From Acidobacterium sp. (GTDB lineage: Bacteria; Acidobacteriota; Terriglobia; Terriglobales; Acidobacteriaceae), in contig PMUI01000101.1 of NCBI GenBank assembly GCA_003166955.1, positions 1 to 64,000 of the forward strand: a stretch of 64,000 nt of DNA, in the 5' to 3' direction. Under the pieces are notes generated by a model. That model was not told the DNA's origin, ran no database searches, and saw nothing but the letters and a program-made list of their open reading frames with translations. Shown one piece after another: positions 1 to 64,000 of this stretch (its first letter is position 1; each line of letters starts with the position of its first letter). Position numbers and translations under genes: made by a program.

Positions 1-132
1 CAGATACAGCACTAAGACTTGCGGGTACTAATTCGAGTTCGATGAGTGCATTGGCGATTTCGCGTCAATTGAGGCTGCTCCGGGATTTCTGCTCAGAGCC
101 GGTCCCGGCTTACCAAAGACCCTGCACCAGCG

Positions 133-2775
133 TCATTGCGCTCGCAATGCCTCCATCGGATCAAGACGCGAAGCGCGCAAGGCGGGAAAGATGCAGGCAA
201 TCAAAGCGATCAGGAGCAGGGTCAGAATCACAGCGGCAATCACAACCGGGTCATAGGGCCTGGTTCCGTAGAGCATGGATCGGATCAGTTTGATTGCGCC
301 CGTACTGGCGATCAAGCCGAAAACCAACCCGAGAAGCGCCGGACGCAGCCCGTCCAACAAGATGAGCCGCAAAATATGTCCACGCTGTGCGCCCAGGGCG
401 ATGCGGATGCCGATTTCCAGCAACCGCTGCGTGACGAGGTACGAGAGCACTCCATACAGGCCTACTGCAGCCAGGAAAAGCGACAGGATGGCGAAGGCCA
501 GGATTAGATTTGCCGCGAAACCCTGACTGGCCGTGGTCTTGCCGAGAATCTGGTCCATCGTCAGCGCGTTGTAGACGGGCAGCTCCGGCTCCAGCGCGGA
601 GATTTGTTGCTGGATCGGCGTCGACATGGCCAGCGGATCGACGGATGTCCACACCACGATCGTAGCCTCGCTGGTGCGGTTCGGAATGCCCGAGAGGATA
701 GGGAAGTACATGGCGGCCTCGACTGGCTTGGTCACGTCGTAGACCGTGTCGCCCACTTCACCGATGATCTCGTAGTTTTCGACATTGATATCCCATCCGG
801 CGCGGACGTGCTTGCCAATCGGGTCGTCGCCCGAGAGAAACTGATCCACGAATTGTTTGCTGACTACGATGTAATGGTCGTTGCCGAGTCGCTCGTGTTC
901 GGTAAAAACCCGGCCGCGCAGCAGAGGGATCTGCATCACGCTGAAGTACTGTGGGTCAGCGGCCAGGGTCATGGCGTCGTACTGAAGGCTGTAACTGGGC
1001 GCGGGCCGTTCCGGAATAGTGAAAACTCTGTCGCTCTGAGGCCCTGATCCGGGTGCATTGGAGATGAGCGCGGCGCCGCGCACACCGGGTAGCCGGCGCA
1101 CCCGCTCAAGCAACGACTGGTGGAAGACCATCACCTTATCGCGCGTATCGTATTGGATTTCGGGCAAACCGAATTTCATGGTCATGACATTTTCGATTCG
1201 GCAGCCGAGGTCCGCCATTCGCAGGTGCATGAAGCTTTTGAAAAGTAGTCCGGCGGACACCAGCAGCATGACCGTTAGTCCGATTTCGGCTGTGAGCATC
1301 GTCTTGCGCAGTCGCGCCCGCGAGGCGCCGCCGCTGGTCGATCGCGAGGACTCCTGGAGCGCTGTCAGTAGCCCTTTGCCGGTGGATGAGACAGCTGGCA
1401 GCAGACCAGCCAGCAGCCCGGTGATCACCATCAGCCCTGCTGCAAAAGTGAAAACCCACCCATCGACATGCACGGAGTCGGCCCGAGGCAAATTGCGCCA
1501 GTTGGCAGCCAGCCAGTGCGTCGAAGCGAGCGACAATACCAGGCCCAGCCCGCCGCCCGCCACGCAGATCAGCAGGCTTTCGGTCATCTGTTCGCGAATT
1601 AGAGCAAGCCGCCTGCCACCGAGAGAGCTGCGAATGGCAACCTCCTTGCGCCGCGCTGCAGCCCGCGCCACCAGCAGATTCGAGACATTCAGAGAGGCGA
1701 TCAGCAGCATGCAGCCCACTGAACACAGCAGTACCAGCAGCTGAGTTCGCACGCCTTTGACCAGGTCGTCGATCATCGGCCGGGACCAGACGTCTTCGGC
1801 GACCGGCTTGGAGGCATTGGCGAGATGGATCCGGTACTGCACCGCGCTCACCTCGTGCGTCGCCGCTTCTGCGCTCACTCCCGCCTTCAGGCGCGCTATC
1901 ACCTTGCTCTGGTGGCCGTCGTGGATGGCATAGTCACTCTCTGAAAAAGTCTGTGCGTAGGGCATCCAGTATTGGATCCGGGCATCCGGATAGGTAAACC
2001 AACTGGGCAGTACGCCAATGACGGTGGTTGGAATGGTGTCCAGATGAATCTGTTTGCCGACAATCGAAGGATCTCCGGCAAAACGGCGCTGGAACAGGCT
2101 CCAGGTCAGCAGGACCACCGGGTCGCCACTTGGCTGATCTTCGGCCTCAGTGAAGGTGCGGCCAAATGCGGGAGTCACGCCCAGGAGCGGGAAAAGATTG
2201 GCCGAGCCGCCCGCGCTCTGCGTGACTTCGGGCAGTTCGGAATGCACACCGGAGAAGATGCCTCCGTAGCCCCGCATCGCCGCCATGTCTTCAAAGCCAT
2301 GGGTCTGGCTGCGCCAGTCGCGATAATCGCCTGGCGCAACCGCATTGAATCCATCGCCCCCTTTGCCCTCGCGAAAATGCTCATAGAGCATCACCAGTTT
2401 GCCGGAATCGCGAAACGGGAGCGGCCGTAACAGCACGGCTCGCACGATCGTGAAGAGCGATGTAGTGGCTCCGATGCCCAGCGCCATGACCAGCACGGAG
2501 ACAAATGCAAATTGGGGCGAGTGCAGCAGCGTGCGCTTGCCAAATGTCACATCGCGCACCAGGTGCTCCATCCAGCTCCAGATCCAGGCCTCACGTGTCT
2601 GCTCGCGAATCAGTGTGGTGTTGCCAAAGGCGCGCTGGGCCGCGTAACGAGCTTCTTCTGCAGATAAGCCACGCTCCCGCTGCTCTTCCTCTTCAAGCTC
2701 CATATCGGAATGCAGCTCCCGCTCCAGATCCGCATCCCGTTTCGCAGTTTCTTTCCGTCCCTGCCACCACCGCAT
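133..2775 (-). CDS. ADOP-family MacB/FtsX-like ABC permease
   Basis: An 880-aa inner-membrane protein of the acidobacterial duplicated orphan permease type. An N-terminal charged region (about residues 1-65) precedes the first membrane segment (VSVLVMALGIGATTSLF). A periplasmic MacB-PCD-like domain, an FtsX block near residues 340-430, a second extracytoplasmic domain and a final FtsX block follow, ending in the typical PMEAL close (SRLDPMEALRAQ). Such proteins have the MacB permease architecture but no adjacent ATPase, and none is seen here. The gene starts one base after the padR stop, so the two are co-transcribed. The substrate is unknown; efflux of small molecules or peptides is only an inference from the family. 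Confidence 0.9.
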   Translation of the reverse strand: MRWWQGRKETAKRDADLERELHSDMELEEEEQRERGLSAEEARYAAQRAFGNTTLIREQTREAWIWSWMEHLVRDVTFGKRTLLHSPQFAFVSVLVMALGIGATTSLFTIVRAVLLRPLPFRDSGKLVMLYEHFREGKGGDGFNAVAPGDYRDWRSQTHGFEDMAAMRGYGGIFSGVHSELPEVTQSAGGSANLFPLLGVTPAFGRTFTEAEDQPSGDPVVLLTWSLFQRRFAGDPSIVGKQIHLDTIPTTVIGVLPSWFTYPDARIQYWMPYAQTFSESDYAIHDGHQSKVIARLKAGVSAEAATHEVSAVQYRIHLANASKPVAEDVWSRPMIDDLVKGVRTQLLVLLCSVGCMLLIASLNVSNLLVARAAARRKEVAIRSSLGGRRLALIREQMTESLLICVAGGGLGLVLSLASTHWLAANWRNLPRADSVHVDGWVFTFAAGLMVITGLLAGLLPAVSSTGKGLLTALQESSRSTSGGASRARLRKTMLTAEIGLTVMLLVSAGLLFKSFMHLRMADLGCRIENVMTMKFGLPEIQYDTRDKVMVFHQSLLERVRRLPGVRGAALISNAPGSGPQSDRVFTIPERPAPSYSLQYDAMTLAADPQYFSVMQIPLLRGRVFTEHERLGNDHYIVVSKQFVDQFLSGDDPIGKHVRAGWDINVENYEIIGEVGDTVYDVTKPVEAAMYFPILSGIPNRTSEATIVVWTSVDPLAMSTPIQQQISALEPELPVYNALTMDQILGKTTASQGFAANLILAFAILSLFLAAVGLYGVLSYLVTQRLLEIGIRIALGAQRGHILRLILLDGLRPALLGLVFGLIASTGAIKLIRSMLYGTRPYDPVVIAAVILTLLLIALIACIFPALRASRLDPMEALRAQ

Positions 2776-2776
2776 C

Positions 2777-3142
2777 TCAGCTCTCCTCAGCCGCAGGCCA
2801 CATCACGCGCGCCACCGCTTCCGCCATCTGCTTCCATTGCGATTCTTCGACTACGAGCTGCTTTCTGCCTTTTTCCGTGAGCCGGTAGTACTTAAACTCC
2901 CGATTTCGATCCGGAGCCATCTCCCATTTCGAGGTAACCCAGCCCCGTTCCTGCAATCGATGCAACGCAGGATAGAGAGAACCATGCTGCATTTGCAGGA
3001 AATCATTTGTGGTCCGCTGAATGTACTTGCCGATCTGATGGCCATGTGCCGGCCCGGAAAGAAGCGTTCGTAGGACCAGCATGTCCAGCGTGCCCTGCAG
3101 CAAATTTGCTCGTTGCTGTGGCTGCCTCATCATAGAAGACAT
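2777..3142 (-). CDS. PadR-family transcriptional regulator
   Basis: A 121-aa winged-helix repressor. It opens with the family pattern LLQGTLDMLVLRTLL and continues with GPAHGHQIGKYI and the wing-helix signature QMQHGSLYPALHRLQERGW, then YYRLTEKGRKQL. It is the first gene of a two-gene unit with the downstream ADOP permease (1-bp gap), a pairing common in Acidobacteriota. The ATG at 3142 is used; internal ATGs lie 9 and 12 bases in, so the exact start is slightly uncertain. It probably represses its own operon through the repeats listed upstream. Confidence 0.93.
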   Translation of the reverse strand: MSSMMRQPQQRANLLQGTLDMLVLRTLLSGPAHGHQIGKYIQRTTNDFLQMQHGSLYPALHRLQERGWVTSKWEMAPDRNREFKYYRLTEKGRKQLVVEESQWKQMAEAVARVMWPAAEES

Positions 3143-3192
3143 TCGACCCTCGATAGAGAGGTGATGGTAGACACTCGACTGTCGATTGTCAA
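3137..3192 (-). promoter_or_regulatory. padR-ADOP promoter with paired operator-like repeats
   Basis: On the minus strand a perfect -35 (TTGACA, 3187-3192) lies 17 bp from a -10-like TACCAT (3164-3169). That puts the start of transcription about 15 nt before the padR ATG. The motif AGACAYTCGAC (plus-strand reading) occurs twice, at 3137-3147 and 3169-3179. The second copy sits between the promoter hexamers and the first overlaps the start codon. The 32-bp distance is three helical turns, which suits two dimers on one face. The promoter is seen directly; the operator role is inferred. Confidence 0.6.
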
Positions 3193-3503
3193 TACGTTCG
3201 AAGCGATCCGGATTTCATATGTGCTGACTACAGGCCAATGCACTCATTGAGCTTGGGTTGAGATCGGGTAAAGGATTAGTAACGATAAACGGACTTGTGT
3301 TGAAGATCGGAAATCATTGATGCCGTAAGGCGGACAATCCGGACATTGCGGCACAATGGTTTCTGTCTTCACCCCAACAGCGGGCAATCATCCGCATATG
3401 CGGGCAGGTTCCATCGGTAATCTTGACCGCTCCGGAGAGGCGCGGCTAATCTCCGGGCATTGCGTCCCGGGCGAAAGCCTGCCCGGACCTCCGCAATTTC
3501 CTC
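3193..3503. other. intergenic region without a visible gene
   Basis: A 311-base stretch between the divergent padR and dprA genes. No credible open frame, RNA gene or repeat is seen. It presumably carries the dprA promoter, but no hexamer pair stands out. Confidence 0.6.
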
Positions 3504-4682
3504 ATGACCTCCCCTGCTTCGGTAGTTGACGAGCCGAAAACCGTTTCCTTCGAGGAGCGGCATGCGTGGCTCGCTCTGGCGCTGACTCCCGGTGTGGGGC
3601 CGCGGCGGCTTCTGCGTTCGGTGGAGCGGTGCGGTTGCGCGGCGCGGGTGCTGCATCTGCCGCTGACCGAACTGGAGGCGCTGGAACTGCCCGCGCAATC
3701 GGCACAGTTCATTGCTGGGGGCGAAGCGGCGCACGCGGCCGATCAGGAACTGGAGAAGCTGGCTTCCACAGGCGCGACAATCCTGACGTGGCACGACGAG
3801 GCCTACCCGATCCGGCTGCGCGAGATCTACGATCCGCCGGCATTGTTGTGGGTGCGCGGCGACCCAGGGTTGCTGTCGAAACCAGCGCTGGCGGTTGTGG
3901 GAACGCGGCATCCATCCCCCTACGGCACAGGCATGGCGGAGAGGCTGTCGCGCGACCTGGCTCTGCGCGGGCTGATCATTCTCAGCGGCATGGCGCGCGG
4001 CGTGGACACCGCTGCGCACAAGGGCGCGATCGCCGCCCTGCGGCCGACGATCGCCGTCTGGGGTACCGGGGTGGATGTGATCTATCCGAAGGAGAACAAG
4101 TCGCTGGCCGAACAGATCATCGCGGGTGGCGGAACGATCCTTTCCGAGCTGCCTCTGGGCACGTTTCCTGCCCCTCAAAACTTCCCGCGGCGCAACCGCA
4201 TTCTGAGCGGGATGAGCGTCGGCGTGCTGGTGATTGAGGCCGCCGAGAACAGCGGCACACGGGTGACCGCCCGGTGCGCACTGGAGCAGAATCGGGAGGT
4301 CTTCGCGGTCCCCGGCAACGTGACGACTAAAAACGCCTGGGGCCCTAACCTGCTGATAAAACAGGGCGCAAAGCTCACTTCCACCTGGGAAGATGTCTGG
4401 GAAGAGTTGCCGACGCAGATCCGCATGGAGCTGGAGCAGAGCGAGGGATTTGCATCCGAAGCCACATCTGAGGCATCGTTATTCGAGGAATCGCCGCTGC
4501 CGCCCTCGGAGGCGCGCGTGCTGAGCGTGCTTCGTCAGGATGAGGCATTGCAGATGGATGAAATCCTCGAGAAGCTTGAACCGGAATTGAGCTCATCGGA
4601 GGTTTTCACGGCGCTGTTCGAGCTGGAACTGGCCGGGCGCATACGACAACTTCCTGGGAAAAATTACGTCAGGAGCTTCTGA
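3504..4682 (+). CDS. dprA: DNA-processing protein DprA/Smf
   Basis: A 392-aa DprA. It binds incoming single-stranded DNA and loads RecA in natural transformation. A short helical N-terminal part is followed by the Rossmann-like DprA core, seen in VVGTRHPSPYG, ILSGMARGVDTAAHKGAI, VWGTGVDVIYPKEN, FPRRNRILSGMS and EAAENSGTRVTARCALEQ. A C-terminal winged-helix domain covers about residues 330-392 (SEARVLSVL to NYVRSF). Length fits the three-part form of the family. No strong Shine-Dalgarno precedes the ATG. It lies directly upstream of topA, an order conserved in many bacteria. Confidence 0.96.
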   Translation: MTSPASVVDEPKTVSFEERHAWLALALTPGVGPRRLLRSVERCGCAARVLHLPLTELEALELPAQSAQFIAGGEAAHAADQELEKLASTGATILTWHDEAYPIRLREIYDPPALLWVRGDPGLLSKPALAVVGTRHPSPYGTGMAERLSRDLALRGLIILSGMARGVDTAAHKGAIAALRPTIAVWGTGVDVIYPKENKSLAEQIIAGGGTILSELPLGTFPAPQNFPRRNRILSGMSVGVLVIEAAENSGTRVTARCALEQNREVFAVPGNVTTKNAWGPNLLIKQGAKLTSTWEDVWEELPTQIRMELEQSEGFASEATSEASLFEESPLPPSEARVLSVLRQDEALQMDEILEKLEPELSSSEVFTALFELELAGRIRQLPGKNYVRSF

Positions 4683-4848
4683 AGAACTTCGCGCGTCCAG
4701 TTGCATGGTCTGGTGCGCGGTCTATATCGGAACTGTAGATTCGAAGCGGTGGGACGTGTTAGCTTCCGGAAGGAACCCGCCAGAAAGCAGTGCGGCAGGC
4801 GCGAAAGTGCGTGACCGAGCTGCGGTAGAACGGTCTAAAAAGGAAACG

Positions 4849-7857
<3,009 letters not shown>

Positions 7858-7887
7858 ACGGCTCAGTCGACTCTACATTGCAACAAG

Positions 7888-7927
7888 CAAAACAAGAGGA
7901 CCCGCCAAAGCGGGTCCTCTTGTTTTG
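7888..7927. terminator. bidirectional rho-independent terminator
   Basis: A perfect 18-bp inverted repeat (7888-7905 and 7910-7927) with a 4-base CAAA loop. The arms begin AAAACAAGAGGACCCGC, so the GC-rich core is flanked by an A tract on one side and a T tract on the other. It lies between the convergent topA and porin genes and should end both transcripts. Confidence 0.95.
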
Positions 7928-7940
7928 CAGCGGATACGGT

Positions 7941-9815
7941 CTATGGAACGTAGTAGCGGAACGATGTCCAGAACATGTTGTCGATTCCCCTGGCGCCGCC
8001 GCCCGGGTTGGTCGTGCCACCCGCGCCGGACCAGATATCGCGCTCGAACCGGGCGTACTGGAGGCCGAGGCGCATTCTGCCCTTGGGACCGTTGTAGAAG
8101 TTGTACCACTCGCCTGCGGTGAACTCCTGCACGTCCTTGTTCTGGTTGCCGCAACTGCCCGGAGCGGCGGGATCGAAGCCCGTTCCGTTGCCGCCGTAGG
8201 TATTGTTCGTACCGCTGGGTGCAGGTTCCGTGTGGCAGCCTGTCATCGAGGTCGACGGCGAACCGTAGCCTTTGGCGCCGAAAAAGTCGCGATAGACATA
8301 GTCGCCGCCGTAGTTGAAGTAGAGCGTCAAGCGGGGAACCGGGGTGATTTCGAGAGTGCTGAGTGCTGAGAAAGCCTTCAGCGGATCGATCTCGCCGTTC
8401 GGCCGCAAGGTGATGTCGGCAATGGTGGAGGAGCCGTAGCGGCCCATGCCTTTACCGTAGAGACCCTTGAGCCCGACGGAGACCTTCTTCATGGCAAAGG
8501 GAACGCGGAGGCTGCCGCCGATCCCTGCGCCCGGCGCCAGATCGTTATAGGCGCCCGTCGTATTGCCGGTGCAGGTCGTGGTAGTGATGCCGGAGCCCGT
8601 GGCCACGGCGGTAGCGGTGCAGACCTCATTGGGATAGATCCGGTCGCGGAAATTCCGCTCGATCCCGAAGACTTCCCAGTGGCCCCAGCCCGGCTCAAAG
8701 ACCAGCTTCCCGACGAAGTCCGGGCTGTAGTTGAAGGAGTAGTTCGCCGTTGCGTTATACAGGCCGCCACCAGTGCCGGCAGAGCCGATGATCACGTTCA
8801 GGGGCAGGCCAGCGCCCGCCGGGTTCAACGTTTCAGCGTTCTCAGCGGAAGCGCCCAGCCAGAACTTGTTGGCGAAGTTCTTGGTAACGCGAAAGTTGTA
8901 CTGGCGCGTCCATACGAAGCCGGTCGTGTACTGGGAGTCGATCGTGGAAGGCAGAATTTCGCTGCCACGGGTCTCGCCCTGCGTGGTCTCGGTCGCCAGC
9001 GACCAGCCTGCGCCACCGGAAACATCCCAACCGCTGTTGAACAGCGCATCTGTCCACAACTGCCGCTGGCGGAACACGTAGCTGTTGGACTGGTTGCTGT
9101 TGGAAGTGATGCCGGTACCCAGCCAGTCAGCCTCGTAGTAGCCGCTCAGCGTGACGTTCGTGAGTTTTCCGCTGGCCTTCAGAGCGATGCGCGACTGGCG
9201 GCCGGTTCCGAAGAACTCACTGAGCTGTGCGTTGTCGGAATTCTGGAGTGGAACACTGGTGAAGGGAGTATTGACGTCGCTGCCCGTGGCGCCCTGACGC
9301 CACACGGTTTCGGCCGCGATGAAGCTGCCCGCGGGCGAAAGGGTGATTCCCTTATAGTGAATCGCGTCCGGGTTCTCGATCGCCTTCTTCACCGCGGTCT
9401 GCTGTTCCTGGATCGTGCCGGCAAGAGAAACGCTATTGGCTTTGAGATCGGTGACGGAACTCTGCAGGCTCGAAACCGCGTCCGTGTTGGCGGAGATGGT
9501 TTGCTGCTCCGCATTGGCCGCCTGCTGCGCGGCCTGCGCGGCGGCCTGAGCTGCTGCCGCTGCCTGCTGCGCAGCCTGGAGCGCCGCGTCGCGATCGGCG
9601 AGTTGCTGCTTCAGCGTGTCGATCTGACCGTGGTCGGCCTGCTGCTGCTGGCGCAGTTCTTCGATCTGCGCCTGCACCGAGGGTCCTTTCGGCGCCGCAG
9701 GTTTCCGGTGAACCTTCTTCGGCGTAGTGGGGGAGCTGGCCGCGGTCTGCGCAAAACCCGTAGCCATTGCCGCGGTCAGCGCCAGGGTGGCGAGCGCCTT
9801 CAATGTGTTCGTCAT
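7941..9815 (-). CDS. outer-membrane porin with N-terminal coiled coil
   Basis: A 624-aa exported protein. It has a clear signal peptide (LATLALTAAMATGFAQ), then a lysine/proline linker. An alanine/glutamine-rich coiled coil spans about residues 45-135 (AAAAAQAAAQAAQQAANAEQQ-like heptads). A long beta-barrel-like region rich in alternating aromatic and polar residues follows, ending FWTSFRYYVP. The layout matches putative porins of Acidobacteriota, where the coiled coil may tether the trimer to the cell wall in the manner of S-layer-homology porins. The solute is unknown. A GAGAGG ribosome site precedes ATG 9815. It is convergent with topA and shares its terminator. Confidence 0.8.
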   Translation of the reverse strand: MTNTLKALATLALTAAMATGFAQTAASSPTTPKKVHRKPAAPKGPSVQAQIEELRQQQQADHGQIDTLKQQLADRDAALQAAQQAAAAAQAAAQAAQQAANAEQQTISANTDAVSSLQSSVTDLKANSVSLAGTIQEQQTAVKKAIENPDAIHYKGITLSPAGSFIAAETVWRQGATGSDVNTPFTSVPLQNSDNAQLSEFFGTGRQSRIALKASGKLTNVTLSGYYEADWLGTGITSNSNQSNSYVFRQRQLWTDALFNSGWDVSGGAGWSLATETTQGETRGSEILPSTIDSQYTTGFVWTRQYNFRVTKNFANKFWLGASAENAETLNPAGAGLPLNVIIGSAGTGGGLYNATANYSFNYSPDFVGKLVFEPGWGHWEVFGIERNFRDRIYPNEVCTATAVATGSGITTTTCTGNTTGAYNDLAPGAGIGGSLRVPFAMKKVSVGLKGLYGKGMGRYGSSTIADITLRPNGEIDPLKAFSALSTLEITPVPRLTLYFNYGGDYVYRDFFGAKGYGSPSTSMTGCHTEPAPSGTNNTYGGNGTGFDPAAPGSCGNQNKDVQEFTAGEWYNFYNGPKGRMRLGLQYARFERDIWSGAGGTTNPGGGARGIDNMFWTSFRYYVP

Positions 9816-10128
9816 TCAGCCTCTCAGAAGTTGGAAATGCGTGAAAAATGAAGCCAGTTGGGGGGAACTTCCTGGGTCCTGAGCGTGGCCGGAGGTGAGC
9901 ACCTGCCGGTGCAACACCCGCCGAACAGCCCACAGCTACCCACTGGGCATGGTCGCAGGCAATTGTGAACATCCAGAGAATTTGCGGTAAATGTTCGGGG
10001 AAAAGGCCCCGCGCGGAAGGGCGGAAATCAGTGAAGGGTCAACAGCTTACGAGATTCGTGAGCCGGACTGGCATGTTTTCCTTTATATCACCACAGTACC
10101 GTGAAGGCAATTCCTGGCCGCTGCCTTA
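9816..10128. other. intergenic region upstream of the porin gene
   Basis: A 313-base stretch between two minus-strand genes. It must hold the porin leader and probably its promoter. Only a weak 6-bp inverted repeat (AAGGCA 10104-10109 / TGCCTT 10122-10127) is seen just past the deacetylase stop. No gene is visible. Confidence 0.5.
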
Positions 10129-12957
10129 TCAGGGCTGAGAAGGCTTCTTCCCGACGGCAATCAGATTCGCCAGGATACGGTAGGCGCCCGGGACGGCCTC
10201 CGGCAACTGGCGGTAGACGGCATAGGCCATATAGAAGTAGTTCCCCTTGCCGACGTGCGCGTAGAGTAAGCCGCCCTGTTGCGGGTCCTGGCCGGAGTCG
10301 TGAACCTCGGTCAGCGGAGTGTACTGGGACGACCACGATTCGAGGAACGAGTGGCCCCGCTCCTCGACCCAGCCATCGAAGTCGGCCGGGGTAATTGGAT
10401 TCGGCCAGGTGAAGACGGCGTTGTTCGGATCGAGCAGCTTCACCGGAGCATGCTCGTCGACGACCTTCTCGGGGTTCCTCCCCAGCGTCAGCGGATACGG
10501 GGAGGGGAACTGATTGCTCTGGTACTGAACCACGAGCGTTCCCCCGTCGCGCACATAGGCAAGCAACCGCTGCGTAGCCGCGGTCAGATCGGGCCGTGAG
10601 GAGTAGGCGCGGATGCCGACCAGAATGGCGTCATAGGCTGACAGATCACCCTGCGCCAGATCCGACGCGGTGAGGAGATGGGTCTGGACGCCGATTTCCG
10701 CCAGCGCTGTGGGGACCTCGTCGCCGGTGCCCATGATGTATCCGACCTTCAGGTCCTTCGGCACCTTCACGTCGACCCCGCGCAGCCGGTAGGTCGCCGG
10801 GCGATACAGATAATAGGGACGCAGCCCGGGATATCCGACCGTGGTGAAGCCTTCGGTGAAGCGGTCGCTGCCGCTTTGCGCCACGGCACTGATCTCATAA
10901 CCCTGGCCGGTAAGCTGGCCGGCGTGGAGGGTGAACTGAAAATCCTGGCTGCTCTCGGGCAGGATGTGAAACGGCGCTTCCGCCGGATCGGAGGTCCAGC
11001 CCGTGGGCACGTTCAGCCGCAGCGTTCCATCCGCATTGTTCTGCTGCTGATTGCTGACCGTGACGGAGAAGGGAACCGTCGACGTGCCGAGCGGAACTAC
11101 CCCGGCCACCGCCGCGAGATTCACCGACAGCTGCGGCACTACCGCCAGCGGCTGATAAACGCCGCCGATGCCATGAATGCGATGGACCGTCTGCACCACC
11201 TGGCCGAGGCGGATGGGAACGCCCATGTAGCGAAACTCGGCCCAGCCTGCCAGCGGATAGGGAGCCAGGGGCAGCGTGAGCCAGCGCGGATCGTGGATGT
11301 CGTAATACGGCTGCTCAGTGTTGGGTCGCGTAAAGTAAGGCCGCGTGAGCGCGGCGTTGCGCGGAACGTAGACGCGGAAAATGGCGTCGCCGGCGTTGCT
11401 GCTGACTGCATCGAGTCCAGGCGCGCCGATGCGGGTAATCTGCCAGGTGCTGCCGTCGGGCTGATCGAGCCAGGTGCGCCCGAGTTGCAGGCCTTCGGGA
11501 GACGGGCCCCAAAAAGGCGCTGCTGTCACGTGCACGCGCACGTCGATCTCGGAGCCGGGCGTGACGGTGGTTTGTGTCTCGTCCGGACTGAGCGACGGTA
11601 CGGGATTCGCCCCCGACACGGTGCGAGGCATCACGAGCGCGTTCATTTGAAGTCCCAGCGCCTGCGCGAGCGCTGTGTTGAACTGCGCCAGCTTGATGTT
11701 CAGTTCGTGAACGATGTTGGCCTTGTCATCAGCGCTCAGTCCGCTGTTGTTCACCCACTCGATCAGCTGCCGGGTGACCTTGTATCCGGTTGCCAGCTCG
11801 GGCGCGATCTTCTCCGGATGCGCAGGCAGATCGTTGTAAAGTGCCGTCGCAACGTGGTGATGAATGTCGTTGAGAGCAGCAACCAGCGGCGCGGTGTCTC
11901 CGGAGTGCGCCAGCGTGGCGATGCCAGGCAGCGTCGTATCGATCCCGTCGAAGAAGGAGTTCTCCTTATCGGTGGTCTTCACCGACGATCCGTAGCGGTG
12001 ATACGCCACGCTGAAGGGTCCGGACAGGGGCGGCGTGCCCCCGCCATTCTGCGACTTCTGCTGCCCCCAGCCGGTGCGTGCAATCTGGATATAAGACTCG
12101 CCGAGGATCGGGTCCCAGGTTCCTTCGGGAATCTCGAGCGTTGTGGAGGGAAAGCTGTCGTTCCACTGCTTCGCGACATAGTCGTAGAAGCGCACCGGCG
12201 ACCATTTATTCGTCGCGTAATCGAAGATGCCTTTGCTGCTGGGGGCGAAGAACGGAACGCGAGCGTAGACCTTGAGGGGAGACCAGGGGCGAAGTCCGGC
12301 AGCGATCTGGTCCGGGCAAACGTTGGGGTCCCCCGCTGCCGTGAAGGCCTCCTGGTTCGCTTCGCCGGAAACCTGGTGGTGACCGTGACCGTCGGTGATG
12401 TTGCCGGTGAAGGTGGAAGCCAGCACCAGCGGGTGATACATCCGGACGGCGCGCACCACGTCGCAGAGGACGCGATCGTGTCCCCACTGTTGGTGCGCCT
12501 CATCGATGGTTTTGGAAAAGCCGTAGTCGGCAACGGTCGCGAAGAACTGTTCCGATCCGGAGTATTGATCGGCCAGCAGCAACTCGTTCGTGCGGATCAA
12601 CCCCAGCGCATCGTAGCTCTCGCCGGACATCGCGTTCTGGCCGCCTTCACCGCGCGTCAGGGTCAGAATGGCGGTGCGGGCGCCCATGCCGCGCGACTCG
12701 AACGCGAGCATGCCGCCGTCCTCATCGTCAGGGTGGGCGACGATAAACATGAGGCTGGCCCAGGTGTCGAGCTTGCGCAGCGTTTGCGCCAGGCCTGCCG
12801 CGCCGCGGTCCTCGGGAAGGACCTGCGCGTCAGGGGAAGCGGCGATCTGAGCGCGCCACGGAACCTCCTGCACTGAGCCGGCCACCGTGAAGGCACAGAT
12901 CAACGCAAGCGCGAAAGCGCTGCGAATTGTGCGAAGCAGAGGGGAACTGGGAATCAT
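10129..12957 (-). CDS. secreted LmbE/PIG-L-family deacetylase with NEW3-like domain
   Basis: A 942-aa exported protein. A signal peptide (SAFALALICAFTVAGS) is followed by the PIG-L domain with the zinc-binding motif AHPDDED and TRGEGGQNA, and further histidines in GHDRVL and DGHGHHQVSG. A long C-terminal part includes an Ig-like NEW3-type section (VPFSVTVSNQQQN) and a last segment resembling a ThuA/GATase-like fold (ILVGIRAYSSRPDL). PIG-L enzymes remove N-acetyl groups from GlcNAc-type substrates; the substrate here is unknown. The open frame runs on to 13308, but ATG 12957 directly precedes the signal peptide and avoids overlap with the divergent permease gene. Confidence 0.85.
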   Translation of the reverse strand: MIPSSPLLRTIRSAFALALICAFTVAGSVQEVPWRAQIAASPDAQVLPEDRGAAGLAQTLRKLDTWASLMFIVAHPDDEDGGMLAFESRGMGARTAILTLTRGEGGQNAMSGESYDALGLIRTNELLLADQYSGSEQFFATVADYGFSKTIDEAHQQWGHDRVLCDVVRAVRMYHPLVLASTFTGNITDGHGHHQVSGEANQEAFTAAGDPNVCPDQIAAGLRPWSPLKVYARVPFFAPSSKGIFDYATNKWSPVRFYDYVAKQWNDSFPSTTLEIPEGTWDPILGESYIQIARTGWGQQKSQNGGGTPPLSGPFSVAYHRYGSSVKTTDKENSFFDGIDTTLPGIATLAHSGDTAPLVAALNDIHHHVATALYNDLPAHPEKIAPELATGYKVTRQLIEWVNNSGLSADDKANIVHELNIKLAQFNTALAQALGLQMNALVMPRTVSGANPVPSLSPDETQTTVTPGSEIDVRVHVTAAPFWGPSPEGLQLGRTWLDQPDGSTWQITRIGAPGLDAVSSNAGDAIFRVYVPRNAALTRPYFTRPNTEQPYYDIHDPRWLTLPLAPYPLAGWAEFRYMGVPIRLGQVVQTVHRIHGIGGVYQPLAVVPQLSVNLAAVAGVVPLGTSTVPFSVTVSNQQQNNADGTLRLNVPTGWTSDPAEAPFHILPESSQDFQFTLHAGQLTGQGYEISAVAQSGSDRFTEGFTTVGYPGLRPYYLYRPATYRLRGVDVKVPKDLKVGYIMGTGDEVPTALAEIGVQTHLLTASDLAQGDLSAYDAILVGIRAYSSRPDLTAATQRLLAYVRDGGTLVVQYQSNQFPSPYPLTLGRNPEKVVDEHAPVKLLDPNNAVFTWPNPITPADFDGWVEERGHSFLESWSSQYTPLTEVHDSGQDPQQGGLLYAHVGKGNYFYMAYAVYRQLPEAVPGAYRILANLIAVGKKPSQP

Positions 12958-12972
12958 GGGGCCTGAATTGTC

Positions 12973-13000
12973 AGTGTAATCGTGACGCGATTTGATACAA
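12973..13000 (-). promoter_or_regulatory. candidate promoter of the deacetylase gene
   Basis: On the minus strand TTGTAT (12995-13000) and TACACT (12973-12978) are separated by 16 bp and lie 15 nt ahead of the ATG at 12957. This is a reasonable but imperfect sigma70 match, seen by eye only. Confidence 0.4.
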
Positions 13001-13009
13001 AGGCAGAAC

Positions 13010-14497
13010 ATGGTCTCCGAACCAGTTGCGCCGGATGGGTCGGCCGGGAACGCGGGTGCGACTCCGCACCGTATGCCCACCCAGGCCGCAACACCGGGCG
13101 CGCCGGGGACCCCGCATCTCGAGCGACGCATCGGCCTGGCCAGCGCGGTCGCGCTGAACATGATGTACATGATCGGCGTGGGCCCGTTCATCACGCTGCC
13201 GCTGATCGTCGTGGCCATGGGTGGGTCGCAGGCACTGCTGGGCTGGTTGCTCGGGGCGCTGATCGCCGCATGCGATGGTCTGGTATGGGCCGAACTCGGC
13301 GCGGCCATGCCAGAGGCCGGCGGGGCCTATGCGTTTCTGCGCGAGATTTACGGGCGCGAGGGCGCCGGCCGCTTCGTCTCCTTTCTCTACATCTTTCAGC
13401 TTGGCTTCAGCGCCCCGCTCTCTATCGCCTCAGGCTGCATCGGCTTTGCGGAGTTCGCCTCCTTTATGTTGCCCGGACTGCGCCTTCCGATCATCTCTGC
13501 ATGGCCCAACGGACCACACTGGACCAACGTGCTGGCCGCGGGCGCCGTCGCCGTGATCGTGGGGATGCTTTACCGCGACATGCGCGCCATCCTGCGCACA
13601 GCCTGGGTGCTTTGGGCCGGCGTGATGGCGGCGATGGCCATCGTGCTGATCGCAGGATTCACGCATTTTCATCCGGCACTGTTACAAATGTCTCCGCACG
13701 CGCTCAGCCTGTCGCCGCTCTTCTTTGCCGGACTGGGGTCGGCAACGCTGATCGCCACCTACGACTACTGGGGCTACTACAACGTCTGCTTTCTGGGCGG
13801 CGAGATCCGCGATCCGGGCCGGACCATCCCGCGCGCCGTGTTGTTTTCCATCGCCGTTGTCGCCGCGCTCTACATCGCGATGAACCTCAGCGTGCTGGGG
13901 GTGATTCCCGCGCAGCAAATGCAGCAGGTGGGCCGCACCGTCGTAGCGGAAATGGTGGCGCGGACTCTGGGACCCGTTTGGGCCGTCGGCATCGCCTGCC
14001 TCATCATGTGGACTGCTTTCTCCTCCGTTTTTGCGCTGCTCATGGGATACTCGCGCGTGCCCTACGCCGCCGCGCTCGATGGCAACTACTTCCACGCCTT
14101 TGCCCACCTTCATCCAAAACGGAATTTCCCCGACGTTTCGCTGATCGCTCTGGGCGCCGTGGCAGCCGTCTTCTGCTTCCTGCGTCTTGCGCAGGTGATT
14201 GCCGCGCTGGTCGTCATCCGCATTGTGCTGCAGTATCTGCTCCAGCAGGTGGGCGTCATCCTGCTACGCATCCGCCGGCCAGATCTCCCGCGGCCCTTCC
14301 GCATGTGGCTCTACCCGCTGCCTCCGCTGGCGGCGCTGGCAGGATTCCTCTTTATCCTGTTCTCGCGCCCCCAGGCCATGCGTTACCTGCTCTACGCTGT
14401 CGCGATTGCCCTGGCCGGCAGCATTCTCTATTTGTTCCGCGCGCGAAGCCGCCATGAATGGCCATTTAGAATGGCTCCGTCGGACGCAGGGGGATGA
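13010..14497 (+). CDS. APC-superfamily amino acid permease
   Basis: A membrane transporter of 495 aa from ATG 13010; an in-frame TTG at 12992 is also possible. After a cytoplasmic proline-rich lead comes the family's first helix (IGLASAVALNMMYMIGVGPFITLPLI). About twelve hydrophobic segments follow, with the APC signature around GAAMPEAGGAYAFLREIYG. It probably moves amino acids or polyamines by proton symport across the inner membrane. The specificity cannot be read. Its stop overlaps the next start by four bases (ATGA), so the downstream small gene is translationally coupled. Confidence 0.88.
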   Translation: MVSEPVAPDGSAGNAGATPHRMPTQAATPGAPGTPHLERRIGLASAVALNMMYMIGVGPFITLPLIVVAMGGSQALLGWLLGALIAACDGLVWAELGAAMPEAGGAYAFLREIYGREGAGRFVSFLYIFQLGFSAPLSIASGCIGFAEFASFMLPGLRLPIISAWPNGPHWTNVLAAGAVAVIVGMLYRDMRAILRTAWVLWAGVMAAMAIVLIAGFTHFHPALLQMSPHALSLSPLFFAGLGSATLIATYDYWGYYNVCFLGGEIRDPGRTIPRAVLFSIAVVAALYIAMNLSVLGVIPAQQMQQVGRTVVAEMVARTLGPVWAVGIACLIMWTAFSSVFALLMGYSRVPYAAALDGNYFHAFAHLHPKRNFPDVSLIALGAVAAVFCFLRLAQVIAALVVIRIVLQYLLQQVGVILLRIRRPDLPRPFRMWLYPLPPLAALAGFLFILFSRPQAMRYLLYAVAIALAGSILYLFRARSRHEWPFRMAPSDAGG

Positions 14498-14862
14498 TGG
14501 TCGACTTAACCGTCGCAGAAGGCAAGCTCGTGCTCAATGTGCGTGGGGCCGATAAGTTCTGGGCGCTCAAGAGCACGCTCGAAATCCCGCTGCAGCATAT
14601 CGCCGGGGTGCGTGCGGATCCGAAAATCGCCCACGGCTGGTGGCATGGCCTCAAGCTGATCGGAACCGATTTGCCAGGCGTGCTGTGGGCCGGCACTTTC
14701 TTTCAGCACGGCAAGCGTATCTTCTGGGACGTCCACAATCCCGACAACACCATCGTGATTGACCTCCACGATGAGCGGTACGGCGAATTGATCGTCGAAG
14801 TGGCCGACCCCGCCGCGGCTGTGCAGCTCATCAAGCCCCACTGCCAGGGAACCAGCGGATGA
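14494..14862 (+). CDS. conserved hypothetical protein, PH-like fold suspected
   Basis: A 122-aa soluble protein with no signal peptide or membrane segment. It is rich in beta strands (GKLVLNVRGADKFWALKS, GVLWAGTFFQHGKRIFWDVH, TIVIDLHDERYGELIVEV) and resembles small bacterial PH-like proteins. The pattern GVLWAGTF...R.FWDV.NP....I.L.DE.Y is familiar from uncharacterised proteins in several phyla. It is joined to both neighbours by ATGA overlaps (14494-14497 and 14859-14862), so it forms a translationally coupled set with the permease and mobA. Function unknown. Confidence 0.75.
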   Translation: MMVDLTVAEGKLVLNVRGADKFWALKSTLEIPLQHIAGVRADPKIAHGWWHGLKLIGTDLPGVLWAGTFFQHGKRIFWDVHNPDNTIVIDLHDERYGELIVEVADPAAAVQLIKPHCQGTSG

Positions 14863-15638
14863 ACGCATTTGTCCTGGCCGGTGGGCAGAGCACGCGGATG
14901 GGCCGCGACAAGGCCCTGCTCGACAGCGACGGCCGTCCTCTGGTGGAGCACATGCTCGATCTCCTGCGCGGCTTCGGTCTGGCCCCGCGCATCTGCGGCT
15001 CACGGCCGGACCTGGCCCGCTTCTCGCTCGTCGTGCCGGACAACTTCTCGCAATCCGGTCCGTTGGCCGGCATCGAGGCCGCACTGGCGGCTTCAGACTC
15101 GGGCCTGAACCTCTTCGTCCCCGTCGATCTGCCGCAGTTGCCGCCCGAATTTCTCCGCTGGTTGATGGCTCGGGCCGAGACGAGCCACGCAGTGGCCACC
15201 ATCCCCCGCTATGCGGGTCGCCCCCAGCCGCTGTGCGCCGTCTACAGCCGGCGTCTGCTGCCTGGCCTGCGAAGATCCCTTGCCGCCGGCAACCTCAAAG
15301 TGATGGTTGCGATTCGCGAATCGGCGGTGGCTCTGGGCGAACCCCTCGACGAGTTCGACGTGGAGTCGGTCGCGGCGTCGGGTCCCGCAGCGTGGCACCT
15401 CGATCCTCCTCTGCAGGACTGGTTTCGCAACATCAATACGCCGGCAGATTATGAGAGCCTGCGAGCCGCCTCTCCACCCCAGCGTGCCAACTACGTGCGC
15501 GCCGGGGACCCCGGCTCTCTACCCCAACGCGCCAACCACGGGCGCGCTGGGGACCCCGGCTCTCCACCCCAACGCGCCAACCACGGGCGCGCTGGGGACC
15601 CCGGCTCTGGAGCAAAACGCCGTCATCCAATAAGCTGA
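14859..15638 (+). CDS. mobA: molybdenum cofactor guanylyltransferase MobA with repeat-encoded tail
   Basis: A 259-aa protein. The first 205 residues form a MobA domain: the nucleotide-binding motif LAGGQSTRMGRDKALL at residues 6-21, then GPLAGIEAAL, VPVDLPQLP and FRNINTPADYE. MobA attaches GMP to molybdopterin to make the guanine dinucleotide cofactor. The remaining 50 residues are encoded by three 45-bp repeats (QRANHGRAGDPGS units) and lie beyond the usual 190-210 aa of the family. They look like an intergenic palindromic repeat captured by read-through, not a domain. It starts inside the preceding stop (ATGA). Confidence 0.9.
   Translation: MNAFVLAGGQSTRMGRDKALLDSDGRPLVEHMLDLLRGFGLAPRICGSRPDLARFSLVVPDNFSQSGPLAGIEAALAASDSGLNLFVPVDLPQLPPEFLRWLMARAETSHAVATIPRYAGRPQPLCAVYSRRLLPGLRRSLAAGNLKVMVAIRESAVALGEPLDEFDVESVAASGPAAWHLDPPLQDWFRNINTPADYESLRAASPPQRANYVRAGDPGSLPQRANHGRAGDPGSPPQRANHGRAGDPGSGAKRRHPIS
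15472..15606 (+). repeat. three tandem 45-bp palindromic repeats in the mobA 3' end
   Basis: Copies at 15472-15516, 15517-15561 and 15562-15606. Copies 2 and 3 differ at a single base; copy 1 is more diverged. Each holds an internal hairpin (CCCCAACGCGCC ... GGGCGCGCTGGGG, 11 of 12 pairs). The 45-bp length keeps the mobA frame open. Confidence 0.95.
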
Positions 15639-15668
15639 GGACAGTACTCGAGAGGCCTCGCAACCAAC

Positions 15669-16481
15669 GTGGGCATTCCGCCGGATGTTCCCATCGAAGT
15701 TAAGCCCCAATCCAACGGTCATGCGGACCGTCAGCCCTACATTGCCTTTGAGAACGTCTCGAAATCCTTCGGCAGTCTCGATGTTCTCAAGGACATCAGC
15801 TTTTTCGTGATGCCAGGTGAGACGCTCTGCATCCTTGGTCGCTCCGGCGTGGGCAAGTCAGTTTCTCTGCAGCACATCATGGGGTTTCTGAAGCCGGATT
15901 CCGGCCGCATCCTCGTGGCTGGCGAAGACATCACTGAGTTCACCGAAGAACAGATGCAGACGGTGCGCCGCAAGGTCACCATGGTCTTCCAGAATGGCGC
16001 GCTCTTCGATTCGCTGACCGTCGGCGAGAACGTCGCGTTTCCGCTCCGCGAAGGGCGCGGCCTCGCCGAAGATCAGATTCAACAAATCGCACGCGGCCTT
16101 CTCGAGATGGTGGGCGTCGCGGAGATGATCGATCAGCTTCCGTCCGACCTCTCCACTGGTACGAAGCGCTCGGTCGCCATCGCGCGCGCGTTGGCCGCCG
16201 AGCCGGAGGCGATTCTCTACGACGAGCCGACCACCATGGTCGATCCGCTGATCGCGCGGCTGCTCGGCGACCTGATCCTGAAACTCCGGAAGCAGCTCCA
16301 CCTCACCAGCATCGTGGTCACACACGATATGCGCTTTGCGGAGCGCCTGGCCGACCGTGTCCTGTTCCTGCACCTGGGCCGCGCGGAGTTCTTCGGCACC
16401 CTGGAAGAGATGAGGCGCAGCGATGACGATATTCTGCGCCAGTTTCTGGAACTGGACGCTCTCGTGTTGCCGGACGTATAG
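15669..16481 (+). CDS. MlaF-like ABC transporter ATP-binding protein
   Basis: A 270-aa ATPase of the MlaF/Ttg2A kind, which powers phospholipid trafficking between the two membranes. Walker A is GRSGVGKS, the Q-loop is MVFQNGALFDSLTVGENVAFPLRE (typical of MlaF), Walker B is ILYDEPT and the H-loop is VVTHDM. Two family motifs are altered: the signature reads LSTGTKRS instead of LSGGMKKR, and the D-loop region reads DEPTTMVDP instead of DEPTAGLDP. It starts at GTG 15669. No permease (MlaE) or MCE protein is adjacent, so its partners must be encoded elsewhere. Confidence 0.85.
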   Translation: MGIPPDVPIEVKPQSNGHADRQPYIAFENVSKSFGSLDVLKDISFFVMPGETLCILGRSGVGKSVSLQHIMGFLKPDSGRILVAGEDITEFTEEQMQTVRRKVTMVFQNGALFDSLTVGENVAFPLREGRGLAEDQIQQIARGLLEMVGVAEMIDQLPSDLSTGTKRSVAIARALAAEPEAILYDEPTTMVDPLIARLLGDLILKLRKQLHLTSIVVTHDMRFAERLADRVLFLHLGRAEFFGTLEEMRRSDDDILRQFLELDALVLPDV

Positions 16482-16507
16482 CGCGTTCCGGTCCACCGTG
16501 CCGTTGC

Positions 16508-16513
16508 TACACT
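16508..16513 (+). promoter_or_regulatory. candidate -10 element for a leaderless nadE transcript
   Basis: TACACT lies 6 nt before the nadE GTG, and no Shine-Dalgarno sequence precedes that codon. Normal -10 spacing would put the transcript start at or within the start codon. The -35 region (TTCCGG with a 16-bp spacer) is poor. Confidence 0.35.
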
Positions 16514-16519
16514 GAAAGT

Positions 16520-18166
16520 GTGAAGATCGCGCTGGCGCAGATCGATCCCACTATCGGCGATTTCAGCGGCAATACCGCAAAGATCCTCGAATTCACCCGC
16601 AGGGCGCAGCAGGGCGGCGCGGACCTGGTGCTCTTTCCGGAGCTGGCTATCTGCGGCTATCCGCCTGCCGATCTGCTGGAGAAGCCCGAGTTTGTGGCGC
16701 GCTGCGGCGAAGCCATCTGCGAGGTGGCTCGCGCGACCGCCAAAGACCCGATCGCTGTTATCGCCGGCTACGTCACCGCCGCGGAGCACGGAGCGGGGAA
16801 GCACGTGATGAACTCCGCGGCGCTGGTGCGCCATGGGCACGTCGAGTTTGTCCAGTCGAAAATGTTGCTGCCTTACTACGATGTCTTCGATGAGCAGCGC
16901 TACTTTGCCCCGGCGGCGCGCCAGCGCCTCTGCCACCTCGATGGCCAGCCCGTCGCGCTCACTATCTGCGAGGACGCCTGGAACGACAAGAGCTTTTGGG
17001 AGAACCGCCTTTACAGCGTCGATCCCGTCGAAGACCTGATGAAGCAGGGCGCATCGATCATCCTCAACATCTCCGCGTCGCCGTGGTGGCACAACAAGCG
17101 CGCGCTGCGCCGGGAAATGCTGGCTGCCATCGCCAGACGCCACCGCGCGCCGGTTGTTATGGTCAACCAGGTCGGCGGCGACGACAGCCTGGTGTTCGAT
17201 GGATCAAGCCTGGTGATCGCGCCCAGCGGTGAGGTGATCGCGCAGGGTAAAAGTTTTGAGGAAGACCTGATCTTCGCCGACCTGGACACACTCACCGGCG
17301 ACATGCGGGAACAGCCAGGCGATGAAGACGAGGCTATGCTGGAGGCGCTGACGCTGGGCACGCGCGACTATGTGCGCAAGTGCGGATTCTCGAAGGTCGT
17401 CGTGGCGCTCAGCGGCGGCATCGACTCGGCTCTGGTCGCGACGATTGCCGTGCGCGCCCTGGGAGCAGAGAACGTTACGACGCTGGGTATGCCGAGTCCG
17501 TATTCGTCGCAGGGATCGATTGACGACAGCCGCCAGCTCGCGGAAAACCTTGGCATTCGCTACGAAGTGATGTCCATCGACGAAATCTTCAGCGGATTCA
17601 ACCACGCCCTGGCCCCGGTCTTTGCGGGCCGTCAGCCGGATATCACCGAGGAAAACATTCAGTCGCGTATCCGCGGCGCACTCCTCATGGCCTTCTCGAA
17701 CAAGTTCAGCGCGCTGGTTCTTACCACCGGCAACAAAAGCGAAATGTCCACCGGCTACTGCACTCTTTACGGAGACATGGTGGGTGCCCTTGCGGTGATT
17801 GGCGACGTCTTCAAGACGCGGGTTTACGATTTGTGCCGTTGCATTAATCGAGAAAGGGAAGTGATCCCCCGCACGATCATCGAGAAGCCGCCGTCTGCCG
17901 AGCTGCGGCCAGGACAAAAGGACACCGACTCGCTGCTTCCGTACGACATTCTCGACCCAATCCTTGAAGCGTACGTCGAACATTACGAGACGCCGGAGAA
18001 GATCGCCGCCGAGCGGGGGCTCGATCTGGAAACAGTGCGCGCCGTCGTCAAAATGGTGGAGCGCAGCGAGTACAAACGGCAGCAGGCCGCGCTCGTACTC
18101 AAAGTCACGCCAAAAGCCTTCGGGATGGGCCGACGGTTCCCCATCGCAGCTAAGGTACAGGTTTAA
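16520..18166 (+). CDS. nadE: glutamine-dependent NAD+ synthetase
   Basis: A 548-aa two-domain enzyme that makes NAD from deamido-NAD, ATP and glutamine. The N-terminal nitrilase-type glutaminase has its catalytic Glu41 in LFPELAICGYPP, a lysine in VQSKMLLPYYDVFDE and the cysteine in TICEDAWND. The C-terminal synthetase has the PP-loop VALSGGIDSAL, TTGNKSEMSTGYCTLYGD and the pair KPPSAELRPGQKDTDSLPYD-like (KDTDSLLPYDILD). Start is GTG 16520. Full length and intact. Confidence 0.96.
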   Translation: MKIALAQIDPTIGDFSGNTAKILEFTRRAQQGGADLVLFPELAICGYPPADLLEKPEFVARCGEAICEVARATAKDPIAVIAGYVTAAEHGAGKHVMNSAALVRHGHVEFVQSKMLLPYYDVFDEQRYFAPAARQRLCHLDGQPVALTICEDAWNDKSFWENRLYSVDPVEDLMKQGASIILNISASPWWHNKRALRREMLAAIARRHRAPVVMVNQVGGDDSLVFDGSSLVIAPSGEVIAQGKSFEEDLIFADLDTLTGDMREQPGDEDEAMLEALTLGTRDYVRKCGFSKVVVALSGGIDSALVATIAVRALGAENVTTLGMPSPYSSQGSIDDSRQLAENLGIRYEVMSIDEIFSGFNHALAPVFAGRQPDITEENIQSRIRGALLMAFSNKFSALVLTTGNKSEMSTGYCTLYGDMVGALAVIGDVFKTRVYDLCRCINREREVIPRTIIEKPPSAELRPGQKDTDSLLPYDILDPILEAYVEHYETPEKIAAERGLDLETVRAVVKMVERSEYKRQQAALVLKVTPKAFGMGRRFPIAAKVQV

Positions 18167-18188
18167 GAATTACGTCGAAAGGATTCTA

Positions 18189-19193
18189 ATGCTTCGCTTA
18201 GCTTCCAGCGCATCCGTTGCGCTTCTATTTGCTTCAACCCTGTGTTTCGCGCAGTCGGAGACCCCCTCCGCTCCCACACCGCAGGAGGCGCCCTCGGCTC
18301 CCACGCCGCAGGAGGCGCCGGCCGCTCCCGCACCGCAGGCCGCTCCGGCCGAGCCGCAATTTCCCCCAGTCAGCGACGCAAATTTCGACGCTGCTTCTCC
18401 GAGCAGGACCGACGTCGAAGCCTTCCTCAAGACTTCCTGGGGCTACGACCACAATCGCGTCTGGGAGGTGTACAGCGTTCAGAAAACCGCCGCGCCAGGC
18501 GTCAGCAAAGTGACGGTTCTGGTTGCCGAGAAACAGACTCCGCAACAGATCGCCAATCTGATCTTTTTCGTTACGCCCGACGGCAAACATCTCATCGCGC
18601 AGGAAGCCGTCCTCGACTTTGGACCCCACCCTTACGAAAACAACTACCGGCTCCTGCAGCAGCGCGCCGATGGACCCTCGCGCGGTGCCTCGGCGAAGCA
18701 GTTTGAGCTGGTGGAGTTCGCTGACTTCCAGTGTCCTCACTGCAAAGATGCGCAGGCCATCGCCGAGAAGCTTGTGCAGGACTTTCCTCAGGCCCACTTT
18801 GTCTTCGAGAACTTCCCGCTCGTGAATATCCACCCCACCGCGTACAAGGCCGCGGTGTGGGGTGCTTGCGTGGCGCAACAGGGCGGCAGCGACGCCTTCT
18901 TCAAATACGCCAGCTCGGTCTTCGGCGCGCAGAACGACCTCGCCGGCCAGGGCGCAGACCAGGCTTTGCGCAATGCAGCGACCGCGGCTGGCGCCGCCCC
19001 GGACAAGATCGCGGCCTGCGCCGATTCGCCAGCCGGCAAAAGCGCGGTCGACGCCTCTATGCATCTTGGGCAGGAACTCAACGTCAACGAGACGCCGATG
19101 CTCTTTATCGATGGCCGCACCGTGCCCATGATGGCGGTTTCCTACGATCAGCTTAAGACGATCGTCGAATATCAATTCTCGCTGGATAAGTGA
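18189..19193 (+). CDS. secreted DsbA-family thiol oxidoreductase
   Basis: A 334-aa exported protein. ATG 18189 has an AAAGGA ribosome site and begins a signal peptide (SVALLFASTLCFAQ). Next is a Pro/Ala-rich linker made of three 9-residue units (SAPTPQEAP). A domain of about 100 residues follows, then a thioredoxin fold with the active site CPHC in EFADFQCPHCKDAQAIAEK and the cis-proline segment NETPMLFIDGRTVP. It probably forms or isomerises disulfides in the periplasm. The open frame continues upstream to 17964, but that part overlaps nadE in another frame and is rejected. Confidence 0.88.
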   Translation: MLRLASSASVALLFASTLCFAQSETPSAPTPQEAPSAPTPQEAPAAPAPQAAPAEPQFPPVSDANFDAASPSRTDVEAFLKTSWGYDHNRVWEVYSVQKTAAPGVSKVTVLVAEKQTPQQIANLIFFVTPDGKHLIAQEAVLDFGPHPYENNYRLLQQRADGPSRGASAKQFELVEFADFQCPHCKDAQAIAEKLVQDFPQAHFVFENFPLVNIHPTAYKAAVWGACVAQQGGSDAFFKYASSVFGAQNDLAGQGADQALRNAATAAGAAPDKIAACADSPAGKSAVDASMHLGQELNVNETPMLFIDGRTVPMMAVSYDQLKTIVEYQFSLDK

Positions 19194-19204
19194 GCTGAGG
19201 TCCT

Positions 19205-19798
19205 ATGCCCATCCAACCAGCGCTCGATCCGGCACGCACCGCCGTTCTCAGCATGGATATGCAGTCGGCGATCGTATCCATTTACGTGGGCGATCAGGAT
19301 GCGTTCACCTCGCGTGCCGCTGAGGTCCTTCGTCGCTGCCGTAAGCGCGGCGTGACCGTCATCCACATCCAGGTCGGCTTTCGCCCAGGCTTGCCCGAGG
19401 TCAGCTCACGCAATGCGCTCTTCGTGGCGGTCAAGAATTCGCCGGAACGGCAACAGCTCTTCCAGGGTGAAGCCGGCAAGATTCATCCAGCGCTCGGACC
19501 CGAGGGCGACGACATCGTCATCACCAAGCACCGCATCAGCGCCTTCACCGGAACCGACCTCGACATGATCCTGCGCGCCAAAGAGATCGATACGCTGGTG
19601 ATGTTCGGCATCGCGACCAGCGGCGTGGTTCTCTCCACCTTGCTCGATGCCGTCGACGCCGACTATCGGGTCATCGTGATCGCGGACTGCTGCGCCGACC
19701 AGGATGCAGAGGTGCACTCCACTCTGCTTGAAAAATTCTTTCCGCGGCGAGGGATTGTGGTGACAGCCGCCGAACTCCTCGAGAGCCTGCCGGGCTGA
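19205..19798 (+). CDS. isochorismatase-fold hydrolase lacking the nucleophilic cysteine
   Basis: A 197-aa protein of the isochorismatase/cysteine hydrolase superfamily. Asp18 (LSMDMQ) and Lys108 (VITKHRISAF) match two of the catalytic triad residues. The segment that normally carries the cysteine (GVxTxxCV) reads GIATSGVVLSTL, with Val141 in its place; the nearby ADCCAD cysteines are further on. A subfamily with the same GIATSGVVLSTL segment exists, and EntB-type isochorismatases also work without cysteine, so it may hydrolyse an ether-type substrate or be non-amidase. It follows the DsbA-like gene by 11 bp. Confidence 0.8.
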   Translation: MPIQPALDPARTAVLSMDMQSAIVSIYVGDQDAFTSRAAEVLRRCRKRGVTVIHIQVGFRPGLPEVSSRNALFVAVKNSPERQQLFQGEAGKIHPALGPEGDDIVITKHRISAFTGTDLDMILRAKEIDTLVMFGIATSGVVLSTLLDAVDADYRVIVIADCCADQDAEVHSTLLEKFFPRRGIVVTAAELLESLPG

Positions 19799-19827
19799 AA
19801 GCTCCCCAGCCGTGGGCCAGCATAAAG

Positions 19828-19845
19828 GCGCCCAGAAACGGGCGC
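19828..19845 (+). terminator. weak stem-loop after the hydrolase gene
   Basis: GCGCCC (19828-19833) pairs with GGGCGC (19840-19845) around an AGAAAC loop, 30 bases past the stop codon at 19798. There is no T tract, so it may act only as a mRNA-stabilising hairpin. Confidence 0.35.
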
Positions 19846-20087
19846 GCCGCCAGACGCAATGGCTGGCCGGAGCCGCTCAGAATTTGTGAACAAAGCCCGA
19901 TCCTCCGATCACTTTCAAGAGAGTACCTGAGCGATTACGGCGGGCTTGTCAACCCTGCTGAAGCCCTCCGGATGTGCCTCGCATGACCTCCGTCACCGCT
20001 GTGAACCCCTTTCACCCTTTTTGACATCTAATTGATTGCAGATGTGTTTAGTTTTGGGGTACGCTCTCGCAATTGGGCATTTTTCTC

Positions 20088-20116
20088 TTGATTTCCATAG
20101 AAAAAATACTTATAAT
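20088..20116 (+). promoter_or_regulatory. sigma70 promoter for the small gene at 20205
   Basis: TTGATT (20088-20093), a 17-bp spacer, then a perfect TATAAT (20111-20116). The surrounding 19799-20204 interval is AT-rich compared with its neighbours and contains no gene. A perfect TTGACA at 20021-20026 has no good partner. Confidence 0.75.
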
Positions 20117-20204
20117 AGTAAAGTTTTGTGACTTCCCGAGCAGGTCTATACGGGCCTCCGGATTTTCTGGTACGTCACTTTCAATGGCAGAGGGTAAATC
20201 ATAC

Positions 20205-20432
20205 ATGGCAAAGCGTCGTGGTAATCCAAACTGGGGCAAGCCGGAGCCGATCGGACCGGTAGTGCCCACCGTGACCTCCTTTGAGCAGGTCGTCAAGGAG
20301 TTTAAGCTCACTCCGGATCAGTATGTCCGTTCCACCCGTTTGCGCGAGTGGGCTCGCCGCAACCGCAACTCGAAGTACATCCCTGAGTCGCTGCTGGAAG
20401 CGTGGGGATTCGAGATCGAATCCACCCTTTGA
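20205..20432 (+). CDS. small conserved-looking basic protein
   Basis: A 75-aa protein beginning MAKRRGNPNWGKPEPIGPV and ending EAWGFEIESTL, with 11 basic residues. There is no membrane segment, signal or known domain. ATG 20205 is chosen because GAGGG lies 11 bases upstream and the promoter at 20088-20116 falls inside the longer reading frame that starts at 20073; ATG 20184 is possible but has no ribosome site. Its own strong promoter and a following hairpin terminator mark it as a highly expressed single-gene unit. A nucleic-acid or ribosome-associated role is a guess from its charge and size. Confidence 0.75.
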   Translation: MAKRRGNPNWGKPEPIGPVVPTVTSFEQVVKEFKLTPDQYVRSTRLREWARRNRNSKYIPESLLEAWGFEIESTL

Positions 20433-20457
20433 TTCGATCCGGTAACGAGTAGTATCA

Positions 20458-20479
20458 GACGCCGCCTTCGGGCGGCGTC
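20458..20479 (+). terminator. TTCG-tetraloop hairpin terminator
   Basis: GACGCCGCC (20458-20466), loop TTCG, GGCGGCGTC (20471-20479): a perfect 9-bp stem 25 bases after the small gene's stop. The T run after it is short, so efficiency is uncertain. Confidence 0.75.
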
Positions 20480-20516
20480 GCTGTTTCCGGCCGAAAATCT
20501 CCGTGCCCATCCCGGG

Positions 20517-20711
20517 TTGTCCCTCTTTTGCAGCGCCTTCATTAACATCTCTGGAGCAGAGTTAGCGTCCGACGGCACAGCCGAGCATTCGCCGCTCTTT
20601 CGAGGATTGGAGCCGTACCCCGAAGGGTGGCGCGCTCAAGTGCGCAAACCCGAAACCCTGCCGCATTATCCTATGGTGTTGCGTCGTGGTGGATATCCCG
20701 ACGGAAGCTGA
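20517..20711 (+). CDS. possible small protein
   Basis: An open frame of 64 codons from a TTG. Its second half (from about residue 30: FRGLEPYPEGWRAQVRKPE and then LPHYPMVLRRGGYPDGS) has the balanced composition and Tyr/Pro/Gly pattern of a folded conserved peptide. The true start could be later in the frame. No ribosome site is obvious. It lies between the terminator at 20458 and a convergent gene, in a stretch otherwise empty for 310 bases. Confidence 0.35.
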   Translation: MSLFCSAFINISGAELASDGTAEHSPLFRGLEPYPEGWRAQVRKPETLPHYPMVLRRGGYPDGS

Positions 20712-20742
20712 CAGCCTCGGCAGGCCTCACGCCACATGCAGC

Positions 20743-21672
20743 TCAGTAGACGCTTAGCTTGCTGGCGACGTACTGCTTGCCATCGAAGCTCGCCGTCACG
20801 CTCACGCGCTCGCCCTCGTGCAGGTCCCGGCTCGCGGGGAATCGCGCTGGATCGAAGGCAATGGTGTAGCTTCTCTCGTCGCGCGGATCCGTTATCGCAA
20901 TCAGGCCAGCATGCATGTCAAGAAACGTGACGTTGCCGCTGAAATAGAAACCCGATCCCGGAGTGGCGAGGATCGAAATCGCATCGGCGACGCCTGCGCC
21001 GGCGTTGTCCGCTTCGAACTTCACCGAGATCAAGGCGCCTCGCATCAGATCCGATGTGCCGGTCACCGAGGAGGCAAAGGCAGGTTGGCCCATCCGCGCG
21101 ATCGTCGTCCGCGCCTCAACGCGCAGCTTGATCGGCTCCCCCGAAAGCGTATTGCGCAGCGTCACTTCGCCGTTGCGCGGATCGAAGGCCAACACCTGGC
21201 CCTCGCATTCGCCCTGCGGAGACCGCGACAGCATGTGTACGCTGACTGCGAAAACATCGTCTCCGTCCAGGGTCGTTTCAACAGAAGCATGATCCTCGGC
21301 ACGCATATCGTCCAGCGGCGTTCGCACTCCGTCGCGATAGAGCTGGGTGCGCTCGTCGAACAGAATCTTCATCGGCTTTCCGCCACCGTACACTTTCAGC
21401 GTCATCTGATCGCTGACCGGGTCGATACGGCGAATCACTCCGCCAATGACGGTGGTCTTGCCGTGCGGCAGCGAGGGAAGGGGAGGCAAAAAGCTCGCAG
21501 TGGTTCCTGTCGTGGGGCTCAAATCCGCGTCGGTTGTGACCGCGTCGGTCGTGGCCGCTGCGGCTGCGTTCGGCGCGGGCGGCGTGCCAGGCCCTCCGGG
21601 ATCCGAGTTGGCAAACGACCACGGCGTAACCAACGCCAGACCGAGCACGACGGGGATCAGAGAACGACGCAT
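20743..21672 (-). CDS. exported DUF5666-like protein
   Basis: A 309-aa protein with a signal peptide (IPVVLGLALVTPWSFA). A low-complexity Ala/Thr/Pro stretch (about residues 25-65) follows, then three or four similar beta-rich modules such as GGVIRRIDPVSDQMTLKVY, EGQVLAFDPRNGEVTLRN and SGNVTFLDMHAGLIAITD. These repeated small barrels (gxVxxidxxxgxxtl) resemble DUF5666/OB-like domains of exported proteins. The function is unknown. It is divergent from the TPR gene at 21867. Confidence 0.75.
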   Translation of the reverse strand: MRRSLIPVVLGLALVTPWSFANSDPGGPGTPPAPNAAAAATTDAVTTDADLSPTTGTTASFLPPLPSLPHGKTTVIGGVIRRIDPVSDQMTLKVYGGGKPMKILFDERTQLYRDGVRTPLDDMRAEDHASVETTLDGDDVFAVSVHMLSRSPQGECEGQVLAFDPRNGEVTLRNTLSGEPIKLRVEARTTIARMGQPAFASSVTGTSDLMRGALISVKFEADNAGAGVADAISILATPGSGFYFSGNVTFLDMHAGLIAITDPRDERSYTIAFDPARFPASRDLHEGERVSVTASFDGKQYVASKLSVY

Positions 21673-21866
21673 TGCAGTGGACTCCAGGGTCTAAAAAAAT
21701 TGCAGCGGTAGTTGGATGGCTGGCGATGGGCGGTGGTTGGCCAGGAACCACCCCGTTTCGCGGGGTTCCGCGTTCATCCCGGCAAACACAGGCGGCTCTT
21801 CCGCATCCAACTCATATGTTTCAAATGGCCTGGCCGAAAGGTCCCGGGTTCAGGCAGGGTGGAAGA

Positions 21867-23057
21867 ATGCGCATGGTCCGCAAACAGCTTGTACGGCTCG
21901 TCCCGATAGCAGCGGTATTCCTGATCGGTGCGCTGCAGTCGCAGGCGCAGAAGGACATCAAAATCAGTATTCCCAGGCGCAGCCAGCTAACGCCGGTGCA
22001 GCGACTCAATCGCGATGGTGTGGCCGCCGTGCGCAAGCAGCGATATGAAACCGCCGAAACGCTTTTTTACAAGGCCTATCTCTACGACCCCTCCGACCCG
22101 TTCACCCTGAACAATCTTGGCTACATCGCCGAGTTGCAGGGCCAGCTTGACCGCGCTCAGCGGTTCTATAAGCTCGCGTCAGAGCAGGGCACCGACGCCT
22201 TCATCGACCAAAGCAACGAACAGGACTTGCAGGGCAAGCGCATGAGCTACGCGCTCGACAGCCTCAAAGACGTGCCCATGCGCGTCAACCGCATGAACTT
22301 CGACGCAATGACTCTGCTGTCTCAGAATCGAGGCCTCGAAGCGGAAACACTGCTCCAGACGGCATTGAAACTGGATCCTCGGAATACCTTCACATTGAAT
22401 AACCTGGGTGTTGCCAGCGAAGCCATCGGCGATTACGACCAGGCCCTTCGCTACTACGACGCAGCTGCCTCTTCACGCTCAACCGAACCGGCGGTTGTCA
22501 CCCTCACCGGCGCATGGCGTGGTCGGCCCGTAAGCCAGATGGCCGCTGCCAACGCCCAGCGCCTCGAACAGCGCATTCAGGATCTCAACAACAGTCAGGC
22601 AAAATCCTCATTGCTCGCGTCGCGCGGAGTGGCCGCCATCAATCGCAACGACTGGAACACGGCTCGCCAGGACTTCATCCAGGCGTATACGCTGAATCCG
22701 TATAGCGCTTTCTCCCTCAATAACGCCGGCTATGTTGCGGAGCACGATGGCGACATCGAAACGGCTGAATTCTTTTACGCGAAGGCGCAGAAAGCCGACG
22801 ATGCCGGCGCTCCGGTTGGATTAGCGACCCGGCACGACGCGGAGGGGAACCCGCTGGGCACAGTCGCTACCAAAAATGATCAGGAAACCGAGAACAAGCT
22901 GGAGCAGGAGCGTGAAGCGCGTCGCCGGCAGACCGGCCCAATCCAGCTGCGGCATCGCGACGGCACGCCTGTGGCTACGCCGAAACCAGCGCAGTCGCCC
23001 GCGCCCGCCGAATCAGCACCGGATTCTTCAACGGCGACGCCTCAACCGCAACATTAG
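21867..23057 (+). CDS. exported tetratricopeptide-repeat protein
   Basis: A 396-aa protein from ATG 21867, which begins the signal peptide (VRLVPIAAVFLIGALQSQAQ); the frame is open upstream to 21672 without a good start. At least three TPR-like units carry the sentence PFTLNNLGYIAE, TFTLNNLGVASE and AFSLNNAGYVAE, spaced about 110-120 residues apart. The C-terminus is rich in Gln, Pro and Ala. TPRs suggest a scaffold in the periplasm. It is the first of the polysaccharide-type genes and sits 26 bases before the nucleotidyltransferase-like gene, so the two are probably co-transcribed. Confidence 0.82.
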   Translation: MRMVRKQLVRLVPIAAVFLIGALQSQAQKDIKISIPRRSQLTPVQRLNRDGVAAVRKQRYETAETLFYKAYLYDPSDPFTLNNLGYIAELQGQLDRAQRFYKLASEQGTDAFIDQSNEQDLQGKRMSYALDSLKDVPMRVNRMNFDAMTLLSQNRGLEAETLLQTALKLDPRNTFTLNNLGVASEAIGDYDQALRYYDAAASSRSTEPAVVTLTGAWRGRPVSQMAAANAQRLEQRIQDLNNSQAKSSLLASRGVAAINRNDWNTARQDFIQAYTLNPYSAFSLNNAGYVAEHDGDIETAEFFYAKAQKADDAGAPVGLATRHDAEGNPLGTVATKNDQETENKLEQEREARRRQTGPIQLRHRDGTPVATPKPAQSPAPAESAPDSSTATPQPQH

Positions 23058-23083
23058 AACTCGACCCAGGGATTCCTGCCTTC

Positions 23084-24193
23084 ATGCCTAGAGCAAACAC
23101 TCCGTCGAAGAAGTCCATGCTTCTTCTCTCGCACCTGTTGCTCTCCGTTGATGCCACCCGGCAGGCGCCCGAGCGCAGAACGAATATTCTGGATTCGCAA
23201 CTCACCAACATCAGCGGCGAAGATTTCGACGAACTGGCCGCGCTCGCCAGTTCCAACCACGTCATCGTGCGCGGCATGGAGAACTTCCGCAGCCTCGTCG
23301 AGAGGGCTGGGAACGAAACTCGCGCGGTGTGGGCGGCAGAGGCGGTGACTGCTGAGCGCGCCCGCATTCAGAATGCCTTGCCCCACCTGCACGCCGTCTG
23401 CGCCGCATTTGAGCAGGAGGGCCACGACGTCATGGTGATCAAGTCGTTGGATCACTGGCCCGATCTGGGTAGCGATCTGGATCTGTACTCGACCGCGACT
23501 CCCGAGACCGTGCTCGAGCTCATGAAGCGCCGGTTCAGCGCGAGCCTTGCTCCGCGAAGCTGGGGCGACCGGCTGGCGCGCAAGTGGAATTTCCTCATCC
23601 CCGAGCTTCCTGAAGCAGTCGAGATTCACGTTGGCCGCCTCGGTCAAGCGGGCGAGCAAACCGTCCTCGCATCGTCCGTGGCTCGCCGGGCGCGGCAGAT
23701 TCGGGTCGAAGGCCGTACGTTCCGCGTCCCGGCGATCTCCGACCGCCTGATGATTTCCGCGCTGCAGCGCATGTATCGCCACTTCTACTTCCGTCTCTGC
23801 GACATCGTCGACAGCGCCGTTCTGGTTGAAAGTGGTGCCGTCGACTACGACGACCTCGAACGTGCGGCGACCGCAGCCGGTATCTGGGAAGGGATGGCGA
23901 CCTATCTCGTCATCGTGTCCGACTACGTGAACCAATACCGCGGCTCTGGTCTCGACCTGCCGCGATCCGTCCGAGCCACCGCGCGTTTCGGCGGCGACAA
24001 GGTCTGCTTCGCTCGAGAATTCCTGCGTGTTCCAATCCTGCCGCAGTCCGCCGGCCTTTACCGCACGCAGCTCACCGCGCTTTTGCGCAGAAGAGAACTC
24101 GAGAGCACCGTTCGCCTCGGATTACTTCCCTGGCTTGCCACTGCAGCCGCTGTCGGCCAGAAGATCACCGGTAGCAACAAGGGAATCTGGTAA
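23084..24193 (+). CDS. nucleotidyltransferase-fold protein (NTP_transf_5-like)
   Basis: A 369-aa soluble protein. The central segment VIKSLDHWPDLGSDLDLYS has the GSxxDxD layout of the nucleotidyltransferase superfamily metal site, and EIHVGRLG may supply the third acidic residue. Proteins of this kind (PF14907-like) are often coded in polysaccharide gene clusters, but no activity is firmly established. It is followed by a 157-base convergent gap in which no gene is seen. Confidence 0.7.
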   Translation: MPRANTPSKKSMLLLSHLLLSVDATRQAPERRTNILDSQLTNISGEDFDELAALASSNHVIVRGMENFRSLVERAGNETRAVWAAEAVTAERARIQNALPHLHAVCAAFEQEGHDVMVIKSLDHWPDLGSDLDLYSTATPETVLELMKRRFSASLAPRSWGDRLARKWNFLIPELPEAVEIHVGRLGQAGEQTVLASSVARRARQIRVEGRTFRVPAISDRLMISALQRMYRHFYFRLCDIVDSAVLVESGAVDYDDLERAATAAGIWEGMATYLVIVSDYVNQYRGSGLDLPRSVRATARFGGDKVCFAREFLRVPILPQSAGLYRTQLTALLRRRELESTVRLGLLPWLATAAAVGQKITGSNKGIW

Positions 24194-24350
24194 GGTTCCA
24201 CATCAGATCGCCAAAGACAGCAGACGAGCCTTCATCAGCACGAGCGAAGAGATGAAAGGGCTCGAACGGCGAGTGGTTCGATGCTTCAAGAACTTCTCCT
24301 TTTGGGGTCAAGGCAGAGATGATGGATCGATCATGGAGGCCCGGATCGGC

Positions 24351-25826
24351 TCAGCATTCCCCTTCGAACGTCGGTTCGGAAGGATAGCAATCAACCATAG
24401 CTCCATTCCGCGCTCCATGCGGCGAATCCCAAATCGACGCATTACCCAACTCGGCGATGCAGTCACCCTCAGCAGTCAACTCGACCTGCCCCCGAAGGTC
24501 CTCCTTGTCTTCGCCGTTCTGAAAAGAACCCGACGGCCGGTCAGGCGGAATACTGTCTGTATGCGACGGCGTAATCTGCACGGCTACGGGGTCAACTGCT
24601 GCAAATGCTTCTCCGTTGCGAATAGCCTTTTTGCGCCTGTGGAGTTCAAACCAGCGAAGGTAGTTACGAATTACGAAGCTCATCGTCATTCGCACGCCCG
24701 CGTTGTAGTTATGTTCCGCCATCCGGCGTTGCAGTTCGGACGAATTCAGAATCGTAATCAACTGCTCGGCCAGATCCTCAGCATCGCCGGTTCCGTAGAA
24801 GCTGACCGCCATGTCCTCGTCGGCCGCCATTTCCCGCAAATCGGGAATATCGGCGCAAACGATGGGTACACCGTACTCGCATGCCTGATGCGCGGGTCCG
24901 CTGGAGCCGGTCGCCGAATCGTAGGGCATCACCAGCACCGAAGTAGATTGATACAGATCGGGAATAGCTTCCTCGGGCACGTATCCGCGAAACTCAATGG
25001 GTAAGTTATCCGGCTGCGCTGCCCGTATCGACTCCCAATACCCGGCGCGTGTATGGTGATTTGCGCCTGCCACGACTAACTTCGCGTGCGGAACCTTCTT
25101 CAGGATCATTGGAAACGCCTTCATCAGTGTCTCGAGGCGCTTATAGGTTCCCCAGTGTCCAATGGCCAGAATGCGAAGCTCCGGGTTACCCCGCTTTGTG
25201 AAATCCGGGGGCGTCGGGCTCGCTGCAAAAGTGCCGTGCGTGCCCAGCAGCACATTCTTCGCCGCATATTTCGAGATCAGCGTTCGTTGATAGCCGGGAA
25301 GCAGCACTGAGACGGAGTCGGCTCTGAGCAGCGCGCGCGTTGCAATGTCTGTGCCCATGCGGAAAAGGCGCTCTCGCCGAACCCCTGCTGCTACAAAGTC
25401 CACGTGCTCCAGAACGTGGTGCAGCGTGACGTGCGTGAAATAGCCGCAGGCTTTGGCCAGCGCCGGAGCAGACAGCCCGGCCATTGCAGCTACCGGTTTA
25501 TCAGGAGTAGCGAAGCTGGAGAAAACCAGATTGAACCACACAATGTCAGGCTTGATGCGCCGAATGACATTGATGAGCCGGAGTGGAGTTCTCAGGCTAT
25601 TGAAATCCCAGCAACGAACTACATTAAATCCAGGCAATTCCGATTGCTGCGGCGCATTGAGGGAGTTGCCTTTCTCGTCCGTCGCAAAGTCATAGTTAGT
25701 CAACTCATCCGCGAGAATCGTCAGTTCGACATCGGGATGGCGCTTGAGCTCCCTTGCAATGTGGAACGCGTACTCATTCAGCTGGCGTCCGCTGGGAGGA
25801 AAAGTCGCAACAAGACAAATCTTCAT
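24351..25826 (-). CDS. GT4-family glycosyltransferase
   Basis: A 491-aa GT-B enzyme. The N-terminal Rossmann half starts MKICLVATFPPSGRQLNEYA. The C-terminal half has the family's donor-binding region: ILAIGHWGTYKRLETLMKAF, AKLVVAGANHH, VPEEAIPDLYQSTSVLVMPY and ATGSSGPAHQACEYGVPIV (an EX7E-type segment with variation). About 80 charged residues of tail follow. It adds a sugar from a nucleotide donor to a growing glycan on the cytoplasmic side. ATG 25826 (GGAG upstream) is preferred over TTG 25829. It lies 12 bases after the large TPR/barrel gene, so both form one operon. Confidence 0.85.
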   Translation of the reverse strand: MKICLVATFPPSGRQLNEYAFHIARELKRHPDVELTILADELTNYDFATDEKGNSLNAPQQSELPGFNVVRCWDFNSLRTPLRLINVIRRIKPDIVWFNLVFSSFATPDKPVAAMAGLSAPALAKACGYFTHVTLHHVLEHVDFVAAGVRRERLFRMGTDIATRALLRADSVSVLLPGYQRTLISKYAAKNVLLGTHGTFAASPTPPDFTKRGNPELRILAIGHWGTYKRLETLMKAFPMILKKVPHAKLVVAGANHHTRAGYWESIRAAQPDNLPIEFRGYVPEEAIPDLYQSTSVLVMPYDSATGSSGPAHQACEYGVPIVCADIPDLREMAADEDMAVSFYGTGDAEDLAEQLITILNSSELQRRMAEHNYNAGVRMTMSFVIRNYLRWFELHRRKKAIRNGEAFAAVDPVAVQITPSHTDSIPPDRPSGSFQNGEDKEDLRGQVELTAEGDCIAELGNASIWDSPHGARNGAMVDCYPSEPTFEGEC

Positions 25827-25838
25827 CAAACTCCGCCT

Positions 25839-28800
25839 TCAGAATAGGGTGATGCTGAAATACGGTCTGAACTGCTGATTCTGCCCACCTGTGAAATTGA
25901 AGAAGGTCTCCTGTTGCACTCCGGCTGAAAAGCGGATTGGATACTGCAGGACAACATCTCCGGTTTCATCCTTGAATTCTCGGTGGTAAGGCATTCCATA
26001 GGAAACGGAAAAACTGCTCTGGACCGCGTCGTAAATGTGAAAGCTTCGATTGTCGGAGTAAGCAGCCGACGCCTGAATATTCCACCGCCGCGCGGGCCGG
26101 TATTGCACGGTGCCGGCGGGGCGAAGGTCCTGCGCGATCCCGGAGCGCGTTCCCACCTTCCGCCACGCCCGCAGATCTTCAGCAATGGCCTTAGCGTCGA
26201 AGTGATCGCCGAAGCGGCGCTCCAAACCGATATAGGAGGAGGTGTAGTAGTCCTCGGTGGCGACCGGCGTGAAAGTCTGATCGTTCTCTCCCCATCCGGT
26301 GATCAGTGCCGTCTTCCCCCACGGCGCGCCCACCCGGAAATCGACGGCGGCTGCGAAGGCGTCGGAATGCAGGTTGCTTTCGGTGAATGGACCGGTCTCC
26401 CGGAGGACGTACCCATCCATCGACAGAACATTGAAGAACGAACTGGTCGACACGTAGGTAAATTCGCGAAAGAGATTCTGGTTCAACTGTAAGGGGGACT
26501 CAGAATCGCGTCGCGTCGTAGCCTGAACGCCGCTGTTGAAGGTGATGACGTTCGTGCCCAAATGAATCGTGGGATTGACTCCAAAATTGAACGAGTAATC
26601 GGTTGTATTCCGGCTGACAACAGAATTCGTAGCTGGCACCGAAATATCGCCGCGCGCATTCCGTAATTCGAAAAAGCCACTGGCCGCCGGAAGATAGTTC
26701 AGATGCAGATGGAAGGCGCTGGTCCATTGGGTTTCCAGCGAAGATCGCGGCGGAGGCAGAAGGGAAGTATCCGTTGGCGGCACCGGAAAGCCAGCGTCCA
26801 GCTTCGAGTCGAGAATATAGACGGTAGTGTCTTCGAAGATCGGATCTACCGAAACATCAGACAGCACGCTGAACCGGCGATTGACCCGGAACCCCTCATC
26901 GCCTCCCGCCTGAAGCAGATTCTGTTCCGCTGTTTGATCTTCTCCCGCGGCGTCGGACGCCTGGGCAAATGCCGTCAATGCCTGGGTGCTTTGGTGTTCC
27001 TGCCGATAGACGTTGGCTTCCGCCAGCAAATATTCATAGTCCGGCTCATCGTCCGGTGAGTTGCTCACAGCCGCGAGTTCGCCCTGGGCTCTGGCGGTAT
27101 CTCCCAAAGCGAGGTACGTATTGGCCAAACCTACATGCACAGCAGTATCGGATGCGCCTGCTGCCTCGGCACGTTGGAGGTAAGTCTCGGATAATTGGTA
27201 ATCATGCATCTGCCGAAACAGATCGGCGGCCTCAATCATCTGCTGCCCGGTAGGCGGAACCGTCTCTCCTGACTCCGCTTCCATCAGAGCCAGCGCGATT
27301 TGCCTGCTGGCATCTTCGGTGCGATCTTTCTGCGCCATCGTCTGCGCGATCGCCAGCCGCACGCCGACTCGGTCGCTGTGCGGCATGGTTAGAGCTCTCC
27401 GATATCGATCCATCGCGGCGTTCTGGTCCCCAAGGTGGCTCAGAGCCTCCCCGGTGAAGAGAAACAATTCCGCTCCATCCGAGTGGGTCGTTGCAGTAGC
27501 GGCATGTCGAAGGAAAGCATGCTGCTCCGCGAGTTGGACGTAGCGCATGGTCTGCTGCTGATCATCCAGTTGTGACCACGCGCGAGCCAGCCAGGCGTAT
27601 ACCATGTCATCGTCCGGCTGCAGCTTTTGCGCGATACTCAAATCGTCGATGGCATCGTGATACTGGCGCTCCGCATATAATGTCCCCCCCAGCGCGAGAT
27701 AAAGCGACCCGTCATTTGGCGTGAATTTGATCGCAGCGCGATATTCGTTGGCCGCTTTCGCAAGTGCACCCTGCAGCCCGTAAGCGGTCGCGCGAATCAG
27801 GTGGACGGGCTGGCTGTCGCCCAGGCTGCTTTCAGCAAGCGCCACCTGGCGCAGAGCTATCTGCGGTTTGCGCAGATCGAGGCTCGTATAGGCGAGCCCA
27901 AGATGAGCTTCGCCGTTCTTCGGCTCCCGCTTCAGTGCAGCTTCAAAATCCCCCGCCGCATCCCGTGGCTGGCGGAGATCGTGCAACACAAACCCACGAT
28001 TCACGTAGGCCGTAACGATTTCCGGATCGCGCTGGAGCGCCTCAGAAAAGTCCTGCCGGGCCTCGCTCAGCTGGCCGTTGTGCTTGTGCACATATCCAGC
28101 AAGCAGCGGGATGTCTGGTTCCCTGGCCAGAACCAGATTGTATTTCGAAGTTAGATTGAGCAGGTCGTCGTACTGGTTCAGGTACAGAAGGTCGTAGCCA
28201 AGGTAGACCACTACATCTCTGTCGTTGGGCAGGACGCGAATGGCCTGAGCCGCCATATCGGCCGATTGCTGATACTCGCCGCGAAAACTCAGGTATCTTT
28301 CCTTCTCGCGCAATACCTGAGGCTCGTCCTGCATATCCTTCGTGGTTCGATGGAACCACACTTCGGCAACATCGAGTTTGTGCGCTTCGATATTGGCGTT
28401 CATACCTCCGGCCACGATCAGCGCGTTACCTGGAGCCATCGAGTATCCCTTGCTGTAGGCGCTCTCCGCCTTCGCATAGTCGCGACGCGACGTGTACAGA
28501 TCGCCCAGCGCGAGCCACGGCACATACAGCATCGGATAAGCCTGTGCTAAACGTTGGAAGTACTTCTCCGCGTCCTGATCGTGGCCCGCCGCGCGCGACG
28601 CATAGCCCATCGAAGTAAGCGCGAACCGGCTATTCGGATCCATCGCCAGGATCTGCTTGTAAACCGCAATCGCTTCGTCGGTGCGGCCGAGCTTCATTAA
28701 CAGGTCGCCATCCAGCTGCAGGCTGTTGCGATCCGTTGCGTTGAGCGCCAGCGCCTCAGTCATGTCAGTGCGCGCGCCTTCCAGGTCCCCGGCATTCATC

Positions 28801-30164
28801 TTGATCAGCGCGCGCAGCCGCAGGAAAGGTGCGCGGTCCGAACCATGCTCGTCCAGCGCGTTGATCGCCGTCTGCGCCGTGGCCAGCTCCTTGAGCGCAG
28901 CACCGGACTGATGGAGGTTCTGATACAGCCCCATCAGATCCATATGGAGCTGGATGCTGTACAGCGGACCCTCCGCGGGGTCCGCTGGCAGATGCGCCAG
29001 AGCCGTCTGATATTCCTGCACCGCTTCGCTGTCGCGCTCCTCGATCCGTGCAATCTCCCCACGAAGGGCGTGCAGACGATAATGATTTGGATCGATCGCT
29101 GCCGCTCGCGCCAAAAAATCATTGGCATGCTGCATGGAGCCGACAGCCACTTCAGCCTGCGCCGCAGAAAGCTGCAGGCCTAGGTCCTTCGGCATGGCAT
29201 TGGCGACTTCGCTGTACAGCTTTGCGGCAATCTCCTGCTTGCCGTCCAGCTGATAGGTGTACGCCAGCTCTGCTTTGACATCCGGCCGCGGCGACCGGAT
29301 CGCTTTCAGCGCGGCTATCGCGTCGCCATAGTTGCCCGTCTCGCGGTAATAACCGGCCAGCGAGCGCTCCACGTCCGGATTGTTGGGGGTGCGAGCCTTC
29401 GCCATGTCCAGATACCGCCGCACCAAATCCATCTGCTTCGTGTGCTCGTACGAGAGCGCCATCAGCAACTCGGCGCGGGCACTCGGCTGCATTCGTTCCG
29501 TCTTGCCCAGAGTGTCGAGCGCGTCCTGATAGTCGCCTGACCTCATCTGCAGATCGCCCAGCAGCAGCGCATCGTCGGGCTGCTTCGGGTCCGCGGCCAG
29601 CACCGTCTTCAGTAGATCCTGCGCTTCCTTCGTCCGCCCCATCTCGCCATAGGTCTGGGCCAGACCCGAGAGGCCTTCCAGCGACGAAGGACTCAGACGG
29701 AGGCCGTGGTTGTATGCATCGACCGCGAGCCCGGGTTTGGAGTCGAGGCGCGCCGCGTAGCCGAGCAAAAACCACAAGCGCGGATCATTAGGAGCAGCCT
29801 GGGCTGCGCGCTGCGCATATTCGACGGCCTGTTGATGATCGCCGCGCTTCAGAGCAGCTTCGGCAGCCCCTGCGAGTCTCGCATTCTGAATATTCGATCC
29901 CCATCCGAGCTGCTGCCCCGACTGTTGCGGCTGATTGGGCGTCGATTGTGTCTTGCTGGACCCATCGGAGCCGACTTTGTACGTCTGCGCGAAGTTGCGG
30001 CATGCGAAAGCGACAACAATCAGCAGACCACTTGCAAATCTAAGGCAGCCAGGTCGAGCAATCAAGGTGTCACCAGTCGTTCGCACGGAATACTGGCTTT
30101 TGGATGCTGCGTGCTGCAGCAGCGTTGGCCCCTGCTCGGGATCCGGCGGGTGTTTGGAAGGCAA
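25839..30164 (-). CDS. giant TPR + outer-membrane beta-barrel protein (BcsC/PelB-like architecture)
   Basis: A 1441-aa protein. A hydrophobic export segment (FASGLLIVVAFACRNFAQ) is at about residues 43-60. TPR units fill roughly residues 75-1080 (for example DPRLWFLLGYAARLD, ALLLGDLQMRSGDYQDAL, FALTSMGYASRAAGHDQDA). The last 350 residues form an alternating beta-barrel region ending in the outer-membrane signal YFSITLF with a terminal Phe. This is the plan of the exporters BcsC, PgaA and PelB, which conduct polysaccharide across the outer membrane. The annotated start is a TTG without a ribosome site; GTG 30086 is an alternative. It is divergent from the membrane-protein gene at 30213 and heads an operon with the GT4 gene. 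Confidence 0.82.
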   Translation of the reverse strand: MPSKHPPDPEQGPTLLQHAASKSQYSVRTTGDTLIARPGCLRFASGLLIVVAFACRNFAQTYKVGSDGSSKTQSTPNQPQQSGQQLGWGSNIQNARLAGAAEAALKRGDHQQAVEYAQRAAQAAPNDPRLWFLLGYAARLDSKPGLAVDAYNHGLRLSPSSLEGLSGLAQTYGEMGRTKEAQDLLKTVLAADPKQPDDALLLGDLQMRSGDYQDALDTLGKTERMQPSARAELLMALSYEHTKQMDLVRRYLDMAKARTPNNPDVERSLAGYYRETGNYGDAIAALKAIRSPRPDVKAELAYTYQLDGKQEIAAKLYSEVANAMPKDLGLQLSAAQAEVAVGSMQHANDFLARAAAIDPNHYRLHALRGEIARIEERDSEAVQEYQTALAHLPADPAEGPLYSIQLHMDLMGLYQNLHQSGAALKELATAQTAINALDEHGSDRAPFLRLRALIKMNAGDLEGARTDMTEALALNATDRNSLQLDGDLLMKLGRTDEAIAVYKQILAMDPNSRFALTSMGYASRAAGHDQDAEKYFQRLAQAYPMLYVPWLALGDLYTSRRDYAKAESAYSKGYSMAPGNALIVAGGMNANIEAHKLDVAEVWFHRTTKDMQDEPQVLREKERYLSFRGEYQQSADMAAQAIRVLPNDRDVVVYLGYDLLYLNQYDDLLNLTSKYNLVLAREPDIPLLAGYVHKHNGQLSEARQDFSEALQRDPEIVTAYVNRGFVLHDLRQPRDAAGDFEAALKREPKNGEAHLGLAYTSLDLRKPQIALRQVALAESSLGDSQPVHLIRATAYGLQGALAKAANEYRAAIKFTPNDGSLYLALGGTLYAERQYHDAIDDLSIAQKLQPDDDMVYAWLARAWSQLDDQQQTMRYVQLAEQHAFLRHAATATTHSDGAELFLFTGEALSHLGDQNAAMDRYRRALTMPHSDRVGVRLAIAQTMAQKDRTEDASRQIALALMEAESGETVPPTGQQMIEAADLFRQMHDYQLSETYLQRAEAAGASDTAVHVGLANTYLALGDTARAQGELAAVSNSPDDEPDYEYLLAEANVYRQEHQSTQALTAFAQASDAAGEDQTAEQNLLQAGGDEGFRVNRRFSVLSDVSVDPIFEDTTVYILDSKLDAGFPVPPTDTSLLPPPRSSLETQWTSAFHLHLNYLPAASGFFELRNARGDISVPATNSVVSRNTTDYSFNFGVNPTIHLGTNVITFNSGVQATTRRDSESPLQLNQNLFREFTYVSTSSFFNVLSMDGYVLRETGPFTESNLHSDAFAAAVDFRVGAPWGKTALITGWGENDQTFTPVATEDYYTSSYIGLERRFGDHFDAKAIAEDLRAWRKVGTRSGIAQDLRPAGTVQYRPARRWNIQASAAYSDNRSFHIYDAVQSSFSVSYGMPYHREFKDETGDVVLQYPIRFSAGVQQETFFNFTGGQNQQFRPYFSITLF

Positions 30165-30212
30165 CCAGGAGGCTCACAAACTGAATCCAAAGCTCATTCC
30201 TGAGGCATTCCG

Positions 30213-31964
30213 TTGCAAAGGCTTGAAGCGGCAGCACCATTGAATCGACCCATCCCCATGAGCTTCATCCTCATGGCTGTCTTTGCTGTTCATCTGCCGC
30301 TCCTGCTCATGGGGTTGCCCCTCAAGTCGTACGACACGAATTTTCATATTTTTTTTGCGTCTCACTATCTGCACCATTGGTTTAATCCGTGGAACGCCAA
30401 GTGGTATGCGGGATTCTCACAAACCACGTATCCACCTCTGCCGCAGCAGTGGGTCGCGCTGGTATCCAGACTGATCGGACTGGATCTGGCCTATATGGCG
30501 GTGCAGTTCGCTGCAATTCTGCTTCTGGCCCTCGGTGTCTACCGGTTCGCTCTGCTGTGGGTCAACCAACGCGCTGCGTCGCTGGCCGCACTGGCCAGCG
30601 TCTTTCTCGGGTCCGAGAGCTTCCTCGTCTACTCCGCTGGTCAGTTGTCGACTACTGCGGCGGCGCCTCTCTACCTCAATGCTCTGCCGTACATGTTTGA
30701 GTGGATCAGGGAAGGGAAGTGGCGTTCCTTCCTGAAAGGCGCCGCGCTGTTCACCGCTGCTGCCGCCGCCCATCACGCGACATTGCTCTTCGGGTCCATG
30801 TTCTTTGCTATACCCGTGCTGGCGCTGGTCCTTATCGATCGCCAGGGCGGCGAGCGAGTTTCGACCGGCGCTTTCGTCATGCGTACCGTAGTCATGACCG
30901 CGGTGGTCGGCGCGGCCGTGGCCCTCGTGCTTCTGCCCTTTTGGATCGCGCTCATCCACTATCCGGTCACGCAGACACCGATCCCTCACGCCAGCCGCGC
31001 CAACTACATCCTGAGTCCGCAGTGGGGCGTGAACTACTTCGTCGTTCCCTATGGATTTTTGGTTCTGGCGCTGCCCTTCATATTCGTGCGTGGCTCGGTG
31101 GTCGCTCGTCTCCGTCCTTTGTTGCTCGGTTTCTGGCTGGCTTTTCTCGTTGGTCTCGGCGGAACAACGCCTGTAGGCAGGGTGCTTCTCGGCCGTGCTT
31201 TTGACGTTTTGACCATGGAGCGCTTCAGCTATTGGGCTACATTGCTCGCACTGCCGTTTGTTGGACTGCTTGCCGCGGAGCTTATCGATCGCTATCGGCT
31301 GCGCGCGGTTGCCGGACTCACCCTTGCGGCGACCGCAACCTGCGCACTCGCTGTCGCCTGGTCCACCTATCGCCCGGCCGACGCACAAGACTTCAAGGTC
31401 GATGCGGTCGCGAACTGGCTCAATCGCGATGGTCACGATAACTACCGCTATGTAACCCTCGGCTTCGGAAACAAAATATCCCGATTAGCCGTTCTCACCG
31501 ACGCCAGCAGCGTCGACGGCGAGTGGAACTCCGGCCGTATGCTGCCCGAGCTCACCGCCCACGCTGGTGGGGCGCTCACCAGCTCGAAGTACTTTGGCAA
31601 AGAGGGGCTCGATGCGCTCCACGCTATCCTCGATCACGCCGATCGCTACAGCCTGAAGTGGGTCTTCGTTCGCGATCCTTATTACGAACCGCTGCTCTCG
31701 TTCGGAGGCTGGCGTCGCGTGGATAATCTCGAAGATCGCACCGTTACTGTCTGGAGCAAGGATGGTGTTCCGCCGGCGACGACCGTAAATGCGCCCCAGA
31801 TGCCGCCCGCGTGGCAGGGGCTGATGTGGGGTACGCTGCCGCTAGGCAGCAGCATCCTCGCCATTTTGGTGGTTCTGCTGCCCGATAGCCGGCGCCGCGC
31901 ACCGGTTGGCGTCGAGTCCGACATCGCGCAGGAAGATTACGTCTCAGGAAGGCTGGTATCGTGA
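30213..31964 (+). CDS. multi-spanning membrane protein, PTPS-related/GT-C-like
   Basis: A 583-aa inner-membrane protein with about 11-12 hydrophobic segments. Near the N-terminus an acidic loop reads SYDTNFHIFFASHYLHHWF and AGFSQTTYPPLPQQWVALV. This D..FH...A and YPPL pattern is like that of 6-pyruvoyl-tetrahydropterin-synthase-related membrane proteins and GT-C glycosyltransferases. A soluble domain of about 170 residues precedes the final helix. The start is TTG 30213 or ATG 30258. It is the first of four genes joined by 4-base overlaps. A role in lipid-linked glycan transfer or polymerisation is inferred. Confidence 0.7.
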   Translation: MQRLEAAAPLNRPIPMSFILMAVFAVHLPLLLMGLPLKSYDTNFHIFFASHYLHHWFNPWNAKWYAGFSQTTYPPLPQQWVALVSRLIGLDLAYMAVQFAAILLLALGVYRFALLWVNQRAASLAALASVFLGSESFLVYSAGQLSTTAAAPLYLNALPYMFEWIREGKWRSFLKGAALFTAAAAAHHATLLFGSMFFAIPVLALVLIDRQGGERVSTGAFVMRTVVMTAVVGAAVALVLLPFWIALIHYPVTQTPIPHASRANYILSPQWGVNYFVVPYGFLVLALPFIFVRGSVVARLRPLLLGFWLAFLVGLGGTTPVGRVLLGRAFDVLTMERFSYWATLLALPFVGLLAAELIDRYRLRAVAGLTLAATATCALAVAWSTYRPADAQDFKVDAVANWLNRDGHDNYRYVTLGFGNKISRLAVLTDASSVDGEWNSGRMLPELTAHAGGALTSSKYFGKEGLDALHAILDHADRYSLKWVFVRDPYYEPLLSFGGWRRVDNLEDRTVTVWSKDGVPPATTVNAPQMPPAWQGLMWGTLPLGSSILAILVVLLPDSRRRAPVGVESDIAQEDYVSGRLVS

Positions 31965-33094
31965 TGGGCGGGCGGTTTCTTGCCTTGTTTCTCGTGGCAG
32001 CGACGATTGCCCTGGTTGTCGTCGGCACGCTCTGGCCCGTCCCCGCGGCGGCCGCCTATGCGGGCATGAGTCCCTCCGGCATCATGCATTCGCCCTCCAC
32101 GCCGGAAAGCGCAGTGGACAATCTGGCGATTGCCATTGGCCATCAGGACTGGCCGAAAGCGTACTCCGAACTAAGTAACAAAGCCGAATTCACCGAACAG
32201 GATTTCCTCCACGACTTAACCGGCAGCTATCCCAGTCTTCGCACCTACGCCATCCTGGATACCTACCAGGTCCAGCCGCTGCATGTTTCCGACAGCGACG
32301 CGCAGGTGCGGCTCCGAATGCGCTGGTCCACGGTCGTCGGCACCTTCCTCGACACGCGCAACCTTCAGGTGGTCAGAAACGGGGATCAGTGGGCTCCTGT
32401 CTGGCCCATCGTCAAAGAGACGCGAGTGCCGCCGCAGGTTATTGCCGTGAACTACCTGCGCTGGGATGTAATCTACCGCGGCCCGGCGGATGACTGGGGC
32501 GCCCAGGACGTCGAGGCTCCTCACGTCCGCATCGTGGACATGCATCCGGTGGAGCGCGCCGCCGGCGTCGTCGTGCTCGGCGAACTACTGAATGAAGACG
32601 TCGTGCCGGCTTACGTCTCAGTGAAGGCGACGCTGCTGGCCAAAAACGGCTCGGCCATCGCTACCGAAGACAGCTTCGACAAAATCTCCCACCTGCTTCT
32701 GCCCAAGCAGGTCACACCGTTCCTGATCACGTTCCCTAACGTCTCGCTCTCCGAGGTCGACAGCATCCATATGGACCCGATGTCGAATCTCGTCGCGGCT
32801 TCGGCCGATCCCGTCGTCGAAATCCAAAACCAGAAACTGAGCCCCGCGCCGGATGCGATCTTCGGCGGAGATTTGGTGAACCAGAGCGGCCAGATTGTCA
32901 ACATCGCTCACGTGCTCGGCACCTTCTACGATCAGAGCGGCCAGTTGGTTTGGGTTGCGGATCAGTACATTGATCGCGCGCTCCTGCCGCAAACCCCGGT
33001 GTCGTTCTCGATGCCGGTTCCCGAGGATCTGGCCCGCAAAGTCAGCACCGAGCGCGCTGTGGTCGCGACGTACAGTTCTGGCGGCTTCCAATGA
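31961..33094 (+). CDS. membrane-anchored or exported protein, unknown family
   Basis: A 377-aa protein. An N-terminal hydrophobic segment (FLALFLVAATIALVVVGTLW) is an uncleaved anchor or signal. The next part (TPESAVDNLAIAIGHQDWPKAY) resembles a DUF4878/NTF2-like start, and the rest is beta-rich. The later region (PVERAAGVVVLGELLNEDVVP) looks like an FxLYD/CARDB-type module. GTG 31961 lies within the preceding stop (GTGA), with CAGGAAGG upstream, and its own stop overlaps the next ATG. It therefore belongs to a translationally coupled quartet. I do not recognise its function. Confidence 0.75.
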   Translation: MMGGRFLALFLVAATIALVVVGTLWPVPAAAAYAGMSPSGIMHSPSTPESAVDNLAIAIGHQDWPKAYSELSNKAEFTEQDFLHDLTGSYPSLRTYAILDTYQVQPLHVSDSDAQVRLRMRWSTVVGTFLDTRNLQVVRNGDQWAPVWPIVKETRVPPQVIAVNYLRWDVIYRGPADDWGAQDVEAPHVRIVDMHPVERAAGVVVLGELLNEDVVPAYVSVKATLLAKNGSAIATEDSFDKISHLLLPKQVTPFLITFPNVSLSEVDSIHMDPMSNLVAASADPVVEIQNQKLSPAPDAIFGGDLVNQSGQIVNIAHVLGTFYDQSGQLVWVADQYIDRALLPQTPVSFSMPVPEDLARKVSTERAVVATYSSGGFQ

Positions 33095-33966
33095 GTCGCG
33101 TACGTGTATCCTGGCTGGCTGTTATCGTCTCCGCTGCGGTCCTGCCGGCTCTGGCGCAAAGCGGAGCTCTGGATCTGCCAAAGAACATCGAGGCTGGCAG
33201 CGCCTTCTCGATCCCAACCACCGGCGCCGGTAAAGCGACTCTCTACGTCGCCGGACCTGCCCAGGCGTTAAAGCGTGAGGTGCAACTGGGTCAGCCCATC
33301 GCCTTTGCGGCGGGCGACCTCAGTAATGCCGGACATTATCTCGCTGTTCTACGCAGTGACTCGTCGACGGAGACCGGAGAGTTTGACGTTGCCCCCGCCA
33401 GTACGCCCGCAGCACTCAGCTTTCTGGCCAAGCCCTCGCGGCTTCCCGCAGGCTTGCAAAACGGCATCACCGGCGCGGTGTATGTCTTCGACTCCTTTCA
33501 GAACCTGATCACGAAACCGACGCAGGTCAACTTCCAGCTATCCGTCGCCGCCGCTCCGACGCAAGCTCGCACCGTCACGACCAGTCAGGGCGCAGCGTGG
33601 ACGGAGATGAACTCGGCCACCAAAGAGGGAAATGCGAAGTTCGTTGCGCAGGCCGGCAATGTTTCCGCTGCTCGCGTGATCCAGCAGGTTCCCGGAGATC
33701 CCTGTGGATTGAAGATGAGTGCCCGCCAGGTCGGCGATAAGCTTCAGCTCGAAACCGATCCGCTGCGCGACTGCAGCGGCAATGCCGTGACCGACGGGAC
33801 CATCGTCACGTTTACCGAGAGTTGGAATGGCAGTCAGACTACCGTCGACGTTCCTCTCAAGCACAGCGTCGCCCAGGCTGAAGTCCCCGCCCGCAGTGGC
33901 GCGCGCATCTCCGTGGCGACCGGCGTCGTGATGGGGAACGAAATCCGCTGGGAGGGCCAGCCGTGA
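33091..33966 (+). CDS. exported protein with Ig-like domains
   Basis: A 291-aa protein with a signal peptide (VSWLAVIVSAAVLPALAQ). The rest is strand-rich and holds at least one Big-1/invasin-like section (GLQNGITGAVYVFDSFQNLI, TQVNFQLSVA). Two cysteines (GDPCGLKM and RDCSGN) could form a disulfide, consistent with a periplasmic or surface location. The ATG overlaps the previous stop (ATGA) and its stop overlaps the next GTG. No known enzymatic motif is present. Confidence 0.75.
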   Translation: MSRVRVSWLAVIVSAAVLPALAQSGALDLPKNIEAGSAFSIPTTGAGKATLYVAGPAQALKREVQLGQPIAFAAGDLSNAGHYLAVLRSDSSTETGEFDVAPASTPAALSFLAKPSRLPAGLQNGITGAVYVFDSFQNLITKPTQVNFQLSVAAAPTQARTVTTSQGAAWTEMNSATKEGNAKFVAQAGNVSAARVIQQVPGDPCGLKMSARQVGDKLQLETDPLRDCSGNAVTDGTIVTFTESWNGSQTTVDVPLKHSVAQAEVPARSGARISVATGVVMGNEIRWEGQP

Positions 33967-34460
33967 CGCGACCCCTCGCGATTCTCTGCGCCGCGCTTGC
34001 CGTATCTGCCGCATTCGCCGCGGACCAGGGCTCCGTCCAGGTGGAACCCACCGTGCTGCGGGGTCCCCGGCCGCTAGCCAGGCAGACAGAATCGGCTGTG
34101 GTGCGCGATTATCTTGAGGCCTGGCAAACACTGAGCGCGGCCATGGATCAGAACCGCGCGGACCTGTTGAATCAGAACTTTGTGGGCACTGCGAAGGAGA
34201 AATTCGCGGTTACCATCGCCGAACAGGCAAAGCTGGGTCTGCGCACCCATTACCAGGAACGCTCCCACGACATCAAAATTATTTTTTACTCTCCCGAGGG
34301 GCTATCCATTCAGCTGGTTGACTACATCCAATACGACGTACAGCTTCTCGATCGTGAGAAGGTCCTGGCGACACAGCCAGTACAGGCACGCTATATAGCG
34401 GTTCTCACGCCCACAGAAGTGCGTTGGAAGGTACGCGTGCTTCAGGCTGAATCGCAGTGA
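33963..34460 (+). CDS. small exported protein, unknown family
   Basis: A 165-aa protein from GTG 33963 with a signal peptide (RPLAILCAALAVSAAFA). The mature part has a helix-rich section (AVVRDYLEAWQTLSAAMDQN) followed by strands (LSIQLVDYIQYDVQLLD, VRWKVRVLQ), which suggests an NTF2-like or SnoaL-like cone. Last of the four coupled genes from 30213; a 102-base gap separates it from the GT2 gene. Confidence 0.72.
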   Translation: MTRPLAILCAALAVSAAFAADQGSVQVEPTVLRGPRPLARQTESAVVRDYLEAWQTLSAAMDQNRADLLNQNFVGTAKEKFAVTIAEQAKLGLRTHYQERSHDIKIIFYSPEGLSIQLVDYIQYDVQLLDREKVLATQPVQARYIAVLTPTEVRWKVRVLQAESQ

Positions 34461-34562
34461 ACCCTTAGCCTGCTCCGCAAGACCGCACGACCCATTTGCA
34501 CGCGAATTTCAGATCCGGCGCGCACGGCAGCGCTGGTCATGTATCGAACTTCAGGAGGATAG

Positions 34563-35549
34563 ATGATTTCGGTCGTGGTGCCGATCTATAACGAGGAAGC
34601 GAATATTCCGCTCTTCCATGAAGCCGTCGCCGATGCGTTGATGGATATTGGCGAGCCGTGGGAGGTCGTCTACGTCAATGACGGCTCCAAAGACTCGTCG
34701 CTGGATCTGCTGCGTGGTTTGCAGGAAGACGATACGCACGTCATAGTCGTCGATCTGACTCGCAACTGGGGTCACATGGGCGCCATCTCGGCTGGCCTGG
34801 AAACCGCCCGCGGCGATGCCGTGGTGCTGATGGATGGCGATTTTCAGGATCCCCCCGAAGTGATTCCGGAGTTGGTCGAAACCTGGCGCGGCGGTGCCCA
34901 GGTCGTTGTCGCCGTGCGCAGAAGCCGCCAGGAGCGCCGTAAAGTTCTCGCAAAACTGTTTCCGCTGTTCTATCGGTTGCTCAGCGCGCTCTCCGACTTT
35001 CCCATCCCCATCAACGCCGGCATCTTTGGCCTGATGGATCGTCAGACGGTCGACTCCATCAACGCCATGCGCGAGAACAATCGTTATCTGCCCGGCCTGC
35101 GCGCGTGGGTGGGTTACAGCAACGCGATTGTCTATTATGATCGCCAGGACCGCCTCGCGGGCGACGGCAAGCTGTCCTTCACCAGCCGCATCAAGTACGC
35201 GATGGATGCGATCACGAGCTTCAGTTACAAGCCCCTGCGGCTTTGCTTCGTGCTCTCGGGTGTTGCCTGCTGCATGGCCGCGCTTATGGCGTTTGCCAGC
35301 ATGCTGTCGAGCAGTCCATGGAATGCAGTCGGCTGCGGCGTGGCGTCTGCGGTGTTCCTGGTGGGCGGCGCTCTGCTGCTCTGCCTCGGCGTGCTTGGCG
35401 AATACCTGGGGCGCGTTTACGACGAAGTTCGCCAGCGGCCGCTGTCCATCATCAACAAGGTCCATTACGCGTCGCAGGCAGCTTCCGCTCTGGATCGCCC
35501 AGCTGAGGAAGAGGAAGAGCAGCCCGCGAAGATCCTCCGCATTGCGTAA
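34563..35549 (+). CDS. GT2-family glycosyltransferase, DPM1/GtrB-like
   Basis: A 328-aa enzyme. The GT-A domain (residues 1-230) begins MISVVVPIYNEEANIPLF, binds metal-nucleotide at VLMDGDFQDPPEVI (DGDFQDPP) and has FGLMDRQTVDSINAM. Two C-terminal membrane helices (LCFVLSGVACCMAALMAF and VFLVGGALLLCLGVL) anchor it. This architecture transfers a sugar from a nucleotide donor to polyprenyl phosphate. An AGGAGG ribosome site precedes ATG 34563. It supplies a lipid-linked sugar and fits the neighbouring glycan genes; it is not a processive synthase. Confidence 0.9.
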   Translation: MISVVVPIYNEEANIPLFHEAVADALMDIGEPWEVVYVNDGSKDSSLDLLRGLQEDDTHVIVVDLTRNWGHMGAISAGLETARGDAVVLMDGDFQDPPEVIPELVETWRGGAQVVVAVRRSRQERRKVLAKLFPLFYRLLSALSDFPIPINAGIFGLMDRQTVDSINAMRENNRYLPGLRAWVGYSNAIVYYDRQDRLAGDGKLSFTSRIKYAMDAITSFSYKPLRLCFVLSGVACCMAALMAFASMLSSSPWNAVGCGVASAVFLVGGALLLCLGVLGEYLGRVYDEVRQRPLSIINKVHYASQAASALDRPAEEEEEQPAKILRIA

Positions 35550-35552
35550 GAA

Positions 35553-36512
35553 CTACCGCGCTGGTTTCGAGCCCGCTCCGCACGTTGGAATCCCGGGCTC
35601 GACCGCCGTGCCCTCTTCATAATCATTCCAGGTTTCCACTAACAGATAGGGAATCGGATCGTCCGCCGAATAGTACTTGCGCCACAGATTCAGCGTGTCG
35701 GTGAAGGTCTGGCCGCACCGTCCCGAGATGTGCCGATTCTGGCTCCACGACGCCTTGCTGTCGTTGAATTGCGCCCATGTGCCGCCTACGGCAATCTTGT
35801 CCGGATACTTCGATTGCATCGTCTGGTAGAAGTCAGCGAGATAGTCGTCGCCCCAATTGCTGCCATCCGCCGCCCAGCCCTTCCTGCCGGGCTGGACCCA
35901 GGCATAAAACCCGTCAAACGCGCTCGCGTTGGCACCAGGCAGGTTTTCATAGATCAGATACGGTGCTGGATTCCACTTGCTCACTACCTCGCGAACCCGA
36001 TTCCAGTCCGTGTGCCCGCCCTTCGGGAAAATGAAGATGATCGGCCGGCGGTTGAGCGTCAGGTAAGCATCGCGGCTTGGCGCATCCGCCGCCAGATACG
36101 TGTCGCGAAAGGTCGTGAAATCCGCGATTGCCTCGTCCGTCGCACCGTCCTCCGCATCCGTCTCGTCGTACATCATCGCGATATGAAACTTCTCCTCCGC
36201 GGCGATCGGCTGCAGCAGCTCGTACGTCCGCGCATTGAACGGATCGCGGTCCCCGTACCAGTCCACGACAAAACCGGAGATGCCCATCTTCTTCGCCTGA
36301 TGGATCTGCTTGCGCAACTCCGCAGGATCATGCGAGGAGTAGCCGATGGAAATGTGCTGGGGGTGCCCGAACCATGGTTCGTAAACCGCCAGCATTACCG
36401 GCGACACGCCGGGAACGCCCACCTTCAGCCGTGCAGGCTTCGGTGGCGACGATTCAGAACATCCATGAGTAAGCAGAATCAGGCTAAGGAAGGCAGTCGT
36501 CGCGCGAAACAT
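35553..36512 (-). CDS. lipoprotein with GH99/WbsX-like glycoside hydrolase fold
   Basis: A 319-aa protein with a lipoprotein signal: LSLILLTHGCSES gives a lipobox with the cysteine at about residue 18. The mature part opens PVMLAVYEPWFGHPQHI and continues KKMGISGFVVDWYGDRD, PIIFIFPKGG, FDGFYAWVQPGRKG and LLVETWNDYEEGT. This is the layout of GH99-like and WbsX-like proteins, in which W.GD and ETWNDYEEG segments line the active site. It would cleave or trim a glycan, probably at the periplasmic face, like the hydrolases that accompany exopolysaccharide systems. Convergent with the GT2 gene (stops 3 bases apart). Confidence 0.78.
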   Translation of the reverse strand: MFRATTAFLSLILLTHGCSESSPPKPARLKVGVPGVSPVMLAVYEPWFGHPQHISIGYSSHDPAELRKQIHQAKKMGISGFVVDWYGDRDPFNARTYELLQPIAAEEKFHIAMMYDETDAEDGATDEAIADFTTFRDTYLAADAPSRDAYLTLNRRPIIFIFPKGGHTDWNRVREVVSKWNPAPYLIYENLPGANASAFDGFYAWVQPGRKGWAADGSNWGDDYLADFYQTMQSKYPDKIAVGGTWAQFNDSKASWSQNRHISGRCGQTFTDTLNLWRKYYSADDPIPYLLVETWNDYEEGTAVEPGIPTCGAGSKPAR

Positions 36513-36744
36513 TTCGGGAACTTAATTAGAACAAGACAGCAAACAAAAGGTTGCCTGTCGAGGGGCCTCCCGAAGCGTTGCTGGTTCCCGTCGCGAGAGC
36601 AGCCGCGACCATGGCAAACGCATCCAATCCTCAGTTTTCTGAGGGAACTCTGTCGCTGAACTTCTCCTTCGGCCTGCCGGATGGACCCTCAACGACTCAG
36701 CAGAACCGGACAGAGGCATCGCAATCGCCACGGAGCCCAAAGTT
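36513..36744. other. divergent intergenic region
   Basis: A 232-base interval between the lipoprotein and flippase genes. It contains a 70-codon open frame (36551-36763) with no recognisable composition, and no clear promoter. It presumably holds two divergent promoters. Confidence 0.4.
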
Positions 36745-38718
36745 GTGCAGAACGGCCCCATAAAACAGGCAAAGACGCTCCACGCCCGCATTCTGTCGGG
36801 AAGTTTCGTTTTGCTCCTGGGCACCGGCCTCGCAACCGGCACCAATTTCGTCTATAACGTCGCCGTTGCGCGCTTCCTCGGTCCCACCGGCTACGGCCAT
36901 GCGACCGCCGTCTACACTCTGCTCATCCTCATCTCCGCGGCAACGCTCTCTTTTCAGATCGTAGCCGCAAAAGTGGTCGCGCAGCAGAGCGCGCTGGAGG
37001 AGAAGCAGGCTGTCTATCGCGGTTTTCATCGCGCGGCGTGGGCCTGCGGCATTCTCGTTGCGCTGCTCCTGCTGCTTTTTCAGCGTCCCATCGCGAATTA
37101 CCTGAACCTGCCGGCGCCGATTCTTGTCGCTCTCCTGGCCATCGGAGCTGCCTTCTACGTTCCTCTCGGCAGCCGGCGCGGCTACATCCAGGGCGTCTGC
37201 GGCTTCCGCAGTCTCGCCACCAACATCGTGCTTGAAGGAATCGTCCGCCTCGGCGGCTCCTTGCTGCTGATCCGGCTCGGCCTCGGCGTGCGGGGCGTGG
37301 TGGCCGCCAATGCGGCGGCGGTGGTTGTTGCGTATTTCGCTGCCGTTCCGTCCCGGCGCGTCCCCCGCATATCGAATCCGCTGCTGTTACAAAATGCGCT
37401 GCGGGAAACCGTCCATGCCATGGTCTACTTTTCCGGCCAGGTTCTTATCAATAACTGCGACATTGTCCTGGTCAAACATTTCTTCATTCCCACCACTGCG
37501 GGACTCTATGCTGCTGTGGCCATGGTGGGCCGAGTCATCTTCACCTTCTCCTTCGCTGTCGTCAATTCCATGGTCCCCCTCGTCGCCGGCACACGTCAGG
37601 AGGAACGACGCGGATTCAAGGTCATCGGAACGGCGTCTCTGCTGGTGCTCGCGATTGGCGCCGTGCTCGCTCTCGGCCTCCGTCTTACTCCCGCTTCTCT
37701 GTGGGCCGGATTCTTTGGCAGCGGCTTCAGCGTAGAGGGTGAATATGGCCTCCCGTATTTGCTCTCGATCTATGCAGTCACCACCATCCTCTATTGCCTG
37801 AGCGTCATCATTATCACTTACGAAATGGCCTATAAGATTGCGAATACCGGCTGGGTGCAGCTGGCGTTCAGCGTTGTAATCGTCGCGGCCATCTGCCGCT
37901 TCCATTCCTCTTTGCGTGAAGTGATCTGGGTTCAGCTCATCCTGATGATCGTGCTGCTGGTGGTCGTAACAATCCCGTTCATCATCACCTCACTCGCCGA
38001 CGCTCGCGCAGGGGAGCGAACTCTCGGCGCCGCGCCCATCAAGATCCTGCGCCGCATTTCCGAAGACGAAGTCATCGCCGAATTTCTGAAGAGCGATTTT
38101 CATAGTGCCGCTTTTCACGAATACCGGGAAGCTCTGTGCGACCTGGTGACGGCGCCCAATCTCGAGGATCCGGTCGAGAACGCCACGCGGAAGGCCCTCC
38201 TGTTCATTCGTCACCTTGCCTTATGGAAGGAACTGCCAACGGAAACGGAATGGTATGAGGTGGAGCTTCGACCGTCGGAGCTGCACCGCATCCGGGTCTT
38301 TCCGCGAGCGCAGTGGCGGAAGGTCGCGCGAGGCAACTTCTCCCTCACCGCGGTGGCCGAGCGCATGCGCAGACATCACCAAACCATCGAACCGTCGTTT
38401 CGGGCCAAGATCGAAGCGATCGGCAATCGGGTCTCGGGCCACGACCCTGATCTGGGCGCGGTCGTCCTCATCGGCCTGAGCGAAAACGAGCCGCTGACCG
38501 TCCTCGATGGAAATCATCGGTTGATGGCGGCCATCCTGGCATCGCCTGACAAATTGGGCCGGCTGCGTTACCTGTGCGGCTTGTCGCCGAGGATGAGGGA
38601 GTGCTGCTGGTACAACACCAATCTTGTGACGCTTACCAGGTATGCGAAGAACGTGCTGACGCACGTCGTGCGTGATCCCGAAGCCGAACTGGCGCGGCTG
38701 TTACAAGGCGCCGGATGA
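36745..38718 (+). CDS. MOP-superfamily flippase fused to a ParB-like DGNHR domain
   Basis: A 657-aa protein. Residues 1-430 are an oligosaccharide flippase (Wzx/PST type) with about 12 membrane segments, starting FVLLLGTGLATGTNFVYN and VARFLGPTGYGHATAVYTLL. Residues 434-657 form a separate soluble domain. It contains WYEVELRPSELHRIRVFPR and, at Asp588-Arg592, LTVLDGNHRLMAAILA, the core of ParB/Srx-like and DGQHR-like folds. Usual flippases end near residue 430-500, so the tail is an accretion. Start is GTG 36745. It should move a lipid-linked glycan across the inner membrane; the tail may sense or bind a nucleotide. Confidence 0.85.
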   Translation: MQNGPIKQAKTLHARILSGSFVLLLGTGLATGTNFVYNVAVARFLGPTGYGHATAVYTLLILISAATLSFQIVAAKVVAQQSALEEKQAVYRGFHRAAWACGILVALLLLLFQRPIANYLNLPAPILVALLAIGAAFYVPLGSRRGYIQGVCGFRSLATNIVLEGIVRLGGSLLLIRLGLGVRGVVAANAAAVVVAYFAAVPSRRVPRISNPLLLQNALRETVHAMVYFSGQVLINNCDIVLVKHFFIPTTAGLYAAVAMVGRVIFTFSFAVVNSMVPLVAGTRQEERRGFKVIGTASLLVLAIGAVLALGLRLTPASLWAGFFGSGFSVEGEYGLPYLLSIYAVTTILYCLSVIIITYEMAYKIANTGWVQLAFSVVIVAAICRFHSSLREVIWVQLILMIVLLVVVTIPFIITSLADARAGERTLGAAPIKILRRISEDEVIAEFLKSDFHSAAFHEYREALCDLVTAPNLEDPVENATRKALLFIRHLALWKELPTETEWYEVELRPSELHRIRVFPRAQWRKVARGNFSLTAVAERMRRHHQTIEPSFRAKIEAIGNRVSGHDPDLGAVVLIGLSENEPLTVLDGNHRLMAAILASPDKLGRLRYLCGLSPRMRECCWYNTNLVTLTRYAKNVLTHVVRDPEAELARLLQGAG

Positions 38719-38743
38719 AAGAAAGAGAAGGGAACTGGCAAAT

Positions 38744-39142
38744 ATGAACACAGGCATGCGTGCAGTTGCAGTCAAGCGAGTTCCGGGGGTGCTGAGCGTT
38801 CCGCACAAGGTTGCGTTTCTCCACGAGATTGAGAGCGTCATTAACGCAAACCGGCCGCGCCTGGTTCTCGACTGCTCCAATCTGGGGGAATGCAGCACCT
38901 CCACGATCCACCTGCTGCTGCATTGTCTCGAAGAAGCTATGAAGCGTAACGGAGATGTGAAGCTGGCCGCTGTGCCGGCCGCCGCTGCCATTGTCCTGGT
39001 GAGCACAGGTGTGGCACGCCTCTTCGAGACATTCGACACGACCGCGGAAGCGGTGAACAGTTTCCATCAACTTCCTGTCGCCGCAGGCAGGCAGGCGGTC
39101 GCGTCCGAAGTTGCGGACCGCGCATCGGAAGAGGCAGCTTAA
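38744..39142 (+). CDS. STAS-domain protein
   Basis: A 132-aa protein with the anti-sigma-antagonist fold: AVKRVPGVLSVPHKVAFLHE, LVLDCSNLGECSTSTIHLLL, NGDVKLAAVPAAAAIVLVST and VARLFETFDTTAEAV. The phosphorylatable serine position is in ECSTS. ATG 38744 has AAGGGA upstream; the longer frame to 38672 overlaps the flippase and is rejected. It follows the flippase by 25 bases. A regulatory switch for exopolysaccharide production, as with other STAS proteins, is an inference. Confidence 0.82.
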   Translation: MNTGMRAVAVKRVPGVLSVPHKVAFLHEIESVINANRPRLVLDCSNLGECSTSTIHLLLHCLEEAMKRNGDVKLAAVPAAAAIVLVSTGVARLFETFDTTAEAVNSFHQLPVAAGRQAVASEVADRASEEAA

Positions 39143-39194
39143 TCGTCGCGGCCGTGCCTGCAAAGATCACGCCCCGGCTGGTTTGGAGAAAAAC

Positions 39195-39698
39195 ATGAAG
39201 ACTGTAGCGATGTGGTTGAATCGGCAAATCGCAATCGCCCTCGTCGTCCTGCTGGCGACGCCTCTGGGGGTGGCGGCATCGGCACAGGAAGCGCCAGCGC
39301 AGCAGGCGCCCACTCCGGCTCCGTCTGCTTCGGCCTCGGCACCGAGCAGCGCTGCGGAACCAGCCAAACCAGCGACAGTCGGCGCAAGCGAGGTAGCCTC
39401 CTTACCCGACAGCCCGGCTCCGGCCCCGCTGCAAGCCACTACCCCGGCCCCGCCGCAAAACAGTTCGCAGAGTACCTCGCAGCAGCAAAGCGCTCCGCCA
39501 GGGCCCATGGGCACCGCGGCGGCGCCATCGGAACCGGCCAGCGGTATAGCGGCTTCCAGACCCGCCGGCGCCGCCATCGCTCCGGCTAAGCAGAAGCGCT
39601 CGCGATCATTCGTGATCAAAGTGGGCCTGCTGGTCGGGGCAGCTGTCGCGGTGGGCACAGTGGTCGCGCTCTCCAGCGCCAGTCCGAGCCGTCCGTAG
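39195..39698 (+). CDS. Pro/Ala/Ser-rich exported or membrane protein
   Basis: A 167-aa protein from ATG 39195 (GGAGAA upstream; the frame is open to 39111 within the previous gene). It has an N-terminal signal-like helix (IAIALVVLLATPLGVAASAQ), about 95 residues of low-complexity Ala/Pro/Ser, and one C-terminal membrane helix (VGLLVGAAVAVGTVVALSS). The composition suggests a periplasm-spanning linker. No family is recognised. Confidence 0.65.
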   Translation: MKTVAMWLNRQIAIALVVLLATPLGVAASAQEAPAQQAPTPAPSASASAPSSAAEPAKPATVGASEVASLPDSPAPAPLQATTPAPPQNSSQSTSQQQSAPPGPMGTAAAPSEPASGIAASRPAGAAIAPAKQKRSRSFVIKVGLLVGAAVAVGTVVALSSASPSRP

Positions 39699-39730
39699 CA
39701 GGGAATCAGGATCACGGAGAGAAAACCACG

Positions 39731-40447
39731 ATGGGTCCAGGGTCCAAATTACGGCGTACTAGGTTGGTCAGCTTTTCCGGCATCGATGGCGCGGGCAAGA
39801 GCACGCAGATTGAAGCTCTCCGTACCCGGCTTCGGGAAGCCGGCCTCCGTGTCCGCGTGATCACCTTCTGGGATGATGTCGCGTGCTTCACCGGCATGCG
39901 CGAATCCGCCGGCCACACGCTGTTCAAGGGCGACAAAGGCATCGGAACCCCGGAGAAGCCGATCAACCGCCGGGACAAAAACGTCCGCTCACGCTCGATG
40001 ACGATCATCCGCTGCTGCCTTTACCTCGCCGACGCCGTCTCCCTCCGCTTCACCATCCGCCGAGCCCTGGCCTCCGGTGCCGAATTTATCATCTGCGACC
40101 GGTACTCCTGGGACGAGCTCGTCAACCTGACGCTGCGTTACCGGCTCACCAGGATTTACGTGCGCATGATCATCAGAATCGTTCCGCGTCCTGACGTCAG
40201 CTTGCTTCTCGATGCGGATCCGATTCAGGCGCGCGCTCGCAAGCCCGAGTACCCGCTCGATTTTCTCTACAGAAGTCGCGAATCGTATCTGACCATGAGC
40301 GAACTGGTGGGAGGCATCACGATCATTGCGCCTGGGCCGATTAGCGACGTGGAGGAGCACATCCTGAACCACATCTCGCTGGAGGACTTCCGGAAAGAGC
40401 GCGCACCTCAACTAATAGAAGAGGCTGGCGGCGGGGCGGCCGCCTGA
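39731..40447 (+). CDS. thymidylate-kinase-like P-loop kinase
   Basis: A 238-aa protein of the dTMP kinase-like group. The P-loop is FSGIDGAGKSTQIEAL and the DR motif is IICDRYSWDELVNL; SLLLDADPIQARARKPEYP fits the lid/binding region. It differs in the substrate pocket from the true Tmk encoded at 63010 in this window. Such extra kinases are common in polysaccharide clusters and may phosphorylate a sugar or nucleoside. The gene lies 32 bases after the previous one and appears to end the operon. Confidence 0.75.
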   Translation: MGPGSKLRRTRLVSFSGIDGAGKSTQIEALRTRLREAGLRVRVITFWDDVACFTGMRESAGHTLFKGDKGIGTPEKPINRRDKNVRSRSMTIIRCCLYLADAVSLRFTIRRALASGAEFIICDRYSWDELVNLTLRYRLTRIYVRMIIRIVPRPDVSLLLDADPIQARARKPEYPLDFLYRSRESYLTMSELVGGITIIAPGPISDVEEHILNHISLEDFRKERAPQLIEEAGGGAAA

Positions 40448-40463
40448 GAGAGCTTACGTCTGA

Positions 40464-40480
40464 TAACAGATATTCTGTTA
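40464..40480. repeat. perfect 7-bp palindrome between convergent genes
   Basis: TAACAGA (40464-40470), loop TAT, TCTGTTA (40474-40480), in the 64-base gap between a plus-strand and a minus-strand gene. It could be a shared weak terminator or a protein site. A second palindrome GGCCGCCGGCC follows at 40487-40497. Confidence 0.55.
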
Positions 40481-40511
40481 ACTAACGGCCGCCGGCCCGA
40501 AAAGCCCCGAT

Positions 40512-41171
40512 CTACTGGTCCTTTTCGCCCCAGGCGCCGCTGGCTGCCTGCACCGACAGCGCGATCCGGTTCCCCACTCCCACCTTCCGCATCAGCCGCG
40601 CCACGTATGACTTAACCGTCTGCTCGCGAATGCTCAGGGCCTGGGCGATTTCGCGATTCGACCGCGCCAGCACCAACTGCTGCAATACCTCTTCCTCGCG
40701 CTCTGTGAAGCGCGGGCTTTGCCGGCGCCGCCGCGCAGCCGACCCTTCGATCGCCCGATCCACAAACGTCGACAGAACCTTTCGCGGCGCCCAGATGGAG
40801 CCGCTCAGGATCGCATACGCCGCCTGCATCACCTGGGTCGGAGACGCCTTGTCTTCCAGCCACCCCTTGGCGCCTGCGTTGATGGCCTCGAGAATCTTTT
40901 CCTGCTCAGAGCCGGGGCCGATCACCAGCACTTTGAGCCCCGCATGCCGCGACCGCAGCCGGGCCAGCAATGCCAGCGAGAACGCCTGATCCCGCAGCAC
41001 CACCACCACCAGATCGAAGGACGACTCCTTAAACGCCATAGCCCAGTCGGTCGCCACCACCTGGAAATCCGGCTGCTCCGCAAAAATCTCCCGCAGGCCC
41101 GCAATGCGGATCGGCTCGAAGTCGAGCAGTCCAACTCGCATACGCCGCGTCGGTTTTGTAATGCTCTCCAT
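40512..41171 (-). CDS. LuxR/NarL-type regulator with degenerate receiver
   Basis: A 219-aa regulator from ATG 41171; an upstream in-frame start at 41249 would overlap dcd. The N-terminal receiver-like domain aligns with NarL-type receivers, but its key residues are changed: LLDFEPI for the acidic pair, DLVVVVLRDQ where the phosphorylated Asp should be, and GWLEDKAS where the lysine should be. The C-terminal HTH is intact (TEREEEVLQQLVLARSNREI, TVKSYVARLMRKVGVGNR). It should bind DNA without classical phosphorylation. It starts 5 bases after dcd, so the two may be co-transcribed. Confidence 0.88.
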   Translation of the reverse strand: MESITKPTRRMRVGLLDFEPIRIAGLREIFAEQPDFQVVATDWAMAFKESSFDLVVVVLRDQAFSLALLARLRSRHAGLKVLVIGPGSEQEKILEAINAGAKGWLEDKASPTQVMQAAYAILSGSIWAPRKVLSTFVDRAIEGSAARRRRQSPRFTEREEEVLQQLVLARSNREIAQALSIREQTVKSYVARLMRKVGVGNRIALSVQAASGAWGEKDQ

Positions 41172-41176
41172 AGCTT

Positions 41177-41728
41177 CTACAGCTTGGGCAGCACGATTCC
41201 CTGCTGCTTTTGGTACTTTCCTTTGCGGTCGGCGTAGCTGATTTGGCACGCTTCGTCAGATTGAAAGAACAGGATCTGGCACAGCCCCTCGTTCGCATAC
41301 ACGCGCGCCGGCAGCGGAGTGGTATTTGATATCTCCAGTGTCACAAATCCCTCCCATTCCGGTTCGAAGGGCGTGACATTGACGATGATGCCGCACCGCG
41401 CGTACGTGGATTTTCCCACGCAAATGGTCAATACGTCACGCGGAATCCGAAAATATTCCACGGATCGTGCTAATGCGAAGCTGTTTGGCGGCACCAGCAC
41501 GCTCTCCGCCCGCACCGACACGAACGACCGCTCATCGAAATGCTTCGGATCGACAATGGCGCTGTTGACGTTGGTAAAGATATTGAACTCGTCGGAAACC
41601 CGCAAATCGTAGCCGTAGGAGGACAGTCCATACGAGACGACCCCCTCCCGCACCTGCTTTTCGCTGAATGGATCGATCATGCCCTTCAGGGCCTGCTCTC
41701 GAATCCAGCGATCGCTCTTGATTGCCAT
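41177..41728 (-). CDS. dcd: dCTP deaminase
   Basis: A 183-aa enzyme of the dUTPase/Dcd fold, which deaminates dCTP to dUTP for thymidylate synthesis. Motifs include [56 protein letters not shown] and [21 protein letters not shown] 41728 is preceded by GGGAGG; the open frame upstream to 41881 is not coding for this family. Oriented opposite to the HU gene across a 205-base gap that carries the HU promoter. Confidence 0.95.
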
Positions 41729-41865
41729 GACCCTCCCTGCCGCCCCTTGCCACGGCCGTTTCGCAGTCCCCCATGCGGTGCTTCCCGTCGGCCGAGCCGC
41801 TGGCCGCCCAGGAAGTCCCTGTTGCGTTGGGGGTAAAGATTGCATCTTACGGGAGGCACGCCGCA

Positions 41866-41894
41866 TTGACAATGCCATCAAACATTTCTACGAT
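41866..41894 (+). promoter_or_regulatory. sigma70 promoter of the HU gene
   Basis: A perfect TTGACA (41866-41871), 17-bp spacer, TACGAT (41889-41894). It would start transcription near 41901, about 33 nt ahead of the TTG start. Confidence 0.75.
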
Positions 41895-41933
41895 CAGCCT
41901 TGAGACGGACACTTCGCCTGACGGGGGAAAATC

Positions 41934-42236
41934 TTGATAAAACAGGACATCATTCACCAGGTGATCGAGCGCACCGGGCTGCAGCGCAATAAAGCCGAGG
42001 CTGCGGTCGACACCGTATTCGAGACCCTTAAGCGCGCTCTCGCCGAAGGTCAGCGCATCGAGCTCCGCGGCTTCGGGGTCTTCAACGTTCGGCCCCGCAA
42101 GACCGGAATCGGCCGTAATCCCCGCACCGGAGCCGAAGTCAGCATTGCCCCGGGCAAAGCGGTTCGCTTCAAGCCTGGCAAGGAACTCCACCTCCTCGAC
42201 GGAAATAAATCGACAGTCAATAAAGTACTGCCGTAA
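41934..42236 (+). CDS. HU/IHF-family DNA-binding protein
   Basis: A 100-aa nucleoid protein that bends DNA as a dimer. It shows the family's order: MIKQDIIHQVIERTGLQRNK, AVDTVFETLKRALAEG, IELRGFGVFNVR and GRNPRTGAEVSIAPG with FKPGKELH. The C-terminal tail (LLDGNKSTVNKVLP) is a short extension. The start is TTG with a GGGGGAAAA ribosome site, and a strong promoter is upstream. Confidence 0.95.
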   Translation: MIKQDIIHQVIERTGLQRNKAEAAVDTVFETLKRALAEGQRIELRGFGVFNVRPRKTGIGRNPRTGAEVSIAPGKAVRFKPGKELHLLDGNKSTVNKVLP

Positions 42237-42308
42237 CGCGCCCGCCTCGATACACTGTTCTCGTCTGGGGTCACCTCGCTCCAGATCGTCGAGCCAGGAC
42301 AGCCGAGC

Positions 42309-43310
42309 ATGGGTCAGCCTGCCATCCAGATCTCCGGACCGCTCCGCGAGGCCGCACCTCTGCAGACCGTCGCGGTCCGCCAGGCCTCGCAATTCGAGCA
42401 GGCCGGCGTCGCGCTCTGCCTTCTCGGCCTCAGCGTATTCACCACTCTCAGCACCGGCGCCGTGCTCATGTACAACTTCCAGCGCGGCGCGCCCCCCTTC
42501 GCCGTGAACGCCGGCTTCTTCCCTTTCGCGTGGATCGTTCATCACCCCGAGCGTCTCTCCGCCGGATGGCCCTTCGCTCTCACTCTCCTCGGCATTCTCT
42601 CCGCGCACGAGACCGGCCACTACATTGCCTGCCGCTTTCACGGCGTCCACTCTTCTCTGCCCTGGGTTCTGCCCGCGCCCACGCTCATCGGCACCTTCGG
42701 AGCCTTCATCCGGCTGCGCTCCCGCGTACCGTCGCGCATCGCCCTTCTCGATGTCGGCGCCGCTGGTCCGCTCGCGGGAATGCTCGTTGCTATCCCCGCA
42801 CTCATCAGCGGGCTGGTGCTCTCCGAGCACATGGCCGCTCCAGGCTTCCAGTCATCGGCCAGCATCAGCGTCAGCGTGCCCCTGGGCCTCTCCATCTGCT
42901 ACGCCATCGTCCGGCTCTTCCATCCCGCGATCCCGCCGCTCGATGCCTCCTTCAATCCGCATCCCGTTCTCGTCGCCGCGTGGATCGGCCTCTTCATCAC
43001 TTCGGTCAACCTCATGCCCGCAGGCCAGCTCGACGGCGGACACATCCTCTATGCGATCTCGCCTCGCGCGCACCGCTGGGCCACCAACACAATCGTCTTC
43101 CTCCTGTTTTTCGCCGGTACCATCTTCTGGATCGGATGGCTCGTTTGGGGATGCTTCCTTCTCCCCAGCCTCCGCCATCCGCCGGTCCCGGAGAATCCTC
43201 CGCTCTCGAAGAGTCGTCGCTGGCTCGCGGTCGCCGGCCTCGTCCTCTTCATACTCACCTTCACCCTGCAGCCCTTCGCGGGGGGAAGCCTGATGAACTT
43301 CCTTCATTAG
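42309..43310 (+). CDS. M50-family site-2 protease-like membrane peptidase
   Basis: A 333-aa inner-membrane protein with about seven hydrophobic segments. The zinc motif HExxH reads LSAHETGHYIACRFHG near residue 98, and the second metal-ligand segment reads NLMPAGQLDGGHILY. Enzymes of this type cut membrane-bound regulators inside the bilayer. It lies 72 bases after the HU gene. No PDZ domain is seen. Substrate unknown. Confidence 0.88.
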   Translation: MGQPAIQISGPLREAAPLQTVAVRQASQFEQAGVALCLLGLSVFTTLSTGAVLMYNFQRGAPPFAVNAGFFPFAWIVHHPERLSAGWPFALTLLGILSAHETGHYIACRFHGVHSSLPWVLPAPTLIGTFGAFIRLRSRVPSRIALLDVGAAGPLAGMLVAIPALISGLVLSEHMAAPGFQSSASISVSVPLGLSICYAIVRLFHPAIPPLDASFNPHPVLVAAWIGLFITSVNLMPAGQLDGGHILYAISPRAHRWATNTIVFLLFFAGTIFWIGWLVWGCFLLPSLRHPPVPENPPLSKSRRWLAVAGLVLFILTFTLQPFAGGSLMNFLH

Positions 43311-43362
43311 TATCAGCACGCATCCCCAGGCCCTGGTTCTTAGCGGCACTACGGAGAGTCAC

Positions 43363-43758
43363 GTGATGAAATCGAAATGGGCAGTTCTTTGTGCGGGACT
43401 GGCAGGCATTGCGATTGGCGCAGGGGGCGGTTTCGCGATCCGCGCCCAGCAGCCCGTTACTCCGCCCGGCTACGTGATCGCGGAGGTCGACATCCACGAC
43501 CTCCCGACCTTCCAGAAATACGGCGATAAGGTCCCCGAGACCCTGGCTCCCGTCAACCACCACTACGTCATTCGCAGCAACAAGATCCAGACCCTTGAAG
43601 GCGACCCGCCCAAAGGCGGCATTGTCGTCATCGCCTTCGACAGCGTTGCGAAGGCCCGTGAGTGGTACGACTCGCCCGCGTACGCCGCCATCCGCCCCAT
43701 TCGCCAAAGCTCGACCAGCACGCGGCTCTATATAGTGGAGGGTCTCCCCACTCCCTGA
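43363..43758 (+). CDS. DUF1330 protein with N-terminal membrane segment
   Basis: A 131-aa protein. An N-terminal hydrophobic segment (WAVLCAGLAGIAIGAGGGFA) is followed by a ferredoxin-like DUF1330 domain (YVIAEVDIHDLPTFQKYGD, IVVIAFDSVAKAREWYDSPA, LYIVEGLP). Biological role unknown. GTG 43363 or ATG 43366 may be the start; the ribosome site is GGAGAG. Confidence 0.85.
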   Translation: MMKSKWAVLCAGLAGIAIGAGGGFAIRAQQPVTPPGYVIAEVDIHDLPTFQKYGDKVPETLAPVNHHYVIRSNKIQTLEGDPPKGGIVVIAFDSVAKAREWYDSPAYAAIRPIRQSSTSTRLYIVEGLPTP

Positions 43759-43795
43759 CGCGCTGTTCCCGATCTTTCGACAAGGAAGGAGATGT

Positions 43796-44405
43796 GTGAT
43801 GCTACGGATCGGTAGAGCCGCCGTCTTTCTGCTTACCGCGCTATCCTTGCTGATCGGCCCCGTGCAACCCACGGCCGCCGCTGCGAAAGAGACCCTCATG
43901 GACCAGGAATTTGGTGCGCCCAATCCCAAAGCGCCGCCGGAGCTCTCGCAGTTCGCCTTTCTCATCGGCAAATGGCGATGTGACGCAAAGTCAAATCAGA
44001 AAACCAGAATGGCAGACCTTCAAAGCGTCATGGCTCGGCCGCTTTATCCTCGACGGCTATGTTATTGAGGACGAATACAGGATGACGAGCCCATCTGGAG
44101 AGCTAATCGTGTTTGGCATGAATTTCCGCGCGTACGATGCCGCCCACCACACCTGGAACATTAAGTGGCTGGACGCCCTCGGGGGAACGTGGACCGACCT
44201 CGCCCCCAACGAGCTGGGCGGAGCCACCTTTGATGGCCATTCCATCACCTACGCCTTTAAAGAGCCCGTCGCCGCGCACGCGTATACGCGCGCCACCTAC
44301 ACCGGCGTCTCCCCGAACCACTTCTCGTGGCGAGGGGTGCAGTCGAACGACGGAAAAACCTGGAGCGAATTCATGGTTATTGACTCCTGGCGCGTCAGCG
44401 ACTAA
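43796..44405 (+). pseudogene. exported DUF1579-like protein interrupted by a frameshift
   Basis: The 5' part (from GTG 43796, strong site AAGGAAGGAGA) encodes a signal peptide (VFLLTALSLLIGPVQPTAAA) and ELSQFAFLIGKWRCDAK. The 3' part in the next frame continues WQTFKASWLGRFILDGYVIE and EYRMTSPSGELIVFG through to GKTWSEFMVIDSW. Removing one A from the run of four at 44000-44003 would join them. This is either a real disabling mutation or a sequencing error. The protein would otherwise be about 200 aa. Confidence 0.8.
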
Positions 44406-44467
44406 CGCCTGCGTCACACCCACACGCCCCGGCTAACCGCTCGCCCCAGGCAGCTTGAGACACCCCC

Positions 44468-45229
44468 TCAGCTGGCCGGCTTCACGTGCACAATGGAGCA
44501 GTTCACCTTGCTCATGTTGTTGGCAACGGCGCCAATCTGAATATTGCTAAAACTGCTCCACGTATTCGGCGCGGTCGGGCCGTTGAGCGTCACGCGATAC
44601 TGCGACAGATCGGTCCCGCTGGCGTCGTCCTGCTCGCACTGCACCACGGCCGACGTAATGTTGGCCGTCGAGTTGTTGCTCCATTTCGCGGTCGTCAGCA
44701 CCAGCATTCCATTTTGGTTGGCCCACTGTGCGTCGAACGACTGCTGGTTCACCAGTGCCGCATTTGCCCCGCCTGCCCCGGGACTCGGCGGCGGGGTATT
44801 CGCCGGAGGACTGCTCGGCGTGCCAGGCTGCGACGCGGGCGGGTTATTCGCCGCCGGAGGAGTCGGATTGTGCGTTTTGTTGTAGTAGTAATAGCCGATC
44901 GCAGCCACGATGAGGACCACGACCACTGTTCCCATCATTCCCTTTTTCTGCGCGGTGGGTTGTGGAGGCGGCGGGTAGGCCACCGGAATCGCTCCCGGCG
45001 GCGGATAGTGCACCGGTGCACCGGCGAAGGGTTGTGCCGCAGGCGGCGGCACGAACGGCGTCGCAGGAGCAGCGTTGGGTATCGACACCGGCGGCGCGCT
45101 CGCTGCCGGCGTGGCAGGCGTACTGGCTGCCGTTGCGCCCGTTGTCTTCGCGCTGACATCGGCTCCGCACTGGGAACAGAACTTCTCAGCGCCCTTTAAC
45201 TGTGTACCGCAACTGTTACAAAATGCCAT
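44468..45229 (-). CDS. zinc-ribbon single-pass membrane protein
   Basis: A 253-aa protein. The N-terminus is a four-cysteine zinc ribbon (FCNSCGTQLKGAEKFCSQCG). A Pro/Ala-rich linker to about residue 90, one membrane helix (MMGTVVVVLIVAAIGYYYYN), a Pro/Asn/Ser linker and a C-terminal beta-rich domain (VLTTAKWSNNSTANITSAVV) follow. The ribbon is cytoplasmic and the last domain is outside. It is coded just after a second zinc-ribbon protein on the same strand (52-base gap). Function unknown. Confidence 0.75.
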   Translation of the reverse strand: MAFCNSCGTQLKGAEKFCSQCGADVSAKTTGATAASTPATPAASAPPVSIPNAAPATPFVPPPAAQPFAGAPVHYPPPGAIPVAYPPPPQPTAQKKGMMGTVVVVLIVAAIGYYYYNKTHNPTPPAANNPPASQPGTPSSPPANTPPPSPGAGGANAALVNQQSFDAQWANQNGMLVLTTAKWSNNSTANITSAVVQCEQDDASGTDLSQYRVTLNGPTAPNTWSSFSNIQIGAVANNMSKVNCSIVHVKPAS

Positions 45230-45281
45230 GGACTTTCAGTCTCCTCAGAATTCGAATCGTAGGTTAGCGCCCGTGAGTACT

Positions 45282-46613
45282 CTACGAAACCGCGACGCTG
45301 CCCGCGGGCTGCATGGAAGCTTCCACAGTCTGCAGCGTCTGCTGCAGATGACCTCGCTGCTCATCTCTTACCTGCCGCAAGCCCTGTTGCACGAGGCCGA
45401 ATACAACATACCAGGAAATGACGCCGGTGATGATGGAATTTCCAAGAAACGGCAACTGCATGAAGGCCGGAGCGTCCCACAGCGCGTGCATCGACACCGG
45501 GATCAGGAATGCCTTAAGAAAGCGACTGTCAAGAAACATGGAGGGGTTCACAGGCTTGTCCTGCTTCACGCGCCAGAACGCGCCCGCCGCGATCGCCGTC
45601 CACGCCACGTGCCCCAGCGGAGCCAGAATGCCGCGCAGCCGCAGAATCTGCAGCATCGAAACGATGCCCGCGTGCGTTGCCACGTCGACGGTCTGCCCCG
45701 CTTGCAGGCCCTGGAGCAACCCAGGCAGCAGCGCCGAGTTTAGCGCGTAACCCGCCGTTTCAAAACACGCGAAGCCCGCGCCCACCGTCGCTCCAAACAG
45801 AATCCCGTTCAGGATGTATTTATAGCGGGCGCCGCGCATCACGATCACCACCGTCAGCAGCTTGGCGACCTCCTCGACAATGCCCGCTTCCCACGTTCCC
45901 AGCTGGAAAATCGGCAGGCTGTAGCCGAGCAGAGCCACGCCCAGAGACACCACCGCCCCAAACACAAACAGCTTCCCCACCATATGCAGGGATACGTTCC
46001 GCGGCGTATTCATCTCGAAAAAAAGCACCAGCGTCGACAGCGGAAACGCGAACGAGCCGAGAATCATCACCGCTGGAATCAGGTTTCCAGCGTCCGACAG
46101 ACGCAAAAGCATTTGCGTGCAGACCACGTACGCGACGACCAGCGTGGCCAGCACGCGGAAGAAAAGCCACGGCTTCGGCCAACCGGTTTCCACCAGTTCA
46201 ATCGCGAGCGTCGTCTTCGCGCTGCCGACCAGCATGTAGTCTTCCACCTGCTCGGGGCTCCGCTTCTTGAAGACGCCCGAAAACATCTCCTTCAGGCTGA
46301 ACCCTTCCAGTTGTTCCGTGGAGGCCAGGCTCTGGATCCGGCCCTGCAGGCTATGAAGAAAGTTCAGTTGCTGGACGGTATGCTGATGAGGGAGCGCCTG
46401 AGGTAGCACGTAGTACACCGGTTGCGGCTGAGGCATGCCGGGATAACCAACCGGCACCACCTGAACCCCTGGTTGCGCAACGGCCTGAAAGGCGGGAACG
46501 GACGGGACGGGCTGGCCGGCTGGAGCGCTGCCGGCGTGATAGGCCGGAGCCCCGCAGTTAACGCAGAATTTGCTTTCCGTAGGAACATCGGACCCACATT
46601 GAACGCAAAACAC
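45282..46613 (-). CDS. zinc-ribbon PrsW-type intramembrane protease
   Basis: A 443-aa protein. The N-terminal ribbon is FCVQCGSDVPTESKFCVNCG, followed by a Pro/Gln-rich linker. The membrane part has about eight segments and the PrsW motifs GTWEAGIVEEVAKLL (EExxK), GFACFETAGYAL, APLGHVAWTAIAAGAF and HALWDAP. PrsW enzymes sense envelope stress by cutting anti-sigma factors. The start is GTG 46613 (GGAG site). The pairing of a zinc ribbon with PrsW is unusual for the enzyme, though known in some multidomain forms. Confidence 0.85.
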   Translation of the reverse strand: MFCVQCGSDVPTESKFCVNCGAPAYHAGSAPAGQPVPSVPAFQAVAQPGVQVVPVGYPGMPQPQPVYYVLPQALPHQHTVQQLNFLHSLQGRIQSLASTEQLEGFSLKEMFSGVFKKRSPEQVEDYMLVGSAKTTLAIELVETGWPKPWLFFRVLATLVVAYVVCTQMLLRLSDAGNLIPAVMILGSFAFPLSTLVLFFEMNTPRNVSLHMVGKLFVFGAVVSLGVALLGYSLPIFQLGTWEAGIVEEVAKLLTVVIVMRGARYKYILNGILFGATVGAGFACFETAGYALNSALLPGLLQGLQAGQTVDVATHAGIVSMLQILRLRGILAPLGHVAWTAIAAGAFWRVKQDKPVNPSMFLDSRFLKAFLIPVSMHALWDAPAFMQLPFLGNSIITGVISWYVVFGLVQQGLRQVRDEQRGHLQQTLQTVEASMQPAGSVAVS

Positions 46614-46773
46614 CTGTTATCTCCACTTCTCTGGGCTTGGGGGATTTGGTATAGGAACGTAGCATGGACTCGTTTTCGAAGTAAAGATAAAGATTGCGTC
46701 TGACACGACCTGGCACGCGGAACCCCTTCCTGCCCCTCTGCGTAGCTAAACCAGCCACTGTTCAGGAGTTATC

Positions 46774-48333
46774 GTGAACGCCTCCACAGCCGTTTCCCCC
46801 GCCGCCCGCCCCACGCGCTGGTTCGTTTCGGGAAGCGCCGTCGTCGCCGGCATCGCGCTCCTCAAGTTCGCCCTCCAGCTCCGCGCCATCCCCCACTACG
46901 GCATCTTCCGCGACGAGATGTACTACCTCGCCTGTGGCCAGCATCTCGCCTGGGGCTACGTCGACCACCCGCCGTTCTGGCCCTTCCTGGCCTGGCTGGT
47001 CAGCCACACCCTCGGCACGTCCCTCTTAGCTATCCGGCTCCTGCCCGCGCTTGCCGGTGCCGCCCTCGTCTTGCTGACCGGCATCATGACCCGCCAGATG
47101 GGCGGCGGCCGCATGGCCCAGGCGCTCGCCGCTCTCGCCGTGTTCACCGCGCCCATCTACATGCTCATGCAGCACTGGTTCACCATGAACGCCGTCGAGC
47201 CGCTGCTCTGGATGGCCTGCGTCTGGTGCGTCCTCCGCTACATCGAAACCGCCAACCTGCGCTGGTGGCTCTGGATCGGCGTCCTCTGCGGCATCGGCCT
47301 CGAGATGAAGTACTCCATCGTCCTCTTCGCGGCAGGCCTGCTCCTCGGCCTCGTCCTCACGCCCCATCGCCGCGTCTTCCTCTCAAAATGGTTCTGGCTC
47401 GGCGGCCTCGCCGCCATCCTCATCTTCCTGCCCCACCTCGTCTGGCTCGTGCAGCATCACTTCCCTTTTCTCGAATACGAGCGCAACGTCCGCAGCACGC
47501 CGCGCGACGTCCGGCGCGGACCCATCGCCTTTTTCCTCGATCAGGCCCAAATCCTTAATCCTGTCTCGGCTGTTTTGTGGGTCCTCGGATTGCTGTGGCT
47601 CCTCTTCACCCGCGCAGGCGCTCGCTACAGCATCCTCGCCTGGACCTTCCTGGTCGTCTACGGCGCGTTGATGATCACCCAGGGCAAGAACTACTACGTC
47701 TCCCCCATCTATCCCATGATGTTCGCCGCGGGCGCAGTTGCCTTCAGTAGCTGGTTCCGCAACCCCTGGTCGCGCGCCGCCTACAGCACTCTGCTCGCCG
47801 TCTCAGGAATCCTCCTCGCGCCACTGTCTCTCCCGCTGGTTCGTCCCGAAACCTATCTCCGCTACGAGCACGCGCTCGGCATCGGACCCATCATCAAAGC
47901 CGAGAATCAGCGCACCGGCCGTCTTCCCCAGTTCTTCGCCGACGAATTCGGCTGGGAAGACATGGTCCGCAAGACCGCCGCCGTCTATAACAGTCTTCCG
48001 CTCGCAGAGCGCGCCCACACCGCCATCTTCGCCAACGACTGGGGCGAAGCCGCCGCCATCGACTACTTCGGCCCGAAATATGGCCTGCCGCGCGCTATCA
48101 GCATGCACAATTCCTATTGGTTTTGGGGACCCCGCGATTACGACGGCAGCACGATGATCGTCCTCGGCAGCGACGGCACCGGCGACCGCGACTATTTCCA
48201 GACCGTCATCGACTCCGGTCAGAAGGTCGACAACCCCTGGTCCCGCGAAGACGAGCACTTCACCATCTGGATCTGCCGCGGATTGAAATGGAATCTACAG
48301 GCTGTCTGGCCGAAGATCAAAAAGTGGGGATGA
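46774..48333 (+). CDS. GT39/ArnT-like dolichyl- or undecaprenyl-phosphate glycosyltransferase
   Basis: A 519-aa membrane enzyme. Its first extracytoplasmic loop carries the acidic motif RDEMYYLACGQHLAWGYVD typical of PMT/ArnT GT-C enzymes, and about 10-11 helices follow. GT-C enzymes use lipid-linked sugars outside the inner membrane. The acceptor is unknown; lipid A, protein or glycan are possible. GTG 46774 has AGGAG upstream. Divergent from the PrsW gene across 160 bases. Confidence 0.85.
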   Translation: MNASTAVSPAARPTRWFVSGSAVVAGIALLKFALQLRAIPHYGIFRDEMYYLACGQHLAWGYVDHPPFWPFLAWLVSHTLGTSLLAIRLLPALAGAALVLLTGIMTRQMGGGRMAQALAALAVFTAPIYMLMQHWFTMNAVEPLLWMACVWCVLRYIETANLRWWLWIGVLCGIGLEMKYSIVLFAAGLLLGLVLTPHRRVFLSKWFWLGGLAAILIFLPHLVWLVQHHFPFLEYERNVRSTPRDVRRGPIAFFLDQAQILNPVSAVLWVLGLLWLLFTRAGARYSILAWTFLVVYGALMITQGKNYYVSPIYPMMFAAGAVAFSSWFRNPWSRAAYSTLLAVSGILLAPLSLPLVRPETYLRYEHALGIGPIIKAENQRTGRLPQFFADEFGWEDMVRKTAAVYNSLPLAERAHTAIFANDWGEAAAIDYFGPKYGLPRAISMHNSYWFWGPRDYDGSTMIVLGSDGTGDRDYFQTVIDSGQKVDNPWSREDEHFTIWICRGLKWNLQAVWPKIKKWG

Positions 48334-48369
48334 ACCGTACGGTGAAGAGGTCGCAATGTCCAACGAACG

Positions 48370-48420
48370 CTCACCGGTTCTTAGCTAACCGAATTTCAGC
48401 TGACCGGCTTATAGCTGCTA
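48370..48420 (+). repeat. degenerate GGTTCTTAGC repeat
   Basis: Contains CACCGGTTCTTAGCTAACCG (48372-48391) and a diverged second unit AGCTGACCGGCTTATAGC. The same decamer GGTTCTTAGC also occurs at 43335-43344 and 55212-55221, always between genes and in the same orientation. Confidence 0.5.
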
Positions 48421-48840
48421 CAGTTGTTCCGGCTCGATGGCAATATTCTTCTCGCCCGCGGCCTTCTTCTCCCAGTACTTCTTCACCCAAGCGTCGAACG
48501 TCCTGCCCGCAGCGTTGTCGCGCCCGGTGAACGCCAGCGCGGCAATCTCGGCGTACGGAATGGTCAGCTTCATCCGCTCCTCCGACGGCATCACGCGCAC
48601 TGCCGAATCCTGCAACGTCGCACCCGTCCGCCGATCGAACACGTACCCATGCACCACGCGCCCGTCCTTCAGCGTCAGCGTCACATCGCCGCGATAATCG
48701 AAGGCCTTCTCGAGCGCCTGACGAATCTCATCCTCGCTCGCCAGCGACGGAATCCACCCCTCCAGCTGCTCGCGCTGGCGGCCCTCCATCACCTCGACGC
48801 TGTTCGGATCGACCACTGTGCTCGGTTCGGCGTGGCTCAT
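48418..48840 (-). CDS. hypothetical protein coupled to hpnH
   Basis: A 140-aa soluble protein with no signal or membrane segment. It reads FDYRGDVTLTLKDGRVVHGY, VFDRRTGATLQDSAVRV and KLTIPYAEIAALAFTGRD, and resembles a small SH3-like or Hfq-like beta fold. Its ATG overlaps the hpnH stop (48837-48840, ATGA), so it is translated with hpnH. This suggests a partner for hopanoid synthesis. No known family was recognised. Confidence 0.75.
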   Translation of the reverse strand: MSHAEPSTVVDPNSVEVMEGRQREQLEGWIPSLASEDEIRQALEKAFDYRGDVTLTLKDGRVVHGYVFDRRTGATLQDSAVRVMPSEERMKLTIPYAEIAALAFTGRDNAAGRTFDAWVKKYWEKKAAGEKNIAIEPEQL

Positions 48841-49976
48841 ACCCGAGTTCCCTCTTCCACGCGGACATGCGTCTCAATCTGGACTTGCTCGATTTGAACC
48901 AGCGGATTGAAGCTATGCACCGGCTTCACCGGCTCGTGCAGCAAATCCAGCGCGCCCTTGTCCTCGTAGCGATTCATCATCGCTTTCGCCGTCTGCCACA
49001 GCCCCTTCAGCGATCCGAACGTGTAGTTCACCGCCGTGCCCTCGTACCCCGAGTGCACCATGCAGTTCGCGCATTTCGGATTGCCGCTCTCCGTCCCGTA
49101 GTTGTCCCAGTTCGTGCCGTCAATCAGCTCCTGGAACGTGTCCGCGTAGCCGTCCTGCAGCAGGTAGCACGGCTTCTGCCAGCCGAAGATGCTGAACGTC
49201 GGCATCGCCCACGCCGTGCACTTGAAGTCCCGCTTTCCCATGATGAATTCGAGGTAGAGATAATTCGCGTTGAACTTCCAGCTCTTCTTCCGGTTGGACA
49301 GAATCGCGCGGAACAGCCGCCGCGACCGCGCCCGCCCCAGAAAATGCTTCTGATCCGGCGCCTTCTCGTACGTGTAGCCCGGCGCCACCATCATCGCCTC
49401 GACGCCCGCAGCCATCACCTCGTCGAAGTGCCCGCGCACCGAGTTCGGATCGGCCCCATCGAACAGCGTAGTGTTCGTCGTCACGCGAAATCCCGCCGCC
49501 ACCGCCGCCTTAATCCCCTCCATCGCGATGTCGTATCCGCCCTCGCGGCACACGGAGAAGTCGTGGTGCTCGCGCTGTCCATCCAGATGCACCGAAAACG
49601 ACAGATACTTGCTCGGCTTGAACAGGTGAAGCTTTTCTTTCAGAAGCAGCGCGTTCGTACACAAATACACGTACTTCTTCCGCACAACCAAGCCCTCAAC
49701 AATCTTGTCGATCTGCGGATGCAGCAGCGGCTCGCCGCCCGGGATCGACACCATCGGCGTGCCCGATTCCTCCACCGCCCGGAAGCATTCCTCCGGCGTC
49801 AGCTCCTGCTTCAGGATGTGCGGCGGATACTGAATCTTCCCGCACCCGGCGCACGCCAGGTTGCAGCGGAACAGAGGCTCCAGCATGGTCACCAGCGGAA
49901 AGCGCTTCCGGCCCTTCAGCTTCTGCCCCAGCACGTACGTTGCTACCGTCCACGCCTGCGATACAGGTACTGCCAT
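48837..49976 (-). CDS. hpnH: adenosyl-hopene synthase (radical SAM) HpnH
   Basis: A 379-aa radical SAM enzyme. The cluster-binding site is LFRCNLACAGCGKI (CxxxCxxC), with IPGGEPLLHPQI downstream and a cysteine-containing C-terminal part (NPKCANCMVHSGYEGTA). HpnH joins adenosine to hopene, the first step towards C35 extended hopanoids. It lies downstream of shc in a minus-strand operon. Confidence 0.93.
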   Translation of the reverse strand: MAVPVSQAWTVATYVLGQKLKGRKRFPLVTMLEPLFRCNLACAGCGKIQYPPHILKQELTPEECFRAVEESGTPMVSIPGGEPLLHPQIDKIVEGLVVRKKYVYLCTNALLLKEKLHLFKPSKYLSFSVHLDGQREHHDFSVCREGGYDIAMEGIKAAVAAGFRVTTNTTLFDGADPNSVRGHFDEVMAAGVEAMMVAPGYTYEKAPDQKHFLGRARSRRLFRAILSNRKKSWKFNANYLYLEFIMGKRDFKCTAWAMPTFSIFGWQKPCYLLQDGYADTFQELIDGTNWDNYGTESGNPKCANCMVHSGYEGTAVNYTFGSLKGLWQTAKAMMNRYEDKGALDLLHEPVKPVHSFNPLVQIEQVQIETHVRVEEGTRV

Positions 49977-50008
49977 TCAGTCATTTCCTCCACTTAAAGA
50001 ACTCAAAT

Positions 50009-50068
50009 CGTCATCCTGAGCGACCCTGAGCAAGCGCAGCGCGCCGAACGGGGAGTCGAAGGACCTGC
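50009..50068. repeat. dispersed GTCATCCTGAGCG element
   Basis: CGTCATCCTGAGCG (50009-50022) is followed by a variable 30-base part and ends GTCGAAGGACCTGC. It lies between hpnH and shc. The same core appears at 56539-56552 inside hemG. Elements of this kind are scattered in the genomes of many bacteria, including Acidobacteriota. Confidence 0.6.
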
Positions 50069-50107
50069 TTTTTCTCTCTCCCAGTAACAAATGCCAGATC
50101 AAACTCT

Positions 50108-52198
50108 CTACGCCGCTGCTTTCTCCATGGCCCGCTTGTAACTCGTCAGCGCCAGTAGCGCGAAATAATCCCGGTACAGCGGATACGCCAGATAAAACAC
50201 CCGCGGAAATCCCGTTCCCGTATAAAACGCCTGCCGCGTCTTGCCCTGCCCGAAGCTCTCGTCCCACGAGCCATCGGCCTGCTGCCGGGCCAGCAACCAT
50301 TTGATGCCCTTCGCCACCGAGTCGCTCCGTGTATCGCCGGCCGCCAGCAGCCCCAGGATCCCCCACGCCGTCTGCGAGGGTGTGCTCACTCCAACGCCGC
50401 GAGTCGTCGGATCGTCGTAGCTCTCGCAGCTCTCGCCCCATCCGCCATCGGCGTTCTGCACCATGCGGATCCACTCCGCCGCCTGCTGGATCTCCGGCTC
50501 GTGATTCCACACGCCCATGGCCTCGAGGCCCCGCAGCACCAGGAACGTCCCGTACAGATAGTTCACGCCCCAACGCCCGAACCAACTGCCATCGGATTCC
50601 TGCTCCGCGTAGATGAACTTGATGGCCTTCTCCACGCGCCGATCCTTGCGCGTGTAGCCGTACGTCGCCAGCATCTCCAGAATCCGTCCTGTGATGTCCA
50701 CCGTCGGCGGATCCAGCATCGCGTTGTGGTCCGCAAACGGAATTTGCTGGAAGATCATCTTCGTGTTGTCTTTGTCGAAGCTCGCCCACCCGCCGTTCCG
50801 GCACTGCATCGAGAAGACCCACTCGATCGCCCGCTGGCAAACGTCATACTGATAGCGCTCGCGCGGATTATCGACCTTATTCAGCGCCATAAGAACCTGT
50901 GCCGTATCATCCACATCCGGGTAAAACTCATTGTTATACTCGAAGTACCATCCGCCCGGCGCCGCCCCCCGATTCTTCACCGCCCAGTCGCCTTTGTGCC
51001 GCACTTCCTTCGACAGCATCCAGTCCGCCGCCCGCAGCAACCGCGCGTCCTTGCGATCCAGCCCCGCTTCGCCCAACGCGTACATCGCCTGTGCTGTGTC
51101 CCACACCGGAGACATACACGGCTGCATCCGGAACGTCGGCTCCGGACAGTCCTTCGTCCCCTGCGGCTCGTCGATCCCCAGCCGCTCGAACTCATCGATC
51201 GCACGGATCACCTGCGGATCGTCCAGCGAATACCCGAGGCATCGCAGCGCGATGATCGAATTCAAAATCGCCGGATAGATCGCGCCCAGCCCATCGGACA
51301 TCTCCAGCCGCTCCAGCATCCACTTCTGCGCCACCTTCAGCGCGTGCGAGCGCAACGGCCGAATGTGAATCCGCTCGAACCAATGGATCACCCGGTCGAG
51401 GAAGATGAAGAAATTCCGCCAGCTGATCCTGTGGGTCTTATCCCACTTCAGTCGCAGATCGGCATGCTCGCGCCCGCCCACAAACAATTCGCTGATCCCG
51501 TGCTCTGGCGGAATCCTCTTGTACGGCTTCTTCGCGTACGCAATCGACAGAGGCACCAAAATTGCCCGCGACCAGGACGAAATTTCGTAGATGTTGAACC
51601 AGAACCATTTCGGAAACAGCACGATCTCCGGCGGAATCGCCGGCACCGAGTTGTACTCGTACTGCCCCAGCGCGCACAGATAAATCTTCGTGAAGGTATT
51701 GCACTCCGTCACGCCGCCGTGCGCCAGAATCCACTTCCGCGTCTCGGCCATGTGCGGCTCGTCCGCGGAAACCCCCATCAATTTGTTCGCGAAATAGCAC
51801 TTCACCGACAGGCTGATGTTTCCCGGTCCGCCCGGATACAGCGACCAGCTCCCATCATCGTTCCGGTAGCGCATGATCTCCGTCAGCGCTCGCAGCATCT
51901 TGCCTGGATCGCCGGTCCCCAGCAGCACGTGCACAAAAATGTAGTCCGCTTCGAGCATCGAGTCGCCTTCGAGCTCCCCGACCCAGAAGCCTTCCGGATG
52001 CTGGCGCTCCAGCAGCGACTCGCGCGAGCGCTCAATCGCCTGCGCCACGTCTTCCGGCGCGGCATCGATCCGCCCAAATCTCACCTGCGCCGGAGCCGAA
52101 CTGCGCGCTTCGTCGATGGGACTTTCCGCTGTCGAAATAAACTCCGGCCGCAATCTTTGAAAGGCTGCGCTCATTTGTTCGAAACCGCCCGTCCGCAT
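50108..52198 (-). CDS. shc: squalene-hopene cyclase
   Basis: A 696-aa triterpene cyclase that folds squalene into hopene/hopanol at the membrane. The catalytic acid motif DxDD reads YPDVDDTAQVLMAL near residue 427. Several QW repeats are present (QHPEGFWVGEL, NDDGSWSLYPGG, CRNGGWASFDKDN, ESDGSWFGRWGV, NADGGWGESC, QADGSWDESFG). Full length for the family. Start ATG 52198 or 52174. It follows ispH by 26 bases and precedes hpnH, so the hopanoid genes form one unit. Confidence 0.96.
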   Translation of the reverse strand: MRTGGFEQMSAAFQRLRPEFISTAESPIDEARSSAPAQVRFGRIDAAPEDVAQAIERSRESLLERQHPEGFWVGELEGDSMLEADYIFVHVLLGTGDPGKMLRALTEIMRYRNDDGSWSLYPGGPGNISLSVKCYFANKLMGVSADEPHMAETRKWILAHGGVTECNTFTKIYLCALGQYEYNSVPAIPPEIVLFPKWFWFNIYEISSWSRAILVPLSIAYAKKPYKRIPPEHGISELFVGGREHADLRLKWDKTHRISWRNFFIFLDRVIHWFERIHIRPLRSHALKVAQKWMLERLEMSDGLGAIYPAILNSIIALRCLGYSLDDPQVIRAIDEFERLGIDEPQGTKDCPEPTFRMQPCMSPVWDTAQAMYALGEAGLDRKDARLLRAADWMLSKEVRHKGDWAVKNRGAAPGGWYFEYNNEFYPDVDDTAQVLMALNKVDNPRERYQYDVCQRAIEWVFSMQCRNGGWASFDKDNTKMIFQQIPFADHNAMLDPPTVDITGRILEMLATYGYTRKDRRVEKAIKFIYAEQESDGSWFGRWGVNYLYGTFLVLRGLEAMGVWNHEPEIQQAAEWIRMVQNADGGWGESCESYDDPTTRGVGVSTPSQTAWGILGLLAAGDTRSDSVAKGIKWLLARQQADGSWDESFGQGKTRQAFYTGTGFPRVFYLAYPLYRDYFALLALTSYKRAMEKAAA

Positions 52199-52224
52199 TG
52201 CGGTGCGCTGTCCGCACCGGTTGA

Positions 52225-53250
52225 TCAGACACCCGCAGGGGTTGTTGCGGGAGCCGACTGTATTGCCTGTACGATCTCCGGAGGAAGCCCAAACCGGACG
52301 TTCTCCGGCATGACCTCAACTTCCTCGACCGTTCCAAAGCCGTTGTTCTTCAGGTAATCGATGACGCCCTCGACCAGAATCTCCGGCGCCGACGCTCCTG
52401 CCGTCACAGCCACGTTGCGCACGCCCTTCAGCCACTCCGGATCGATCGCCTCCGCGTTGTCGATCAGGTAGCCCTGCGTGCCCAGGTTGCACGAAACCTC
52501 GACCAGCCGGTTCGAGTTCGAGCTGTTGTTCGAACCCACCACCAGCACCAGGTCCGCGCTGTGCGCGACGTTTTTCACCGCGACCTGCCGGTTCTCCGTC
52601 GCATAACAAATATCCTGCGAATGCGGCCCCACGATCTTCGGGAACTTGATCTTCAGCGCCTGAATGATGTCGTGCGACTCATCCAGCGACAGCGTCGTCT
52701 GCGTCAGATACGCCACGTGCTCCGGATCCGGAACCTCCAGCGTCTGCACTTCCTGGACGCTCGAGACGACTTGCGTCACATCCGGCGCCTCGCCCAGCGT
52801 TCCTTCAATCTCATCGTGGTCCCGGTGCCCGATCAGCACCAGCGAATACCCCTGCCGGGCAAACTTGACGGCCTCGACGTGGACCTTGGTCACCAGCGGG
52901 CAGGTCGCGTCAATCACCTTCAGCTTCTGCTTCTTCGATTCCTCGCGGACCGCCGGCGACACGCCGTGCGCCGAATAAATTACCCGCGCGCCCTCAGGAA
53001 CCTGATGGATGTCGTCGACAAAAACCGCGCCCTTTTCCGCCAGCTCATTCACAACAAAGCGGTTATGGACAATCTCTTTGCGGACGTAAATCGGCGCGCC
53101 AAACGTCTCCAGCGCAATCCGAACAATGTCGATGGCCCGCACTACGCCCGCGCAGAACCCACGAGGCTTAAGCAATAAAACCCGCTTTTCCTCAGGTCCG
53201 GACGCCGCGCGCTGGGGAGCGACTGGTGTCTCCGTGATGACGGTACTCAC
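52225..53250 (-). CDS. ispH: 4-hydroxy-3-methylbut-2-enyl diphosphate reductase
   Basis: A 341-aa iron-sulfur enzyme of the last MEP-pathway step, making IPP and DMAPP. Cluster cysteines are in KPRGFCAGVVRAID, VIDATCPLVTKVH and LVEVSCNLGTQG; catalytic context includes YSAHGVSPAVREE and VGSNNSSNSNRL. GTG 53250 is chosen because a TATAAT lies 7 nt upstream and the extra 48 codons before it do not resemble IspH. First gene of the hopanoid operon, which thus pairs isoprenoid supply with cyclisation. Confidence 0.94.
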   Translation of the reverse strand: MSTVITETPVAPQRAASGPEEKRVLLLKPRGFCAGVVRAIDIVRIALETFGAPIYVRKEIVHNRFVVNELAEKGAVFVDDIHQVPEGARVIYSAHGVSPAVREESKKQKLKVIDATCPLVTKVHVEAVKFARQGYSLVLIGHRDHDEIEGTLGEAPDVTQVVSSVQEVQTLEVPDPEHVAYLTQTTLSLDESHDIIQALKIKFPKIVGPHSQDICYATENRQVAVKNVAHSADLVLVVGSNNSSNSNRLVEVSCNLGTQGYLIDNAEAIDPEWLKGVRNVAVTAGASAPEILVEGVIDYLKNNGFGTVEEVEVMPENVRFGLPPEIVQAIQSAPATTPAGV

Positions 53251-53257
53251 GTTCTTT

Positions 53258-53263
53258 ATTATA
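53258..53263 (-). promoter_or_regulatory. -10 element of a probable leaderless ispH transcript
   Basis: A perfect TATAAT (minus strand) 7 nt ahead of the GTG start and no Shine-Dalgarno sequence between them; transcription would begin at the start codon. The matching -35 region (GCGGAC) is weak. Confidence 0.6.
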
Positions 53264-53434
53264 CCGTGAACAACCCTCCCGTCCGCCGCCAGCTCGCGCC
53301 ATCCGCGTTCCATTGGCGCGTGCTCCAGTTGGCAAACCAGATTCCTTTTCGCCTGCCACCTTCGGGTCATCCCCCCCATCAACCCTGCCCGCAATAGCGT
53401 CTAACCAGGCAGCAGAACCAGGCAGGAGCATCTG

Positions 53435-54307
53435 ATGAAGGTCCTCGCGGTCGGCGTCACCGGACAATTCGCTTCACTGGTCGTTCCCGAGCTTCGCAGC
53501 CGGGGCATCTCCGTCCGTGCCCTCATCCGCGACGAGAACCAGCAGCACGACGCGCTCGCTCATGGCGCCGACGAGATCGCCCTCGGCGATCTTGAAAATC
53601 CCGCCAGCCTGCGCCACGCCGTCAAAGGTGTCGACGGCATCTTCCACATCAATCCCTCCTTCGCCCCCAACGAATTCGCCATGGGCATCGCCATGCTCGA
53701 AGCCGCGCGCTCCGCCGGCGTTCGGAGATTTGTCTTCTCCGGCATCATCCACCCCTCCATCCTCGGCCTCAGCAACCACGCCTCCAAGCTCCCCGTCGAA
53801 GAGGTCCTCTACCAGTCCGGCATGAACTTCACCGTCCTCCAGCCCGCCCGATTCATGCAGACCATCGACGGCGCCTGGGGCGAAGTCCTCCGCCTCGGCC
53901 GCTTCGCAGTTCCCTACTCGATCCGCGCCCGCGTCTGTTACGTCGATTACCGCGACATCGCCAAAGCCGCAGCCATCGCCTTCTCCACCAATCGCCTCGA
54001 CTATGGCACCTTCGAGTTGTGCGCGCCCGGCATGTTCAGCCCTGCCGATGTAGCCGCGTTGATGGCAGAGACTCTGGGCTTCCCTGTGAAGGCCGTCGAA
54101 ATTCCCTTCCACGAGTGGGCCAAAACCGCTGGCCTGCCCCCAGGCCCAAAGCGAATCGGCATGCGCAACCTCTACGAGGACTACGACCGCCACGGTTTCC
54201 CCGGCGGCAACGCGCTCGTCCTCCGCGAAGTCCTCCAGCGCGAACCCCGCAGTCTGGCCGGCTACATTCGCGAACTCGCAGTCCTGAGCCACCGTCTCGC
54301 CGCCTGA
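53435..54307 (+). CDS. NmrA-like NAD(P)-binding protein
   Basis: A 290-aa atypical short-chain dehydrogenase. The dinucleotide loop reads VLAVGVTGQFASLVVPEL, with an Ala at the last glycine of GxxGxxG. FVFSGIIHPSILG and NFTVLQPARFMQ match NmrA-type proteins, which usually bind NAD(P) without being strong dehydrogenases (the YxxxK catalytic pair is absent). It may sense redox state. AGGAG precedes ATG 53435. Divergent from ispH. Confidence 0.85.
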   Translation: MKVLAVGVTGQFASLVVPELRSRGISVRALIRDENQQHDALAHGADEIALGDLENPASLRHAVKGVDGIFHINPSFAPNEFAMGIAMLEAARSAGVRRFVFSGIIHPSILGLSNHASKLPVEEVLYQSGMNFTVLQPARFMQTIDGAWGEVLRLGRFAVPYSIRARVCYVDYRDIAKAAAIAFSTNRLDYGTFELCAPGMFSPADVAALMAETLGFPVKAVEIPFHEWAKTAGLPPGPKRIGMRNLYEDYDRHGFPGGNALVLREVLQREPRSLAGYIRELAVLSHRLAA

Positions 54308-54399
54308 CACCCTCTTATCTCTGCCACGCCGCAGCGTTCACCGGCGCCAGAAGCATGCCGTAAACTCGGAACGTCCCTGATCCGCCCCGAGACTCACTC

Positions 54400-55149
54400 A
54401 TGACCATCCTCCTCACCCCGATCGAAGCCCGTATCCTCGGCGCCCTCCTCGAAAAAGAAGCCACCACCCCTGAGTACTACCCGCTCTCGCTCAACGCGCT
54501 AGTCAACGCCTGCAATCAGAAGAACAACCGCGAGCCCGTCATGCAGCTCAATGAGGATGAGGTCCGTCAGGCCGTGCACCGCCTCCAGGACGATCAGCTC
54601 GCCGCCGCCATCCACGACAGCCGCGTCACCAAATACGAGCATCGCCTCCAGGAAGTCCTCAACCTCACCCGCGGCGAAAACGCCGTCCTCTGCGTTCTCC
54701 TCCTCCGAGGACCCCAAACCCCCGGCGAGCTGCGCGGCCGCACCGAGCGCATGCATCGTTTCGAGGAACTCGACGACGTCCTCTCCGTCCTCGACAAAAT
54801 GATGCAGCGCGAACCCGCCCTCGTCGCGTCTCTTCCACGTCAACCCGGCTCACGCGAGATTCGCTATGCCCACCTGCTCTCCGGCGAACCCGACACTTCC
54901 CTGCTGACCAGCGCAGCAGCCACCGCAGACTCCGCCGCCGCGGCCCCCCGATTCCTGGACCACGACCGCCTCCTCCAGCTCGAAGCCGACGTCGCGACCC
55001 TCCGCGAAAAGTTGGCACAGCTGGATAAAAAGATCACGCTCCTCTCTCTCGGCGGCTCCATCTCTGCAGAAGACGCAGCGGAGTTGAGACGAACCAGCGA
55101 GGAGCTCCGCAGCAACTGGCGATCGTCGCCCGGGGGTTCCGAGCCCTGA
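54400..55149 (+). CDS. yceH: YceH-like UPF0502/DUF480 protein
   Basis: A 249-aa cytoplasmic protein with two winged-helix-like domains. The N-terminal part carries TPIEARILGALLEKEATTPE, YYPLSLNALVNACNQKNNR and VMQLNEDEVRQAVHRLQ; the second has LRGPQTPGELRGRTERMH. A C-terminal coiled coil (LQLEADVATLREKLAQLDKK) ends it. No biochemical role is known for the family. Confidence 0.92.
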   Translation: MTILLTPIEARILGALLEKEATTPEYYPLSLNALVNACNQKNNREPVMQLNEDEVRQAVHRLQDDQLAAAIHDSRVTKYEHRLQEVLNLTRGENAVLCVLLLRGPQTPGELRGRTERMHRFEELDDVLSVLDKMMQREPALVASLPRQPGSREIRYAHLLSGEPDTSLLTSAAATADSAAAAPRFLDHDRLLQLEADVATLREKLAQLDKKITLLSLGGSISAEDAAELRRTSEELRSNWRSSPGGSEP

Positions 55150-55160
55150 TCCACGCTATT

Positions 55161-55240
55161 TCGTCGACCGCTTCGCTGCTGACCGGTTCCTTGCTGCCCG
55201 TTTAGCTGCCCGGTTCTTAGCCGACCGCTGTTTAGCTCCT
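55161..55240 (+). repeat. degenerate tandem GACCG/TTAGC repeat
   Basis: About five imperfect units in 80 bases, such as GACCGCTTCGCTGCT, GACCGGTTCCTTGCTGC, CCGTTTAGCTGC, CCGGTTCTTAGCC and GACCGCTGTTTAGCTCC. One copy of the decamer GGTTCTTAGC (55212-55221) is shared with the sites at 48376 and 43335. No gene overlaps it. Confidence 0.55.
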
Positions 55241-55298
55241 CGTGCATTTGTGACTCCCATCACATCCCACCCCACCCACCTCCTGCAACCCTGATTCC

Positions 55299-56531
55299 AT
55301 GGACATCCGCCAGGCCATGACTACCCTCGACTACAACCGCGCGCCCTTTCTCGCCATCTGGGAAACGACGCAGGCGTGTGACCTCTCGTGCAAGCATTGC
55401 CGCGCCTCCGCGCAGCCCCTGGCTCACCCCAGCCAGCTCAATACCGGCGAGGCCATGAACCTCATCGACCAGATCGCCGACCTCCAGGTCCCGCTCTTCG
55501 TCTTCACCGGCGGCGATCCCCTCAAGCGCCCCGACATTTTTGAGCTCATCCGCCACGCTGCCGGCAAAGGCGTCCATGCCGCGCTCACCCCAAGCGGCAC
55601 GCCGCTCCTCACCCGCGACGCCATCTTCCGCATGAAGGACTCCGGCCTCTCGCGCCTCGCCGTCTCCCTCGACGGCTCCGTCCCCGAGATTCACGACTCC
55701 ATCCGCGGCATTCCCGGCACCTGGGAGCGCACCGTCCAGGCCATCCAGTGGGCCAACGAAGCGACGCTTCCCATCCAGGTCCACACTGTCGTCAGCCGCC
55801 TCAACATCGCCGACCTCGACAACCTCTCCACCTTCCTCACCCTGAAGCAAATCGTCATGTGGAGCTTCTTCTTCCTCGTCCCCGTCGGCCGCGGCAAAAC
55901 CGACGACCTGCTCACCGGCCAGGAATTCGAAGACGTCTTCGCCAAAATGTGGGACCTTACCAAGCGCGTCCCCTTCGCCATCAAAACCACTGAGGCCATG
56001 CACTACCGCCGCTACCTCATTCAGCAGCGCATGAAAGAAAATCTCCCCACCACCGGCGTGCACGATGACGCCGGCGCGCGCCCCACCTCGCATCCCGGCT
56101 GGACCGTCCGCCACGGACACCCAGGCCAGGGCTCCGAAGACAAGGCCGTCGGCTGGGCCACTAAGCGCGTCAATGACGGACGCGGCTTCGTCTTCATCTC
56201 CCACATCGGCAAGGTCTATCCCAGCGGCTTCCTGCCCATCGAAGGCGGCGACCTGCACACTGACACGCTTGCCCACATTTACCAGGAGTCGCCCATCTTC
56301 ATGAAGCTGCGCGACTCGAACCAGCTCCACGGCAAATGCGGCGCCTGCGAATTCCGCAACATCTGCGGCGGATCGCGCGCCCGCGCCTACGCAGTCACTG
56401 GCGACGTCATGGCCGAGGAGCCGTGCTGCATTTATCAGCCGCGCGGTTATCACCCCGACCCCAACGATAAAGACGCTTCCCCTGCATGCGCCGCCCATGA
56501 TCTCATTCAGCTAGAGGTCGCCCATTCGTGA
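55299..56531 (+). CDS. radical SAM/SPASM protein, AhbD-like (TIGR04053-type)
   Basis: A 410-aa radical SAM enzyme. The core site is CDLSCKHC in ETTQACDLSCKHCRASAQPL, with VFTGGDPLKRPDIFEL; the SPASM extension has CGACEFRNICGGSRARAYAV and EEPCC. Length and the ending VTGDVMAEEPCC match the group related to AhbD, which decarboxylates iron-coproporphyrin III to haem. Its stop overlaps the GTG of the hemG-type gene by 4 bases, which argues for a haem role. ATG 55317 is an alternative start. Confidence 0.85.
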   Translation: MDIRQAMTTLDYNRAPFLAIWETTQACDLSCKHCRASAQPLAHPSQLNTGEAMNLIDQIADLQVPLFVFTGGDPLKRPDIFELIRHAAGKGVHAALTPSGTPLLTRDAIFRMKDSGLSRLAVSLDGSVPEIHDSIRGIPGTWERTVQAIQWANEATLPIQVHTVVSRLNIADLDNLSTFLTLKQIVMWSFFFLVPVGRGKTDDLLTGQEFEDVFAKMWDLTKRVPFAIKTTEAMHYRRYLIQQRMKENLPTTGVHDDAGARPTSHPGWTVRHGHPGQGSEDKAVGWATKRVNDGRGFVFISHIGKVYPSGFLPIEGGDLHTDTLAHIYQESPIFMKLRDSNQLHGKCGACEFRNICGGSRARAYAVTGDVMAEEPCCIYQPRGYHPDPNDKDASPACAAHDLIQLEVAHS

Positions 56532-58048
56532 GTCGGGACGTCATCCTGAGCGGAGCGCCGGGGGCGCGCAATCGAAGAATCGCCATCATCGGCGGAGGCA
56601 TCGCGGGCATGAGCGCCGCCTGGACCCTCGAGAAAGCCCGTCGCGCCGGCCAGCCAATCGAATACTCCCTTTATGAAGCAGCCGGACGTCTCGGCGGCGT
56701 CATCAACTCCGAGATTGTCGATGGCTGCGTCGTCGAAGGTGGGCCCGATTCCTTTCTCACCGAGAAACCCGCCGCCGCTGCGCTCTGCCGCGAACTGGGC
56801 ATCGCCGACCAGCTTCTCCCTTCTAACGACCGCGAACGCAAAACCTACATCGTTGTGAAGAACCGCCTCGTCCCTTTGCCCGACGGCTTGATGTTCATGA
56901 TCCCGACCAAACTTCTCCCAACGGCCTTCACGCGCCTCTTCTCCTGGTCCACCAAACTGCGCATGGCGCGCGAATATCTCTTTCCGCCCGAGCCCGGCAC
57001 CGAAGATGAATCCGTCGCCGACATGACCCGCCGCCACTTCGGCCAGGAAACCGTCGACCGTCTCGTCTCGCCGCTGCTCTCCGGCGTTTACGGCGGCGAC
57101 GCCTCGCAGCTCAGCGTGCGCGCCGTTCTCCCACGGATGGTCGCGATGGAGCAATCGCACCGCAGCCTCACCCGTGCCATGCTCGCCGCGCGCAAGACCG
57201 CGGCTCCGCCATCGCCCTCCGGCAGAAAGCCCGGCTCTCCCCGTTCTCTCTTCACCACGCTCCGCGGCGGCATGAAGCTCATGGTCGACGGCGTCGCTGC
57301 GGAACTCGCTCCCGGCTCCGTTCACCTCAGCACGCCCGTCCAGGCTCTCCACCACAACAGCGACGATTGTCCCGACCCCAAGCCTCCCGACTGCCGCTAC
57401 ACCTGCGGCTGGTGCCTCGAAACCTCCTTTGGCGTGGAAAGATTCGACGGCATCATCCTCGCCCTGCCCGCCTGGGCCGCGGCCGGCCTTCTGCGTCGCG
57501 TCGATCGCCTCCTCAGCAGTCTCCTCTCCGAGATCGCCTACAGCTCCTCCATCACCGTCACCCTGGGCTACAACAGCGCCGACCTCCGCAGCCTCCCGCC
57601 TGGATTCGGCTACCTCGTCCCGCCCACCGAACACCGCAGCATGCTCGCCTGCACCTTCGTCCACGCGAAATTCGCCGGCCGCACGCCGCCGGACAAAGGC
57701 GTTCTCCGCTGCTTCCTCGGCGGCTCCGGCAACGACCATCTCCTCGACGAAAGCGACGCGCGCCTCACCAGCGTCGTCCTGAAAGATCTGTCCGAGATCC
57801 TCGGCCTCGACGCGAAGCCCACCTTCGTCCGCATCGCGCGCTCGCGCCATGCCATGGCCCAGTACGGTGTCGGCCATATCGAGCGCATCCAGGCCATTCG
57901 CGACAACGTTGCCGCGCTGCCTGGCTTCGCTCTCGCCGGCAATGCCTACGAAGGCATCGGCGTGCCCGACTGCATTCGCACAGGCCAGCAAGCTGCCGAA
58001 GCCGTCCTTCACTCCCTCAAAGAACAGCCGGCACCCGCCACGGTCTAG
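56528..58048 (+). CDS. hemG: FAD-dependent protoporphyrinogen/coproporphyrinogen oxidase
   Basis: A 506-aa flavoenzyme of the HemY/CgoX type. The FAD motif is IAIIGGGIAGMSAAWTLEKA, then EAAGRLGGVINSE, EGGPDSFLTEKPAA, TLRGGMKLMVDG and near the C-terminus GNAYEGIGVPDCIRTGQQAA. It oxidises porphyrinogen to porphyrin with oxygen. The start is GTG 56528, inside the preceding stop. The first dozen codons derive from a dispersed GTCATCCTGAGCG element. It is co-translated with the radical SAM gene. The symbol is a best guess among hemG/hemY/cgoX. Confidence 0.9.
   Translation: MSRDVILSGAPGARNRRIAIIGGGIAGMSAAWTLEKARRAGQPIEYSLYEAAGRLGGVINSEIVDGCVVEGGPDSFLTEKPAAAALCRELGIADQLLPSNDRERKTYIVVKNRLVPLPDGLMFMIPTKLLPTAFTRLFSWSTKLRMAREYLFPPEPGTEDESVADMTRRHFGQETVDRLVSPLLSGVYGGDASQLSVRAVLPRMVAMEQSHRSLTRAMLAARKTAAPPSPSGRKPGSPRSLFTTLRGGMKLMVDGVAAELAPGSVHLSTPVQALHHNSDDCPDPKPPDCRYTCGWCLETSFGVERFDGIILALPAWAAAGLLRRVDRLLSSLLSEIAYSSSITVTLGYNSADLRSLPPGFGYLVPPTEHRSMLACTFVHAKFAGRTPPDKGVLRCFLGGSGNDHLLDESDARLTSVVLKDLSEILGLDAKPTFVRIARSRHAMAQYGVGHIERIQAIRDNVAALPGFALAGNAYEGIGVPDCIRTGQQAAEAVLHSLKEQPAPATV
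56539..56581 (+). repeat. dispersed repeat element inside the hemG start
   Basis: CGTCATCCTGAGCG (56539-56552) followed by a GC-rich palindromic part (GCGCCGGGGGCGC) and AATCGAAGAATC. The same core occurs at 50009-50022 between genes. Here it encodes residues 5-18 of the oxidase. Confidence 0.65.
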
Positions 58049-58066
58049 TGCCCCGCAGGCTCCGAT

Positions 58067-59116
58067 TCAGATCCGCTGTTCCGCCACGCCCTCGCCCCGC
58101 CGCGACAGGCTGCGCAGCAGCATAAGAAACCCCACCAGCGCAATCGCGTTCAGCACAATCTTCCCGATCAGATCCATCCGCAGCCACGTGTCACTGCCAT
58201 CAAATCCCGCCACCATGCACACCAGCGTCGCCGCAAAGGCCAGCGCCCATCGGTGCAAATCGCTCCATTGCGGAGACGACGTCCAGCGGCGAATCAGCAG
58301 GTATGCGATCCCCGCCCATGCGACGCCCACCGCCAGGGCCATTCCGAACGGAACGCTCGGCGGCTTCTCGGAAAACTGGAGCCGCAGCAGCGCATACCAC
58401 GGAAATCCCAGCGCCAGCGCCACCAGCCCCACCACCCACGCCGCAGGTGTATGCCTCGACGCAACCGTGCGTCCCACCCCGCGCATCAGGTAGGCCTCCA
58501 CCGCCAGCACCGCAATCGCCACCCCGGCGGCCGCCAGCGTAATCGCCGCCGGACGGTATTCCGGCACGTGCAGCATCATCGGCCGCGCCCGCTTTATCCA
58601 CGCATACCAGGCTATGAACGATCCCAGCAGAAAGATCAGGCTCGTAATCACCAGGCCGCGCGTTCTCAGCCAGGGCTCGTCCCGGCGCCTGGAAAAAATC
58701 AATTCCGTCACCCGCACTGGCACCAGCACCACAAGCACGCTCTCGAACCCCAGCATGAAGAGGAAGAAGATCCAGTTCACGCCCCACACCCGCCCGTAAT
58801 CCACCTGCGCGCCCGGCCACGGCAGCGGCGCCAGAGAAGTCTGATCGATGAAAAGCTCACACGCGATCGACAGCCCCATGCCCAGCATCAGCAGGCTCGG
58901 CCACCCTCCGCGCCACCGCCGCACCACTTCGCGGATGATCAGCGCCCCGCAGCCCCAGGTCAGCACCTCCGGAATGAACACGAAAATGTAACTCACCCGC
59001 GTCGCTCCGCTCAGCACCTCGGCGATGAACGGCGCCAGAAAAACCAGCGTCCACGCCGCTCCTGCACCGCCGCCGCGGCGTGAACTCTGCGCCGCCGTCT
59101 GTACTGTCGAACTCAT
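58067..59116 (-). CDS. multi-spanning membrane protein of unknown function
   Basis: A 349-aa protein from ATG 59116 (AGGA site; GTG 59149 and ATG 59131 are alternatives). It has about nine hydrophobic segments (AWTLVFLAPFIAEVLSG, WIFFLFMLGFESVLVVLV, LVITSLIFLLGSFIAWYAW). No family motif was recognised. The short space to the marR remnant suggests a junction made by deletion. Confidence 0.75.
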   Translation of the reverse strand: MSSTVQTAAQSSRRGGGAGAAWTLVFLAPFIAEVLSGATRVSYIFVFIPEVLTWGCGALIIREVVRRWRGGWPSLLMLGMGLSIACELFIDQTSLAPLPWPGAQVDYGRVWGVNWIFFLFMLGFESVLVVLVPVRVTELIFSRRRDEPWLRTRGLVITSLIFLLGSFIAWYAWIKRARPMMLHVPEYRPAAITLAAAGVAIAVLAVEAYLMRGVGRTVASRHTPAAWVVGLVALALGFPWYALLRLQFSEKPPSVPFGMALAVGVAWAGIAYLLIRRWTSSPQWSDLHRWALAFAATLVCMVAGFDGSDTWLRMDLIGKIVLNAIALVGFLMLLRSLSRRGEGVAEQRI

Positions 59117-59172
59117 CGGGGTCCTGGCCATCGAGCTTCCTGAGTTCACTCACTGTACGCCGAACGCTGAAC

Positions 59173-59412
59173 GCCGTCACTTCTCAAACCGGCGGCGTCA
59201 CCGTCGTCCTCGACCGCCTCGAGAACGCGGGCTACATCCGCCGATCCAGCAATCCCTCCGACCGCCGCAGTGTCCTCGTCGGTCTCGTACACGCGCGCCA
59301 AAAGAAGGTCGCGGCCAACTACGATTTGGTCCAGAAGCAGTTCGAGGCGGTCCTGGCCGGCTTCACCGACCAGGAACTCGAGACCATCCTCCGCTTTCTC
59401 TGTCGCAAATGA
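59173..59412 (+). pseudogene. 5'-truncated MarR-family regulator
   Basis: The last 80 codons encode the recognition helix, wing and dimer helix of a MarR protein: VTSQTGGVTVVLDRLENAGY, IRRSSNPSDRRSVLVGL and QFEAVLAGFTDQELETILRF. The N-terminal dimerisation helices and first HTH helices are missing, and the sequence upstream in the same frame is unrelated. No start codon with a ribosome site is present. It is probably a remnant. Confidence 0.75.
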
Positions 59413-59460
59413 AATGCGGCCCCGTGAATTCCAGGGCCGCGCAACAGACTGAGTTTCGCC

Positions 59461-61401
59461 TTATCCGCCCGGGTGCACCTTCGGCGCCTCCGTCATCGGC
59501 TTCAGGATGTCATCTAGCCGATCCGGCGTCCCTTCCACACGCTCCAGATGCGGATACCGCAGCCCGTCGTGATAATCGAGCGCCAGCACCCGATACGTTC
59601 CTGTGTTCGCGACGATCAGCGAAATCGGATTCGTATTCCCCTTCGCATCGCGAATCGCATCGCTGAGCAACGCCCCGCTGAACTGCCGCCCGTTCACCGC
59701 GATAATCTGCATCCCCGGCCCCAACTTCGCCTGGTCCGCCGCCGATCCCAGCAGCACATCCTCAATCCGCCCGTCGCTGGTCGTGTTGATCCCGATCGAC
59801 CACCACTCCTGCGTGCTTCCGGTTGCCGTCATCGCTGCCTGCGTAATCTCATTCGGCTGATCCGTAAACGTCAGCTTGTACCCGCCGCTTTCAATCCCGC
59901 CCAGCGGCGCATGCGGCGCCTTGCTCGTCAGCCGTTCCTGCAAAAATCCTGCCCAGTCGTAAGGCACCACGTTGTTCAGCGCCTTCACCACATCCTCAGA
60001 GGTGTACGGCACCACCTTCGGCGTCGTATTCCCGCCCAGCCCCTCAAACGCCGCCAGAAAATCGTTCAGGCTCTTTTGGTCCTTCGTCAGCTTCCGGATC
60101 GTCGTGTCCACATCGAGCCATACCAAATCGCCCTCAGTGTAGTAATCCGTGTTCCGCCGCCAGTTGTCCCACGGCGAAGAGTCCCCATACGAATAGAGAG
60201 TCTGCGCCGCAGTCGCTGTGTCCTGCAGATCCCGCCACGTCCGCCCCGGCCGGTAGTCGAGCGTCGCCGCCGTCGCAGCCAAAAAGTCGCGATACTGTGC
60301 CGCCGTCTCAATCTTGCTGCGCGCCGCCAGCACGTTGCCCAGATAGTCCGTCAGCCCCTCGTAGACCCACAGCAGATTCCCCTTCATCGGGTCTTCGTAA
60401 TTCCCCGTCGCCAGCCCCGCCGGCCGCCGATACTTCCCGTTCCACGAGTGCGTGAACTCATGCGGCAACAAATCCGCCGACAGCAGCAGATAGTTGTCAT
60501 CGATGAACGTCCGCTCCGGCACGCGGTCGTCGCTCGACTGGTGATGCTCCAGCCCAAAGTGCGCCACCTGATCGCTCGCCGTCACCAGGAAGTGATAGCT
60601 CTCGTAGTGCCGCGACTGATACAGCGCTCCCGTCTCCCGTACCAGATTGCTGTACCCGTTGATCGTGTCGGGCGAGAGTTTCAGATCCTCCGGTCCGTCC
60701 GCAGCAATATCCAGAAAATGCTTCGGCGTTACCTCCGGCGCAAGCGGAATCTCCACAAAATACCGGCCCGTCAGCAGCGGCGAATCGATCAGCTGCTCCA
60801 GCGATACCGCGCCGAAGTCCACATGCGAAGCGTCACCGCCCGTCTTCGTGAGTGCCGTTCCGTACGCCCAGCCCTGCGGCAGCACCACCGACGGCTGCAC
60901 ATAAATGTCCGCATCGTTCGGATGCCCTGCCGGATACAGCACCAGCTCATTCCAGCTCAGCATCGCCAGATTCGCGCTCGTCGAAGCCCCCGCCGAAAAC
61001 CCCGTCGCCCCCGCCGTCGCCAAAAAATCGTCCTTCACCTCCAGCTGCGTCACGCCCTGCGGCACCGTCACGCGGATCGCATACATATTTACGTCATCGC
61101 GCGTCCACTGGAGCTGCTGCCCATTGGCTGTGATGAACAGCCCCGCCAGATTGTCGATTGGCCCGTCCGGCATGTGCTCGCCCGGAATCCACTTCGCATA
61201 CAGCAGCGTCAGCGGCCCCGGTGTCACCGGAATCGTCATCTGCGCGTGAATCAGCTTGCGCGGCGCATCCGTCAGGTCAGCGGTAATTTTGATCGGCGCA
61301 TTCCTGATGGAATTGTCATCTCTTGTGGGAGCAGTCTGGGCATGAAGGGAAAGTGCGGCAGCGAACATCAGCCCCAACATCGGGCGCGGGCAAAATTGCA
61401 T
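59461..61401 (-). CDS. secreted M61-family glycyl aminopeptidase-like metalloprotease
   Basis: A 646-aa exported protein with a signal peptide (RPMLGLMFAAALSLHAQ). The zinc site is LLPHEFTHSWNGKYRRP (HExxH), with WVYEGLTDYLGNVLAARS supplying the third ligand. A C-terminal PDZ domain (GRIEDVLLGSAADQAKLGPG) covers about residues 530-620. The family trims N-terminal glycine or small residues in the periplasm. It is the only protease on this strand here and has no obvious partner. Confidence 0.92.
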   Translation of the reverse strand: MQFCPRPMLGLMFAAALSLHAQTAPTRDDNSIRNAPIKITADLTDAPRKLIHAQMTIPVTPGPLTLLYAKWIPGEHMPDGPIDNLAGLFITANGQQLQWTRDDVNMYAIRVTVPQGVTQLEVKDDFLATAGATGFSAGASTSANLAMLSWNELVLYPAGHPNDADIYVQPSVVLPQGWAYGTALTKTGGDASHVDFGAVSLEQLIDSPLLTGRYFVEIPLAPEVTPKHFLDIAADGPEDLKLSPDTINGYSNLVRETGALYQSRHYESYHFLVTASDQVAHFGLEHHQSSDDRVPERTFIDDNYLLLSADLLPHEFTHSWNGKYRRPAGLATGNYEDPMKGNLLWVYEGLTDYLGNVLAARSKIETAAQYRDFLAATAATLDYRPGRTWRDLQDTATAAQTLYSYGDSSPWDNWRRNTDYYTEGDLVWLDVDTTIRKLTKDQKSLNDFLAAFEGLGGNTTPKVVPYTSEDVVKALNNVVPYDWAGFLQERLTSKAPHAPLGGIESGGYKLTFTDQPNEITQAAMTATGSTQEWWSIGINTTSDGRIEDVLLGSAADQAKLGPGMQIIAVNGRQFSGALLSDAIRDAKGNTNPISLIVANTGTYRVLALDYHDGLRYPHLERVEGTPDRLDDILKPMTEAPKVHPGG

Positions 61402-61530
61402 TCATCCTCCTGAGCGGCGCGGTGGATCAAAGTGCAAACCCTTAGTGTAACCACTGCGCCACGATCCACCAACGAGCCCTTGCCCTTCTGTACCGCCGGA
61501 GTACACTACCCCGTCCGGAGGTACGCCGCC

Positions 61531-61962
61531 ATGTTTCATGCCTCGTTCCGGTCGCCCCTTTATTGGAACTTCGGCCTCTCGTGGATCGCCTTCGCCCTCG
61601 CCGTCGCGCTGCACGTTGCCGACGAAGCTCGCCACGATTTCCTCGCCACCTACAACCCCAACGCCCAGGCGATTCGCCGCCGCCTCCATATTCCCTTCCC
61701 GCCCGTCTTCACCTTCCGCGTCTGGCTCAGCGGACTCATCGCCGGCGTCTGCCTGCTGCTTCTGCTCTCGCTCTTCGCCTTCCACGGCGCGCACTGGATC
61801 CGCATCGTCGCCCTGCCCCTCGCCATCCTCGTCGGCATCGGCAACGGCTGCCTCCACATCGGGGCGTCGCTCTACTACCGCCGCTGGATGGCCGGCATCC
61901 TCAGCTCGCCCGTCCTGCTGGTCACCGGAACATGGCTCCTCTGGAGCTGCACTCACGCCTAA
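61531..61962 (+). CDS. small HXXEE-like membrane protein
   Basis: A 143-aa protein with four hydrophobic segments. The first contains WIAFALAVALHVADEARHDF, near the HxxEE-type pattern of a membrane-protein family of unknown role. ATG 61531 is chosen for its GGAGG ribosome site, although the frame is open to 61432. Its stop overlaps that of the convergent toxin-like gene by 4 bases. Confidence 0.7.
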   Translation: MFHASFRSPLYWNFGLSWIAFALAVALHVADEARHDFLATYNPNAQAIRRRLHIPFPPVFTFRVWLSGLIAGVCLLLLLSLFAFHGAHWIRIVALPLAILVGIGNGCLHIGASLYYRRWMAGILSSPVLLVTGTWLLWSCTHA

Positions 61963-62327
61963 TGCAAGAACTCCTGTCGATCGGTCCAGTCGAGTTCGCC
62001 GTGCTCTCGAATCAAGCGGGCAAGTGCCCGCACCAGAGTTCCGATGTCGTCAGAGCGAATTGCCTTTTGCTGGACGTAGATGACCCCAGCATGACTGCGG
62101 CCCAGCTCTCTCCATGCTCTTAGGAGTCTCGGAATCGTCCTGCAATCGTAGGTCACAAGTGTTAGACGTTGCTTTGCTGCCTCCGCCAGGCATTCAGCGT
62201 CGGGCCTCCCCCGAAAAGTGCCGCCATTCCACTCGTTGATTGAATGAATGATGACTCGCAGATCCAAGCGTCGCAGCCCCGCCGCGATCTTAGGCGATAG
62301 ATGCTCGTCCAGAAGCAAGCCGACCAT
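61959..62327 (-). CDS. DUF5615 PIN-like toxin
   Basis: A 122-aa protein of the PIN-like DUF5615 group: GLLLDEHLSPKIAAGLRRLD, AECLAEAAKQRLTLVTYDCR and GRSHAGVIYVQQ. Such proteins act as putative RNase toxins and are coded beside DUF433-type antitoxins, as here. The start ATG lies 120 bases after the antitoxin stop. The frame is open for that gap but without a start codon. Confidence 0.82.
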   Translation of the reverse strand: MVGLLLDEHLSPKIAAGLRRLDLRVIIHSINEWNGGTFRGRPDAECLAEAAKQRLTLVTYDCRTIPRLLRAWRELGRSHAGVIYVQQKAIRSDDIGTLVRALARLIREHGELDWTDRQEFLH

Positions 62328-62447
62328 TGGGTATGCTTTCTTAGCCTCCGCCCCAATTGGTACGCGTGTGGCCGAAATTCCACAAATGGAAGGCGGAAAG
62401 ATGCTTTTGAGCCTCTGGGCAGGCGTAAGGGCGAGCTCGGATCTGAG

Positions 62448-62891
62448 CTAGTTTCGTGCCCGTTTGGATACGCGAAATTCCTGAAGGTCTGGTATCAGCT
62501 TCTTCAGCGCATCGAAGTCCATCGCATCGTTCTCCGCCAGCGCCTCATTAATCTCCTTCGGAAACGCCTCTGCATAATGCACAGCAGCCTTCACCCTGAA
62601 CTCCGGCCACTCCAGATGATCCGCCGCCTTCTTCGCATCCCCCTTGTAGGCGCGCACGATCATCATCACTTCCCACACCGCCAGCGAGCTTCCCTGGATG
62701 TAAGACTGCCGGCCCACAGGACTGTCCCGAAAATCGATCAGCGCAAACTCCGACCGCCGCAGCCCTTCCTCCACCAGCCGCGCGCTCAGGTCGCTTGCCG
62801 TCCATCCATGCCGGCGCGCCAGACGCTTCAGCCGCGTCCCGCTCTCTACCGGCAGCCGCATACTCACCACCATCGAGCGCTTCGCCTTCAT
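62448..62891 (-). CDS. antitoxin with ribbon-helix-helix and DUF433-like domains
   Basis: A 147-aa protein. The N-terminal part (MVVSMRLPVESGTRLKRLAR, GWTASDLSARLVEEGLRR) is a ribbon-helix-helix DNA-binding domain. The C-terminal part (QGSSLAVWEVMMIVRAYKG, WPEFRVKAAVHYAEAFPKEI) matches the DUF433 pattern. It should neutralise the DUF5615 toxin and repress the operon. GGGAGGATCGG provides the ribosome site before ATG 62891. Confidence 0.85.
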   Translation of the reverse strand: MKAKRSMVVSMRLPVESGTRLKRLARRHGWTASDLSARLVEEGLRRSEFALIDFRDSPVGRQSYIQGSSLAVWEVMMIVRAYKGDAKKAADHLEWPEFRVKAAVHYAEAFPKEINEALAENDAMDFDALKKLIPDLQEFRVSKRARN

Positions 62892-62905
62892 CCGATCCTC
62901 CCACG

Positions 62906-62928
62906 TTGTAACTATTGTAAGCCTTGTA
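62906..62928 (-). promoter_or_regulatory. 9-bp-period operator overlapping the toxin-antitoxin promoter
   Basis: TTGTA (TACAA on the transcribed strand) repeats at 62906, 62915 and 62924, exactly 9 bases apart. The middle copy overlaps a TACAAT -10 candidate (62914-62919). It lies 15-37 bases upstream of the antitoxin ATG. Such arrays are typical of ribbon-helix-helix autoregulation sites. Confidence 0.7.
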
Positions 62929-62954
62929 GCGCTGTCCTCCGCACCAAAGCCAGG

Positions 62955-63005
62955 GGCCCCTGTACCCCGCCCCCTGTACCCTAAACCCTATCCCCTATAC
63001 CCTGC
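62955..63005. repeat. C-rich CCCTRTA tract
   Basis: A 51-base stretch of imperfect C-rich units (CCCCTGTA, CCCCTGTA, CCCTAAA, CCCTAT, CCCCTATA, CCCTG) just before tmk. No gene overlaps it. It may be an unstable simple repeat or a short protein site. Confidence 0.65.
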
Positions 63006-63009
63006 TCTT

Positions 63010-63699
63010 ATGGCGGAAGGCTTTTTCCTCACCTTCGAAGGCCTCGACGGCTCCGGCAAATCCACGCAGCTCCGCAAGCTTGCCGCCCACCTCGAAGCCC
63101 AGGGCCTCGCCGTCACCGTCACGCGCCAGCCCGGCGGCACCCGTATCGGCGACCGCGTCCGCGGCCTGCTCCTCGATTCAAAGACTGAGCACCTCGACGC
63201 CATGACCGAGCTCGGCCTCATGTTCTCCGATCGCGCTCAGTGCATCGCCGAGGTGATTGCGCCCGCGCTCCACGGCGGCAACGTCGTCCTCTGCGATCGC
63301 TTCACTGATTCCACCGAGGCCTACCAGGGCGGCGGCCGCCAGCTCGGCAGCGAAGTTGTTCTCCGCATGCACAAGCTCATGTGCGGCGGTCTCCATCCCG
63401 ACCTCACCATCCTGCTCCTCGCCGGTTTCGACAAATCCCTCCACCGTGCTCGCCGCCGCAATGACCGCACCGCCCCCGCGGACCTGGACGAAGGCCGTTT
63501 CGAGCGAGAAGACCAGGAATTCCACCGCCGCGTCCACGACAAATATCGTGAGATCGCCGCCCGCGACTCCCACCGCGTCGTCATCATCGACGGCGACCGC
63601 CCCATCGAGGCTATCCACCGCCTGATCACCGCGACGGTCGACGAAAAACTCCGCCGCGCCGGCCTGCTCCCGCGCCTTCCAGCCGCCGGTGTCCGCTAA
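63010..63699 (+). CDS. tmk: thymidylate kinase
   Basis: A 229-aa dTMP kinase. P-loop FEGLDGSGKSTQLRKL, TRQPGGTRIGDRVRGLLLDS, DRFTDSTEAYQGGGRQLG (DR motif) and the lid region with R-rich HRARRRNDRTAP. This is the canonical enzyme for dTTP synthesis, distinct from the P-loop kinase at 39731. Confidence 0.94.
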   Translation: MAEGFFLTFEGLDGSGKSTQLRKLAAHLEAQGLAVTVTRQPGGTRIGDRVRGLLLDSKTEHLDAMTELGLMFSDRAQCIAEVIAPALHGGNVVLCDRFTDSTEAYQGGGRQLGSEVVLRMHKLMCGGLHPDLTILLLAGFDKSLHRARRRNDRTAPADLDEGRFEREDQEFHRRVHDKYREIAARDSHRVVIIDGDRPIEAIHRLITATVDEKLRRAGLLPRLPAAGVR

Positions 63700-63829
63700 T
63701 GGACACCCGGTTCCGCAATCGATCACTTCCCCCTGTCCGACCCTCCGCCGACCCCACCCCAAGCCATACACAAAAAAACACTTAGCCGCAGCTCCCGAAT
63801 GGTGCGGCACATGCAATTACCCTTGAGCA

Positions 63830-64000
63830 ATGGACATCTCTCGGCCCGATATTAAGAAGAAGAAGCTCCGCCGGCAGATCATTGTGCTGGCCATCGTTGC
63901 ACTCGGCGTGACTGCGGCCGCCTGGGCTGTCATGCGTCTCAAGCCTGCGGTTCCCACCGTGGATGCCAGCACAGTCTGGCCCGACACCGTCAAGCGCGGC
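63830..64000 (+). CDS. RND efflux periplasmic adaptor (partial, cut by window end)
   Basis: The first 57 codons of a gene: MDISRPDIKKKKLRRQ and a membrane segment (IIVLAIVALGVTAAAW), followed by VMRLKPAVPTVDASTVWPD. This N-terminus is like HlyD/AcrA-type adaptors. The rest lies outside the window. Confidence 0.7.
   Translation, partial: MDISRPDIKKKKLRRQIIVLAIVALGVTAAAWAVMRLKPAVPTVDASTVWPDTVKRG

Follow-up and report, generated by a model that had tools for sequence, protein, structure and literature searches.

To our knowledge, little is understood of how Wzx-type flippases keep pace with the supply of precursors. A gene in a 64,000-nucleotide stretch of an Acidobacterium sp. contig (PMUI01000101.1; here, the window) raises the question of what a soluble domain built into such a flippase might do. 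The first-pass annotation of this DNA had described a flippase fused to a C-terminal soluble domain with DGNHR at residues 588 to 592, and our analysis confirmed this description for the ORF at 36745-38718 (+ strand, 657 aa, GTG start). The product of this gene is a MOP/Wzx-type flippase half followed by a soluble C-terminal domain, which we refer to as the tail (Table 1). Both halves fall in known superfamilies, and the two-part architecture of flippase plus tail is well supported.

Table 1. Features of the fused gene and of its neighbors, in window coordinates
Feature	Coordinates	Strand	Basis
GT2 polyprenyl-phosphate-glycosyltransferase-like gene	34563..35549	+	PF00535, E 1.5e-31
GH71/GH99/WbsX-like gene	35553-36512	-	below Pfam cut-offs
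MOP/Wzx-type flippase half, residues 1-422	36745..38010	+	PF01943, AF2 model, Foldseek, loop charge
Short link, residues ~423-430, from last membrane helix to soluble domain	38011..38034	+	AF2 model: helix 390-427, then strand 433-438
ParB/Srx-fold domain, ~225 residues (~431-657), probably cytoplasmic	38035..38715	+	AF2 model, VIA-align 2, Foldseek PDB and BFVD
DGNHR, D588-R592, GxxR-type phosphate (P) motif	38506..38520	+	read from sequence; conserved in relatives
STAS-domain protein	38744..39142	+	PF01740, E 2.4e-9
Thymidylate-kinase-like P-loop protein	39731..40447	+	PF02223, E 1.1e-10

The membrane half

The Pfam family PF01943 (Polysacc_synt) matched residues 17-280 with an E-value of 4.5e-11 and 43.1 bits, compared to a curated cut-off of 28.2. 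An AF2 model of the full-length protein (pLDDT 86.1, pTM 0.71) has the MOP fold in its membrane half, with approximately 12 transmembrane helices in residues 1-422 when helix limits are drawn by hand. Foldseek searches with this model matched MATE, WzxE, and MurJ structures; the best E-value was 2.4e-7, for a MATE transporter, and TMt reached 0.75 for WzxE (9g9o). Using the hand-set helix limits, we counted 13 lysine and arginine residues in inside loops versus 3 in outside loops; therefore, the N and C termini, and hence the tail, are predicted to be cytoplasmic. The cargo is probably a lipid-linked saccharide, judging from the family and from the neighboring glycosyltransferase genes.

Fold of the tail

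We modeled the tail with AF2 from 55 sequences (mean pLDDT 89.1, pTM 0.85). The model has an extra N-terminal helical part, formed by helices at 20-75 in domain numbering. When the model was searched against the PDB with Foldseek, 13 of the 44 rows, among them ranks 1-4 and 6-9, were ParB, Noc, Srx, or SerK; the best E-value was a weak 1.2. VIA-align 2 is not an independent search, as it takes the 275 best Foldseek chains and aligns them again; it gave 24 entries at Z ≥ 2, and 20 of these were Srx, ParB, Noc, KorB, PadC, SbnI, or SerK, which amounts to approximately 13 different proteins with 1vk1 counted as SerK. The remaining four entries were two Osa structures, which we take to share the ParB/Srx fold, and two others. 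The five best structural matches were Srx entries, led by Arabidopsis Srx 6ky4 (Z 5.1, with 87 of 89 residues aligned at rmsd 2.8), although Z of approximately 5 is modest and Z < 8 may reflect just a common arrangement. This alignment covers residues 83-206 of the tail model and spans DGNHR. For SerK and SbnI, Z values of 3.2-3.7 indicate fold likeness only. A search of the viral library BFVD gave 101 matches with a best E-value of 0.023; among the best 50 rows, 22 carry the names ParB, Spo0J, sulfiredoxin, or DNA-sulfur modification, and another three are GmrSD, which presumably shares the ParB/Srx fold.

At the sequence level, a profile of ParB proteins from related bacteria recovered Arabidopsis Srx, SerK, SbnI, and PadC; thus, most of the structural matches belong to one superfamily. 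The structural resemblance to ParB/Srx that the first-pass annotation anticipated was found with AF2, Foldseek, and VIA-align 2. The tail likely adopts the ParB/Srx fold, an assignment that has good backing as structural comparisons go, with modest scores.

Direct sequence comparisons gave weaker signals. No Pfam model scored above its cut-off on the last 237 residues (best E 0.091), and PF02195 (ParB_N) was absent from their Pfam matches at E ≤ 1; five separate or divergent copies of the domain matched no Pfam family at E ≤ 5. NCBIfam likewise held no model matching the window domain at E ≤ 1, DGQHR/DndB-type families included, leaving the DGQHR-family label of the earlier annotation unsupported. 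Comparing domain alignments with ParB_N in hhalign yielded E-values of 0.03 (A4), 0.21 (A1), and 0.095 (A6), with probabilities of 1.7, 0.3, and 0.6%, respectively; at these probabilities (<2%), the program set GNHR, or GHxR of stand-alone relatives, opposite GERR of ParB. In Smith-Waterman comparisons of the window domain, 285 of 1,000 shuffles reached the score with Srx and 220 of 1,000 the score with ParB; for the best relative tried, L160 against ParB, 90 of 1,000 did so, compared to 4 of 1,000 for a positive control of ParB against Srx. A PDB profile search gave no hit better than E 0.15; the hits were a capsid protein and designed-repeat constructs. The window domain had no match in PHROGs, while the divergent relative L160 matched phrog_4603, a family of sialyltransferases (E 0.019), and phrog_1033, which is ParB-like (E 0.35). 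Homology of the tail to ParB/Srx is probable and is not proven by sequence.

Conserved residues

Scanning genome contigs with alignment A1 detected 156 relatives, and we kept the best 80, of which 73 are complete ORFs of 654-820 aa. DGNHR is present in all 80 of these loci. In A1 itself (n=27), 18 sequences have DGNHR and nine have EGNHR; two pieces of a broken copy in one genome (L023 and L029, G035) and a spurious partial stretch (L020) were left out of this alignment. Alignments A2 and A3 cover 54 and 49 of 79 loci, respectively. GNHR occupies residues 169-172 of the tail model, between a strand at 164-168 and a helix at 170-179. Residues invariant among 55 fused sequences are GNHR, F99-P100-R101-W104, and C191/C201/W202 (domain numbering). 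The corresponding motif of human Srx is GGCHR, in which the Cys is catalytic; all 80 loci have Asn at the position of this Cys.

According to sections of a recent survey, GxxR is the P (phosphate) motif of the ParB fold, and other ParB-fold proteins need its arginine to bind NTPs (PMC12704722). GNHR fits this motif (Box II). For Box I (C motif, base), the conserved FPRAxW at domain residues 99-104 is no more than a candidate.

Distribution of fused and split forms

With the tail alone as query, we found the domain in 23 of 61 related genomes, all within the family to which the window belongs. A single ORF encodes flippase and domain in each of 79 loci tested (72 complete; drawn from the best 80 of the 156 relatives, leaving out L050, which is identical to the window's domain). 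Carriers other than metagenome-assembled genomes include KBS 83, KBS 89, AB60, Acidobacterium sp. S8, Acidipila rosea DSM 103428, and Occallatibacter savannae AB23, and single-contig carriers occur in both fused (G366, G409, G181) and split (G270) form. Presence in this one genome through an assembly join, which the first-pass annotation had set against its own proposal, was rejected because the one-ORF form recurs in 79 of 79 loci and single-contig genomes carry both parts. One record titled Rhodanobacteraceae (L121) has the same cluster in the Acidobacteriaceae gene order; given this mismatch, it may represent gene transfer or a mis-binned contig. Beyond the family, two copies were found in the class sample, G414 being fused and G216 divergent and stand-alone, and one stand-alone copy (G598) in the phylum sample (n=396).

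In nine genomes the domain is a separate gene directly after the flippase gene. The ATG of the domain overlaps the TGA of the flippase by four bases (ATGA) in all nine split pairs, and such an overlap is the usual sign of coupled translation.

Searching with the flippase half (residues 1-422, E ≤ 1e-20) recovered 23 of 61 genomes, and these are exactly the ones that carry the domain. In the class sample, this flippase was found in 32 of 399 genomes and the domain in 33, the extra genome being G216 with its divergent stand-alone copy; open-frame lengths and gene layouts place 25 of the 32 as fused and seven as split. Fisher p values for co-occurrence were 2.7e-17 among the 61 relatives and 1.8e-46 among the 399 genomes of the class, both inflated by shared ancestry. 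Because 23 of 23 and 32 of 32 flippase genomes hold the domain, members of this flippase clade (E ≤ 1e-20) were never seen apart from it. In the genomes searched, the pairing is obligate from the flippase side; the reverse is not strict.

We also built a domain tree from 46 chosen rows, in which the nine split copies require one change (weak support, 81/36) and the fused copies require two; the bootstrap had not settled. Because the root sits on long branches, the tree does not distinguish an ancestral fusion from an ancestral fission.

Orphan and divergent relatives

Two orphan copies of the domain (L040:7563-8561 and L043:6534-7580), found in genomes G022 and G015, have a hydrophobic N-terminal stretch that, by eye, is probably membrane-spanning. 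Such a flippase is absent within the 15-16 kb around these copies, which form one branch in the domain tree (100/99). More divergent stand-alone relatives carry the motif GHxR, without the N. One of them, L160:8057-8698, has VEGHSR and lies near genes that resemble type I restriction-modification genes by eye. A plasmid search with the divergent relative matched three records, all Streptomycetaceae, and related proteins are found on Streptantibioticus and Kitasatospora megaplasmids; no plasmid record matched the window domain. We considered a phage origin for the divergent stand-alone relatives and rejected it, finding no match among phages or viral contigs.

Neighboring genes

In the window, the GT2 gene is followed by the opposite-strand GH71/99-like gene and then by the flippase fusion, with the STAS and thymidylate-kinase-like genes downstream. 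A relative of the STAS gene lies close to the flippase in 61 of 79 fused loci and in 9 of 9 split loci, and one of the thymidylate-kinase-like gene in 60 of 79 and 9 of 9, respectively; the contigs of several fused loci end too early to show one or the other gene. These counts make STAS, flippase with tail, and kinase the commonest lasting unit, which is not universal. In a second gene layout (L118, L123-L125, L127-L129), the fusion lies beside a large TPR gene, and the STAS and kinase genes are absent from the stretches examined at these seven loci. We therefore rejected the idea that the two genes are strictly constant partners.

The first in-frame start of the STAS gene is at 38672; by eye, the ATG at 38744 is likelier. 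A role for the STAS protein as a phospho-switch partner is weakened, since the usual Ser/Thr site, located by eye, is Ser in 25 and Ala in 26 of 75 aligned sequences (one row, L049, was read in the wrong frame). The thymidylate-kinase-like protein scores far under the NCBIfam dTMP kinase cut-off, with GKsT (P-loop) and KPEYP conserved; it is perhaps a cluster enzyme rather than a housekeeping dTMP kinase.

Upstream, relatives of the GT2 gene occur in 42 of 79 fused loci and, within the 13.8-16 kb covered per locus, in 0 of 9 split loci. The GH71/GH99/WbsX-like gene adjoins the flippase gene in the opposite orientation, and homologues are present in 69 of 79 loci, some of them remote or elsewhere in the locus. 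Two further + strand genes, 33091-33966 and 33963-34460, have no convincing Pfam match; their relatives occur in 48 and 49 of the 79 loci, respectively.

Possible functions of the tail

GNHR is invariant, and the cytoplasmic tail that carries it is tied to a flippase; these features suggest an accessory domain under ligand control. We infer that the built-in ParB/Srx-fold domain binds a nucleotide and regulates a Wzx-like MOP flippase of lipid-linked saccharides, a reading to which we give an even chance. The GNHR loop would hold the phosphates of a nucleotide (an NTP or a nucleotide-sugar), and whether the tail is bound or free would adjust either the flippase itself or how it assembles with biosynthetic enzymes, such that the lipid-linked sugar would be exported from the cytoplasm only under a suitable supply of precursor or energy. 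A more specific version, which we put forward tentatively as possible rather than probable, is that the tail is an NTP switch (perhaps for CTP or an NDP-sugar) that gates glycan export by precursor level, possibly together with the STAS and thymidylate-kinase-like neighbors. Fusion or ATGA coupling would keep switch and flippase in step.

The ParB/Srx likeness could also be accidental, with strands and helices that happen to be similarly arranged in an unrelated new fold. In favor of this reading are weak E-values in both Foldseek searches, failed pairwise sequence tests, hhalign probabilities under 2%, and VIA-align 2 Z values under 8. However, the top-ranked matches from both the PDB and the viral library share one superfamily, the ParB profile ties most of them into one family, and hhalign places GNHR opposite GERR of ParB, which together leave a chance likeness very improbable. 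Within the ParB/Srx fold, the tail could instead be a phosphotransferase resembling Srx or SerK, whose target at the cytoplasmic face, just before flipping, would be the lipid-linked saccharide, polyprenyl phosphate, or a partner protein. Srx and SerK are enzymes of this same fold, Srx entries are the five best structural matches, and the invariance of GNHR, F99-P100-R101-W104, and C191/C201/W202 (n=55) is tighter than a mere scaffold requires. Yet the Cys of GGCHR is Asn in 80 of 80 loci, the divergent stand-alone relatives with GHxR lack that Asn, and neither a candidate substrate nor a catalytic base was found, so we regard such an enzyme as unlikely.

A nucleotide-free docking module, holding the flippase by the synthesis enzymes or binding the phosphate of the lipid-linked substrate, would suit the 1:1 fusion or ATGA coupling, as expected for a subunit of a complex. 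Sections of the ParB-fold survey report that 17 of 28 purified proteins bound no NTP while 11 of 28 did, stress that NTP binding alone is no proof of a switch, and name SerK, Srx, and PadC as cases in which the fold serves as an enzyme or scaffold and does not switch (PMC12704722). The pseudokinase domain of MviN is described as working by recruitment, without ATP binding, in the parts of the source cited here (PMC12599244). Set against docking is the conservation of the pocket motif, unchanged at all 80 loci, which suggests a bound ligand, and we consider a docking role somewhat unlikely. Returning to the nucleotide-binding regulatory tail, the presence of a fused or overlapping-gene ParB-like domain in many soil Acidobacteria hints at nucleotide-controlled sugar export. 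Because fused and split versions both occur naturally, this flippase clade offers a direct test of supply control.

Comparison with known systems

The domain described here is recognized by no Pfam or NCBIfam model in our searches. We know of no earlier ParB-type switch acting on a membrane transporter, and a nucleotide-gated flippase would be the first; if the proposal is true, the ParB-type nucleotide fold extends to a membrane transporter. Our literature search retrieved no report of a flippase-ParB fusion among its best matches, with most subscription journals and bioRxiv preprints outside its coverage. Kaljevic et al. 2025 (December 2025; PMC12704722) surveyed ParB-fold proteins by PF02195 at the gathering cut-off, according to sections of that paper, and since the tail has no PF02195 match, such a survey very likely missed it. 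The fusion partners named in those sections are HTH, a C-terminal dimerization domain, HNH, UPF0020, DUF3850, DUF4417, methyltransferases, CBS, ASCH, and MT-A70, with no membrane-transporter fusion among them, and the word "flippase" is absent from the main text (PMC12704722).

The tail shares its core fold with the ParB-CTPase/sulfiredoxin superfamily (ParB, Noc, KorB, PadC, Srx, SerK, SbnI) over approximately residues 82-206 of the model, with GxxR aligned to GERR of ParB. In contrast to these proteins, it has no PF02195 match, has extra N-terminal helices, is joined to a transporter, and carries Asn-His within GNHR. Like the MOP saccharide flippases Wzx and WzxE (PF01943), the membrane half has the common fold, a PF01943 match, and, in the window, glycosyltransferase genes nearby; unlike them, every member of the present clade in the genomes searched (E ≤ 1e-20) comes with a soluble domain of approximately 225 residues, either fused or coupled. 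Mycobacterial MviN is also a MOP flippase, and its pseudokinase domain offers a possible precedent, by analogy, for a regulatory domain on a flippase-type protein. Like MviN, the fused protein would be a membrane-embedded participant in envelope synthesis whose soluble regulatory domain follows its transmembrane half, whereas the MviN domain, as described in the parts of the source cited here, is an unrelated pseudokinase that recruits FhaA in another pathway (PMC12599244). As in the fusions described in sections of Kaljevic et al. 2025 (PMC12704722), a ParB-fold domain appears to have been re-used by fusion, and the partner in this case is a membrane transporter.
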